64,000 bases of DNA. Source: Isoetes taiwanensis. Lineage: Eukaryota > Streptophyta > Lycopodiopsida > Isoetales > Isoetaceae. Numbering within the stretch: position 1 is the first letter of the stretch; each line of letters begins with the position of its first letter. A model generated the notes under the pieces. The model was not told the DNA's origin and made no database searches. It worked only from the letters and a program-made list of their open reading frames with translations. The stretch lies in NCBI GenBank assembly GCA_021234155.1, contig JAJEKV010000101.1:2895089-2959088 (forward strand), written 5' to 3'. Both the position numbers and the translations under genes were made by a program. Shown piece after piece: positions 1 to 64,000 of this stretch.

Positions 1-212
1 CATATAGGCACCCATGGAGACTCGAACTTCGAGACACAAGCTTTCGATATCGATCGTAACGTTCCTAACCGGCACATGCGCTTAACCAGCTGGGCAAAAC
101 CGTCTAGGCGTTTATGAGTAGTCGCTTCTACCCATTTTATGTGTGTCTCGGGGCATACGTGCACAACATTCCAAGGTTAGAATACTTTCGGCGGTCTACC
201 ATGGGCGTTACA
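1..212 (-). mobile_element. TRIM element, copy A (partial: internal region and one LTR)
   Basis: Bases 1-54 correspond to the internal part of the TRIM described at 32841-33305, including the B-box-like segment. Bases 55-212 are its LTR, running from a damaged TGTAACG to CGTTACA. On the minus strand this is the 5' LTR followed by the primer-binding region. That region is scrambled here: the TATCAGAGC core seen in copy B is not readable. The other LTR would lie before base 1. Confidence 0.7.
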
Positions 213-798
213 ATGGGTCAGTCACCCTTGGCTTCTACCGTGAATAGATCCCATTATTAGGGGGTCGTCTTCCTCTTTAGTCTTCAAAAGAAAAATGAAC
301 ATGATTTAGGAAAACTTTTCAACCACGAGATCATGCTTAGCGTGAATTTAAAGCTAAACTAGTATAATTCAATTTTGGCATATTTCTAGCTCCTATTATA
401 GATCCCTTTATCCATCCATATTTTACACTCACGTATCCTTATTGAAGACTACTATCTCTAATTGTCAAACCTCCGGTTCATCATGTACCCCTCTGATTTA
501 AAACTACTAAGAACTATGTTCTAAAAAAATCGAAACAAAAATTATATTTCTAAGTAGAATCCCGAGCATTAAAAGAAGGTGGTAGTATAGGTAATGATTG
601 TAAGGAAAGTACTCAAATTCATGCAAAGCATATCCTTTCTACTACAGTCCGTATTTTGTGGTGAAAAGGCAGATTAAATACCTTGAATAGGTCCTGATCA
701 ACGTCCTAAAAACTTCTGAGAAGAGCCGGTTTTGAGTTTCCTCGGCCACCCCTCCACCTCGGCCCGTCAGCCTGGGCCACCTATCGTTTTTAAGACAT
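213..798 (-). pseudogene. RGG-rich gene, copy A: exon 1 (682-798) and part of exon 2
   Basis: This is the copy A counterpart of 33311-33896. The exon 1 start is at 798 (minus strand) and its donor lies at about 682. The part of exon 2 next to the TRIM lies at about 213-290. At the place where copy B has an in-frame TGA in exon 1, copy A reads CGA (Arg), which keeps the Arg-Gly repeat going. Other positions in copy A are shifted by small indels, so neither copy alone gives a clean frame. Confidence 0.55.
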
Positions 799-3700
799 CT
801 CAAATCTCCTAGTGTAACAGAAGCCGGAAGGTCGCTTGGATAACCGCTCGGGCTGCTTGAAAAAAAAGAGCCGCTAAAAATATTCTACACCGCATGAAAA
901 ATTGAATTTCAAGAGAACCCAATATGTGATTTGAAATATTCTTGACCTAAAAATAATAATGATGAAGATTCACTTTAAAAAAAAGAACCCTCCGGCCCTG
1001 GACTTCTTTCATTGAGTTTTTAAATACCAATCTACCGAAGTTCTTTCTATTGATTATTTTTATCCGTTGTTGTGTATTTTATCTTGACTAATTTTGCATG
1101 ATGTGCTTAAATTGATGAAATCGTGCATAAATTGAGAACAATATGGGTGTAAATGTGGAGACCCATATGTGCAAAACAAAGAGCTAAGACTAAGAAAAAA
1201 AATAAATTTTGTTTGATCTTACTCACAAATCTATGATTTCATTTACGCCATATATTGTGCTTTTTTGCATTTAAGTTTTGCCCCCTTGGACACCTTGCCG
1301 CTTGACACGGAAAAAGTTGTTTTGTGCCTATAGCACTATAAAACACATTGATGACATTTTTTCTTTTCCTCAATTTATCGCCATGATATATATAATCTTA
1401 CCCACCGCCCCCGCTTGCATAAAGCATGCTCTTATCATGATCAAATTAAAAGAAGCCAATCTGCATGCCTTCTTGCCCTTTTAGTTTCATTCTTTTTATT
1501 TCTAACCTTTTTCTTCCATATTCTATCCATCTTTTTCTCGGGCCATGAATCATTCCCGCCCGTAATCGAGAAGAAGCTTTTGCCATTCTTTGTGCCTTTA
1601 CTATTTGGCGGTAAAATGACAGGAGAAAAGGGAAGGAGCAAGTGAAGGCTAATGTTTGAATTCCTCCAATATTTGAAGGCATCAAAAAGAAATTGCACAA
1701 GTTTTTTCTTTTTTATTTAAAATGATTATGGATGGTATGATGGATGTCTTGACAGCCTAGAAAGGCGCAAAGCAGATCCCATGAACTATATAAAAAGTGA
1801 TGAAAAAAGTATAAGTGATGTGAAAGGGATAGAGCGCCGCCATACGGCCAGGTAGGCGAGGGTGCCACCGACACGGATGGGACTTGCCACCCTCTATAAT
1901 TGATGAAGATGAAGTGATGTTAGAAGTTTTTAGTATTTTTTCCTTTTGGAAGACTTCTAAGGTATTTTTTGAAGACTTGAAGACATTTTGAAATTGGATT
2001 TTTGTTAAGTTGTGATGCTATTTTTGAGGACCAAATTGAAGACATGAAGTTCAAATGAGGATTTTTGAAGAATTCATTGGGGCGATGAATAATCACAGGG
2101 GGAGGGAGGGGAGGTGGGGAAGGGAGGGGGAGGGGGGGGGGGTAACATTGTGTGTTTTATCTCTTGACTCACGGAGGAGGAATTAGCAATGTTGTGTGTT
2201 TTATATTGACCGGCTATTTTTGCATGATGTGCTTAAATTGATGAAATGTGTGCATAAATTGAGAACAATATGGGTGTAATATGGAGAAAATGTAAAAAGC
2301 GGCAAATATTGTGGGAGGAAGCATTTATGATAATCGGCGGGAATCTATGGACTTGAAGGAGTATTAAAGTCCTTAAAAAATATTTTCAATGGTTGACATT
2401 CCGCTGGATGATGTGTCATGAATCGGAAGAGCATGGTAGTTGCAAGGAGTTCTAGATGGCCTAGATTTGATGTGTTGAGTTGGCAAGAGATCTAGTGAAC
2501 TTATGGTAGTTAGAATTTAGATCTAAGGTTGAGATTTTTGGCCCAAATCGGTGGCGAGGATCAAGTGTGTAGCCAAAAATTGTGAAGAAAGCAGGCCAAT
2601 TTTGGAAGATGACATCACGGGCAAAGTTCTTGAAGTTGTGAGTATCTTTCTTGGACGATAATATTATGTTGAAGTATGATATTTTGAGTATGGTTATGTG
2701 ATTCTCTCATCTATTATCTCTCAATTTTTCTAATCCCAAATGAAGTTATGATATGAATTGGTGCAAGAATTTATGATGGAATGATTATGTGGTGATGTAT
2801 GATGCCGCGAGAGTGAGGCTTAGCCTCTCTCCATATACTTTGAATTTGCTTTTAGTTCTTTGGTCTTGAGTTTGCCTTGGATGCGTTGACCAAACTAACA
2901 CCCCCTAAATGTAGTTAACCTAATCTTTCTTCCAATGCAATTTTCAGAAGCCTTTTCTGCTTCCCGCGCTGTGATTTCGGGAACTTCGATTGACTTTCTC
3001 AAGAATGGCTCTGGCACGCGATCTCGTTCCTATAACTTATACAAACTATTTAATCCATTTTGTAACCAGGACCTAACCCATTTTTGAAAGGGTTAAGCTA
3101 CATGTATATAACAAACAATCTTCATATAAAAGCATGTTTAAGTTGCGCTTTCGACACGACAAGTTATGTGCAGCAATAACTCAACCAACTGTTTATTAGC
3201 AAAATTTGTACCCATGTCTTGCTCTTGTACAAGTGGAATCCCACATTGCTTCAAACAATTATAGGAATGCGATGAGTAGAAAAAGTTCAAACAATGAACA
3301 TCATTTTATTCAAAGGCGGAAACAAATAAGCCAATAAATGCATTAAAACATAAAAAGCCTGAAACAGGACCAATGACACTAAATTTCTAAAAAATGCATT
3401 ATCCAAAAGTCATATTAGTTGGAAGGAAAAGACTTTATTTTCTTGATAGGAGATGCCTTCTCATCAAATTTGACAATGATCCACATAATAGAATAATATA
3501 CAAAAGCACTAAAACACTTTAACTTCTTAAACATAGGTTTCATCTCACGTGAGAACAATAGTTTCTCTACAAGATGAAAACAAAAGGCCTAAAACACAAC
3601 ACACATAGCTCCTATTGATTGAATGTGCAAACTCTATTTGGTTATTGCTAAGCTAAAGAAACCATATTGCAAAAACAAAGAATCTGCCAAATAATTTTAT

Positions 3701-6235
3701 CTCATTAATTTTAGACTGCTCTTCTAGGACCCAATCTATATAATCCAACATCACAAAGTAATTTACGATGATCCTTTTCTTGAGTTATCGCTTGCCCCTG
3801 CTTCTAGAAGTTACATTTAGTCATGTACATCACAGTACGGGGACTATTCAGCACCGACGGACCAGGTCAAGGCGAGGATCCATGATGGGAGCCTTGAGGT
3901 GGGTCCGTCCAGGCCCGGCGGGGCCAGCCGCCCGGTGAGACCCGCCTTGGAGTCAAAGAGCGTGCCCAAGAGGAGGACAAGTGGCAGACGTCACGCCGGC
4001 TTATCGACATCGGTGTCCCGGCGTGACTTTAGAGCACCTCAAGAGCCTTGCCGGTATTCCTGCAAATCAAGCCTCCTTCCGAGTCGGCCGCAGGAATCGG
4101 CTTGATTAATACATATTGGGCCAAGGCATTGTACCTATATATATGAGTAGAGCTAGCACTTCGATTTTTAGATGGTTTTTGGTCTTATCTCATACTGTCT
4201 TCTCTCGATTCGCGAGCTCATGTATCTGAATTGATATCAAGAGTTTGGTTCTCTTCATTTGTGTTCATTGTCCTTTTGTTTTTCTTGTTTGTCTCTTTCC
4301 CTTCCTTAGTTTCTTTGCAAATCCCGCTGTGACACAACTTACCGGATTCTCCCCCTGCTTTTGATCCACGTCCTCACTCCTAGTGAGGGCTGTCTTAAGT
4401 GTGAGTTCCCCGAACCCGGACTCCCAAACAATTTCAAATGGACTTTTCAATTCAAGCTAAAATCAATTCTTCAAGTTTAACCCCCAAACTAATTACGAGA
4501 GTGAACATTAGAATAGTGACACATGTTTTTGGGAAAGGATTCATCTTGTAGGGCATCATGTGAGTGTCATGTGGACCTTCAACTCTATGATATTCAATGG
4601 AAGAAACATGATATATAGATGACATCTCATTTGCTCTTCTTCAAGCTATTACAATCATCTTTCTTGACAAAATCTACAAGAGATCTGGGGAGAAAAGAAC
4701 TACGAGAGTCCGTAATATCATTTTATTTCGTTATACAATCCTTGTTATTCGAGCACAAGTGCCCCATAAGCATATGGTGATGGTAGCAAATACAACCGCT
4801 ACAAAAATAGAAGTAAGTTTATCCATAAGAACATCATCGTAATCAAATGATTTGCATATTAGAAGTAAAATTTATTCATAAAAAACATCAAGTAATCCAA
4901 GATTATGAATGCAAAATAGACACTACTTCATGATTACAACTTGTGATTTAGACATGATATACTTGATGGCAATATCATTTCATTGTCTATTCATTCCATT
5001 TGAACCAACAACAAAATCCCAGTGGCACCCGCTCTATATCTCTACATATTTCAACATAAACCACATGCTTGAAGGCACGTTTCTTCCTTAGATTCTATTA
5101 ATTTCTTATAGCCAAGTCCTGTCTTCAAATCCTCATAATATGTCATTCTCTTGAGGGTCTAATGGTAATGACCATGTCATACCAGATCTATGTAGATACT
5201 TCCTCTCAATGCAGCCCCTCAATTAGATACAACAATCCATTTAATTTGTCATTTTTATCCATAACTCCATTATTTAACTATGGGTTCATTTATCTTTAAA
5301 GTTCCATGCTATTGCTATCTTGTGGAAGTACTACAAGCTTCGTAGGCCTGATTCATCTTAATTTCAAGGATCTCAAATTGATTATGATCACTTTTACAAT
5401 TTCTCGATTACTAGGTTCTTCAGTATGTACACCCCTCTTCTAGGCCCCAATTGTGAATTGATAATTTAGGCCTTGTATTAATCCTGCAGGGTTACAATAG
5501 AAAAGCATAAATTGACAATAGATAGTACATTTCTATTTCTTCTTCCTCCATGGTTTCTTTCATTTTGTTTGATTGCTTTTATTCTTGATGCTTCCATCTT
5601 TGCCGTAGAAGTACCAATCACATCATTTATTTAAATACGCATCTAAAACCATGGTGTGTACTACGCTAGAGGGCGTCGACCAATAATGGACCAATAACCA
5701 ATAGTGGCTCACAGAAAATGGATCATATTTTCTTATAATTACATTCTTTATGCATTAATGTGGGATCTTAAAATAACGCCAAATATGGACTTCTAGGCTT
5801 TGATCCTGAGTCGTTTATTTTTAGTAATAGTATCTCATCCATTACCTTTAACAAAGTAAGAGGTCCTATGACGGATAATCCTAGCAAAATTCTTCTTACT
5901 TTAAGCATCCTCCTGTGGAAGCATTTCCAGGGTAACATATTGCAAACCATGTTCTAGAAAGATTGTAAATAGCATTTTCGGGGAAAGGCAACTCTTTATG
6001 CGTGAATGTCAAAAGGCTTTTCAAAGATCACTTATTTCTTCATGCAATAGAATGCCAAAAACTTTTCAAGATCACGATTTTTTTTTTACAATGCTTTTCA
6101 TGAGTGTGCATCCATTGATTTTACTTCTTCTTTTTTTGGTTGTCTTATTTCTTATATTTACACAACAAGAAGCTTTTACCATATTCCCCTACCGAATACC
6201 GCCGTAATGCCATATACAGAGGATGAGAGTTGTTT
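799..6235. other. Non-coding stretch of copy A
   Basis: No gene is recognised. The stretch is AT-rich, and the short open frames are not conserved in the parallel copy at 33897-39240. It contains a G-rich run at about 2097-2143. At about 3840-4260 there is an LTR-like segment with a TATATATA box near 4137, matching 36900-37500. Imperfect repeats of 40-50 bp lie just before the LINE relic (about 6000-6070). Confidence 0.6.
2097..2143 (+). repeat. G-rich purine run (copy A)
   Basis: Nearly pure G with scattered A and a T, followed by TAACATTGTGTGTTTTAT, a phrase that recurs about 50 bp further on. It has several G-runs of three or more and could form a G-quadruplex. Copy B has the same run at 35193-35236 with a different length and composition, as expected for a slippage-prone or poorly called tract. 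Confidence 0.7.
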
Positions 6236-7850
6236 TGGCGGGATGTGTGTCGACGCCAAGCATTCTACCGTTAGGTATTCCGGGTCCGGGCAAATTCTCT
6301 CCACTTCAACACTTTTTGGCCTCTACATTGACCGCTTAGAGCCTGCTTACTAAGCATGAGGGGGATGGCATGTACAACTTTGTACCAAGTCACCTGGGCC
6401 ACCATCTATGCGACGATGTTGGACCTTTCCCCGCCCACACCTCCCGTAAGCTAAGGGCCAGCCTCATCCGCCACCTTGCATAATATTCTCAGCTGCTACG
6501 ACATGCGCGGAATCTGGCCAAGACCAGGTGGTTCTCATATCCTCTTTCACGCTTTACCCCCACCGGGTGACTCACATATCTGGGGACAAGCCCAGTGGGA
6601 GGTCAATGCCTCACCTACAAGTACCTAGGGGTGGAGAGTTCCCTCCCCCGCCTCATAGGAGGCCCATCCGGCTAAGGTGACAGCCAGGGCCGAAAACGCT
6701 TTTATGCCATGCGTGCATCAACAGCCACCGCGTAGCCTCTACATGATCGGGGCCATCAACACATCTGCTTCGTGTGTGCCGGTCAGCCCGCCCTTCCGTG
6801 AGGTCGAAAGTGCTAGGGGCCCTGGCTTCAAATTTTGGCGACCAATTCGAATGACTTGAGCAAAAAGTGAAGGCATTTTGGCACCTGCACTTGGGTGAAA
6901 CCTTCAGCCCCCATCGTGACTCTCTCTGGCCAAGTAGAAACCGATTCTTGCCTCTTCACGATGTACCTCTTGATAGACATACATCGCCTATTTTCGTAAA
7001 AGTGGTTACTATGGGTGATGTTACCTCGCGACTGCTTTTCTTTACGCCGGGTGGGTAATGGGGCCCGGGCAGCTGCTCGTGGGCCTCGCGAGGGGTAAGA
7101 GAGACGCTGGTTCGCATGGAACGCGTGTGAGCAATGTATGTGCGCGGTAGTGGGACATATATAGAGGCCCCATCGCGGGACAAACATGGGAGTACCTGAC
7201 GCTTTGCTTCCTCGGGTAAGCTCGGGACCCCCGCCAGCCAGAGCAAAGCCAAGACGCTCATTACAAGGAGCACATCAAACCCGGGCTACACCCCGGCCCT
7301 CAAGTAGCCTCTACCAAGGCTTCCACCGGCCTCGAAAAGCGAGATACTCATTGCCTCCATTCGCATGTGCCTACCCACCTTTGCACGAGACTTCCGGGCA
7401 GTGGGATTGGGAGCCCCGCCGATTGCTGGCACGCCGACGGGCTATTGAGGGATGAGTTCCCACACTTTCCGTGAGTTGCCCAAAGATTCGGGGCCGTGAT
7501 CCCGCCGATAATGCCTTTAGTACCTACTACTGCCCCTACATTTGCTAATGAACACACCCTCATTACATGCCTCTGTGTATCGCATATCCGTGAGGTGTTG
7601 ATCCGCGGAGCCCACCCCTTTTGCCCCTCTCTCTCACCGGCCGCTCACCGACGCACTACGTACCTGCATACGAGCGTATATATTTTGCAGTGCTCGGCAT
7701 TTCCTCGTAGATATTGGAATGTATTTGTCGTACAGCTGATTGTCGCACCAGTTTTCCTAAAAATCGGGGTTTTTCAACTGGGTAGTAATCCGGTCGCTTT
7801 TGTATTGGGTCCCATAGACCCATTGGTCTCCTCGTGGGATCTATGAAAAT
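6236..7850 (+). pseudogene. LINE-type reverse transcriptase relic, copy A
   Basis: Counterpart of the relic at 39240-40845. Traces of the RT fingers/palm (a phrase close to FGLYID at about 6317-6345) and of the C-terminal region (about 7300-7600) are readable in changing frames. The catalytic YADD seen in copy B is broken here by a one-base loss at about 6403-6415. The 3' end near 7850 carries the same CCCATAGACC tail as copy B. It is non-functional as read. Confidence 0.6.
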
Positions 7851-10800
7851 ACCTTCTTTTTTCTTCCAAAATCCAACAAGAAAAGGCCTAAAATTTTGTG
7901 TTTTTAACCATGAAATGTATATTTATTGTAAATAGCTTGGAAAAATAAAGACTTCAAGTCGGATTGTTGGATGAGATTTCACAAATGGAAATCATAAATT
8001 GAAATAGATGGCTCATAAATCATGCTTTATATTCCCTTAGGCACAGAGCATGGAGACAAGATCAAAATTGTTACAATGGGCCTTTAATGTTCGGCTTCTA
8101 TTTGGTGTAACCTTTATCTAGCCTAATATGAATACAATTTCATAGTCAAATTATCAATGTAAGGGAATTTGTTACTTTATTCAAAGAACTCCAAGGATTC
8201 ATAAATGATCTTGGGAAAGTTCCTAACAATCCAAAAAAGTCCTACAATTTTAAACTGTGTGGCCATACATTTACCCAAATGATCCATTTTACTCATATTC
8301 CCTCCGAAGTTTTGGGGGAAAAAGCTCATTTTCTTACCTCAAATCATTATTATTGATAGTCAAAGAGGAGATTACATGTTTTAAATTGAGCATATATTAA
8401 TGAAAACCAGCCCTATGTATTGATAGAGTCCTTTGTGGAGCCGGCGGAGATTTAGTGGAAACATATATATTCTGTGACACTATCTAGGTTCAAAGACGCT
8501 TAATATTAATTATATTTCAAATGGAATTAATGGGCATTATGCACCCATCGCCTCTTTCCAAGCGAGAGAAACTAAGAAAAGGAGAAATTTAATTTCAATA
8601 ACAACAATACAAAAAAATTAATTTTTATTTTGGTTTAAATCAGAGTTCTTCAAAGGGTCTTATCTAAAGCGTAGTAAATCGTGTATCTCATGTTCCATCA
8701 GAGCTCCCAGAGACAAAGAGCTCAAACCTCGGGTTTATAGAAACGGCTAGGCCATCTAAGGACAAAGCAAGCATTGGTATATAGTCATCCATGCCGAGTC
8801 CCAAACATACTACTAGATATTTAAGAATTTATTCCTCGAATCCTAAGGACTTTAATTTTCACATCATTTTTAGATCAAGAGAACTTTGGAGTCGCTCACT
8901 TTAAAATGTGGAGCAAAAAGATATCTTCATAAAAAAATAGGTGAATCAAGTTGGAAATGATTGAAGGATTTCCAAGAAGAATAGATATGTTTGGTGGATA
9001 ATGACCCAATTAAGTGTCGCTTTGAGTATGGATCAGTTGCATAAACTCTCCAACATGGCACCTAGCGGGATGAAGTTGAAGAAAATTGGGTATCCTCAAG
9101 TAACACTAAAATGTTTAATCCCCCTACGCTGCCTATTCTCTTCCCCAAAACAGGGACCCCAGATATGTAAGAAAAAGCCAACGCCAAAGACGTTGATTTG
9201 GTTGAAAAATTATTTACAATTTTTTGCACTCATATTTGGTGTACTTTTGTAACTGCATATAGTTTATATTCATATAAAAGATGCTTTTTATGAAGAACTC
9301 TGACTTTTTGCATTTTTCTTCCTTATAAAAAATTCATCTTATCTTTACCTTATTCTCATTTGCTATGCTTTGTTCTATCCAATGCCATGCGTAAGTATAT
9401 AATACACAACTCATGCATTATTTCTAATAATTCACTTTCAGAAAATGACGCGCATAGGGCACACACGCACGCGCGCGCGCGCGGGTGTCTGCACGCATGT
9501 GCCTTCACGCAAATTTTTAATCAAAATCTAGTTTAAATGCCCGAAGTTCGAAAAAAAATGTGGAATACCCCCAAACAATGAAATTGGTGGTTAAATTGAG
9601 CCTATAGGGTTATTGTCGCTTATGCATTGAGAAAGATAGTCTATGGAAGTTTTAACATTTCTCTCGGATAAGCCAGAGGTGTGGAGGTTTGTAGTTATTA
9701 TAGGTACTTTTCTGCAATGACGCTTTGAGATGATTGCTTTGGCCTTGCCAGTCATTTACCACGCCCAATCCCTTTCGGTATGGCTTTTGCCCTAATGTGT
9801 GACTTTCGTGAGCAAAACGAAAAGAAGCTTGTGTTGTCATTCTAACCGCCTATAACAAGATATGTGGGATGCAAACCATAGAAGGCCAAGATATTGGTAA
9901 TGTAGTATGATGATAGAGGGTTTAAATCCTCAATTGTAATACTTCAAATCTTATCCTTTGTAATTTTATGAAATGGAGAGTAGCATATGATAGTCCAAAA
10001 TCCGGCACTACATTGGAATGTGGATCTTACTTTGAGGGGCCAATTTCTTGGATTATAGATTGTTGCTTCTGATCCAAAATGTTAAAAATTCCTTTTGATC
10101 CAAAATGTTAGAAATTCCTTTTGCACCGTGATCCTTATATGATATTTCTATGGCAAATTTTAGGCTAAAGGGAAGTTCAAATCCCTATCCCACATGCAAG
10201 AAAGCATCTGTTGTACTTTTGTATTTTGTGGCAAATTTCTGGGCTTTGAAGAAGGGTTCAAATCGTGATTTATTTTTTATGCAAGAACGCATCTAGGTAA
10301 TTTTTGTTGGCTATGGTTCAATAATTGTAGTGTGATATGGAAAATCTAACTCCATCTTCATTTCCAAGGGCAGCCCTGCTTTGTCCATTGGTAAATATCC
10401 CTTCTTACATTAATGTTAAGTTTTTAAGACCAGGAATCAACCATTAGGGAATGATGCAAAATAAACAAAAGTTGTTTGAACCAAAATTAGTTCCAACCTT
10501 GGCAGATCCAGTTTACTGTCAAAAGGGGCCTCGACCCTACCAGACATAACAATTTTTGTCTAGTTTAATGGTGAAAATAGACTTCATTCTAGGTGTTGGC
10601 ACAGTGCTTGAATTTATATCAACATATGCCAAGTTTTAAGCCAGCATTACATTGCCTTTGAAGCAAAACAGGGTTGGAATTTCCTTATCTTCATAGCAAA
10701 CGTGCAGGCACATGCAAAGCCCTCTAATTGTGCATACAAATCAAAGGCCTGTACAAGAGCTTGCATATGATCACACTTCTCGTGTATTACAGTTACAACT

Positions 10801-10880
10801 CTTATGTGGGAGTAAAAGGGCTCAATTTTCTGGAGCCTACACAATAAATAAAATAATAAAATATTGATGGGAAGCACAGG
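7851..10880. other. Non-coding stretch of copy A
   Basis: AT-rich DNA parallel to 40846-43848. No frame is conserved between the copies. It contains a CA/CG microsatellite at about 9460-9484 and local direct repeats at about 10070-10310 (units around TTGATCCAAAATGTTA and GCAAGAA-GCATCTG). Confidence 0.6.
9460..9484. repeat. CA/CG alternating microsatellite (copy A)
   Basis: An alternating purine-pyrimidine tract of CA then CG dinucleotides, followed by GGGTGTCTGCACGC. It is also present in copy B at 42413-42439 with more CG units. Alternating CG is a Z-DNA-prone sequence. Confidence 0.8.
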
Positions 10881-13141
10881 CTACTTCCCCCTTTTAATTT
10901 ACAGTGCACATAAAAAAAACCTGACCCCCAAAAAATCCAAGAGCCTGACCAACAACGTTCCACTGAAAACATATATACCATGCCTCATTAGTTAGGTATT
11001 ACAAAAACAAAGCAGAACCAGGTATAGAAGGAAAAGGCCAATAAAGTAAAATTACTGTGATCAAAATGGCAGTCCACCAAACAAAGGAACCATCCAAACA
11101 ATATTGTCCCAAGATCCTGCAAAAAACAGAACGAGCGATTAAACTTTAGTTCAGAATACTTTTTAAAGAAGTTCTAGATGAATGCTTATACCTTTATATT
11201 CCACACATTGTCTAAAAGCCAATGGTGAGTTGAGTGATGTGTTCAAAAAAATATAAAATAATTAAGATACAGAATGCTAAGATGCAACGAAAAGCCATAG
11301 TATGGCCTGAAAGCAGAAAAAACAGTTGTAAGAACTACACAAATGATAAACCTTCAACTGAAGTAATTAAAGAAGAAAAACCTTACCTGAAAACCTAGTG
11401 AATGCATATATGGAAATCGCGAGTGCTGTGCCAAGTTCACCAGTCAGAAAAGGTCCACAAAAGTAGTAATGGGCCACAGATCAATCCTGGTACACCAGAG
11501 ATGAGCCTATTGTGAACCATTTGATATTTTTCCAAAAAGAAACAGAGAATAACATAATGTAACGGCAGTGGGGATGGGTTGATCTGACATAATAGAGCCA
11601 TTGACGATCAAAAACTCCCTCTAAATAGCCAGGGCAAGACGAGTCTAAAATGCATAATGATATTGCAAGGAGATGTATATATTTGCCCCTTACACATGGA
11701 ATAAAAGAATTCCAAAGTGTACAAAGAGTGGTGGTCCAAACGAGGGTTTGATAAAATGGCAGACATATTGGTCCATTCTATGAGAGTAAGACATAGAGGT
11801 AATAATTAACGATATCAAGAGTGGTTGCACCTAACCGTGGTATATATATAAGCAGATAAAGTGTTATTCCAATGGGCTAAACAAGGCTTATTATGAGGGG
11901 GAGCTATCTTTTACCGCTACACCACATTTTAGTCCTAAAACTATTAAGCCTCCAGTTGCTTTTCTCCTGGAAGGCAAAATACCCATTGTAAACATTTTAT
12001 TTTCATAGTCATGGAGTAGTTAAATGCCAAATGTAACAAAAGCATATTGTCTGGCTATATAATTTACATACCAACACTGGCAATCATAGCAAGATAATAG
12101 CAGTTGTGATATTGGCTAATCACCATAGAATATCCACCAATATCAAATGAGAAACTCCTAACTCCAGCAAGTAATGCCCCTATCACAATAACAAACACAC
12201 TGTAAAAAGATGTTAGTAACATTTCAAGTATCAGCAAGAGAATAACTCAGTCATAATAAACCTGCCAACAATGGGGAGGAATGTCGTTGACCCATGATTA
12301 CATATATTCCATAACCATTGTAAAGAAGACGGTGGTTCTAATGTAGGGTTGTATACATGGGTTAACTAACTCCTCTTTAGCGATGCCATCCCAACTACCT
12401 AACAAACAGAACAACATTAACATAACAAAATGCAAGATAATCAGCAAAGACCAGAGACCCAGGTTTTACCATGTACAATAGATATGACAAGGAAAGTGGA
12501 GATGTTTTCTTCAACAGTCGAAGTGGAACTATTCCTCTTTACTGGAGCATCTTTTCCCCAAGAAGGTCCATATGCTCAATCTCAAATGTTATTACATTCC
12601 AAGAGCGTAAAACATACAGGAGCAGGGGTCGAGCTTACCATCTGACTTTGAAAGTTTACAGTGATTATGCATAGAAGAACTCCTAAAACCATCCTTGCTG
12701 GCATTTCTACAAAACCAATATGTTACCTGAAAAAGCGTAATAACATTTGCACATGGAAACTGTATGATGATAATGTTGCCTTGTTGAAGAAAGCAGGAAC
12801 ATTACTGCAAGTCCAACTCACATATTAGGTGAAATGATAAAACTTGCTAATCATAGCCAAAAATGCTGAACAAAACTTAATATATATTCATAGGGGAGAA
12901 ACTATAGGGCATTCTAATGCCATGTACAACTTCTAACTGATCCATTGGTTTTCATTATCTGGAAGATGGAACTCTGTTCTAGATTTACATAGTGGTGAAG
13001 AAACGTAACCTACCAGCACACAGGCCATAAGATAAGGCAGCAAACAACTTTTTGCTCATCTTATCGCTCTTCCTGGAAACTCTTCGGTCCCCCATAGCAA
13101 GGTCCCAACCGGATCGTGATTTTATCAGCAGGGAGCATCAT
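10881..13141 (-). pseudogene. UGNT1-like nucleotide-sugar transporter gene, copy A
   Basis: Collinear with the nine-exon gene at 43849-46050. The start codon is at 13141 and the stop at 10881-10883, both on the minus strand, and the same exons and introns can be followed between them. Most exons carry one or more single-base insertions or losses relative to copy B. Examples are exon 1 around GGTCCCAACC, exon 7 where an extra TA appears, and exon 9 with a longer A-run. As read it would not give a full protein. The errors sit in CAG/CTG contexts and homopolymers, so true function cannot be excluded. Confidence 0.65.
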
Positions 13142-14330
13142 ACAACAAACTGCGACATCAAGCAGGATCAGCACAGCCCTAGGCTATATCTGGACCATAC
13201 CGCTAATTCCAGATCACCGCGTTCAAACAGCAACTGCCTCTAAATCTATATTAGATGCTCGCAGAAAAGAACCCAATTTGGTGAAAAAAAACAGAGAATA
13301 TGCAAAAGGACAATGCCTTTAAATTTCTTTGGACCGACAAAAATAAAGGATTGGAGCATTGGAAGAAGGGCTGGATCAGAGAGCATAATGGGCTGTGAAG
13401 ACGGATGGGTAGGCGGCGCCCAAGGCAACTGGAGGAGGAGGAGGAAGATTTTATTACTGTTTCTCTACGTTTAAAGGTCAAGACCTTTAATCCCATAAAA
13501 GACCTTGGACTTTGATAAATATATTGACATCCGCCATGGGTGTACATTTTTTTGCCCTTTTCTTGGAAAAGCTTAAAAGCCTGCCGCCATGTTTATCCCT
13601 TTTGTTCGTTCTTATTGCCTTGCTTAGGCCCTTCGTCTATGCCACTTTGATGTTAAAAAATTTCTATTCTATTCTATCCAGTTTTAACATTTAACAGGGG
13701 AGGTTAACCTTCCTTCTTGCAAGTTATGGCCATCATCGAGGTGAGTTCCATGGATCAAAACTTCTTGACCCCTTTTGTTTGGGAACGTATGCACCAATAT
13801 TTGTCATAGCCGGGTAATTTGGAAACACTTCAGGGATGTTGGTATTGAGGGCTTGGGATTCCATTGCAAAACTGAAAAATATGTTTAATCCGGAAGTGGC
13901 AATCGATGGGTTTATCCCACCATAGCGTAGTAAAGGCAAAGGGATATACCGTAGGACTTGATGTGATTAGGTACTTTTAGAAGCTGGTCCTATTCCTTCT
14001 TTAGGTGTCATACTTTAGAAGGGTTCCTATCTTCTTTAGGTGTCATTATTCTATAAGAAGGTATGGAGGAAAATGATGTCGATAAATGTTAAGCCGCTAA
14101 TGTTGCAGCCTATTCAATATTAACTATATCAAGTGGGGGTTAACTATATCAAGTGGGGGTCGTGTGTGGAAAAGGAGTTGGCTCTCTCTCTATAGTACCT
14201 ACCCCTCCCCGAGAAGACGGGTGATCTCCGCCATAGTACCCATATGGTGGGGGGAGAAGAGGTGAGGCTCTCTTTGAGTACCTCCCCGGGTGATACCCTC
14301 CTCATTTAGCTGGCAATTCTTTCAATCTTC
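13142..14330. other. Spacer with short tandem duplications (copy A)
   Basis: Parallel to 46051-47209. It holds two imperfect copies of a 36-bp unit (about 13966-14047, around TTCTTTAGGTGTCAT) and two copies of a 21-bp unit ending in a G-run (about 14121-14160, TTAACTATATCAAGTGGG). No gene is recognised. The frame open in copy B (46631-47014) is broken here. Confidence 0.5.
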
Positions 14331-15490
14331 CCTTTCATAAGGGACTGTACTTTACACTATACCATTAAGAACAAATATGCCCCAATTGACCGGGGATGAT
14401 TTGATGGATCACCGCAAGGAGCAAAAGGTCTTCTCCACGATAAATCTAAGGTCGCTATCACCGATCAGAATCAAGGAAGAGGACATCCGAGACTGTGATC
14501 TAGATATGGTCATTATGAGTTCACGTTGATGTCGCTTCTTTACTGTCCAATCCTCCAAAGAACCTTCATGAGGCCATTGAATGATGTTTTCTCCGGGCGA
14601 GTTCCTAGATACTTTACTCTCATAGTTTTTTGGTGACATTCCTAGTCTATAGCAAATCCTTAGAGGAGCATGTCCAAAAGACTTGAGAAAAGTACTTGAA
14701 AAGTTGAGGGAGGTGATCTTTTTTATGGTTATCCAAGTGTCACTCTCAAGAATGAAAAGAGTAGAGTACTTGTGGCATGTAATCACAAAATGTAAGGGGA
14801 TCTCCACCCACCCCTCGCAGAAAGATTGAAGCGGTGAATCGGATTGGGCACCCTCAAAGAACATACATGAAGTGAGGAGCTACGCTTAGCAGAGTATTAT
14901 AGTAGGAAGTTAAGAACTTTGCAAAGGTGGCAGCCCATTGACTGACCCTCACCAAAAGGTGAAAAGATAAAGGATTAGGGCCAATAGTAAAAGGAAGGCC
15001 CATGCAAAAGATTTAAGATATTAAAGGAAGCCTTTAACGACCGGGCGCTATGCCTTAGTCTTGCGTTATCCAAGCAAGGATAAGCTTGTAGCTTAATAAT
15101 GCATAAAGGCAAGATAGCAACCGAGCAAATTCTCATGCAGAGGGAAGGGTAGTCGCGATACTCCAAGAAGATGAACGATGCAGAAAGCAACGCTTTACCC
15201 CGCACTCATGACCACAAGAGCTTCCCGGCCACTGGGAGGGCCTTGAGAATCGGAGACACTACTTGTTGGGAAGAAAGTTCCAACTAGACATAGATCATCA
15301 AAAGCTCTCCCAAGTATTCACGCAAATTCACTCAACGGTGTAAAGGAGGTGGATGGAGTTTCTCAAGAGTACGCATCGGGGCCAGTCTATAAGCCGCAAG
15401 CTAAAATGTAGTAGCGTATGCGCGCCTCTAGGAGACCATTGAAGACAAGAACCCATTGCAACGCTTATATCACTCTCTCTCACAAGTGAG
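14331..15490 (+). pseudogene. Ty3/gypsy pol relic, copy A (RT and RNase H)
   Basis: Matches 47220-48358. Fragments of the RT palm ([15 protein letters not shown], the FFGD region near 14628) and of RNase H (around 15060-15420) appear in shifting frames. Large indels relative to copy B remove parts of both domains. Similarity ends at 15490, inside the linker after RNase H, which is the right border of the duplicated segment. Confidence 0.75.
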
Positions 15491-17024
15491 TATGTATGTG
15501 ATAGCAGCTCTTGGTTTCATAGTTGATTATTAGTTATGCTTTGTTGCTTTGTGGTTCATCTCATGTAACTTGCCCGCCAAGTTTATACTTGTTCTCACAT
15601 TATTCGCTTATGCAGGTTTTTCCTTACGTCTTGGTAACCCTTTTTAGCTTTCGTCACCCATCCCGCTTACATGCTCCATCCAAGTTCGCCTTGTCGGTTT
15701 TTGGTCCAAATTTGTCCCTTTAGCCTCCTATTGCTTTAGCACTTTAGCTTGTTCTTATCCCACCCAGTTTTGGTCATAGCTTCGGGTTTATCTCATTTGC
15801 CCTTTAGGGTCGCGGTCTTTTTCTTCGCGATCTTGTCCCTGTTTCTTCATTTCCCTTTTTCTTATTTTGCTCCTTTAATCTATTCTCGTTTTCTCTATTA
15901 CCCCCTTTTATTCTCTTCGTTTTGTGCTTTTAGGGCTGACATCATAGTCGCATCGTTTTTCTCCATTCATTCCTTTTATTCTTTTGGCTCTTTGCTTGTA
16001 TGGTTGGTTTGCCGATATGCTTTGGGGTCTTATCTCATGTGAGTTGGCTTTGTTAGGTTATATTCAATCTACTTTGTCCTTATTTGTTTAGTTTGTCTGC
16101 GGCGTTTATTGCCTCTAGAACCGTTAGCTTTCTTACTCGGTTCAACTTGTTTGACATGTTTGATCCGAAGTTTTTCTTGTCATTTTTTGTTTTCAAATTT
16201 GTACCATCAACTCCCTTTGCTTTTTAGCATTTCTTCTTGTCGGTCTTAATCTTTAGATCCCACTTATTTTTTATGTTTCTACTTTGTGTATTTGGTTTGT
16301 TCGATACGTGTTTTCTCCTTTTCTCTCCGCATTATGTCACGTGAATCTTTGTCTTCACTGCTTTGGCCATGGTATGCTGAGACCGCCTGGTAGGCAATAA
16401 TGAAAGATTAGCAGACGGAGATAAAAAACTTTTTTCTTGAGTGGCTGCGTCCATCTTTGCAAATGGACAAAGACGTACGTAAAAAGCAGACATGCACCAC
16501 ACCATCAGGTATGCATGTACTAAGGAAGTACACTAACTAATTAAAATAGTATTAATAGTGACTTGCCCTATGAGCCGAGATAGCAGAGATTAATAGATGA
16601 ACTCTTATTGCCCATCGGCATAGACAAGATGTCATAAATTACCGTGGAGAGATAAGCTTTGTTACCTACTTGAGCAGGGAGGAAGACGCATTAATAATAA
16701 AGTCTATAGCCTGCAGCATTTTAAGACAAAGATAAAGATAAACAATCAGAAAGGAAGAGCTGAAATAATAAGAGACTTTTGTGTGGGCTTGACCTCCATA
16801 AAGGATCGCATGAAATGACATCAGCTACACCCTTCGTGTATAATCTCATAGAAAATATCCAAGTACTAACGTAAAGACAATAAATAGGGAAAAAAGGGCT
16901 TATTACATTTCGCATACGTAACCGGCTCTCTGGGCGCTCGACCTCCGCTTTCACACTCAGTCCGCTTTTACATATCGGGTCTATAAGAAGCCGCAGCAGA
17001 CTCGCGAAAAGCAAATGGCGTGGA
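15491..17024. other. Unassigned DNA; pyrimidine-rich at 15520-16350
   Basis: No gene is recognised. From about 15520 to 16350 the plus strand is strongly T/C-rich, so open frames here encode only Phe/Leu/Ser-rich strings and are judged spurious. From 16380 to 17024 the composition is balanced and no coding frame or repeat was recognised. Confidence 0.5.
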
Positions 17025-17239
17025 AGGTACATCAAGATCTTAGCTGCTAGTTAATTAGCTCACCCTTTTTTGTGCATTATTTGCTTAATTAAGGGTGCCT
17101 CCAAAACGATTAAAATGTCAATTTCTTAAGTATTTCGCCTTCTTCTGTATTCTAGATATGTTTTGTTTGTTTTAGGTCATTTTGTGATTGGGTTTGTCTA
17201 TCGTGCATGAGAACAATGGTGTTTTTAGTGCTTGTCCTT

Positions 17240-17420
17240 TTTAGCCTATGCGCGATAGACACAAAATCTTTTTTCTTTTTTTATGCGCCGCATAGACACA
17301 AATCTTTTTTTCGTAAGCTTTTGCCTATCTTGCCAAGATAGACACAAAGCTTTTTCTCAAGCTTGACTATCGCATGGGCCTTTTTAATCTGATCCTATGC
17401 GCGCATGGGCATTACACTTT
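17240..17420. repeat. Cluster of CTATGCGCGCATAG-type palindromes
   Basis: Several versions of a palindrome followed by ACACAAA-TCTTTTT occur here: near 17245, 17282, 17323-17339 (a variant with CTATCTTG-CCAAGATAG), 17367 and 17395. Perfect 14-bp copies lie at 19810-19823 and 20335-20348, and partial copies near 19757-19765 and 21067-21075. The flanking ACACAAA is also repeated, so the repeating unit is longer than the palindrome. Confidence 0.6.
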
Positions 17421-19657
17421 TTACTAAAGGTCGCTATGGGGGAGAAAAGATTTTCTCAATTGGTTGGCTATGCGCTGCGAAAGTTTTAATACCTTACTAT
17501 TTTTAATATTTCGGAAGAAGAGAAACCTTTGTAACGGGTAGCCGGGGATGATGAAGGTGGATCCTCCCGGAGGCAGCCCGTGAAGAGGAGGACGACGGGC
17601 GACAAGAGTCGATGCGCCGCTCCAAGTCAAAATTCTTGGATTTGGAAGATGGTCCCATTTTGTAAGGATCAACAGGTTGCTTGTCGTGGGGTACCGGATG
17701 ATCTAAATCGGGCAGATTTTTGTATTTGTACATTTGTTCGAGACCGGCAAGCAAACACAAGACCTCGAAAGCTTTAAGATGTGACGAGGGCTCCGTGGAT
17801 GTTGGTCTGTTTGGTATGTTCCACATCAAGTGCACAACCACCACCAAGGGCAGGTTGAACATGTATATTCCGTGGGGATAGTTCATTTTTTGCTGAAGCT
17901 TGTCTTCTCTAGAAGATATGCAAGGCTACATTCAGCAAGAATGAAGAGTAAAATTGTAAGTGTTATTTTCCCTTGCAGAAGACTGCACCAACGGTTTGGT
18001 CTATGACATCATAGGTTTTACGGCGGGATCTTCTTCTATACTAAAGGATCTTCTTTTTGAACAAAAGGATGCTCATAAGTTCTAGCACCTCCCCGCTAAG
18101 CCTGCTGGGATGCCATGCCTCAAGTTGCTGCCTAAATCATCCCTGCACTCTAAACTGTTGAGGTGGCAACATTGATGAAGATGAACCGGGATCCCTAATC
18201 CGAGGAAGAGGAAGAGTTTGAGGTTGAAGTGGTGGAGAGGCCAAAAAAGAAAGCCAAAAGAAATTATTACAAGGCAGCCCGGTGACCCATTAATCGCCTC
18301 CACCAACTAGCAAGGCATCAAAAAGCCACTAAGGTAGTTTTGCCTCCAAAGACCGGGTACAAGGATTGCCAAGAAGGGAAAAAGACATGGCTTCTAGGAA
18401 GCTCAAGAAATTGAGAGCCGAGATGTCGGGTGCCGGGATCATGCACCGCAGGTGATTGTGTTAAGTTGTGCCCAAAGGATGAGTCACGGTGAGAAACCTT
18501 TGGGGTGAGAAAAATTTACTCACGGTCATTTATACGCTCTTAAAGAACGATAAAGGGACAGACCAAATGCGCTACAAAGACCGACATTTGCATTGTTGAT
18601 CCCTTCCGGTGCATGGAAAGGGATTTGTTTGTAAAGGAAGAGGATGAAAGCTTCTGTGTATTTTGTTTTGGGTGGCACTCCATGCTTTTAAGGCAAGAAG
18701 GCAGCTTTATAAAGAAACTAAAGAACATTGCTTCTCTCAAATATTTGCATTTGTTTACGTGGGTGTTATTCTTCGACCACGAAGCCAAGTTGCTTGCTAC
18801 GAGCCACAATGTGGACAATGAATATCGGATGAGCATGAGCTTCAACCGACAAAATTAAGTTTATGCATAAGGAATAACAGCTTTTTTAGGTCGAGCATAA
18901 GGGTGACAAAGATATAAAGGATGATCAAAACCTTTATCCGGCTCTTAAAGAGCGGTGTGCTCTGAGTCTTTGCTTTAACATACAACTCCAGCGATGCGAG
19001 CATCTCTTACGAGAATAACGACAACTACTTCCAACTAGCTTTTAGGCATGGACGCAAGATAAGATAACTTTCTTCTCAAGTTCTTTGACCATCTGCAGAT
19101 AGTCTGTTCAGTTTTTCTTACCTTTATTTCTTTCTTGTTCCTTTTAGGTCACGGGAGCTTCAAAAAAAAAAATTTGATATGTTTTTTGAGGGTACACTAA
19201 AATCAAAGGAAAGGTGAAGGATCCAAAAAGAAAAAACCCGAACCCCGCAAAACTGAATGACATGGGTATCATGGTCCGGAGGGAAATGCACGTGGTTTAG
19301 AAAAAATAGAAAAAAGTTTGTGAGGTGGTGCTGTAAGGTGGTCAATGGCCACTTTACCTTGGAGGAGATGCGGGGTGAATTCAAGCAATGAAGTTAAATT
19401 CGATCCAAAACACTAGCCGGTTCTTGTTGGTAGTTTACGTTCTAGAGTTTTAAGACTCCTTACTTTTTGCAGGCCAAAGGATTGTGCACTCTTGTCGAAA
19501 GACAACTCATGGTCCACCTTAATCGTGACACATTGGAAAAAGTTAAAGAATTATACCCTACTTGGTCAGTCGGATGAAAAAGATAAACCAATACGGCCAA
19601 TTTTCCTAACGGGTAAAATTTGTTGTTCCCCTACTTATCTTGTTGTGTGCCTAGATG

Positions 19658-19823
19658 GTAGCATAGCACTACAAGAAGTCCGTTAACGTGGTGCTATCTT
19701 GGCATAGGCTGATAATTCGGAACTTTTGTTTTCTTCTTCTTACTAAAGCTGTTTTCTTGTTGTGTGGAGTAAAAGCGCATAGCACCACAAGAAGTCCGTT
19801 ACTGTGTTGCTATGCGCGCATAG
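19658..19823. repeat. Two related hairpins (CATAGCAC...GTGCTATG type)
   Basis: GCATAGCAC-TACAAGAAGTCCGTTA is followed by GTGGTGCTAT at 19658-19698. The same arrangement recurs at 19777-19823 (GCATAGCACCACAAG, then CCGTTA, then TGTGTTGCTATGC). Each forms a short stem of about 9-13 bp around the same loop, GAAGTCCGTTA. Confidence 0.6.
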
Positions 19824-20334
19824 GAAGAAACTTTGCACTTTCGTCTTCTTGTTCTTACTAAAGGCGTGTTACGTGGTTTTAAAAAAAATAAGGACCCGAT
19901 GGCGCTTGGGAGTTTTTAACATGGTTAGACTTGCTAAGGAAAATGGCGTAAAGCTAAAGAAGAAGGAAGAAGCTGAGCAAAGTTTTGTACCAACAGAATT
20001 TGAAAGGTTTGACATGTTTGGTCAGAATTGTTTATACCAAATATATCATGGAAATTGTGTCAAACTTGACCATACATTGAAATCTGGCAATTATTAGTTT
20101 GTGTATTGCTGATATTCCTTATGGGTTCAAGCTACGATAGTCGAGGGAGATGATTCTCCATTTACTTATGCTCAATTTGATTCTTTCTTGAGTCGTTTAG
20201 GTCAAAATAAATCCGCACCGCTTTGGAGGATAATAGTTTTTCATTCAAGTAATCAGGCAGGTGGTACAAGCTGCAATGAGAGAGCACTGCAAAGCTGGTT
20301 ACAAGCCAGCCATTTGGTAAGTTATTTCTTTTTG

Positions 20335-20348
20335 CTATGCGCGCATAG
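20335..20348. repeat. Perfect 14-bp palindrome inside a small intron
   Basis: CTATGCGCGCATAG reads the same on both strands. It sits in a 62-nt intron-like interval (20317-20378) between a consensus donor and acceptor. Confidence 0.75.
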
Positions 20349-20600
20349 CACACAATAACTCATTGGTTGCGGTTGCAGGTTGAAGACGAATGTAAGAGGA
20401 AATGGCGGTGGTGCAAGGCTTATAAATGTTTGGGAACAGATGCACATTGGTTACCACATCATTGGTGGGCAGAGAAGCATTTTGCACTATAATACTGCTG
20501 GAATGGATTTATGCAATCGTTTCAATTCAGATCATTGAAATTAAGACCGATTACACGAGTCATTATAGTCAATCCCCTATCAAAAGCCTCTTGACTTATT

Positions 20601-21938
20601 AATACCCTTTTAGAGATGTTTTCACGGCCGGTGGACCGGGTCGTCGATGCACCTTCGGTGGGGACCACCTTGGCGTGTGCTTTAAAAATTCGAATCGCCT
20701 TGTAATTGATTTTGATAAGGATTCTGTGGTTTATATAAAATCCAGAATAAGTTCTCTCGCATGACCTCCCGGATGAAATGCGGGGAGGTTGGCCTTAGGA
20801 TAAGGATGGTAATCCCGCCAGACTTCAAGCTCGAGCCTTTGCCGCCACTCACCGGGAACACCAACGATCCGCCGAAGTTACGTCGAGAGCTTGTTCCTCG
20901 TGTAAGAAGAGCTTCAAAAGGTTGTGGAAGAGAAGGATGCCTCGCATTAACGAGGAAGTTAATCTGACGGCTCTACTAAGGTTCCCTCTCCTCCAGTTCT
21001 CGATGGCGAACTTGTTCACAAAGGATCCTCCCTCTTGATATTTAATGTGTGCTAAAAAGGACATTTTTAAGTGCGGCGCATAGACATTCTTCCTTCCTTT
21101 TGTATTTTTGTGTCGTAAGAAGTGCATCTTCTTAGTGTGTCTTAACACAAAAATCGTCAGCTCAGCTTTTAGAATTGGCCATATTTGGAATGCAACTTTA
21201 TTTTTTTTGGTATTTTTTTTAAATGGTCAAACTGGCTTAATTTCGTTTTTTGAAAAAGGAATAAGCAATTGCACCCACAGGTCATTAGTGCGTTTGCCGC
21301 GTCACCTTGTTTGATCCCAAAGGTCAACCAATGTCTACCCATTTTTCCTCAGTGCCTCCACGGTATTCTTGATGTTCAGCGGGTTCCATGTTGACCAAAT
21401 ACCAACTTCGAAATAACCTAAATGCCTCATCTAGCATCTCTCCTTCAAGTGCGATTAGTGGATAGATCCACTTGGAATTTGATTCTCGGTGTCGGTGAAA
21501 CCCGACGGAGCCACTTTATTTTTGGAAAAGTCCTACAAAGAACTCCATTTTAGGTCAAATCGTCCAACCTTCTTAGAAACACAAGGGAAGCTGAAACATC
21601 AAACATGTATCCGGTCAGCAAGATATGATTAATATGCACACCCTTATATTATACATTTACCAATAATACAAACGCCCGGACATGATTTGTATTAGCTTTA
21701 ACCAAATCGCACTTTCGGCGTGATTTAGTCTAACAATGAAATGTAATCAAAGCACGTTTGGCGCGATTTAATTCAAACTGAAGATAAACTAAATCATGTG
21801 TGACGCGATTTCATCTGCAAGGCGAGCAATACTAAGTACATACAATGGCGTCTGCCATACCTATCATCTTCGGTTTATTTGCCGCCGGTCGGGACACATC
21901 TCCCCTTCGCCATCCTTATCTTATCTTCGTTAAAATTG
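20601..21938. other. Unassigned DNA with a possible promoter and a repeat block
   Basis: TTATATAAAA at 20731-20740 resembles a TATA box 20 bp before an ATG at 20761, whose frame (20761-20967) encodes 68 residues rich in Pro and Arg with no recognised family. At about 21653-21840 there are three degenerate units around GGCG(C/T)GATTTA. No gene is assigned. Confidence 0.3.
21653..21840. repeat. Degenerate repeats around GGCGCGATTTAATT
   Basis: Three or four units contain (G/A)CG(T/C)GATTTA, two of them preceded by AAAGCACG or CGCACTT. They resemble, but are not identical to, the subterminal repeats of the transposon at 23870-31750 (AAAGCACGCCTGGCGTGAATT). They may mark the end of a related element whose partner end I could not find. 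Confidence 0.4.
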
Positions 21939-22571
21939 TTATTTTCTATTGGTTAGTTTCACGTCCTTCACAATTGACATTATTTTAGTGTTGATTTGGC
22001 AAATCCCAGAATCACTAAGGTCGCTTGGGTTATCAATGGCCCCTTCTCTCTCGGTTGCCTTATCAATTAAATCCTTGTTAAACTGTGAATCTATTGTATT
22101 GTTGGTTGCATCACCCGCAAGGGAGGCAAGGATATCCCTCATGTTCGCATTATCACACTACTTTGAGCAGCCAGTTTAGCAGCTAGTTGCTCATTACTTT
22201 CCTTATCGGTCCCGGATTACTAGTTAAGCTCACCGGAACCATCGTCCATTTTGAGTTGGACAAGTCCACCAGGCTTTTGATTGCTAAAGATTTCAGGGTT
22301 GCCATAAGGGCATTTAGGAGATTTGGCAAAGTACAAGCATGATGAATGGTTTAAGGCAGTCTTTTGTCTTCTCATCACTCACAAAACAATGACATCTTCT
22401 AACACCCATTAGAGCCTCGAGGCACGTATAATCTCAACATGAAGCTCCAAACGCGTTGTGTCAATTAGGATTTTTTATTTAAGGGGCACTTCTCCTTGGT
22501 TAGTAGCCCGTGCCAGTCTCACCACTTAGGAGAGGGGTCCGATCCTCATCCTCTTCGATTCATCCTCATCC

Positions 22572-22631
22572 CCGATCCACGATCGATCGATCCCGATCCC
22601 CGATCGATCCCGATCCGATCGATCGACCCGT
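22572..22631. repeat. CGATC-rich simple repeat
   Basis: A run of overlapping GATCGATC / CCCGATCC units covering about 60 bp, itself largely self-complementary. It looks like slippage of a CGATC core. No coding role is evident. Confidence 0.75.
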
Positions 22632-22679
22632 ATGATAGAATATAGTTGTTAAGTCTGGATCATCTAGAAGAAAACATTT

Positions 22680-23829
22680 TCATGCACTGCTTTTGTCACT
22701 CTTGGCTTTAGCATTATCATATTCCTCATTTGACAGCATAGATATCATAATGAAGATCACATATGCCATCTCCAGTGCTCTTCGCAGCTCATTATCCCTA
22801 ACATCAGATATTAGGCATCCCTCCCTAATAACTTTGAGGCACTCCAGATCATGAGCAGCAGATAGTGCATGTAGATGTGAGTCACCTGAAGGACAAACGA
22901 TGACAATAGTAAAGGACCTCTCAGCTGTCAATCCTTTACAGCTGGTAAAGAAGATGATATAGTCCTTCTGGTTCATCTCCATGTCTCCTCTCCTACCTCT
23001 CTGTCCAATACAAAGAGTGATATGTTTCTAAGGCAAGTAGTTGATTTTGGCAAGAGACCTTTGTACCCAATGGAGACTGACTACTGGACAGTGTCTTCTT
23101 CTCCAATAATCTTCTTCATACTTTTCTTCTCAACTCGACCAGTATCTTAGGGGGCAGAGTCTCTTTATGTTTTACATTTTTAGCCTTCCAATTCTTTAGG
23201 AAGTCCTTTAACCAAAATACAAACTTCTTAATGTCATCATTACTGACCTTGTACTTGTCCAGCAATCCAAATTCAGATAATGCAACATCCATCAATAGCC
23301 TTTATAATTCGGTTCCTATAGTTGTCTTGTACGTACATCCTTCACATGGCTGCAGCACTCATGAACGAAGGACATCCTATCCTTAGCGAAAGCACTCTTC
23401 TTGTACAAGGCTTCCTTCTTCAGGAACTGGTTTAAAACCCAAATGGTCTCAGTGTCGTCTAGCCCTTGAGTCATTTTCATCTCTGTTACATTCAAGTCAA
23501 AGATGCTTACATCAACAGTATCTGACAGCTTCTTTTGTGCATAAGCGTCACAGAATTCATTCCACGCCATACTACCTCCTTAAAAAAGGCAATCTTATAC
23601 GAGTCTGTTGGACTTGACATGCTAGATGTGTTATCAGAAGGATCTGCATTGTCATCACTACCTTTTTTCTTCGATTTTCTTGCAGTCTTTTTCGTCTCCT
23701 GTATAATTGTCTGCGACAGACTCCGCTCCAGCAGCTTGAATGCCTCAGACTTTGACCCGCCCTTTCTCGTGGGTAATGGGCAGCCATATTCCATCCATTC
23801 TTGACGGGCATGGCGCAGTTACTCGGCAT
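22680..23829 (-). CDS. RGG gene 3' exons (broken)
   Basis: After an acceptor (TACTATTGTAG, just above 23865) the minus strand reads LRHARQEWMEYGCPLPTR, then a Lys/Ser-rich linker (23794-23590). After a shift comes WNEFCDAYAQKKLSDTVDV (23570-23316), then LLDKYKVSNDDIKKFVFW (about 23270-23170) and a final block to 22680. A TAA stands in frame near 23819 and two or three frameshifts separate the blocks. No family was recognised. Confidence 0.4.
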
Positions 23830-23872
23830 ATGGACTACAATAGTACAGAAATTGGATCAGTATCTTAGAACA

Positions 23873-24106
23873 GAAACACGCCTAACGCGAATTGAATTGA
23901 TTTAAAAGCACGCCTGTTAACACAATTCATGTCAGGCGGTGTCCTCACATCAACGCAATTCGTGCCAGACGTGCTTTACGCTATGTAGAAAGTATGCCTG
24001 GTGCGAATTGAATTGATCAACATAGAAAGCACGCCTGGCGTGAATTGAATTGAATTAAAAGCACGCCTATTAACGCAATTCACGCCAGACGTACTTTTAA
24101 ATCAAA
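23873..24106. repeat. Left subterminal repeat block of the transposon
   Basis: Six or so units of about 20-30 bp around CACGCCTGGCGTG in both orientations, separated by AATTGAATTGATTTAAAAG. The core is a near-perfect inverted repeat. Such arrays often bind transposase; that role is inferred. Confidence 0.75.
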
Positions 24107-24134
24107 GGTCTAAGTTAGATATTGGGGTACAAAA
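24107..24134 (+). repeat. Left 28-bp terminal inverted repeat
   Basis: Starts GGTCTAAGTTAGATATTGGG and ends GTACAAAA. It is the exact reverse complement of 31604-31631 with no mismatch. Confidence 0.9.
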
Positions 24135-24243
24135 GCACCCGTCCGGACGCTCTGCTTTTCGTGCTTGATCTGCTGTGTTTGGGGGTGCTTGGAGAGCGGG
24201 AACACGATGATCCGTTTTTAGCAAATTGCTTAGGATCGATGAC

Positions 24244-27194
24244 ATGGCTGTTCAGAAAATCAAATTGGTTCAAAATGATCCGGCGCTGGATACTGTTTTT
24301 GAGATGTATGGGTCTGTTTCTTGAATTCTTTTTGTGGCGGGAATGATCATTCAGCTTGTACCTCCAAACGAAGCGTTCTTTGTAGATCCACGGTTTCTCA
24401 GTCTTTGCAAAATTCTACGTACATCACGATCCTCAATGGATCAATCAGTTTTGATTTGGATGAGGAAAAGAGACTCAAAGTTTTCGGGAAATTCAAGCCG
24501 AGAGAAGAAGGCAATCAAGGCAATAAAAAGAGAAAAGAGAGAGAGAAAGAAAACTTGCACCGAAATTGAGCGAGGCTCGAGTCGCGAGAAGGCTTCAAGA
24601 ATTGTCCAAAAAAATGGACGATTATTTCAACGAAATCACAAAGCCTTTGAAAGAAGGGGATAAAGCAATGGTGGTGCATGTGATTTGTGAAGAGAGTGAA
24701 GGCGAAATTGCCATTTGGGAAGTGGATTTTGTTGATCATGATCAAAGCAAGATCATGAAGAATGTGACTAAAAAATGTTCAGAGAGACACTCAATGAACA
24801 AAAGAAATTAAGGAAGAGCAGATGTATTGCAAGCAAGAAAGTCTACTTTGCAAATGGTATCTTCATCAGCAAAATCCATCAACCAATCTGGCCACACCGT
24901 CTCCTTCATATATCTAGAAAATCTGTTGTTGCCGCAACCGTAAGAAGAATAATGTAAGACCAAGAATGTGGTCCGTGGGTCAATGTTTTCAAGGAAAAAG
25001 AGGTGTGATACATTGAGTGACGAGGTTAGGAATTGTGTTTACAAGTTAAGACCGGACAGTAAAAACACGAAGTTTCACCATACTGAAGAAGCATGTGAGA
25101 AAGTTTGTTCTGGCCAGATGGCGATAAAATTGATCATCCAATACAACCGCTTGAAATATCTCGGGTGATTTCCACGCTTAGTATGTTTCTTACATTTGCA
25201 TATATCCTGTTTCTATGTAGATCTTCTTTGTTTGCGGTTGCAATTTTACATGAACTTCAAGAAGGAATATAATGACATTAAGATTACCCAAAAGCACATT
25301 TGAATTCTTTGAAGCCATCATTTGTGGCGCTTTAAATGAAAGAGAAACTTGTCACGCCAATATCACATGCACTTTGAATATGTGATGCAAGCACTCAACA
25401 AAATCGAAACAGATCCAAATGGCGTGCATAAAGATTGCAACCGTACTTGTCTTTGTTTGTGGTGATGGTAACTTTTGTGCGACCAAGAACCATGTTTATA
25501 AATCCACTAGTGATTTTTGGAGGCAAATGATCCGCCCTAAGGATGAAGATGAAGCGTGGTACAAACATAATTGTCTGATGGTGGCATGCAAGGATTGTGG
25601 ATTGAAAAGGTACTCTTTTTTTAATGTTAAGATGTTTGAACATTCTATTTTGAGTTGTTAAGATGATTGATGCAACATCTTACAAACAAATTTCTGTGTG
25701 GTATTACAAACAGGTTGCCAATATGTCCAAAGGAGAAGGAGGAGTCTGATTACAAAGTGGAGTGTAAAAACAGTTTGAAAAGGTAGTGTATTTGGCATTT
25801 GTGCTTAAATGATTTTTGTGCTTGTGATTGTTGTGCTTGTCTTTGTAAACTTACAAACTGATCTTTTGTTTTCAAAAAAAAGCAAAGAGGTTGGTTACAT
25901 GAAGGAGACCACCAAGAAAAAAATGGCAGGAAAGAAACCAGCAAAGGTAACTAGACTTGCATACAAGAAAGAGAGCCTGCCCCAATTCCAGCAGCATGCT
26001 TCGAAGACACTGGTACAATTCATCCCACACAATTATGTTGCACACTGGCAGGCAAAGCAATTCAGGAAGTGCTTGGATACTTTTCCTGAAGGTGCAGTTG
26101 TCTCGGTTATTGATTTTGCTGAAAATTACAGTTTTAAAATTCAGAAAGAGGCACAATCTTGCCAGCTGGCGCTATCGATCAGGCATCAATTTTGGTTCAT
26201 ATCACATATAGACATGCACCCCGGGATGAGATAGAAGATATGGAAGCTAAGGAAGCGAGAGAAGGGAACTAGAGAAGGAAAAGCAAAGAAAGAAAGAGGA
26301 AGACAACTCGCCAGATCATCGGCCAGTAATGAGAGGAGAATCATAAAGGAAGTACATTTTTATATTTCAGATGATAGAGATCATAGCAGTGAGTTTGTAC
26401 AACATTGCTTGAAAGTTCATGCATTGGTGGCTCGAGTACAAAATATTTTGTACAACAAACATATTTTTGGAGTGATGGTTGCACAAAGCCAGGTTCAAAG
26501 GAGCAAGACCTTTTGGTATTTAGGAAGGAACTATGTCAATAGTGAAGGAATTGAGTATGAATGGAATTTTTTGCCACTCTCATGGGAAAGGAGAACATGA
26601 TGGACAAGGTGCAATCCTAAAAAGGATTTTGCAAGAGAACAATTGAAGTATGATTCCCGGAAATTGAGCTGCCAAAGACGTTGTGGATTTCATGAATTGG
26701 TATATGATGAACAACCCACCGGACCCAAATATAAGAAGGTAAATTCAATGGGTACCATTGCATTCTTCTTCATTTGAGGTGACATTTTTCTGTTCTATAT
26801 TGCGTGTTTTTGGCATATTGAACCGAAAATGTAGACAAATCTGAAAAAGAGGGAATGGAGATCACTTTGTGGGAGCTCTAAACTTCATTCCATCAGACCA
26901 TGTGATAAAACAAATCCTGCAAAAGTTGCCCACGAGGTGCCTCTCTTGTTTCTCCCCTTTTGCTTTCATGGGAAATGGGATGATTGCATGAACAAAGCTT
27001 GATTGGGAGCTTGGTCCACAAATGAACTGAAGTTGAAGAAATCTATGAGAAAACAATCACCAACAAAAGCGGTTCAAGATGAAGATGAGGATGAGGATGA
27101 AGAAGAGGATGATGATGAGGCTAATGAATACCTCAGTTCTGTTCTAGAAGTTGGAGATAACTTTGCTGTAAATGCAGATCCAGAGGATGATTAA
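24244..27194 (+). pseudogene. Transposase-like gene (IDFAENYS ... HDGQGA family)
   Basis: A proposed start at 24244 opens MAVQKIKLVQNDPALDT. Coding blocks follow in three frames. A charged segment lies at 24440-24810. A Cys block, CLMVACKDCGLKRYSF, lies at about 25570-25625. A basic linker is at 25880-25970. The core carries VSVIDFAENYSF (26102-26137), then ILVHITYRHAP (about 26190-26222), FISDDRDHSSEFVQHC (about 26366-26412), FWSDGC (near 26465-26483) and SHGKGEHDGQGAILKR (26578-26625). A Glu/Asp-rich tail ends at 27194. This order matches an uncharacterised transposase-like family known from plants and animals. Asp in IDFAEN, in SDG and in HDG are possible metal ligands (inferred). Introns or small indels separate the blocks, so it is broken as read. 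Confidence 0.6.
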
Positions 27195-28232
27195 GGAGTT
27201 GACTTTTATGTTCTTAGGTGTCTGAGACTAAAAAATACATTGTTAGATGCATATGAAGACTCATGGGGTTCTCGCATTTGGTGTGGGAGAAGTCATAGTT
27301 TCCGCCACTACTACAAGCGCATTGAGATGCACTCAACTTTGAGTTATTAGTGGACAAGCCAGTTGCTAGTGTGTACAGTCACCTTATTAGACAAGTGAAA
27401 TTTGATATGGAGAGTCTTGGCAACAACAAGTTCAAGATGAGTGAAGAGACATGCCAAAAAGTGATGGCATCCCTTCACGTAGACCGCTAACTGCTGCCGA
27501 CCGTTTTTCGCTTACGCTTCAAGAGGCGTAAGCACATCATTCACATGTAAAGTGGCTCATTGCTGCTACATTGTTTCTAACAAACCTATCAATGGAAGCT
27601 AACAAATTCTTTGTTGCCACGAAATTTGTAGTCCCGACCGACTTTGTGCAATGTATCTTTGCCGGTGCTTTGGTGCTTTTCTCGCTTTGTCTGGCCGTGC
27701 TAATTGTTTTCGCGAGTTTATGCTTAACATCGTCATCCCCTTCGGTTTGGTCCTTGGAAACAAATGGTGGAAACTTTCGCAAGTGTTCAATTGGGGGATC
27801 AAGCCAAGACAATGCACAAAGTAAATACTCTAAACCCTTTTTACATGTATATGTTCAAAGATTGGCTTCATATACGAGGTTTGTTTGTTTAACCAATTAG
27901 GATTTGGACTTCATCTTTGGATACGTAGACAAGCATAGGAGAAACCATTACATTCAAATATAAACTGGGACAACAATTTTGCAAGTAGAAACTCGCAAGT
28001 GCGGGTAAATATTATATTCATTAGATACAAAATTGTTACAATATATGTACAAAGCGTACAACTCACTTGTTGTAATCATTCTGATTACATCTGAGCTAAG
28101 TTATATAAATATTGAAAAGAATCTATAGACTCTTATTCTACTGCGGAGAATTCCCAAGGTCGCATCATTTGAAGTGCCGTGTGATAAAGAATAAGAGTAG
28201 TATCGTGTGTTTTATCTTCTCTTGCGTGCTCT
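27195..28232. other. Junction between the two transposon genes
   Basis: A frame on the minus strand at 27812-27537 (91 residues, Lys/Thr-rich, starting MSWLDPPIEHLRKFPPF) may be the last part of the leftward gene. The opposite frame at 27571-27900 is hydrophobic and is judged its shadow. Nothing else is recognised. Confidence 0.35.
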
Positions 28233-31200
28233 TCATCCCTCGTTCATTGACAAAATCAAGATATTACCTGCAGGATTGTTATTATTATCTTCATGTACTT
28301 TATCTCCCGCCTGCATCAGTATGTTTATACTTATATCATCTATGAAGCCTTGTAGCTTAGACATCTCCTGGCTACCAACTTGTACTTCTGTTTCTATTTT
28401 CTCCAAAACATGCTCCATGTGAACACATTTGTTTATCTGTTTCTATGTTGCTATCATTTTTATTATGAGTTGATGCAGCAGAGTAGTTACCTCAATTGCT
28501 TCCTCGAACCGCAGAACTTCTAGGTTCTCGTCAAACCAAGTAATTCAAATCAAACAACATACAAAAAATGCAACTAAATGAATTGAAAGCAATGACATTA
28601 CTACAATCACTTCAATAGCATAACAACACAACTAAATGAAATTAAACAACATACCTTAACAATTTCCTTCATTAACTGAATGCTTTTGAGAATAGCCACT
28701 TTCCACCTCGCTCGCTCACTTAGATGGTCAGCCAGAAGCCTAAGTATATCGATGTCCTCTTCTTGAACTTTATCTTCAACATACCGCTTTGCGGTAACCA
28801 CTTTTTGAGGATTCTTGGCATGGAGCCAAGTTTCAGAAATGCAGACTAAGAAATTGAAACCTTTGTCATTGATGTCATTATCAAATTTTTCAATTATGAA
28901 GCAAGTGTCTTGTGGGGACAAGAAAGTCTTGTACAATGAGTCATCAAACTAGCACTAGCTCCCCTACATCCTCAAAAGCCTCATACACTTTTACAATTGG
29001 CTTCATAAGCACTGGCTTGTTCGGATTCCCCGGAAAATTGAAAGGCATCACCTACGCACTCTTCGACCCCAAATGAACTTGAACCTTCCTATAAAGGAAG
29101 GTGGCACTATAACATTTAGGATTTCTATGATGTTGTGCTTCATCATAGAAGACCATATGGCTACCTCAAACCGGCAAAGCACCCTTCTAAAAACTTTTAT
29201 CATACAGTGCAGACACCACCACTTTCCCCGCATAATGCTTCTTCTCTGTTTGAATTTTAATTTCGGTTCTTTTTGGAATGTGCTCACCAGAACTCCATTT
29301 AAGTCTAGGATGACAAGTTTTTCTTTTCTAAGGGTGCGCAACATTCATAAAACAAAAACTCAAACATCAATAATTCCGACATCAATTTAATGGGGTCTTT
29401 AAATTCAATTCAACAATTCGGGAACATCAACAATTCAGTCTTAAATTTAACATCAACAATTACGACATCAATTTAACGGTCCTAACATCAATTTCGACAT
29501 CAATTTACTTGCTTATTTCAAAGTTTTAGGAACTCATTAATCGAACCCGGACGACCAGTTAACATTTTGTAAATAACATTCTGATGATCACCTTTTGGAG
29601 GTTGTGTTGGCATCTTCTTAGGGGGCCTATCCTTCTTCTTTCTCCATTGCGGTGCTTGTACTTGTTCTTGTTCTTCTTCTACATTCTTCCCTTTATCAAA
29701 GCATTTGTTGCAATGTGATCGCACCACCGGCTTCTTCGTCCCGGATCTACAACTTCATCAACCCCGGAGCTTTCTCCTGCGGTTCTACTCCTCAACCTCG
29801 ACTTTTTATGGTGCTCACAACCTGCAAGCGATACTGTTCGGGCTCTTCTTCTTCATCGGTCTGTCAACCACTAGTGCACGCTTTTACTCTCTTTTGGGCT
29901 TTTCCTTAGCAACTCGAATCGAAGGAAACTAGTTAGAATAGACATGAAATAAAGTTTACAAAACAAACACATAAAACACCAAATGGTTACCTTTTTAATG
30001 CTTTCAGCGTTGTAACAGGACTTGGTGATGCCTACGCCTTTTGTAACAGGTTTTGGTGATGCCACGGCTGCTAGAGTATAATCGAGAACTAATGGAGACT
30101 CAAAGAACAAATTGTGGTGAAGAATTTGATTTGTTTGTAGGGTGAAACAAAAGCACTACTAGTGCCACGCTTCCAAACCCATCACGATGGCTACCTCACT
30201 CCATCTTCAGCTCCAACTTCTAAAACCAAGTTCCACAAACAAATCCCTCGAACTTCCTTTAAGCACCGAAGCATGCCTTCTTTTCATACGAGCATGCAAC
30301 ATGCCAAGTGATAGGCATGTTCACATGGCAACTTCATACTCAAAGTATATTGTGGATTGAATACCAATCCACATGCAAAGACATGAGTTCTCCATAAAAC
30401 ACGGCAACCGCTCTTCATAGTCATGATAGAGATTCTGAAGTGTCTGGTGCATCAACCGCCTAGCGAGCTTCTAAACGACCACGCTTTCTTGAAGTCCTGA
30501 ATTTAAAGAGGCTTTTAGCCTTTGCTTCTTCTCCCTTCGTCTCTTTTGCTTCAACACTTACCTTTGGAAGGCAAGCTTCGGTTTGGAGCGTAAGTAAAAC
30601 TCTCCACTTATTTTATGCTTCAAATCGCAATGGGTCAAATCTTCATCTGTTTTATCCGCTTTGTCATTCAAAGTGATAATTCATTCTCAGAAGTCTACTC
30701 ACCTCCGTCTTTGCTATATCAATCATTACTTGCTCCGTGCTAGGGAGTTGTTGTCAACCTCAATCTTACTAATAATCTTAGCCAAACTGCGTTTTGACGG
30801 TTATCTAACTCGTTTCCAACTTCTTTACTTCCTCATCAATCAAAGAAATATTGAAACTACAATTGCAAACAGAAAATTCATTTTGGCTGACCTGATTTCG
30901 CTTTTAATTCCATCCGAGGTGTTCTTCTTTGAAGGCTGAGGTGTGCTTTGGCCCGAAGGATGTCACGGTTTTCATTTTTTAACATCTTTCTTTACATCCA
31001 TATCATCCCTTGGTTTTTTCTCGACCAAATAGTAACCCGTGACTTGTATGCATCCCAATTTATCTTATGACCCTCATGATCTTGCTCGACGCGACCACAA
31101 TGCTCCCAAGCAAATGCCAAAGCAACGAAGTTTCCTCAATTCGTTGTTTGGTAATCCCGGAATCGTGATACGTGAACTCGACCAAGTCCTCCAATTGTTG

Positions 31201-31349
31201 CTTCAGATGAGTGCGGACAAAATAAATTTTTATTTTGCCTTTTTTCTTTAAAGGATTGAATGGTTTGTCCATACCACCGTTTCAATCTTCTTGATCCATG
31301 ATCCCGCAGCCCGCCGGTTTTTGGCGAGGAATAATCCCTTCTCCGCCAT
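28233..31349 (-). pseudogene. FCP1-like HAD phosphatase gene carried by the transposon
   Basis: Read leftward. A proposed start at 31349 opens MAEKGLFLAKNRRAAGSW, followed by KIKIYFVRTHLKQQLEDL (about 31235) and GYYLVEKKPRDDMDVKKD (about 31045). A basic Pro/Lys linker lies at 29727-29530. The phosphatase domain then carries KLVILDLNGVLV (about 29320-29285), FEVAIWSSM (about 29170-29140), FPGNPNKPVLMKPIVKVYEA (about 29035-28975) and FDDSLYKTFLSPQDT (about 28950-28907). A coiled C-terminus ends at 28233. DLNG replaces the usual DLDET-type motif, as in several plant FCP1-domain proteins, while the DDS motif is kept. Such proteins remove phosphate from Ser residues, for example in the RNA polymerase II tail. 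Exons are separated by introns and some indels. Confidence 0.6.
29355..29515. repeat. Degenerate repeats of ACATCAA(CA)ATT
   Basis: Seven or more imperfect copies of ACATCAAYAATT / ACATCAATTTA within about 150 bp. They lie between the phosphatase domain and the basic linker, probably in an intron. Confidence 0.6.
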
Positions 31350-31603
31350 CGAAAAAAAGCGTTGAATTAACCAAAGAGCAAGGTATGAAGCAAAGGAAGA
31401 AAAAAAATCTCGAAAAGCAGAGGGTACAATTCGAACTGTAAAGTAGGGTATAATCTGCGTACAGCAGATCAATTATCGATTTCGGCGCGAATGATTACGG
31501 GTCTGACAGCCCAGATCATTGTTTGCGAAATGGCGCGCGGGAAACGAGAAGGTGCGAAGAATAGCTGCTTCGCGTGCTTAATCTGCTTCCGCTTGTCGCG
31601 CTT

Positions 31604-31631
31604 TTTTGTACCCCAATATCTAACTTAGACC
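31604..31631 (-). repeat. Right 28-bp terminal inverted repeat
   Basis: Exact reverse complement of 24107-24134. It reads TTTTGTACCCCAATATC at its inner side. Confidence 0.9.
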
Positions 31632-31750
31632 CTCAAGGCAATTCGCGTTAGGTGTGCTTTACGCTGTGTAGAAAGCACGCCTTGCGTGAATTAAATTGAT
31701 TTAAAAGCACGCCTGACGTGAATTAAATTGATTTAAAAGCACGGCTGAAT
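31632..31750. repeat. Right subterminal repeat block of the transposon
   Basis: Three to four units with GTGCTTTACGCTGTGTAGAA and AAAGCACGCCT-(G)ACGTGAATTAAATT, matching the left block in inverted order. It is shorter than the left block, so part may have been lost. Confidence 0.75.
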
Positions 31751-31776
31751 ATTAAAATGATAACATTTTACTGTAG

Positions 31777-32097
31777 TTAATTACCTTTTGTATAGAAACA
31801 TTTTTTCCATTTCGTTTGGTTAATCTTAGCCATATCTGCAGGTGAAGTATTAGCATCCAAGAATCGACATCTCCTATACGCATAGTGATTGTAGAACATT
31901 GTTTGGCCTGTTTGTTCTACCTGCATAATAAGGGCCTTTTGTGCCTCAACTAAATGCTGCCCATCGATGATGACGAATTTAATCTCATCATTTCCTAATA
32001 ACTCCTCGGCATTCGACCACACAGCAGGCTTGTTCGCGATCGAATCCCAAGGTAACACATCTGTTGGCGTAGGCATTTGACCTGGATTACTAATCAT
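31777..32097 (-). CDS. RGG gene later exon with a DGQH motif
   Basis: About 106 residues, including LPWDSIANKPAVW and KFVIIDGQHLVEAQKAL. A donor (AAAG/GTAATTAA) follows KWKKCFYTK at about 31790, after which the intron enters the right end of the DNA transposon. The hydrophobic strand before DGQH recalls DGQHR/ParB-like folds, a weak resemblance only. Confidence 0.45.
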   Translation of the reverse strand: MISNPGQMPTPTDVLPWDSIANKPAVWSNAEELLGNDEIKFVIIDGQHLVEAQKALIMQVEQTGQTMFYNHYAYRRCRFLDANTSPADMAKINQTKWKKCFYTKGN

Positions 32098-32275
32098 GCT
32101 CTAAACAATCTCCATGGCATGTGCTGAATCATATGTTCTGCTAACATAAATGGAGCTTGGTGAACGAATGAGGTGCTTCACATATATAGAGCTGAAAAAT
32201 TGTCTTAAGACCACATGGATAATGGTCAGAGTACTTATTCAGCTTGTTTATGGCCTCCATTTGCGCCACCCTATC

Positions 32276-32835
32276 TTATTCTTTCTCAAACCCGGAAGCC
32301 TCTATGCCCTCGACAACCACAGGTTGAACATCCTTCCCTTGATTCAGGACCCTCCTAGAAGCTTTCAAGTCAGCTAGTTCTCTAGCTTGCTGCAGGTAGT
32401 GACTTGGTGTCGGTTTATTGAACATGCCTCTACTCACAGCTGTAACCCCGTGGCAAATAAATATTGGTGTAACTGCTACATTAGTGGGCCAACCATACTT
32501 AAAACATGTCTCACCGTTCACATCTGTCTTCATGAAAGTATCTTTGTATGCAGTAGCTCTACAATGAGTAAGTCTGATCAGATCTTTCTTCTGCTTATGT
32601 GTCATCTCCAAGAGCAATTTGCAGTTGACGTCGCCCTCTTCCTCACAAGAGATTACGATCCCTTGTTTGGTCATTTTATCTGCTTCCTTTTTCCTCGAGA
32701 AGGGTGTTAACTCGAGCTTGCCATTTGTCTTGGCGAGGTCAACGAACCACTCGGCACCCTCATCTATTTCCTCTTCAGGGCATGGAGGGGGTCAGTGGTT
32801 GCTTCATCATCTAAGGTGAGATCATATGGTATTAC
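32276..32835 (-). CDS. RGG gene exon 2, portion after the TRIM
   Basis: Continues the frame broken by the TRIM (VIPYDLTLDDEATTDPLHA), shifts by one base near 32772, then stays open from about 32770 to 32276. It is acidic, then rich in Lys and Cys (CEEEGDVNCKLLLEMTHK, CFKYGWPTN). The open stretch from 32674 covers 132 residues. No domain is recognised. Confidence 0.45.
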
Positions 32836-33118
32836 ATCTGTGTAACGTTCCTAACCGACATGCCCTTAACCAACTGGGCAAAACCGTCTAGACGTTTATG
32901 AGTAGTCGCTTCTACCCATTTATACCGGTGTCTCGGGAACGCCCCACAGGCACATTCAAGGTTCGAATACTCGAGCGGTCTACCATGGGCCCGTTACAGT
33001 CTCTCCTACTAAGACTATGCTCGTCCTCGAGCATCCAAGCTATACCATGTCTATGTCATACCACATCACAATGATTACCAAGTCTTTGCAAATTACCCAT
33101 GCATATAGGCACCCATGG

Positions 33119-33192
33119 AGACTCGAACTCGAGACCTGCTCTGATACCGACTGTAACGTTCCTAACCGACATGCCCTTAACCAACTGGGCAA
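33119..33192 (-). promoter_or_regulatory. tRNA-like A and B boxes across the LTR/primer-site junction
   Basis: On the minus strand TTGCCCAGTTGG (33192-33181) fits an RNA polymerase III A box except at one position. AGTTCGAGTCT (33129-33119) resembles a B box (GGTTCGANTCC) at 9 of 11 positions. The spacing of about 51 nt is normal for a tRNA-type promoter. It may be a tRNA-derived part captured by the TRIM, or chance; promoter function is inferred. Confidence 0.45.
33138..33151 (-). other. Primer-binding site of the TRIM
   Basis: On the minus strand GTCGGTATCAGAGC lies directly after the LTR terminus TTACA. Eleven bases match the complement of the initiator tRNA-Met 3' end. Confidence 0.75.
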
Positions 33193-33778
33193 AACCGTCT
33201 AGACGTTTATGAGTAGTCGCTTCTACCCATTTATGTGTCTCGGGAACGCCCCACAGGCACATTCAAGGTTAGAATACTCGAGCGGTCTACCATGGGCCCG
33301 TTACAATCTGGGTCGTCTACCCTTGGCTTCTTACCAGGAATAGATCCCGAATTATTAGGGGTCGTCTTCCTCTTTGGTGCTGCAAAAGAAAATGAACATG
33401 ATTTAGAAAACTTTTCTGAACACGAGATCATGCTTGGCGTGAATTTAAAGCTAAACTAGTATAATTCACGCTTGGCATATTTCTAGCTCCTATTATAGAT
33501 CCCTTATCCATCCATATTTTACACTACGTATCCTTATTGAAGACTACTATCTCTAATTGTCAAACCTCCAGTTCACGCTGGGCGTGTACCCCTCTGTTTA
33601 AAACTACTAAGAACTATGTTCTAAAAAATCGAGCAAAATTATATTCTAAAAACAGAGAATCAGAGCATTAAAAGAAGGTAGTATACCGTGTACGTTGCAA
33701 GGAAAGTACTCAAATTCATGCAAAGCATAATACGCTCTACACAGTCTGTATTTTGTGGTGAAAAGGCAGATTAAATAC

Positions 33779-33896
33779 CTTGAATAGGGGTCTGATCAAC
33801 GTCCTCTAAAACTTGAGAAGAGCCGGGTTTTGAGTTTCCTCAGCCACCCCTCCCTCGGCCCCGTCCGCCTCGACCACCTATCGTTTTAGAAGACAT
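33779..33896 (-). CDS. RGG gene exon 1 (copy B)
   Basis: ATG at 33896, 118 nt, donor GTATTT following CTATTCAAG. It encodes 39 residues with an Arg-Gly block followed by a Ser/Asp/Gln-rich tail. One TGA interrupts the block in copy B, while copy A reads CGA there. RGG blocks commonly bind RNA. The phase 1 end joins exactly to the acceptor at 33379. Confidence 0.55.
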
Positions 33897-36863
33897 CTCC
33901 AAATCTCCTAGTAACAGAGTCGGAAGGTCGCTTGGATAACCGCTCGGGCTGCTTGAAGAAAAAGAGCTGCCAAGAAATATTCTACCTGCATGAAAAAATT
34001 GAATTTCAAGAGAACCCAATATGTGATTTTGAAATATTCTTGACACAAAAAATAATAATGATGAAGATTCACTTTAAAAAAAAAAAAGAACCCGTCCGCG
34101 GACTTCTTTCATTGAGTTTTTAAATACCAATCTACCGAGTTCTTTCATTGATTATTTTTATCCCGTTGTTGTGTATTTTATCTTGACTAATTTTGCATGA
34201 TGTGCTTAAATTGATGAAATGCGTGCATAAATTGAGAACAATATGGGTGTAATGTGGAGACCCATATGTGCAAACAAAGAGCCAAGACTAAGAAAAAAAT
34301 AAATTTTGTTTGATCTTCTGCTAAATCTATGATTTCATTTTCTGCCATTATGTGCTTTTGCATTTAAGTTTTGCCATGCTTTACCTGATGGAATGCCAGC
34401 CTTGCCCTTGACACAGAAAAGTTGTTTTGTGCCTATGCTTGCCATAAACACATTGATGACATTTTTTCTTTTTCCTGAATTTATCTGATGATATATATAA
34501 TCTTACCCAATCGGCCCTCCGCTTGTAAAGCATGCTCTTATCATGATCCAAATTCGAAAGAAGCCAATCTGCATGCCTTCTTGCCCTTTTAGTTTCATTC
34601 TTTTATTTCTAACCTTTTTCTTCCATATTCTATCCATCTTTTTCTCCCAGGCCATGAATCATTCTGCCCTGCCGTAATCAGAGAAGAAGCTTTTTGCCAT
34701 TGCTGTGCCTTTACTATTTGCAGTAAAAAATGACAGAGAAAGGAAGGAGCAAGCTGAAGGCTAATGTTTGAATTCCTCCAATATTTGAAGGCATCAAAAG
34801 AAATTGCACAAGTTTTCTTTTTTATTTAAATGATTATGGATGGTATGATGGATGTGCTGACCTAGAAAGGCAGCAGCATCCCATGAACTATATAAAAAGT
34901 GATGAAAAAGTATAAGTGATGTGAAAGGGATAGAGCGTCATACCAGCCAGTAGAGCGAGGGTGCCACTGACCTGGATGGGACTTGCCACCCTATAATTGA
35001 TGAAGATGAAGTGATGTTAGAAGTTTTTAGTATTTTTTTCCCCTTGGAAGACTTCTAAGGTATTTTTGAAGACTTGAAGACATTTTGAAATTGGATTTTT
35101 GTTAAGTTGTGATGCTATTTTGAGGACCAAATTGAAGACATGAAGTTCAAATATAAGATTTTTGAAGAATTCATTGGGACGATGAATAATCGGGGAGGGG
35201 GGGGGGGGAGGGGGAAGGAGGGGGGGGGGGGGGGGTAACATTGTGTGTTTTATCTTGACTCACGGAGGAGGGGGTGTAATGTTGTGTGTTTTATCTTGAC
35301 TATTTTTGCATGATGTGCTTAAATTGATGAAATGTGTGCATAAATTGAGAACAATATGGGTGTAATATGGAGAAAATGTAAAAACTGTGCAAATATTGTG
35401 GAGGAAGCATTTATGATGTACTGAAGTGGAATCTATGGACTTGAAGGAGTATTAAAGTCCTTAAAAAATATTTTCAATGGTTGACATTCTGATGATGTGT
35501 CATGAATCTGGAAGAGCATGGTAGTTGCAAGGAGTTTAGATGGCCTAGATTTGATGTTGAGTTGGCAAGATCTAGTGAACTTATGGTAGTTAGAATTTAG
35601 ATCTAAGGTTGAGATTTGCCCAAATCTGGTGGCGAGGATCAAGTGTAGCCAAAATTTGTGAAGAAAGCAGGCCCAATTTTGGAAGATGACATCTGGGCAA
35701 AGTTCTTGAAGTTGTGAGTATCTTTCTTGATCAATAATATTATGTTGAAGTATGATATTTTGAGTATGGTTATGTGATTCTCTCATCTATTATCTCAAAT
35801 TTTCTAATCCCAAATGAAGTTAAGTTATGATATGAATTGGTGCAAGAATTTATGATGGAATGATTATGTGGTGATGTATGATGCCAGTAGAGTGAGGCTT
35901 AGCCTGTCTCATATACTTTGAATTTGCTTTAGTTCTTTGGTCTTGAGTTTGCCTTGGATGCGTTGACCAAACTAACACCCGCCTAAATGTAGTTAACCTA
36001 ATCTTTCTTCCAATACGAATTTTTCCCGACCGCCTGCGTTTCCCGAGCGCCTGTGATTTCGAGAACTCGATTCGGCTTTCTCAAGAATGGCTACAGAAGT
36101 CTGGTACGCATCTCGTTCCTATAACTTATACAACTGTCTAATCCATTTTTGTAACCATGACCTAACCCATTTTTGAAAGGGTTAAGCTACATGTATAACA
36201 AACAATCTTCATATAAAGCATGTTTAAGTTGCACGCTCGATTAATGACAAGTTATGTGCAGCAATAACTCAACCAACTGTTTATTAGCAAAATTTGTACC
36301 CATGTCTTGCTCTTGTACAAGTGGAATCCACATTGCTTCAGCCTGTTATAGGAATGCAGTAATTAGAAAAGTTCAACAATGAACATCATTTTATTCCAAG
36401 GCAGAAGCAAATAAGCCAATAAATGCAAAACATAAAAGCACAAATAGGACCAATGACACTAAATTTCTAAAAAAATGCATTATCCAAAAGTCATATTAGT
36501 TGGAAGGAAAGACTTTATTTTCTTCAGTAGAGATGCCTTCTCATCAAATTTGACAATGATCCACATAATAGAATAATATACAAAAGCACTAAAACACTTT
36601 AACTTCTTAAACATGGGTTTCATCTACGTGAGAGCAATAGTTTCTCTACAGTATGAACAAAAGGCCTAAACACAACACATAGCTCCTATTGATTGAATGC
36701 AGCTCTATTGGTTATTGCTAAGCAGGAAGAAACCATATTGCAAAGCAAAGAATCTGTCAAATAATTTTATCTCAATTAATTTTATCTGCTCTTCTAGGAC
36801 CCAATCTATAATCCAACATCACAAAGTAATTTACGCATAAGATCCTTTTCTTGAGTTATCGCT
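33897..36863. other. Non-coding stretch of copy B
   Basis: AT-rich DNA without conserved frames. Minus-strand Pro/Leu strings near 35017-35241 arise from the G-run. Phrases around TTGCATGATGTGCTTAAATTG occur twice (34192 and 35307), showing an internal direct repeat about 1.1 kb apart. Confidence 0.55.
35193..35236 (+). repeat. G-rich run (copy B)
   Basis: Mostly G with two short A-containing interruptions and runs of up to 17 G. It is the counterpart of 2097-2143 and a G-quadruplex candidate. Confidence 0.75.
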
Positions 36864-37500
36864 TTGCCCCTGCTTCTTCTAGAGATTTCTGTTAGTCATG
36901 TACATCCTGGTACAGGACTATTCATGCACACGACGGACCAGGTCAAGGCCAAGGATCCGCAGTCAGGCACGGGTCAGTCGTCAAAGGCCCAGCAAAAGAC
37001 CAAGCCGCAGCAGACCACGCAGTCAAAGAACGTGCCCCCTGCCAAGAGGAGGCGCTCAGACAAGTGACAGGCCGTCACCGCCAGCATCAGCATCAGCGTC
37101 AGCGTGACTTTAGGCACCTCAAGAGGCACCGCCAGCATTCCTGCAAATCAAGCCTCCTTCCAGGAGTCGGCACCGAGATCTGACAGTGTCTATATTGGGC
37201 CAAAGGCCATTGTACTATATATATGAGTAGAGCTAGCACTCGATTTTTAGATGAGTTTTTGGTCTTATCTCACTTCTGTCTTCTCTCGATTGCGAGAGCT
37301 CATGTATCACAATTGATATCAAGAGTTTTGGTTCTCTTCATTGTGTTCTACATTGTCCTTTTGTTTTTCTTGTTTGTCTCTTTTCCCTTCCTTAGTTTCT
37401 TTTGCAAATCCCGCGTGACACAGCTACCGGATTCTCCTGTTTGATCCACGGGTCCTCACAGCAGGGCTGTCTTGCAGGAGTTCCCGAACCCAGACCCCAA
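36864..37500 (+). other. LTR-like segment with a TATA box and a short Lys/Gln-rich frame
   Basis: A 67-residue frame (36864-37067) is rich in Lys, Gln and Ser and ends NVPPAKRRRSDK, resembling a nuclear signal; it is broken in copy A. Downstream, CTATATATATGAGTAGAGC (about 37213-37231) resembles a core promoter, and TTGATATCAAGAGTTTTGG (about 37313) loosely resembles a tRNA-Met primer site. The whole may be a solo LTR or a retroelement end; no partner LTR was found. Confidence 0.3.
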
Positions 37501-39239
37501 ACAATTTCAAATGGACTTTTCAATTCACAAGCTAAAATCAATTCTTCAAGTTTAACCCCAAACTAATTACGAGAGTGAACATTAGAATAGTGACACATGT
37601 TTTGGGGAAAGGATTCATCTTGTAGGGCATCATGTGAGTGTCATGTGGACCTTCAACTCTATGATATTCAATGGAAGAAACATGATATATAGATGACATC
37701 TCATTTGCTCTTCTTCAAGCTATTACAATCATCTTTCTTGACAAAATCTACAAGAGATCTCGGAAAAGAACTACAGAGTCCGTAATATCATTTATTTCGT
37801 TATACAATCCTTGTTATTCGAGAGCACAAGTGCCCCATAAGCATATGGTGATGGTAGCAAATACAACCGCTTACAAAATAGAAGTAAGTTTATCCATAAG
37901 AACATCAGAATACAATGATTTGCATATTAGAAGTAAAATTTATTCATAAAAACATCAAGTAATCCAAGATTATGAATGCAAAAATAGACACTACTTCATG
38001 ATTACAACTTGCGCGATTTTAGACACGATATACTTGATGGCAATATCATTTCATTGTCTATTCATTCCATTTGAACCAACAACAAAATCCCAGTGGCACC
38101 CGCTCTATATCTCTACATATTTCAACATAAAACCACATGCTTCGAAGGCACGTTTCTTCCTTAGATTCTATTAATTTCTTATAGCCAAGTCCTGTCTTCA
38201 AATCCTCATAATATGTCATTCTCTTGAGGGGTCTAATGGTAATGACCATGTCATACCAGATCTATGTAGATACTTCCTCTCAATGCAGCCCTCAATTAGA
38301 TACAACAATCCATTTAATTTGTCATTTTTATCCATAACTCCATTATTTAACTATGGAGTTCATTTATCTTTAAAGTTCCATGCTATTGCTATCTTGTGGA
38401 AGTTACTACAAGCTTCGTAGGCCTGATTCATCTTAATTCTCAAGGATCTCAAATTGATTATGATCACTTACAATTTCTGATTACTAGGTTCTTCCCGTAT
38501 GGGCACCCCTCTTCTAGGCCCCAATTGTGAATTGATAATTTAGCCTTGTATTAATCCTTCTGGGGTTACAATAGAAAGCATAAATTGACAATAGATAGTA
38601 CATTTCTATTTCTTCTTCCTCCATGGTTTCTTCATTTGTTTGATTGCTTATTCTTCGATGCTTCCATGCTGCCAGAAGTACCAATCACATCATTTATTTC
38701 TGTACAGTCTAAACCATGGTGTGTACTACGCTAGAGGGCGTCGACCAATAATGGACCAATAACCAATAGTGGCTCACAGAAAAATGGATCATATTTTCTT
38801 ATAATTACATTCTTTATGCATTAATGTGGATCTTAAAATAACGCAACATGGACTTCTAGGCTTGATCTGAGTCGTTTATTTTTTAGTAATAGTATCTCAT
38901 CCATTACCTTTAACAAAGTAAGAGGTCCTATGACGGATAATCCTAGCAGCATTCTTCTTACGCCTTAAGCATCCTCCCAGGGAAGCATTTCCAGGTAACA
39001 TATTGCAAACCATGTTCTAGAAAGATTGTAAATAGCATTTTCCAGGAAAGGCAACTCTTTATGCAGCGGAATGCTGAAAGGCTTTTCAGCATCACGATTT
39101 CTTCATGCAATAGAATGCCAAAAAACTTTTCAGCATCACGATTTTGCTTTTACAATGCTTTTCATGAGTGTGCATCCATTGATTTTACCTTCTTCTTTTT
39201 TGGTTGTCTTATTTCTTATATTTACACAAGAAGCTTTAC
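37501..39239. other. Non-coding stretch of copy B
   Basis: No gene is recognised. Two imperfect 50-bp repeats around TTTTCAGCATCACGATTT lie at about 39071-39150, just before the LINE relic. Confidence 0.5.
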
Positions 39240-40845
39240 CATATTTCCCGCTGCCTGTGCAGAATGCCATATACAGGCTGTATGAGAGTTGTTTTGGCAG
39301 GATGCAGCCGACGGGCCAAGCATTCACCAGTAGTATCGGGGTCTGGCAGCCTCTCACCAACACTTTTTGGCCTCTACATTGACCAGTTAGAGCCCTGGCT
39401 TACTAAGCATGAGGGGGATGGCATGTACAGCTTTTGTACCAAGTCATCGGCCAGCTCATCTATGCGGACGATGTTGACCTTCTGGCCCACACCCGAAGCT
39501 ACTCTGATCTCATCACGGATACCCTAGACACATTACGCCGGGCTCTGGACATGCGGCGTGAATCGGCCAAGAGCCGGGGTGGTTCTCATATCCTCTTCAC
39601 GCCACCCCACGCCTCCTGCACTCACATATCGGGGGCGATGCCGTGGAGGTCCGCCCACCTACAAGTACCTGGGGGTGGAGTTCCCCTCCCCGCTCTGTTG
39701 GGAGGCGTCCATCCGCTTCTTGGTGACAATAGAGCGAAAACGCTTTATGCCATGCGAACAGCGATCCAAGGCGAGACTCTATGATTGGGGCCATCGGTCA
39801 CATCGTTTTGGTGCCGGTCGAACTGTCCTTACGTATGGGGTGAGGTTTGGGGGCGATGTCGTCTCTTTGGCGACTGAATGACTTGGGGCAGTGTGCGAAG
39901 GCATTTTTGGTACCGCACTTGGGGTGAAACCTTGATCCCCCTATCGGTCTGCTGCGAGGCCGGATTCTTGCCTCTTCGTGATGACCCTTGATAGACACAT
40001 CGTCTATTTTTGAAAGTGGTTAATATGGGTGATGCTCGACTCCCGCTTTTGGCTTCTGTTGTGGCAATGGGCCTTGGCGGCTCGAGTGGCCTTGTTGGAG
40101 GGGTAAGAGAGATCGATGGTTCGCCCGGATGGAGCGTCGCGAGAAGCATCGCGTGCGGTGGACATAGAGGCCCGATCGTGGCACCGGGCGGGAGTACACG
40201 GGCGCTTGCTTCCTTGGCAAGCTCACGGGACCCGGCTCTAGAGCGAGTCAAGGCGGCCCATTACAAGGAGCACATCAAACCAGCGTTGGCCGGGGCCCTT
40301 GACTCTACTGCGTTTCGGCTGCCCGAAAAGCGCATACTCATTGCCTCCATTCGCCCGCAGTGCCCACCATCTTTGTATCGAGGCGGGCGGTGGATTGGGG
40401 AGCCCCGCCGGGACGGGCTCTGTCGGTCTTTGTCGAGGCGGGGGCCGTGAGGATGAGTCTCACACTTTCGAGTTGCCCGGCATTGGTCGGATCAGGGCGG
40501 ATACGTTCCTTTAGTACGGACGGACTTGCCCCTACATTTGCTAATGAACACACCCTCATTACATGCTCTAGGGTCGTACATTCAGGAGGTGTTGGATCTG
40601 TGAGCCCACCTTTGCCCCCCCGGCTGCGTGACGGGGCACTACGGTCTGGTACATGAGTGTATATATTTGTGTGTTTTGCATTTTAGTATATTGGAGCGGT
40701 TTGTCAATAGGCTGATTCTTTGCCGGTTTTCCCTCGAAAACCCGCCGAGGCGGGGTTTTTCAATCGAGGGTAGTAATCCAGCGTCTTTGGCGCTTTTGTA
40801 TTGGGTCCCATAGACCGATTGGTCTCCGTGGACGATGAAAATACC
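39240..40845 (+). pseudogene. LINE-type reverse transcriptase relic, copy B
   Basis: A 5'-truncated ORF2-like region. SLSPTLFGLYIDQLEPWL (about 39345-39400) is an RT palm phrase. QLIYADDVDLLAHT carries the catalytic YADD at 39461-39472. KYLGVEF (about 39663) and the ALRR-like thumb follow. LIASIRPQCPPSLYRGGRW and a Cys/His segment (DESHTF, about 40450) mark the C-terminus. At least six frame changes separate these blocks, so no enzyme is encoded as read. The family lacks the zf-RVT style seen at 59690-61682, so this is a different LINE lineage. The relic ends near 40845. Confidence 0.65.
40733..40768. repeat. GC-rich hairpin near the LINE 3' end
   Basis: GAAAACCCGCC-GA-GGCGGGGTTTTTC forms a stem of about 10 bp with a tiny loop. 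Copy A lacks it because a stretch is missing there. It may be part of the 3' end recognised during LINE copying (inferred). Confidence 0.6.
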
Positions 40846-43800
40846 TTCTTTCCTTTCTTCCAAACTAACAAGAAAGGCCTAAAATTTTGTGTTTTTAACC
40901 ATGAAATGTATATTTATTGTAAATAGCTTGGAAAAATAAAGACTTCAAGTCGGATTGTTGGATGAGATTTCACAAATGGAAATCATAAATTGAAATAGAT
41001 GGCTCATAAATCACAGTTATATTCCCTTAGGCAATAGAGCATGGAGACAGATCAAAATTGTTACAATGGGCCTTTAATGTTCGCCTATTTGGTGTAACCT
41101 TTATCTAGCCTAATATGAATACAATTTCATAGTCAAATTATCAATGTAAGGGAATTTAAGTTACTTTATTCAAAGAACCCAGTAGATTCATAAATGATCT
41201 TGTGTTCTCAACAATCCAAAAGTCCTACAATTTTTTAAACCAGGGCCATACATTTACCCAAATGATCCATTTACCATATATCCTCCGGAGTTTTGGGAAA
41301 AAAGCTCATTTTCTTAACCTCGAAATCATTATTATTGATAGTCAAAGAGGAGATTACATGCCGAAATTGAGCATATATTAATGAAACCAGCCCATGTATT
41401 GGATAGAGTCCTTGTGGAGCTGAAGTGGAGATTTAGTGGAAACATATATATTCTAGACACTATCTAGGTTCAGCACGCGTTTAATATTAATTATATTTCA
41501 AATGGAATTAACTATGTGGCATTAAGCACGACTGCCTTTTCTGAAGCGAGAGAAACGAAGAAAAGGAGAAACAGCGACTTCGAATAACAAAAATTAATTT
41601 TATTTGGTTTAACAGGAGTTCTTCAAAGGGTCTTATCTAAAGCAGAGTACCGTGTTGTATCTCATGTTCCATCAGGAGCTCTAGAGACAAAGAGCTCAAA
41701 ACCTGGTTTATAGAAACTGTTAGGCCATCTAAGGACAAAGCAAGCATTGGTATATAGTCATCCATGCTGAGTCCCAACATACTAGACATTTAAGAATTTA
41801 TTCCTGAACCGAAGGACTTTAACTTTCACATCATTTTAGATCAAGAGAACTTTGGAGCTGTTCCCCGACTAAAATGTGGAGCAAAAGATATCTTCATAAA
41901 AAATATAGGTGAACTGTTGGAAATGATTGAAGGATTTCAAGAAGAATAGATATGTTTGGTGGATAATGACCCAATTAAGTGTCGCTTGAGTATGGACTGT
42001 TGCATAAAATCCTCCAACATGGCACCTAAAGGATGAAGTTGAAGAAAATTGGGTATCTGAAGTAACACTCGAAATGTTTAATTCCCTCACAGTGCCTATT
42101 TTCCTCAAAATTAGACCAGATATGCAAGAAAAAGCCAACGCCAAAGACGTTGATTTGGTTGAAAAAAATTATTGCTAATAATTTTGCACTCATATTTGTG
42201 GTGTACTTTGTAACTGCATATAGTTTATATTCATATAAAAGATGCTTTTTTATGAAGAACTCTCTGACTTTTGCATTTTTCTTCTCTATAAAAATTCATC
42301 TTATCTTACCTTATCTCTCATTTGCTATGCTTTTGTTCTATCCAATGCCATGCAGATATAATAACTCATGCATTATTTCTAATAATTCACTTTCAGAAAA
42401 CACGCATAGGGCACACACGCACGCGCGCGCGCGCGCGGGTGTCTGCACGCATGTGCCTTCACGCAAATTTTTAATCAAAATCTAGGCGAAATGCCCGAGT
42501 TCGAAAAAATAAAATGTGGAATAATTTCAAATTAATGAAATTGGTGGTTAAATTGAGCCTATAGGGTTATTGTCGTTTATGCATTGAGAAAGATAGTCTA
42601 TGGCAGTCTAATGATTTCCTCGTGATAAGCCGAGAGGTGGAGGTTTGTAGTTATTATAGGTACTTTTTCTGCACAGAAGCTTTTGAGATGATTGCTTTGG
42701 CCTTACAGTCTGCTCTACGTTCCAATCCCTTCTGGTATGGCTTTTGCCCTAATGTGTGACTTTCAGAGCAAACGAAAGAAGCTTGTGTTGTCATTCTACC
42801 TGTCTATAACAAGATATGGACAAACCATAGAAGGCCAAGATATTGGTAATGTAGTATGATGATAGAGGGTTTAAATCCTCAATTGTAATACTAAATCTTA
42901 TCCTTTGTAATTTTATGAGCTGGAGAGTAGCATATGATAGTCCAAAATCTGCACCACATTGGAATGTGGATTCATTTTCGTAGGGCCAATTCTTGATTAT
43001 AGATTGTTGCTTCTGATCCAAAATGTTAAAAATTCCTTTTGATCCAAAATGTTAGAAATTCCTTTTGCACCTGCATCCTTATATGATATTTCTATGGCAA
43101 ATTTCTAGGCTAAAGGGAAGTTCAAATCCCTATCCTTACATGCAAGAAAGCATCTGTTGTAATTTTTGTATTTTGTGGCAAATTTCTGGGCTGAAGAAGG
43201 GTTCAAATCGTGATTTATTTTGGCTTGACATGCAAGAACGCATCTGTTGCAATTTTTGTTGGCTATGGTTCAATAATTGTAGTGTGACATGGAAATTGAG
43301 GTTCAACCCATCTTCATTTCCAAGGGGCAGCCCTGCTTTGTCCATTGGTAATATGACAGCAAATTCCCATATTTAATGGTTAAGTTTTTAAGACCATAGG
43401 AATCAAGCCATTATAGAATGACAAAAATAAAACAAAAAGCTGTTTGAACCAAATTAAGTTCCAACCTTGGGCAGACCAGATCCAGCCAAAAGGGGCCTAC
43501 TTTTTACCAGACATAACAATTTTTGGCTCCAGTTTAACAAAGCCTGACCCTGACTTCATTCAATGGTGAAAATAGGCTGGGCCAGGTGTTAAGGTGAATT
43601 TTATATCAACATATGCCAAGTTTTTAAGCCAGCATTACATTGCCTTTAAAGGAACAGGGTTGGAATTTCCTTATTCATAGCAACCGTGCAGGCATGTAAA
43701 GTTCTAATTGTGCATACAACCAAAGGCCTGTACAAGAGCTTGCATATGATCACACTTCTCGTGTATTACAGTTACAACTCTTATGGAGTAAAGGGCTCAA

Positions 43801-43848
43801 TTTTCTTGAGCCCACAATAAATAATAAAATATTGATGGGAAGCACAGG
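40846..43848. other. Non-coding stretch of copy B
   Basis: AT-rich DNA with a CA/CG microsatellite at 42413-42439. Local direct repeats lie at about 43010-43265, where TTGATCCAAAATGTTA and GCAAGAAAGCATCTGTTG-AATTTTTGT each occur twice. No coding frame is conserved with copy A. Confidence 0.55.
42413..42439. repeat. CA/CG alternating microsatellite (copy B)
   Basis: CACACACGCACG followed by eight or so CG dinucleotides. It is a Z-DNA-prone tract; the length differs from copy A. Confidence 0.8.
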
Positions 43849-46050
43849 CTACTTCCCTTTTAATTTACAGTACGCATAAAAACCTGACCCCAAAAATCCA
43901 AGAGCCTGACCAACAACGTTCCACTGAAAACATATATACCATGCCTCATTGGGTTAGGTATTACAAAAACAGCAGAACCAGGCATATAGAAGGAAAAGGC
44001 CAATAAAGTAAATTACCAGATCAAATGGCAGTCCACCAAACAAGAACCATCCAAACAATATTGTCCCAAGATCCTGCAAAACAGAACGATGATTAAACTT
44101 AGTTCAGAATACTTTTAAAGAAGTTCTAGATGAATGCTTATACCTTTATATTCCCACACATTGTCTGTGTCAATGGTGAGTTGAGTGATGTGTTCAAAAA
44201 TATAAAATAATTAAGACAGAATGCTAAGATGCACGAAAGCGATAGTATGGCCTGGAAAGCAGAAAACAGTTGTAAGAACTACACAAATGATAAACCTTCA
44301 ACTGAAGTACTAAAGAAGAAAACCTTACCTGAAAACCTAGTGAATGCATATATGGAAATCGCAGTGCTGTGCCAAGTTCACCAGTCAGAAAGGTCCACAA
44401 AAGTAGTAATGGGCCACAGATCAATCCTGGTACACCAGAGATGAGCCTATTGTGAACGATGATATTTTTCCAAAAAGAAACAGAGAATAACATAATGTAA
44501 CTGGCAGTGGGGGATGGGTTGATCTGACATAATAGAGCCATTGACGCATCAAAACACCCCCGAAATAGCCAGGGCAAGACGAGAGTCTAAATGCATAATG
44601 ATACGTAAGGAGGCACCATTTGCCCTACATGGAATAAAAGAATTCCAAAGTGCATAAAGAGTGGTCACAAACGAGGGCTTGATAAAATGGCAGGCATATT
44701 GGTCCATTCTATGAGAGCAAGACATAGAGGTAATACTAACGCATATCAAGAGTGTTGCACCTAACCGTGTATATATATGCGTATTTGGAAGTGTTATTCC
44801 AATGGGCTAAACAAGGCTTATTATGAGGGGAGCTATCTTACCATTACACCACATTAGTCCGAAACTATTAAGCCCAGTTGCTTTTCCTGGAAGGCAAAAT
44901 ACCCATTGTAAACATTATTTTCATAGTCATGGAGTAGTTAAATGCCAAATGTAACAAAAAGCATATTGTCTGGCTATAATTTACATACCAACACGGGCAA
45001 TCATAGCAAGATAAATAGCAGTTGTGATATTGGAAGCAATCACCATAGAATATCCACCAATATCAAATGAGAAATCCCTAACTCCAGCAAGTAATGCCCC
45101 TATCACAATAACAAACACACTGTAAAAGATGTTAGTAACATTTCGTTATCAGCAAGAGAATAACTCAGTCATAATAAACCTGCCAACAATGGGGGAGGAA
45201 TGTCGTTGACCCATGATTACATATTCCATAACCATTGTAAAGAAGACAGTGGTTCTACGCAGGGTTGTATACATGGGTACACTAACTCCTCTTAGCGATG
45301 CCATCCCAACTACCTAACAAACAGAACAACATTAACATAACAAAAATGCAAGATAATTTCAGTAAAGACCAGAGACCGAGGTTTTTACCATGTACAATAG
45401 ATATGACAAGGAAAGTGGAGATGTTTTCTTCAACAGTCGAAGTGGAACCATTCCTCTTACTGGAGCATCTTTCCCAAGAAGGTCCATATGCTCAATCTCA
45501 AATGTTATTACATTCCAAGAGCGTAAAACATACAGGAGCAGGGTCGAGCTTACCATCTGACTTTGAAAGTTTACAGTGATTATGCATAGAAGAACTCAAA
45601 AACCATCCTTGCTGGCATTTACTAAACCAATATGTTACCTGAAAAAGCGTAATAACATTTGCACATGGAAATCCGTATGATGATAATGCTGCCTTGTTGA
45701 AGAGCAGTAACATTACTGCAAGTCCAACTCACATATTAGGTGAAATGATAAAACTTGCTAATCATAGCTAAAAATGCTGAACAAAACTTAATATATATTC
45801 ATAGGGAGAAACTATAGGGGCATTCTAATGCCATGTACAACTTCTAACTGATCCATTGGTTTCATTATCTGGAAGATGGAACTCTGTTCTAGATTTACAT
45901 AGTGGTGAAGAAACGTAACCTACCAGCACAGGCCATGTAAGATAAGGCAGCAAACAATCCTTTTTTGCTCATCTTATCGCTCTTCCTGGAATGCTCTTCG
46001 TCCCCCATAGCTGTCCCAACCGACTGTGATTTATCAGCAGGGAGCATCAT
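43849..46050 (-). CDS. UGNT1-like Golgi nucleotide-sugar transporter, nine exons
   Basis: Exons on the minus strand: 46050-45924, 45715-45639, 45556-45389, 45313-45180, 45119-44989, about 44471-44329, 44251-44144, 44073-44017 and 43923-43849 (stop TAG). Phases join without shift, giving about 339 residues, normal for a DMT-superfamily transporter with about ten membrane helices. The start opens MMLPADKSQSVG (hydrophilic, cytosolic). Key phrases are LFNKAALSSYGFPCANVITL, VPMYTTLRRTTVFFTMV, GARD-like GVRDFSFDIGGY, LICGPLLLLWTF, CLNYFIFLNTSLNSPLTQT and GGLPFDL. These fit the plant UDP-GlcNAc transporter UGNT1 family, which moves UDP-GlcNAc into the Golgi in exchange for nucleotide monophosphate. 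Exon 6 lacks a visible AG acceptor, and its first 15 codons look scrambled, probably by CAG/CTG miscalls. Another DMT substrate is possible. Confidence 0.85.
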
Positions 46051-46630
46051 ACAACAAACTGCGACATCGCGATCAGCACAGCCCTAGGCTATATCTGGAC
46101 CATACCGCTAATTCCAGATCACCGCGTTCAAATCTAGCAACTGCCTCAAATCTATATTAGATGCTCGCAGAAAAGAACCCAATTTGGTGAAAACAGAGAA
46201 TATGCAAACAGGACAATGCCTTAAATTTCTTTGACCGACAAAATAAAGGATTGAGCATTGGAAGAAGGGCTGGATCAGAGAGCATGTTGGGCTGTGAAGA
46301 CGGATGGGTAGGCGGCGCCCAAGGCAACCGGAGGAGGAGGAGGAAGATTTTATTACTGTTTCCCACGTTTAAAGGTCAAGACCTTTAATCCCATAAAAGA
46401 CCTGGACTTTTGATAAATATATTGACATCCCACATGGGTGTACATTTTTTTGCCCTTTTCTAAAGCTTAAAAGCCTGCCGCCATGTTTATCCCTTTTTGT
46501 TCGTTCTTATTGCCTTGCTTAGGCCCTTCGTCTATGGCCACTTTGGATGTTAAAAATTTCTATTCTATTCTATCCAGTTTTTAACATTTAACAGGAGGTT
46601 AACCTTCCTTCTTGCAAGTTATGACACGAG
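46051..46630. promoter_or_regulatory. Upstream region of the transporter gene
   Basis: This interval holds the presumed 5' UTR and promoter. A GGAGGAGGAGGAGGAAG purine block at about 46331-46347 (a CTCC-rich pyrimidine tract on the coding strand) lies some 280 bp before the start, as is common in plant leaders. No TATA box is evident. Confidence 0.35.
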
Positions 46631-47014
46631 GTGATGCCAGTTCCATGGATCAAACTTCTTGACCCCTTTTGTTTGGAACAGATGCACGAATATTTGTCAG
46701 TAGCTTTCTGGGTAATTTGGAAACACTGTTGTGATGTTGGTATTGGAGGGCTTGGGATCTCCATTGCAAAACTGAAAAATATGTTTAATCTGGAAGTGGC
46801 ACTGATGGGTTTATCTCACCATAGGCAGAAAGGCAGGGGATATAACAGAGGACTTGACAGATTAGGTACTTTAGAAGGGTTCTATTCCTTCTTTAGGTGT
46901 CATACTTTAGAAGGGTTCTATTCCTTCTTTAGGTGTCATTGGCTCTATAAGAAGGTGATGGAGGAAAATGATGCTGATAATGTTGCTGCTAATGTTGCAG
47001 CTATTCAATATTAA
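46631..47014 (+). CDS. Unidentified open frame before the Ty3 relic
   Basis: 127 residues, ending just before the 21-bp repeats. It contains a duplicated phrase, TLEGFYSFFRCH, created by a 36-bp tandem duplication. There is no CCHC knuckle and no clear gag feature. It is open only in copy B. It may be a remnant of the retroelement or spurious. Confidence 0.2.
   Translation: MMPVPWIKLLDPFCLEQMHEYLSVAFWVIWKHCCDVGIGGLGISIAKLKNMFNLEVALMGLSHHRQKGRGYNRGLDRLGTLEGFYSFFRCHTLEGFYSFFRCHWLYKKVMEENDADNVAANVAAIQY
46867..46938 (+). repeat. 36-bp tandem duplication
   Basis: Two exact copies (46867-46902 and 46903-46938) starting TACTTTAGAAGGGTTCTATT. Copy A has both units with small differences, so the duplication predates the large one. 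Confidence 0.9.
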
Positions 47015-47052
47015 CTATATCAAGTGGGGGGTTAACTATATCAAGTGGGGGG
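47011..47052 (+). repeat. 21-bp tandem duplication ending in a G-run
   Basis: Two copies of TTAACTATATCAAGTGGG plus GGG. The purine-rich end resembles a polypurine tract. Present in both large copies. Confidence 0.8.
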
Positions 47053-47209
47053 TCTGGGTGTGGAAAAGGAGTTGGCTCTCTCTATAGTACCTACCCTCTG
47101 GAGAAGACTGGTGATCTCCCATATAGTACCCATATGGTGGGGGAGAAGAGGTGAGGCTCTCTTTGAGTACCTCCTGGGTGATACCCTCCTCATTTAGCTA
47201 CAATTCTTT

Positions 47210-48630
47210 CAATCTTCCCTTACAAGGGGACCTTGTACTTTACACTATACCGTCAAGAACAAATATGCCCTACCTCGATCAGATGATTTGATGGATCAGC
47301 TGCAAGGAGCAAAGGTCTTCTCCACGATAAATCTAAGGTCAGGCTATCACCAGATCAGAATCAAGGAAGAGGACATCCGCATTCAGGACGAGATATGGTC
47401 ATTATGAGTTCACAGTGATGTCGTTTGGATTGTCCAATCCTCCAGCAACCTTCATGAGGCTCATGAATGATGTTTTCCGCGAGTTCCTAGATACTTTTAT
47501 CATAGTTTTCTTTGGTGACATTCTAGTCTATAGCAAATCCTTAGAGGAGCATGTCCAGCACTTGAGAAAAGTACTTGAAAAGTTGAGGAGGCATCAGCTT
47601 TTTGCGAAGCTATCCAAGTGTCACTTCGCAACAGAAAGAGTAGAGTACTTGTGGCATGTAATCACAGCGGAAGGGATCTCCACCGACCCTGCAAAGATTG
47701 AAGCGGTAATTGATTGGCCGGCACCAAAGAACATACATGAAGTGAGGAGCTTTCACGGCTTAGCAGAGTATTATAGGAAGTTCGTCAAGAACTTTGCAAA
47801 GGTGGCAGCTCCATTGACGGACCTCACCAAAGCAGGAAAGATAAAGGATTAGGCGAGTCATTGGCAAAGGAAGGCCCATGCAGCATTTAAGACATTAAAG
47901 GAAGCTTTAACGACTGCGTCAGTCTTAGTCTTGCCAGATCCAAGCAAGGATAAGCTTGTAGCGACAGATGCTAGCAAGATAGCAACGGAGCAAATTCCTC
48001 ATCATGAGGAGGGAAGGGTAGTCGCATACGACTCCAAGAAGATGAACGATGCAGAGCAACGCTACCCGACTCATGACCAAGAGCTTCTGGCCATTGTGAG
48101 GGCCTTGAGAATCTGGAGACACTACTTGTTGGGAAGAAAGTTCCAACTAGACATAGATCATCAAAGCCTCCAGTACATATTCACGCAACCACTCCTGAAT
48201 TTGAGGCAAAGGAGGTGGATGGAGTTTCTCGAAGAGTACGACTTCGAAATAGTCTATAAGCCAGGCAAGCTAAATGTAGTAGCAGATGCGCTCTCTAGGA
48301 GACCATTGAAGACAAGAACCCATTGCAACGCTATATCGACTCTCACAAGTGAGTATGGCAAAAGGATTGAAGAGATGTTGCCATCAGACGGCGACTTTAA
48401 AGAAGCGTGGGCAAGCCTCTCTAAAGAGGCAAGAACAGATAAGAAAAGGGAGACCTTCAAGCATTATAAAAAGGAAGGTAACCTCCTATATCATAAGAAT
48501 AAGTTGTGTGTACCAGAATCTTCGGGGGTAAGGAAGTTAATACTCCACGATACATACAACAGTCCCATAGCCGGGCATGCAGGGTTCATGAAGACATATT
48601 TCAAGGTCAGAAGCAGCTACTTTTGGCTCG
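47210..48630 (+). pseudogene. Ty3/gypsy pol relic, copy B (RT, RNase H, start of integrase)
   Basis: RT begins at about 47233 ([19 protein letters not shown]) with [13 protein letters not shown], where Asn stands in place of the first catalytic Asp. A short loss and frame change follow near 47380. The frame 47415-47852 carries [13 protein letters not shown], in which FFGD replaces the usual FFDD, so the second catalytic motif is also lost. RNase H lies in 47931-48300 with TDASKIAT, DAEQRYPTHDQELLAI and DHQSLQYI, its acidic residues kept. ADALSRRPL marks the connection, and NKLCVPESSGVRKLILHD with AGHAGF the start of integrase. The element is cut off at about 48627, where a foldback begins. 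No LTRs are recognised. Confidence 0.85.
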
Positions 48631-48788
48631 GCCATCTCTTTCACCTCGCCTTACTCCCTTTTCGATTTTCCTATTTGAATGATCTAAAGTGCCACCTAAA
48701 ATGAGTGAGCGAACTCATCCTAGAGGGCACTTTAGATATATCAAACATGACAAACAAAAAAAGACTAAGCCGAGGTGAAAGAGATGGC
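48631..48788. mobile_element. 158-bp foldback (hairpin) element
   Basis: GCCATCTCTTTCACCTCG (48631-48648) is the exact reverse complement of 48771-48788. The arms continue imperfectly inward for about 65 bp each, including ATCTAAAGTGCC pairing with GGCACTTTAGAT, leaving a loop of about 30 nt with its own small stem (GAGT...ACTC). No target duplication was found. It could be a MITE; a transcript would fold into a small-RNA-precursor-like hairpin (inferred). It sits exactly where the Ty3 integrase frame ends. Confidence 0.7.
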
Positions 48789-49101
48789 GATTAGTCCATT
48801 AATCCCAATTGGCATCTGTCCCTCTACATCAGTCCCTTTTTTTCAGTGGTCACCATGGTTTTATCTACTATGATGTTCAAAGGAAAGAAGGCCTGACTAG
48901 AGGTCCAGATGTCAAAGACATTGCATGTCCAAATGTTTTGATTCACTCGCATACTTAACTATTACACAACTCAATGCGACAATGCAACAACCAAAATTCT
49001 ATTAAGTCAAACAAATCCTCGTCAACAAACGTGGATTCATATGCATCTGATCTCAGGAAAAAATATCAAAAAAATAATATAGATAGAAGTGTATTGGAAC
49101 C
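48789..49101. other. Unassigned spacer
   Basis: About 310 bp without coding potential or recognised repeats. Confidence 0.4.
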
Positions 49102-50045
49102 TCACGAGACAAGGTAATCATCCTCCACCACCACGTCTGGACCAGGGTTTATCCAATCACCCTGTGGCCCAGGAGTGGGATGCAGGTACTGGTTAATATC
49201 CCGTCCATCCTCACCTTCGTGTGGTTCTTCTACCCCCCTCCAAAGGTCCATCTCACGTTGGCTTTGGAACGCATGCGCTATTCCATCCCTCCTGCGAGCA
49301 ACTAGAGGTGGCAAGGAGGGCATGCACAATTGCATGTTAAGCACGGCATATTGCCGCTCCGGTATAATATATCTATCCTCCGCTGGACAGAATCTACTGC
49401 TCATCATCCAATCCAACAAACACCTCAGATGCAGACGATGTCCACAACCCAAGGCATACCAACCAACTTGAGTCAAATTGTCCCCACAACTTGCACAATA
49501 TCTATAGTCCCCATTCTTTACATCCTCCAACTGGCTCTCATATAGGTATTCGAGAGGGAGGGTCCCGCTCCTTCGAGACTCTAAGGGGATCAGAATCTAA
49601 GGCTCTGGTCGAACCGTGCATATGCTCATTATCTACCCTCAACACCATGTTTTCCGTACCCAGAGCTGCAAGCTGATTCCTCGTGTCTGCTAATTCCGCA
49701 GCCATCTTGTCATGAGCATTCACACGGTCTTTTAAGTGCAAGTTCTCCTCTGACAGTATAAGATTTCAATTTCTTTCATTTTCTAATTGAGCCTTGAGAT
49801 CTGCCTCTTCGGTCACTGCACATGCTGTCGCAACCCCCGCCACTTCTAAAAGTTTTATAGCATCTGCGATCAAGTAAGTTATAATTACAGGTTCATCACC
49901 CAAGGCGCTTTCATAATCGTTCATCTGCTTAACTCTCTTGCTGCTGCTTACGTGCCAAATATCTGGCCTCGGACGTACAACCGAGGTCACGCATTTTTGA
50001 TTATCGACCTCGGCCAGACCGAGAACTTTACCTTCTTGCTCTTAT
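49102..50045 (-). pseudogene. Coiled-coil plus RING-like protein gene, broken
   Basis: Read leftward in three blocks. About 50037-49766 encodes VRPRPDIWHVSSSKR and a possible helix ending AQLENERN, followed by an in-frame TGA. 49741-49538 continues in the same frame with a coiled coil (LADTRNQLAALGTENMVL). After a one-base shift near 49555, 49545-49102 carries a zinc-finger block CASCGDNLT...GCGHRLHLRCLLDW...FCP and an acidic Pro/Asp-rich tail. The spacing suits a RING, but the last CPxC is reduced to CPAE, so one zinc ligand is missing. RING proteins are usually ubiquitin ligases. The stop and the shift may be real or sequencing errors. Confidence 0.5.
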
Positions 50046-52173
50046 GGTTTGCTATGTGATTCAGCTAAAAGGGTCAAGATCTTCCATTGTTCCACATCTT
50101 TCACATCATAAATAGTCATGACATTGTTTGTGCATGGGGTAGAATCAGGCCACAAGGAGAAATACCTAGGTTGTTGAATAATTGATCGTCTTCATTCAAG
50201 ACACCATTAACGGAAGCTTGTTTCACATGCATGAAAGCTTACAATATCATCAAATGTCTACCTTTGGGTGCATAGGTAGAAGCCATATCCAGGATATTGC
50301 TCTGCATTAACAGAGAATAGGCAGGGGCAGCAGTATCCGATTGCCATCAGACATTTTAAAATGCTTGCAAAATGTGAAAAGTTTGACTAAAGACCCTCAA
50401 ATCCATTCATAAGAAACTTTGTAACAGGTTTTATAAGAAACTCTGTAAGAGCTTTTATGAGGCACAAATGGAACAAGACAAGAAAATATAAAATCCTCAC
50501 CTCCAGAACTCCAAGGACCCTTAAATGTATCTCGGTCTAGCCAACAACCAATATGAGCCTTCAAACCTATTTCTAGATGCTTGCATAGAAAACCCTACTG
50601 AAACCGTGAAAATATAGGCTCATTGGGCGCCAAAATGTGGGAAGCACCTTATGTATACGTATTTCAAAAGTTCAAAAAAATGCCTACATGACACATGTAT
50701 TATGCAAAATACAAATGTGAACCCCCTTGACATCTATGTTAGAAGCCAATGTACACAGCTTGCAACAACTGGACAATTTTGAATGGGATAAGGATATGGA
50801 TCTCTTTTATGCTACCGATATGTAAAATTTCACGAGCTTAGTTCAGTTTCTCCCAAAAAATGAATTGGATTAGTTGTTTTATGATGGATTAGATCTGATC
50901 AAATAATCTTTGGCATGGAGAGCTTCTTAAAATTAATTCTCCTTTATTATATATTGGTTGTTGAGTAGTTGGATCTTCATATTAGGATGAAGGATCTGGC
51001 TATGGTGAGGGTGTGCTAGATGAACATTCCCATTTGAATGCCACATAGGACAAATTCAATCGATTTAATGCTAATTTGCTTAGCAAATACATCATTTTCA
51101 AAAAGATCAATTAGAAGTCCGATTTTAATTTAAGAAGGGTTTTAATGGCAGAAGATGTGTGAGAGATATGCTATATCACATCCACCATTTTCATCCATTA
51201 ATACCATCTCTATCATCTGTTTCATCTATATCCATATCCATATGGTTTGTGCCAACATTGTTTATGCATGATCAGATGGTTTGCTGCTCTTTTGGGATGC
51301 TAATAACGTGGTGACAAGCATTTTTTTTGAAAAGCAGTGCAGAGATGCAAGTATGTTTCAAAGCTGCTATTGCTTGGATCCAAAGTGATGCATTCGTGTG
51401 TGCATCAGATCCATGGAAAAGTGGCAAGCATTAGTTGCAATCTCCTCGTCATTACGTTGAAACACAAGAAGGATGAAAGAGATGCTTTGAGTTAAGGAAA
51501 TGTGCCATAAGGAAATTTGCCAATTCAAGGCACTTTAAAGGTAAGAACATTCATCATATGATTGTGGAAAACGGTTAGAAATAGTTTTATTTCTTGAACT
51601 TTGTTTATCAAGCTAGAGCTACGTTGATAACATGGATAAATGTAAATTCCTATTCTTGGCATGTCATCATTGCATCTTATGCTCAACAACGATGGAACAA
51701 AGTGACTGATGGTACAAAGTGACTTGGCAGCATCACCAACACTCCAATTGATAACAAACATCATGCCAATGACTAAAGTTTGGTTATATCGAAATCCAGT
51801 CTTTATCACCCTTAGCATGCAGAAGAGTCAATAAACACAAAGTATCCAATAAAAATCAATAAACATAAAATATCAATTCTTGTTCAACATGACAATCACA
51901 ATAGTGTGTAATTGTGCACACGTCAACGTCAACGGGCAACCTATTGATGCGTTAGCATCTTCTTTAAGACAATCACTGTGCTATGTTGTATGCCATTCCA
52001 TTTGTTTGGATAACTTTCCTTAACCTCTATTACAGCTCCGAGCCCTTTATTTCACTGCTCATGAATAATAAAGATCTAACTTTGGAATTTTAAATAGGCT
52101 ATGTGTGTAGCATGGAAATTAAGATCTGTCCACTATCACTGGAGTCTACTCTTGTTGATTTATTTGTATTGAA
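50046..52173. other. Intergenic DNA without recognised genes
   Basis: Open frames are short and unremarkable. From 51796 onward the sequence belongs to the tandem duplication containing the UGT genes (3' flank of the first UGT). Confidence 0.5.
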
Positions 52174-53601
52174 TTATTTGCTCATGGCGTCAGCAAATAC
52201 GTGCAAGTTTTTATAAGAAGACCGAGGGGCTTCTTGCAAAAATTCTTGAACTCGTCTTTTTCATTTGCAAGCCCTCCTCATGAACCATTAGCTTTCTTAT
52301 TTTTTCTGCAACCTCTGTGCCCTCAACAATATCGTTGTCACATAATCTAAGTCCAATTTTCCAAACATCAGCAACAAATCTGCAATTTATGGGTTGTTCA
52401 GCCCAGCAAGGCAAACCCAACATTGGCACCCCTGCATAGATGCCCTCTAATATGGAATTCCATCCACAATGCGTTAAAACTCCTCCCACGAAGGGGGTGC
52501 TGCAGAACTTCAACTTTGGGGCCCGGGTCTATCACAAGCCCTCTGTCTTTGATCCCGCTCATAAATTCATCTAACAGGCCTTTAGAAGATCCTTCGACCG
52601 GATCGGTTCTAAAAGCCCATAAAATGGTCGTTTGCTTGATTCTAACCCGTAAGCAAGTTGCGAGAACCTGTTCCGGTTCTAAATTTGCCATACTACCAAA
52701 AGAAATGTAGAGAACCAAGACCGCAATTGTTTATCTAACCATTTTAAACATGTCCGATCTACTTCCCATTCGAAATCAATGGCGATCGTGTTCTTTCGTT
52801 TGACTTAAGCAACGGACCCAATTGGAATAAAATTTGGAAACTTCAACCGGATGCTTGCGGGGGCATCCGCTTCCAGCTCTTCAAATGTGTTGGCGGAACC
52901 CGTGAGGCCTTTTTCATCATATTATAACGCTTTAATTCTATTCTTATAATCGGGATCGGCAAATGAAGCTTTCAGAGACCGCATGGAAGATCGAATGCAT
53001 TGATTGGGGTTAATAATCCGGGACACCATGAATTGATGGGGCGGTGGCTCTCGATGTAGCCTGGTTAAGATAATTAGTCAATATTAACGAGAAGAAAGAA
53101 ATAAAAGGGGAAACAGAAAGGAGAATAAAAATTGGGTACTTACCTATATTTTTCAGGAATCAAGCCTTCTGCAGCTAGTCTAGGAACCTCTCCATCAATG
53201 ATGTTGGAGGCAACCGAAGCGATCAAAAAACACAAAGACTAGATATCCCAAGTTCTTGTGCCAAATCCGGGGCCCAATTATAAAAGGGATCGGAAATAAT
53301 ACACGAGAGTTTGGGCTCGATTTTTTCAACGAGAAGCTGCACGGCTTGTTTGAGTTGGAGTTGAGGAGAATTGATAAATTCAATAGAATGATCTACTGAG
53401 GAGCCTAATTTTGGGACTACAGTGCTGCCAAGACTGCTCCAAAAGCTCGTGAAATTGTTGTGAATTGAGTATGGTGAGTCTAAATCCGACGGAAATGAGC
53501 CTGCGAGCGAGTTGAAGGAAAGGGTTTATATGGCCCACTTTTTGGAAGGGCAGCAAAAGAGCATGCGCCAGCTCCATGGCTATGGTGGACGGAAGCTCCA
53601 A
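52174..53601 (-). CDS. UDP-glycosyltransferase (UGT85-like), copy 1
   Basis: Two exons on the minus strand: 53601-53144 (donor GTAAGT) and 53060-52174 (acceptor ACCAG, stop TAA). Exon 1 encodes the acceptor-binding half, with HALLLPFQKVGHINPFLQLA near the N-terminus and IISDPFYNWAPDLAQELGI. Exon 2 holds VLYISFGSMANLEPEQ, VEVLQHPFVGG and the PSPG box LTHCGWNSILEG...GVPMLGLPCWAEQPINCRF, whose His, Trp-Asn-Ser and Glu-Gln contact the UDP-sugar. The end AFADAMSK-like FADAMSK closes the protein. Expected product about 450 residues, cytosolic, adding glucose to small molecules. Single-base shifts in both exons (for example near 53230, 52800-52690 and 52500) interrupt the frame; many fall in the noisy part. 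The substrate is unknown. Confidence 0.75.
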
Positions 53602-53681
53602 TTTCCATTACCTTCATCATGATATGAATAGGATCACACATTTTTATTTTATGGAAAAAATCATAAGATGCTTCCTAGTAA

Positions 53682-54063
53682 GGGTGGAATCACATTAAGG
53701 AAGTGCCCAAGAAAGATACCTGCGACTTTGGGCCTCCGTTGGACGCATGCCTGGGCGCGCCATTTCTGTTGTTGTCATATTAGGGTGCCCAAACAGAGCA
53801 AGGAACAGATCCACGCCTCAAGCTGTCCGCAAATCAAGGAGATCAGAGTTTGCAATCAGCGCTTCGGATCAGGGTGCCCAAGTCTAGAACGATTTTGGTC
53901 ACCCGAGAACCCCCGACCAAAAAACAGAGGGGTGCCCAAGCCAAAATGGCTGTTTGGGCACTCAAGTATGATACAGGGATGTGCCCAAAATCTCCATGTT
54001 TCATGATCTGATTGGCTTACCGTAAATGCACGATTGGTCGGGCACGCTAATGTGATTCCACCC
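53682..54063. mobile_element. Tourist-like MITE, copy 1 (382 bp)
   Basis: Perfect 16-bp terminal inverted repeats GGGTGGAATCACATTA / TAATGTGATTCCACCC are flanked by TAA on both sides (53679-53681 and 54064-54066), the 3-bp target duplication typical of PIF/Harbinger elements. The interior has repeated GTGCCCAA phrases and no coding capacity. It lies 81 bp upstream of the UGT start codon. Confidence 0.85.
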
Positions 54064-54299
54064 TAAGGACGCTATGCTTCTCCCGTCCAAGATAGACAGT
54101 CAAAGCCCATGTGATTATGCAGTTAGTTAGGGTACCTTTCCACCCACCTTTAAGGCCCTTTTTCCACACCAGTCTTATTTTGTGGTTGTCGTATTTTTAT
54201 AAGACACTTTTGGGCTCCATGTCACCTCCATGTCATGTATAGGACACGTCCTAAAAAATCAGTTTTCCATTACTTAAATATAAGACATGTACTTTTAAT

Positions 54300-54315
54300 A
54301 TAAGACATGTCTTAT
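54300..54315. repeat. Palindrome ATAAGACATGTCTTAT, copy 1
   Basis: Perfect 16-bp palindrome; half-sites (ATAAGACATGT and GTCTTAT) occur just upstream at about 54170-54292. Confidence 0.8.
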
Positions 54316-55013
54316 AATTCTGATTTTCCACGGGAGTAGAGCTGCAGCAATTCAACAATTCAACTGTAAGCACTTGTTTCAAAAGGATGCAAATTCTAGT
54401 GTTTTAAAAGGATGCATCAATTCAACCTGTAAGCATTTGTTATAAGAGGATGCAAATTCTACTGTTTTCAAAGATATGAATTTGAATTTGAATGTAAAAG
54501 TGACTAGCAATGGATCCTGCTGCAAATTCACAGCTACTGATTTTGACAAGCCTGTAAGAATGATTTGAGAAAGGAATCTGAAACTCTTTGCTGCAAAATC
54601 GCCTTGATGATAAATTGAGCTGCTTCAAAAAATTTCCAGTCTTTATCACCCTTAGCATGCAGAAGAGTCAATAAACACAAAGTATCCAATAAAAATCAAT
54701 AAACATAAAATATCAATTCTTGTTCAACATGACAATCACAATAGTGTGTAATTGTGCACACGTCAACGTCAACGGGCAACCTATTGATGCGTTAGCATCT
54801 TCTTTAAGACAATCACTGTGCTATGTTGTATGCCATTCCATTTGTTTGGATAACTTTCCTTAACCTCTATTACAGCTCCGAGCCCTTTATTTCACTGCTC
54901 ATGAATAACAAAGATCTAACTTTGGAATTTTAAATAGGCTATGTGTGTAGCATGGAAATTAAGATCTGTCCACTATCACTGGAGTCTACTCTTGTTGATT
55001 TATTTGTATTGAA

Positions 55014-56418
55014 TTATTTGCTCATGGCGTCAGCAAATACGTGCAAGTTTTTATAAGAAGACCCCGAGAGGGCGCTTCTTGCAAGCTGCTGAACTCGTCT
55101 TTTCATTTGCAAGCCCTCCTCATGAACCATTAGCTTTCTTATTTTTTCTGCAACCTCTGTGCCCTCAACAATATCGTTGTCACATAATCTAAGTCCAATT
55201 TTCCAAACATCAGCAACAAATCTGCAATTTATGGGCTGTTTGACCCAAAGAAGGCAAACCCAACATTGGCACCCCGCATAGATGCCCTACTCCTCCCACG
55301 GAAGGGTGCCGCGCAGAACTTCAACTGTGGCGCCCAGTCTATCACAAGCCCTCTCGTCTTTGATCCCGCGCCATAAATTCATCTACAACAGGCCTTTAGA
55401 AGATCCTTCGACCAGATCGGTTCTAAAAGCCCATAAAATGGCCATTTGCTTGATTCTAACCCGTAAGCAAGTTGCGTAACCTTTATTTCGGTTCCAAATT
55501 TGCCATACTACCAAAAGAAATGTAGAGAACCGAAGACTGCAATTGTTTATCTAACCATTTTAAACATGTCCGATCTACTTCCCATTTTGAAATCAATGGC
55601 AGATCGTGTTCTTCGTTTGACTTAAGCAACGGACCCACTGGAATAAAATTTGGAAACTTCAACCTGGATGCTTGCAGGGCATACGCTTCCCGGCTCTTCA
55701 AATGTGTTGGCGTAACCGTGAGGCCTTTTTCATCATATTATAACGCTTAATTCTATTCTTATAATCAGGATCGGCAGCGGAAGCTTTCTGTAGACCGCAT
55801 GGAAGATCGAATGCATTGATTGGGGTTAATAATCCTGGGACACCATGAATTGATGGGGCAGTGGCTCTCGATGTAGCTGGTTAAGATAATTAGTCAATAT
55901 TAATCTGAGAAGAAAGAAATAAAAGGGGAAACAGAGCAGAATAAAAATTGGGTACTTACCTATATTTTTCACCGGAATCAAGCCTTCCTGCAGCAGTCTA
56001 GGAACCTCTCCATCAATGATGTTGGAGGCAACCGGGCGTGATCAAAAACACAGCACTAGATATCCCAAGTTCTTGTGCCAAATCCGGGGCCCAATTATAA
56101 AAGGGATCGGAAATAATACACGAGAGTTTGGGCTCGATTTTTTCAACGAGAAGCTGCACGGCTTGTTTGAGTTGGAGTTGAGGAGAATTGATAAATTCAA
56201 TAGAATGATCTACTGAGGAGCCTAATTTTGGGACTACAGTGCTGCCAAGACTGCTCCAAAAGCTCGTGAAATTGTTGTGAATTGAGTATGGTGAGTCTAA
56301 ATCCGACGGAAATGAGCCTGCGAGCGAGTTGAAGGAAAGGGTTTATATGGCCCACTTTTTGGAAGGGCAGCAAAAGAGCATGCGCCAGCTCCATGGCTAT
56401 GGTGGACGGAAGCTCCAA
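55014..56418 (-). pseudogene. UDP-glycosyltransferase, copy 2, PSPG box deleted
   Basis: Same two-exon layout as copy 1. Exon 1 starts at 56418 and the end TAA is at 55014. Within exon 2 about 32 bp are missing at about 55287 relative to 52453-52485, removing the HCGWNSILE heart of the PSPG box and shifting the frame. Without the catalytic-site His and Asn-Ser it could not bind UDP-sugar. Other shifts occur as in copy 1. The first 200 codons are almost identical to copy 1. The loss is too long for ordinary base-calling noise. Confidence 0.75.
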
Positions 56419-56498
56419 TTTCCATTACCTTCATCATGATATGAATAAGATCACACATTTTTATTTTATGGAAAAAATCATAAGATGCTTCCTAGTAA

Positions 56499-56882
56499 GG
56501 GTGGAATCACATTAAGGAAGTGCCCAAGAAAGATACCTGCGACTTTGGGCCTCCGTTGGACGCATGCCTGGGCGCGCCATTTCTGTTGTTGTCATATTAG
56601 GGTGCCCAAACAGAGCAAGGAACAGATCCCGCCTCAAAAGCTGTCCGCCAAATCAAGGAGATCAGAGTTTGCAATCAGCGCTTCGGATCAGGGTGCCCAA
56701 GTCTAGAACGATTTTGGTCACCCGAGAACCCCCGACCAAAAAACAGAGGGGTGCCCAAGCCAAAATGGCTGTTTGGGCACTCAAGTATGATACAGGGATG
56801 TGCCCAAAATCTCCATGTTTCATGATCTGATTGGCTTACCGTAAATGCACGATTGGTCGGGCACGCTAATGTGATTCCACCC
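56499..56882. mobile_element. Tourist-like MITE, copy 2 (384 bp)
   Basis: Same element duplicated with the UGT block; TIRs and TAA flanks are intact. It was copied by the tandem duplication, not inserted separately. Confidence 0.85.
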
Positions 56883-57118
56883 TAAGGACGCTATGCTTCT
56901 CCCGTCCAAGATAGACAGTCAAAGCCCATGTGATTATGCAGTTAGTTAGGGTACCTTTCCACCCACCTTTAAGGCCCTTTTTCCACACCAGTCTTATTTT
57001 GTGGTTGTCGTATTTTTATAAGACACTTTTGGGCTCCATGTCACCTCCATGTCATGTATAGGACACGTCCTAAAAAATCAGTTTTCCATTACTTAAATAT
57101 AAGACATGTACTTTTAAT

Positions 57119-57134
57119 ATAAGACATGTCTTAT
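57119..57134. repeat. Palindrome ATAAGACATGTCTTAT, copy 2
   Basis: Counterpart of 54300-54315 in unit 2, followed by AATTCTGATTTTCCAC. Confidence 0.8.
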
Positions 57135-57455
57135 AATTCTGATTTTCCACGGGAGTAGAGCTGCAGCAATTCAACAATTCAACTGTAAGCACTTGTTTCA
57201 AAAGGATGCAAATTCTAGTGTTTTAAAAGGATGCATCAATTCAACCTGTAAGCATTTGTTATAAGAGGATGCAAATTCTACTGTTTTCAAAGATATGAAT
57301 TTGAATTTGAATGTAAAAGTGACTAGCAATGGATCCTGCTGCAAATTCACAGCTACTGATTTTGACAAGCCTGTAAGAATGATTTGAGAAAGGAATTTGA
57401 AACTCTTTGCTGCAAAATCGCCTTGATGATAAATTGAGCTGCTTCAAAAAATTTC

Positions 57456-58779
57456 AGCTTAAAAAATGGTTTTACCTGCTTAAGAAATGGAGTGCCTTCC
57501 TTTGTGAATCTGCCTGCCTCTGTTAATAGACAAAAAGTGCAGTATCTTTCTATTTCGAAGATTTGCCAGCAACCAATTTCAAAGATTTGCCATCGAATTT
57601 TACCTGTGGCAACCAATTTTTGACCTGTGGTATCCAATCCGGACTGCAATGTTTGACTGTGGCATCCAATCCGACCTGCAATTTCACTGTGGCATCTGAT
57701 CGCAAGAGGATGTTTTGATTATAGTACAGAAGGAACAAGCCAGTTCGATGATTTTACACAATTTTTGAAACTGGAAGCTTGAATCATCACCGGAACAGGG
57801 TTTTCTTACTGGAACAACTTGAATCGTCACTGGAACAGCTCAATGTTTGAAGAAACGACTGGAAGAGTTTCGACCTGCAGTGGCAAACCGAAAGAACTGG
57901 AAAATTTCTGACCTGTTTGGAATTCCGGCCTGCTGCTGCTACTCTGGTAATCGACCTATTTGCTGCTACCTGTGGTAATCCGGCCTGGTACTGCCATTCT
58001 ATTCCATTCCGGCGTCTCCCTCCAGCCCTTTTTTTTTAGACCCTAAATTTCAGGCGAAGAGACCCTCTGATTCGTTGGGATTGAACGCCTTATTTTGTGC
58101 CCGGGGATTTCCCCCGGAAGAAAATAAGACTCCACATTTGTACGGAATGCTTATAAGACATGTCTTATAAGTTGCAGTGGAAAAAGCAACATGTCTTATT
58201 TGCTTATTTGGCCCAATGATATCTTCTAAAATATAAGACATTAGTGTCGTGTTCACAGGCAATTCAGCCCTCGCGGAGAAGAAGCCATCTTCATGATAAT
58301 TACGCTCTCAGGCTTTGGAAAACATGTGAGACTCCAATAAAGCGTCGACCATGTGATTCTAGTGAAGAGATCAATAGCACTGAGCATTTTTTACTTCCAA
58401 TCCCCCACCTTCGACAAGGCAGACTAGCAGTCACAGCTGCCCACACTTCAGATAGGAGAGTCGAGGAACTAACATTGGCCATCCAAGGGGAATCATCCAG
58501 GAATTGTGAAGAAATTCTTGGAGGATCATCCATCCTATTGCTGGAAAAAAAAATTATAAGTCTTATCATGACTATTTTGTATTATCTTTAGTATATCAGT
58601 TATATTAATAAAATGCAATATCTTTTGTTTTGGAATCCTCAATGTTCTTTTGATATAGTTTGCCCACATGATTATATCACTAAACAACTAATGCAAAGAC
58701 AAATGAAGCTCGTGATAAGAATTATGATGTAATATGTGTAGCAAGGACAGTCAGAACTGTCAAAGCTCACCAAAACAGA
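57456..58779. other. Spacer with minisatellite-like repeats
   Basis: At about 57600-57705 units around CTGTGGCATCCAATCCGACC recur four times with variation; at about 57785-57860 ACTGGAACA(A/G)CT recurs three times. A frame at 58244-58591 (115 residues, Arg/Ser-rich) has no recognised relative. No convincing gene. Confidence 0.5.
58153..58168. repeat. Palindrome ATAAGACATGTCTTAT, third copy
   Basis: Same 16-bp palindrome followed by AAGTTGCAGTGGAAAAAG, which resembles in inverted sense the flank at 57135-57152. The pair at 57119 and 58153 could mark the ends of an inserted element of about 1 kb. Confidence 0.7.
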
Positions 58780-59689
58780 AAAGATAAAAGAATGGAGGGA
58801 GGGAGAGGGACTTTGGCACAAGAAGGCTCAAGTAGGATTTGAGAAGTTGAAAGAGGCATTGACAACCGCCCTAGTCTTAATCCTGCCTGATCCAAAAAAG
58901 GATAAGTTGGTCGCAACGGATGCTAGCAAAATAGCGACCGGAGCAGTGTTGATCTAGGAGGAAAGGGTCATAGCATAAGATTCTCGAAAGATGAATGATG
59001 CTGAAACTCGCTACCCAGTCCATGATCTGGAATTGCTAGCAGTTGTGAGGGCATTAAAGATATGGAGATATTATCTGTTAGGAAGGAAGTTCCAACTGGA
59101 AACTAACCATCAAAGTCTTCAATACATCTTCACCCAATCACATCACAACTTGAAACAGAGAAGATGGATGGAATACCTGGAGGATTATGATTTTGACATA
59201 GTCTACAAACTATGAAAACTTAATGTGGTTGTGGACGCCCTCTCAAAAAACCTTTTACCAATAAGAGTGCACTGCAACGCCATATCGACACTCACCAGTG
59301 AGTTTGGCAAGAAGATTGAGGAGACACTGCCAACAGACAAGGACTTCCAAGAGGTATGGGCTAGCCTCTTCAAGGAGGCAAGTATAGACAAATAAAGGGA
59401 AACCTTCAAGCATTATAAGAAGGAGGGCAACTTGTTATATCACAAAAATAAATTGTGTGTCCCTGAATCATTCGGAGTTAGGAAATTGATTCTCCATGAC
59501 ATGCACAATAGCCCAATAGCTGGTTATGCAGGTTTTTAGAAAAACCTACTTCAAAATAAGTAGTTATTATTGGTCAGACATGACGAATTAGATAGCCAGA
59601 TACATTCGCGAAAGCCAGACATGTCAGCAAACAAAGGCGAAATAACTATGAATCCTAGGAGTGCTACCCTTGGCAGTCTACCAATGCAA
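58780..59689 (+). pseudogene. Second Ty3/gypsy relic (RNase H and start of integrase)
   Basis: Closely related to 47860-48600. It holds KLVATDASKIATGAVL, MNDAETRYPVHDLELLAVV, LLGRKFQLETNHQSLQYI and ADALS-like VDALSKN. At 59455-59640 come NKLCVPESFGVRKLILHD and the HHCC part of integrase (CQQTKA near 59630). In-frame stops occur near 58956, 58976, 59214 and 59392. The TNHQS phrase shows Asn for the third RNase H Asp. Unlike the relic at 47210-48630 it extends past the point where the foldback sits, showing what is missing there. It runs into a LINE at about 59690. Confidence 0.8.
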
Positions 59690-61845
59690 TTGGGAATGGA
59701 TTAAAGAGGATATCTTTTCTACATATATAGATTTCTTGCAAGTTGACAATTTAAATCCAAGATTGAAAACATGTTGCATTACCTTGGTACCCAAGTATAA
59801 GGAGCCAAGCACAATTAATGACTGGAGGCCTATCACACTTCTATCTGCATTTGACAAAATCATAGCCAAGGCTATGGCAGAGAAGATCAAATCAATTTTA
59901 GCAGAAGGTACCTCACAGACCCAATTTGGCTTCCTTTTGGGTAGGAGCATTCTGAGCAATGTGGTAGCAGTTTTCGAAGGGTTGCACTGGGCCAGAAAAA
60001 CAGGTCAAAAGTAGCCTATCTAAAGCTAGATTTCACCAAGGCTATGACAGCATTAGATGGAGTTTTTTGCATAGAATGATGCTCAAGCTGGGTTGTGGGG
60101 AATATTTTATAGAAGGGGTAATGAAACTGTTGAGATCTGCTCGAGCCTCAGTCTTATTTCAAGGAGAAACAGCTCCAATATTTGACATTAGGAGGAGAAT
60201 CAAGCAAGGTTGTCCCTTGGCCCCCTTCCTCTTCAATATAGCAGCAGAAGCTCTCTCACAGATTTTCTTGCAAGCCTCTGTAGACGGTCTCATTCAAGGA
60301 CTAGAAATGTGGAACGGTTCTCAACAAATCTGTAACCAATTTGCAGATGACTCATTTCTGTTTTTAGAGGTAGAGGGAAATAACTTGTCATGTGCAGGCC
60401 AATTATTGGCCACCTTCTCAATAGCTTCAGGTTGCCTCGTAAATTGGAAAAAATGCTCAGTGCAGTGGCCTTTGGGGTATAGGCATCCTAAATATTTGGA
60501 AAGTTTACAATGGAAAATTATCCCTGAGAGCAAACACTCCAGTTTATTAGGAATCCCAATGGGCATGAACATCACCAATGCGCAAATATGGGACAATGCT
60601 CCTAGGCCTTCATAGACACTTAAATTGGTGGAAGGTAGCAAAGTTATCTCTTGCAGGGAGGATTACTGTGGCAAAATATGTGCTAAGTAATAGTTATGTA
60701 TACATGTCATCAATTCTACTTGCTCCTAGGGAGAAGGTGCAAGAATTAGAAGGGTTGATTTGCAACTTTGTCTGGGGAGGAAACAAAGATGCAGTGGTCA
60801 AAGTTGCTAAGTGGAACTGCAAGAGGGACAAAACAGAATAGTATTACAAAGTAAAGCATTAATAGCCAAATTCATATGGATGATCCTGCAGAAAAAGGTG
60901 AAGTCTCCAGGTATGCACCTCATGAACCAGGCTCTATTATTTTCATGCCCTCTGTCAAGGTATCGCTCCTATGGTCACTCTTCTTTGATCTTAACCAAGT
61001 AGAGAACCCCCCCCCGAAGGGACTTATTTCGGCTTGGAATGCCATAAAGAAGCTATTCACACTTGACATCAACAATTTGAAGCAGAGACCTCTCTATACA
61101 GCAAGACAAGTTTGTGAAGCCATGTTATAGTAGTTTGAAGACTAAGGGGTTACTTCCGGTATCTACCAAGTGGGAGATAGTGATCACATAGGACAACCTT
61201 AAAAACATCTGGAGAAACACTTGGCTGAAATACCTTCCTCCACAAATCAATGCCTTTCTTTGGCAAGTGATCCACAGGGTTCCAAGGTTAATCATCTAGT
61301 CACCAAATGGGACAATAATGTGAGCCCACTCTGCCCTTCGTGTAAAGAGGAAGAGGAATCCATAGAACATTGCCTGATGGAATGTAAGATGCTGCAAGAA
61401 GTCTGGGACTGGAGTCTGGATAGCTTTGAGTACTCTTTAGGAACTAAGGAATTGCTATTAGGAATTCTCACTCCAGAATGGTGTCCCATGAAGAAGATGT
61501 CATTTCACATAGCTAGAGCCTGGACAATTTGGTCAATATGGAAAAGGAGGAACCTCCTAATCTTCGATGAGAATCAGGAGAAATTCATATCATCAAACCA
61601 GCCACTTCACATGGTACTAGAAAGAATTAGAAGATTTAGGTTAGTGTTTGAAAGTGAAGAAGAAGTAAAGGAAGATATATAGGGCAGATATTTAAATCTG
61701 CTCTAAGTCGAAAAAGAGAGTAGTACAAGCTAGAGCCATGTAGCTATCTCCATCTCATATTCATAGATGGGTGCACCCTTGCCATGTGGCTTTCTATCAT
61801 TCTCTCTAAATAAATAAAATCTTTTTTATCCCTCAAAAAAAAGGG
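59690..61845 (+). pseudogene. L1-type LINE, 5'-truncated ORF2 (RT and zf-RVT)
   Basis: WIKEDIFSTYIDFLQVDNLN opens the RT. NDWRPITLLSAFDKIIAK and SQTQFGFLLGRSILSNV are fingers motifs. LDFTKA(Y)D (about 60026-60050, one base missing) holds the first catalytic Asp, and IKQGCPLAPFLFNIAAEAL is motif 4. FADD is intact at 60340-60351. LLGIPMGMN, HRHLNWWKVAKLSLAGR and VWGGNKDA follow. The C-terminus (61221-61682) has the zf-RVT finger LCPSCKEEEESIEHCLMEC and SIWKRRNLLIFDEN. The 3' end is ATAAATAAAATC...CCCTCAAAAAAAA at 61806-61842, a poly(A)-like tail. Several single-base shifts and one TAG near 61129 break it. The endonuclease domain and ORF1 are absent. Confidence 0.85.
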
Positions 61846-62782
61846 GGAGGGGGGATCATTGTGGATATATGTTAACATGTTAAGTTTGCTGGTAAATGCT
61901 CTAAATGGTACAGCTATGTACAAATAGATGTTGGAGCTTAAGATCACGTTGTTGATGCTTGCAGAATAAATTGGATGCTGCAGATAGATGTTTATGATTA
62001 GATATCAGGCTGGGATTGGTAGGTTGATGTTAGCTACATTGGGCAGGTTGATTTGTAGTGCCATAGAAATAAATTGGTATAGCACTTATTCAATTGACAT
62101 CAGGTTTCTCCTCATGGCCATGTTTTTCTCACAGTAATTACTGGATCTAAATTCTGGATTTTTCGCCACAAAGCAAAGGCTATACGCATGTTGTAGTAAT
62201 TGACTGCAATCAGGTATCCAGCTACCAATCAGAGGAAAAGAAAATCACCCTTAAGTTATTTTCTATATTTTAATTTATCACATTCGCTCGCAGTCGCGGT
62301 TGCTGCAAAGCAAGTTAGGGTAGGTTGTTTTGTAGTCGCTTATCTAGATAGGTCATGCTACTAATACAGGTGTGTTATTAGACTTTTGGCCTAAAGGCAC
62401 AGGCCTATGCCTTTATCTAATGGGATTTGCTAGCTAGCTTTTTTGCACAAAGATAGAGTTGCATGCAAATGCCAGATCTGCTGGTGATCAGGCTTATAAG
62501 TGCTTAAGTGCTTATAAGTGCTACATCTTTGTGCAAATATACCCCGAGTGTTGGATTGTATTTGGAATGTTGCTGAATCCTTGTGCTTTTTGCGTAATTA
62601 CTATTTTTATATAACGTGACGTCTCAATTTTGAAATGTCCTGGGTTTTAGTACCCCTTCCCTTATTTCTTGCACAATTTTGAACCGTGTAATGCTTCTAA
62701 AAACTGATGCAAGGACTTGCAGTAACATGCATGGAAATGCCGTAGAGAGCAGGTCATGGGAGATGATTCTGGTCTCAGATAG
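61846..62782. other. Spacer upstream of the PPR gene
   Basis: No gene is recognised. TAAGTGCTTATAAGTGCT at about 62500-62522 holds a small direct repeat. The last 100 bp probably include the PPR leader. Confidence 0.4.
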
Positions 62783-63685
62783 ATGAGGAACAGGCTCATT
62801 CGATCAAAGTGGAGAGCAAAAAATTGTGGTCAGTTCTATTGCCAATCTGCTTTGGTTGGAATACCCAATGGCTGGGTTTTAGGGTTTCGAGATTATGGAA
62901 GTTGCTCATATGCGATTAAGGCTTTACCGTCTAGCTCTCAGATAAATCTAAGTCTGTGGTATAGGCAGCCTCGATTGCAAAATGCATTGGTATACCTGGA
63001 AAAATCAGAGACAGAGATAGACACCGCTGCCTATGCATGTCTACTGCGGAGATGTAGCAAAGCAAAGGCTCTGTCAGAGGGAAAACTGGTGCATGATCAC
63101 ATTAGAAGAAATGGGCTACAGAATGATCTTTACCTTGGAAACCACCTTCTTGAGATGTACAGACAGTGTGCGAGCTTGGAAATTGCCAGACTTGTGTTTG
63201 AGGGAATTTCTAACAGGGATGTGATTTCTTGGACCATCATGATCGCTGCTTATGCCCAGAATGGCCATTGTAAAGAAGCCATATGTCTTCTCCAGCAAAT
63301 GTACTCAGAAGGCGTGAATCCTGATAGGGTTACCTTTGTGACATTGTCAGAGTCATGCACAGAACCAGAAGCCTTGGCAAATGGTAAAGTTATTCATGCC
63401 CGTGTTATCAAGAGTAGTTTAGACTTAAATGTTGTTTTGGAGACTGCAATTGTTAATATGTATGGGAAATGTGGGAATGCTGAGGAGGCTCGAAGGATTT
63501 TTTGTAGGATGCATCAACGTGATGATGTTTCATGGAATACCATGATTGGCATATATGCAGAATGTGGAGATTCAAAAGGAGGTCTAGAATTAGTCAGACT
63601 AATGCCTTCAGAAGGAATACTGCCAAATAAGATCACCTTCCTTGGCATCCGCAAATTTGGCCTTGAATTGAGGCATTTTGTGTAA
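62783..63685 (+). CDS. Pentatricopeptide repeat protein (PLS-type), truncated
   Basis: 300 residues. The first 70 are basic and Ser/Arg-rich, compatible with an organelle transit peptide. From about residue 79 come PPR motifs: TAAYACLLRRCSKAKALSEG, LYLGNHLLEMYRQCASLEIA, NRDVISWTIMIAAYAQNGHC, VNPDRVTFVTLSESCTEPEA, AIVNMYGKCGNAEEARRIF and DDVSWNTMIGIYAECGDSKG. This is the P/L/S triplet pattern of plant RNA-editing and processing factors in mitochondria and plastids. After PNKITFLGI the expected next repeat (usually L-ACSHAG) is replaced by RKFGLELRHFV and a stop. There are no E, DYW or further repeats before the window end. Either a frameshift or a genuine truncation; the editing function would be lost. 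Confidence 0.8.
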   Translation: MRNRLIRSKWRAKNCGQFYCQSALVGIPNGWVLGFRDYGSCSYAIKALPSSSQINLSLWYRQPRLQNALVYLEKSETEIDTAAYACLLRRCSKAKALSEGKLVHDHIRRNGLQNDLYLGNHLLEMYRQCASLEIARLVFEGISNRDVISWTIMIAAYAQNGHCKEAICLLQQMYSEGVNPDRVTFVTLSESCTEPEALANGKVIHARVIKSSLDLNVVLETAIVNMYGKCGNAEEARRIFCRMHQRDDVSWNTMIGIYAECGDSKGGLELVRLMPSEGILPNKITFLGIRKFGLELRHFV

Positions 63686-64000
63686 AAATTGAAATTTGAT
63701 TGGAAATTGCAATAGATGCAACGGTGTGGCAGTTCTTTGCAAGTTTTTAGGCTGGCTATGGCATCACACAACTCGGTTCAAGGAGACATGGCTGCTCTTA
63801 GAACGTCTTCCAGAGGCAAACCTAATTCTTCCCGCTTGGATTTCTCAGATACTGGAGATGAAAAGGGGATACAGAGGATCTGAATAAGGTAGAGAAGCTT
63901 CAATGGAAGAAGAAGGCAGAGCTGGCTGTCCATATTATTTCCTTGATTCTACTTACTTGTGTATTTGTTCTCTACATATGCTCCACCATTCCTACAGAAG
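63686..64000. other. Region after the PPR frame
   Basis: No PPR motif is recognisable in any frame. The frame at 63696-63887 is Leu/Trp-rich without family resemblance. It may be a 3' UTR or an unrelated insertion. Confidence 0.4.

Follow-up and report, generated by a model that had tools for sequence, protein, structure and literature searches.

In the CACTA/En-Spm and PIF/Harbinger groups of DNA transposons, the transposase is accompanied by a second protein, either a DNA-binding TNPA or a Myb-like protein, which the various families have retained. Another group, the Sola1, Sola2, and Sola3 superfamily, reportedly goes back to Bao et al. in 2009. According to the part of PMC10741241 available to us, Sola elements have a 4-bp target-site duplication, a DDD transposase, a length of 2–9 kb, and terminal inverted repeats (TIRs) of 11–1124 bp, and occur in moss; the accessible portions of other sources list Sola1 in Physcomitrella (PMC9033089) and Sola repeats in a fern (PMC6890710), and give AT-rich AWWT duplications for Dictyostelium Sola2 (PMC3627910). 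Some dictyostelid Sola2 elements carry a second, non-transposase gene, Fanzor1, which varies between otherwise near-identical elements (PMC3627910, in part).

The element described here lies in a window of 64,000 nucleotides from Isoetes taiwanensis, the whole stretch of DNA that was analyzed. We are fairly confident that it is a defunct class II (TIR) transposon of the cut-and-paste type, with Sola or something close to it as the best guess of superfamily, and that its intact relatives encode two proteins, the second probably a helper. Like CACTA/En-Spm and PIF/Harbinger, the element joins a transposase to a retained second protein, but its genes are convergent, its duplication is 4 bp, its ends begin with GGGT, and its partner is a RING-FCP1 protein. 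The Fanzor-carrying Sola2 elements likewise combine a 4-bp duplication with an additional gene that is not a transposase; that gene is Fanzor1 in place of RING-FCP1. A conserved RING-FCP1 second gene goes unmentioned in those portions of PMC10741241, PMC9033089, and PMC3627910 that we could consult.

Borders, target sites, and copies

The preliminary description had placed a 7.9-kb element with perfect 28-bp inverted repeats at 23870–31750. The perfect repeats are present (24107–24134 and 31604–31631), but the true repeat is one base longer: all six other full-length copies fetched have the 29-bp end GGGTCTAAGTTAGATATTGGGGTACAAAA, whose first base is mutated at the left end of the window copy, A in place of G. 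Alignment of the full copies moved the borders inward to those in Table 1, with TCAA on both sides, and the six other copies also carry 4-bp duplications. Across the genome, the end has 530 matches at three or fewer mismatches (261 forward and 269 reverse), compared with 0 + 0 for the reversed pattern, far more than chance would give. Other copies with inverted ends are present in the hundreds.

The arrays outside these borders had been taken for subterminal parts of the element, and those on the left and right do match in inverted orientation. They are (the right one at 31633–31750) a host repeat split by the insertion, because the joined flanks occur unbroken elsewhere: a 240-nt join of both sides with one TCAA has an uninterrupted match in the genome, an empty site (best match C924:1279303-1279543, query 1–240, 90% identity). 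Since, in addition, the flanks of other copies differ outside the 29-bp end and the 4-bp duplication lies between element end and array, an element that takes in the outer arrays is refuted for all practical purposes.

Table 1. Features of the element and its flanks (window coordinates)
Feature	Position	Strand	Basis
Whole element (7,527 bp)	24106..31632	transposase gene on +	termini set by six other full-length copies
Left target-site duplication TCAA	24102..24105	none	comparison with full-length copies
Right target-site duplication TCAA	31633..31636	none	comparison with full-length copies
Left TIR, 29 bp, A for first G	24106..24134	+	full-length copies
Right TIR, 29 bp	31604..31632	-	full-length copies
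GTCCGGAC palindrome, bases 36–43 of left end	24141..24148	+	left ends of relatives
Transposase N-terminal part, helix-turn-helix-like stretch (broken)	24608..25161	+	tblastn with relatives' translations
Transposase middle part, Cys-rich (broken)	25232..25619	+	tblastn with relatives' translations
Transposase predicted catalytic core (broken)	25884..26739	+	IDFAENY...SDGC...HGKGEHDG in relatives
Transposase C-terminal part (broken), with Cys cluster, acidic run, and VGDNFA... domain	26796..27472	+	tblastn with relatives
Companion FCP1/NIF phosphatase-like domain (broken)	28661..29357	-	homology to relatives; Pfam NIF
Companion RING-type Cys/His finger (broken)	30212..30376	-	homology to relatives
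Companion predicted coiled coil	30450..30876	-	homology to relatives
Companion N-terminal domain, part	31034..31126	-	homology to relatives
Not element: host repeat left of insertion	23874..24105	none	uninterrupted copies elsewhere

Three end types were counted genome-wide, the one above and those of branch D (475 matches) and branch C (96 matches, against three for the reversed C pattern). Perfect 4-bp duplications flank 75 of 93 neighboring end pairs in the three branches examined (A, 22/30; C, 26/34; D, 27/29), where cross-pairing gives 4-bp identity by chance in 0.6%, 0.5%, and 1.1% of cases, respectively; the other 18 pairs have no perfect duplication. The sample comprised, for A, pairs less than 30 kb apart among the first 100 of 389 ends; for D, pairs less than 12 kb apart among the first 100 of 475 ends; and for C, pairs less than 12 kb apart among those of the 96 ends with possible partners, single ends being omitted. 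The copies compared measure 7.1–7.6 kb, with TIRs of about 29–30 bp, and there are also internally deleted copies and MITE-like copies of about 270 bp in which only the ends are kept.

The branches have GGGT...ACCC termini in common. Insertions are surrounded by a palindromic GC-NNNN-GC consensus, and within the 4-bp duplications a base bias is seen at positions 1 and 4 only. In branches A and B, the palindrome GTCCGGAC occurs in 12 of 18 left ends and in none of 17 right ends, and it is also seen in C and D; this left-end-only motif and the palindromic target preference are new here. The words TGCTT/AAGCA inside the ends were rejected as true subterminal repeats, their enrichment being weak and not found at every end: counts within 150 bp inside the end were equaled by 1 of 108 inner windows for the A left end, 3 of 107 on each side for D, 9 and 13 of 106 for the C ends, and 64 of 99 for the B right end.

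Transposase gene

Two convergent genes had been proposed between the repeats, and both are real, though broken in the window copy. The transposase core there has one TGA and one TAG and has lost its frame. The N-terminal stretch would be helix-turn-helix-like, a fold name read from the letters. In five aligned transposase proteins the D, D, and E/D columns are invariant, corresponding in L018 to D169, D286, and, as candidates for the third, E325 or D327, and scoring of 8,850 candidates gave at least 165 matches to the core in the genome.

The suggestion that this transposase falls outside Pfam families agrees with our search, in which neither the window copy nor its relatives matched any family above cut-off; a match of PF23335 to the L019 transposase (E 0.00023, 20.4 bits, cut-off 27) is taken as chance. 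By sequence, the PDB holds no relative (best E 0.7, unrelated). No relatives appeared in viral contigs (single protein and five-protein alignment), in prokaryote genome contigs (alignment), or in plasmids and phages (tblastn); these searches depend on near-exact short peptides or cover prokaryote, viral, and plasmid collections, and have no bearing on other plants and animals. The core motif is absent from the open-licence literature searched. Similar IDFAENY/SDGC/HGKG-type proteins are presumably known from plants and animals, and the family may therefore be in Repbase.

Duplication length, ends, and Pfam together exclude the classic superfamilies, as the preliminary description had held for hAT, CACTA, MULE, PIF, and Tc1. 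The hAT duplication is 8 bp and that of PIF/Harbinger 3 bp, with a DDE_Tnp_4 domain; here the duplication is 4 bp and neither hAT domains nor DDE_Tnp_4 are matched in Pfam. For the others we rely on the accessible part of PMC10741241: MULE/Mutator has duplications of 7–12 bp (and PF10551 is not matched here, whereas in a control it was over cut-off in 150 of 150 scored genome matches), CACTA has CACTA/CACTG ends and a 3-bp duplication, Tc1/mariner duplicates TA, and Ginger has TIRs of 40–270 bp with TG...CA ends. The 4–6 bp duplication given for Ginger in the same source would suit the element.

A convergent companion gene with RING and FCP1/NIF domains

The FCP1 part of the window copy contains six stops, and its Pfam NIF match (0.0016) is below cut-off. 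Relatives score over the gathering threshold (L003, 2.9e-15; L026, 1.7e-16; L024, 1.6e-13), and matches above cut-off occur in branches A, B, and C, as expected of eukaryotic FCP1/NIF (HAD) phosphatases. The companion departs from these in being joined to a coiled coil and a RING inside a transposon, and in its motif I. Classical FCP1/NIF proteins have DxD in motif I, in the catalytic form DxDx(T/V); this is absent from the branches seen, which have DLNGVL or DINGVL instead, and the DxN may indicate a dead phosphatase or one of weak activity. NCBIfam HAD matches are far under their cut-offs, and the B-branch FCP1 has no PDB relative at E≤0.01. The RING pattern C-x2-C-x(9-20)-C-x-H-x(2,3)-H-x2-C-x(4-20)-C-x2-C occurs in 6 of 10 loci scanned (A, B, C, D, and F); the E-branch RING has a tblastn match without matching the strict pattern, and matches to Pfam RING models are under cut-offs. 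The coiled coil is predicted from heptad-like sequence and the SMC-type matches of relative L026. The preliminary description did not include the RING and FCP1/NIF identity of the second gene, the fact that several branches have kept this gene, the MITE-like derivatives, or the 4-bp duplication.

Five of the six branches sampled (A–E), among which transposase cores are down to 52% identical, have RING as well as FCP1 in a convergent arrangement; branch F (locus L019) yielded no FCP1 match. The proposal of an autonomous-type transposon with two convergent genes is supported. Among the matches listed, an FCP1 match lies within 7 kb of 44 of 132 transposase places, and all 44, like all 43 RING matches near a transposase, are downstream and convergent. 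A companion part is missing among the matches listed from 88–89 of the 132 places, a figure in which deletion, divergence, and the extent of the lists are not separated. The count used 132 of 150 listed transposase matches (the last 18, half-core, omitted), 141 of 150 FCP1 matches (without nine further pieces of copies already counted), and all 150 RING matches. Between branches A and B, dN/dS is 0.17–0.24 for the core, 0.17–0.20 for FCP1, and 0.15–0.23 for RING; between two B copies, with few changes, FCP1 gives 0.29–0.55.

One could suppose that the companion was captured from the host and is a passenger without function for the element, as in Pack-type captures: both FCP1/NIF and RING are domains of host type, Asn replaces the second aspartate of motif I, and many copies lack an intact companion. 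We think this improbable, given an order and convergent orientation that are identical in five branches and a ratio of non-silent to silent change of about 0.2 between A and B. Because the second gene is kept in distantly related branches, a helper of movement or survival is suggested, and we infer, with less certainty, that the companion is a working helper under selection.

Superfamily and proposed mechanism

The class II assignment follows from defined ends, 4-bp duplications, hundreds of end matches, deleted and MITE-like copies, and two convergent genes across branches. Sola, which was not among the superfamilies weighed in the preliminary description, or a near relative of it, is our best guess for the superfamily by comparison of descriptions, because duplication length, element size, and repeat length agree. 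We give roughly even chances to an ordinary Sola element (Sola1-like, as in Physcomitrella) in which the two-gene layout is a detail of the plant lineage. The 4-bp duplications, the length of about 7.5 kb, and the 29-bp TIRs suit the Sola description (PMC10741241, in part), as would the three acidic positions if the third is D327 and not E325, and Sola is on record from non-seed plants (PMC9033089 and PMC6890710, in part), with no report from Isoetes in the open-licence literature searched. Against this, the AWWT duplications of Dictyostelium Sola2 (PMC3627910, in part) differ from the GC-NNNN-GC consensus here, with its bias at positions 1 and 4 only, and the literature searched contains no link between FCP1/NIF and a transposase.

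An unlikely but serious alternative is that these bipartite transposons form a superfamily of their own, a new one, with the RING-FCP1 protein as an integral second subunit. It would account for a transposase that matches no Pfam family above cut-off and, by sequence, nothing in the PDB, for a two-gene layout kept in A–E, and for the features common to the branches (GGGT termini, a palindrome at the left end, and the target consensus), but the coarse Sola description fits the element, and similar proteins are, we assume, found in plants and animals. Still a little more doubtful is a specific form of this idea, a bipartite plant superfamily with chemically distinct left and right ends and left-only GTCCGGAC, in which an obligate opposite-strand RING-FCP1 protein would act on host chromatin, host polymerase, or the transposase through ubiquitin and phosphate signals.

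Under the preferred reading, a two-protein class II transposon of Sola or near-Sola type, the transposase would bind the 29-bp ends, and a putative DDE/D RNase-H-like site (IDFAENY, SDGC, GEHDG) would do the cutting. Insertion would target palindromes resembling GC-NNNN-GC, the cuts being staggered by 4 bp, and small copies would be mobilized in trans. The companion would most likely act on host proteins, through ubiquitin and/or CTD-type phosphate marks, so that expression or transposition is allowed.

Implications

The element represents a large, apparently uncatalogued repeat class of an early vascular plant. If it is Sola, plant Sola elements are two-gene machines; if it is not, it is a new superfamily. 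Two host-signaling domains, RING and FCP1-type, have been kept while the transposases diverged by almost half, which would make the family a natural test case for the manipulation of host transcription or silencing by DNA transposons.

Borders of the element and its host site

The 28-bp inverted repeat reported in the preliminary description is exact; with at most three mismatches allowed, it occurs 261 times forward and 269 times in reverse across the 1,658,258,908-bp assembly (1,110 contigs; window at C910:2895089-2959088), and a reversed-pattern control gives 0. Six other full-length copies of the window family (branch A) measure 7,517-7,562 bp, terminate in GGGTCTAAGTTAGATATTGGGGTACAAAA, and are flanked by perfect 4-bp duplications; with the window copy, the seven have pairwise identities of 90.5-95.3%. 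Because these six copies end in this way, the window element has the borders given in the table, flanked by TCAA and with the first base mutated to A, instead of the span 23870-31750 first proposed. The subterminal arrays once counted as part of it are host DNA, a repeat split by the element, since the flanks joined by a single TCAA occur uninterrupted on contig C924 (240/240 nt at 90%); they also match over most of their length at several further genome sites. With 139 genome-wide matches to the joined flanks, the host repeat is a separate fold-back-like repeat family. Two open frames flanking the insertion may be fragments of a single gene or of an older mobile element, interrupted by the host repeat and the transposon.

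Coordinates of features in the window and of related loci
Feature	Location	Observation
Window element	24106-31632	branch A
Host repeat	23874-24105, 31633-31750; L028:479-829	units occur in either orientation (AAAGCACGCCTGGCGTGAATT or its complement)
Flanking open frames	31777-32100 (-), 23507-23818 (-)	no Pfam match at E<=0.01
Open frame	47853-48704	reverse-transcriptase RNase H and integrase zinc-binding domains (Pfam); judged by these, an LTR retrotransposon remnant
Open frame	59968-60615	reverse transcriptase RVT_1 (Pfam 6.1e-14)
Open frame	62783-63685	pentatricopeptide repeats (Pfam PPR_2 1.6e-26)
MITE-like copy L008	C156:75890-77159	
MITE-like copy L009	C156:197971-199241	
Branch B	L026/L027	29-bp end as in A; duplication GAAT; 7,097 bp
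Branch C	L024	ends GGGTATAAAATCACT; duplication ATGA; 7,422 bp
Branch D	L021+L023/L025	ends GGGTGTAAATATGRTA; duplication TGCG; 7,481 bp
Branch E	L018/L020	
Branch F	L019	
Frame adjoining E transposon	L018:2-1192 (+)	397 aa; looks like a Pif1-type helicase by sequence

Copies, branches, and target preference

Among neighboring plus/minus pairs (n=30) within the first 100 of 389 ends listed, 22/30 have perfect 4-bp duplications, against a cross-pairing expectation of 0.6%. Their sizes are 7.15-7.57 kb (12), 2.2-4.3 kb (9), 258-273 bp (4), and 12.8-22.7 kb (5), the last probably nested insertions. Of four MITE-like copies retrieved, two (L009, L010) have no perfect duplication. L008 and L009 are one MITE-like insertion present twice on a single contig, in opposite orientation with matching flanks; one copy has decayed much further, and the pair reflects either an inverted segmental duplication or an assembly duplicate.

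A genome search with the transposase core (148 of 8,850 candidates scored) gave at least 165 matches, from 100% to about 51% identity, some of them in long open frames. Six branches, A-F, were sampled. The genome holds 243+232 matches to the D end (control 0) and 49+47 to the C end (control 3); perfect 4-bp duplications flank 27/29 and 26/34 end pairs, respectively. D pairs include forms of 271-282 bp (5), 1.6-1.72 kb (14), and 8.94-8.98 kb (4), so a type longer than L021 probably exists. The D2 copy, L025, shares the D start point, and its fetched stretch stops before the right end.

Only 2/75 duplications have G at position 1, and only 2/75 have C at position 4. The two bases beyond each border are G-C, on the left and the right alike (adjacent, C 38/75 and G 39/75; one base further out, G 32/75 and C 31/75; binomial p from 7e-10 to 2e-5, with the background set at 20%). 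The end motif data cover branches A-D: in A and B, window included, GTCCGGAC occupies bases 36-43 of 12/18 left ends and 0/17 right ends, the other left ends differing mostly by one-base changes or small gaps; it lies at the same position in C and D, where the D2 copy has TTCCGGAC.

The transposase and its convergent companion

Open-frame relatives of the transposase share the motifs IDFAENY, HFYISDD, WSDGC, and HGKGEHDG (L020 lacks HGK), and D169, D286, E325, and D327 (L018 numbering) are invariant across five aligned proteins; D169 and D286 with D327 or E325 are read as a putative DDE/D triad. Around the core lie an N-terminal, a Cys-rich middle, and a C-terminal part, in constant order in the fetched stretches of A-F. 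The superfamily had been left unassigned, and the Pfam comparison suggested at that stage returned no family above cut-off for the transposases (MULE models do find matches in this genome), an NCBIfam scan of two transposases gave no match, and the best hit in a PDB sequence search had only E 0.7. In the window copy both genes carry stops and frame changes, and activity is not expected.

The convergent gene pair described earlier holds: the companion, on the opposite strand, comprises an N-terminal domain (found in A-D, not in the fetched E and F stretches), a coiled coil, a RING-type C3H2C3 finger, and an FCP1/NIF domain. Pfam NIF scores above cut-off in A (L003, 2.9e-15), B (L026, 1.7e-16), and C (L024, 1.6e-13), and tblastn reveals FCP1/NIF in D and E; in F (L019) the RING part was found and FCP1 was not. 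RING scores fall below the Pfam cut-offs, and the strict Cys/His pattern occurs in 6/10 loci. LVDDS is conserved in A, B, and C; because motif I reads DLNGVL/DINGVL, the domain may lack phosphatase activity. Among the matches listed, FCP1 lies within 7 kb of 44/132 transposase places (44/44 downstream and convergent) and RING within 8 kb of 43/132 (43/43 convergent), the remaining places having no partner among them; in 101 of the 141 FCP1 matches listed, RING lies upstream and on the same strand, and a different order occurs in 0.

Between A and B, dN/dS is 0.17-0.24 for the core (256 codons), 0.17-0.20 for FCP1 (225), and 0.15-0.23 for RING (65). Because pseudogene decay after insertion raises dN/dS, these values speak for both genes having been constrained as the branches diverged. 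Silent sites are saturated between most remaining branch pairs, and two B copies give 0.29-0.55 for FCP1, with too few differences for a firm value.

Classification and proposed mechanism

Similar proteins of plants and animals are a lead only. We give the name Sola about even chances. Among superfamilies described in the literature consulted, Sola is the only fit, its 4-bp duplication, size, TIR length, and putative three-acid transposase all agreeing with the element by description rather than by compared sequences (PMC10741241).

The transposase from the plus-strand gene would most likely pair the ends, cut, and insert with a stagger of 4 bp, and would also mobilize deleted and MITE-like copies in trans. 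For the companion, the most plausible role is that of a helper under selection, which would act on host proteins.
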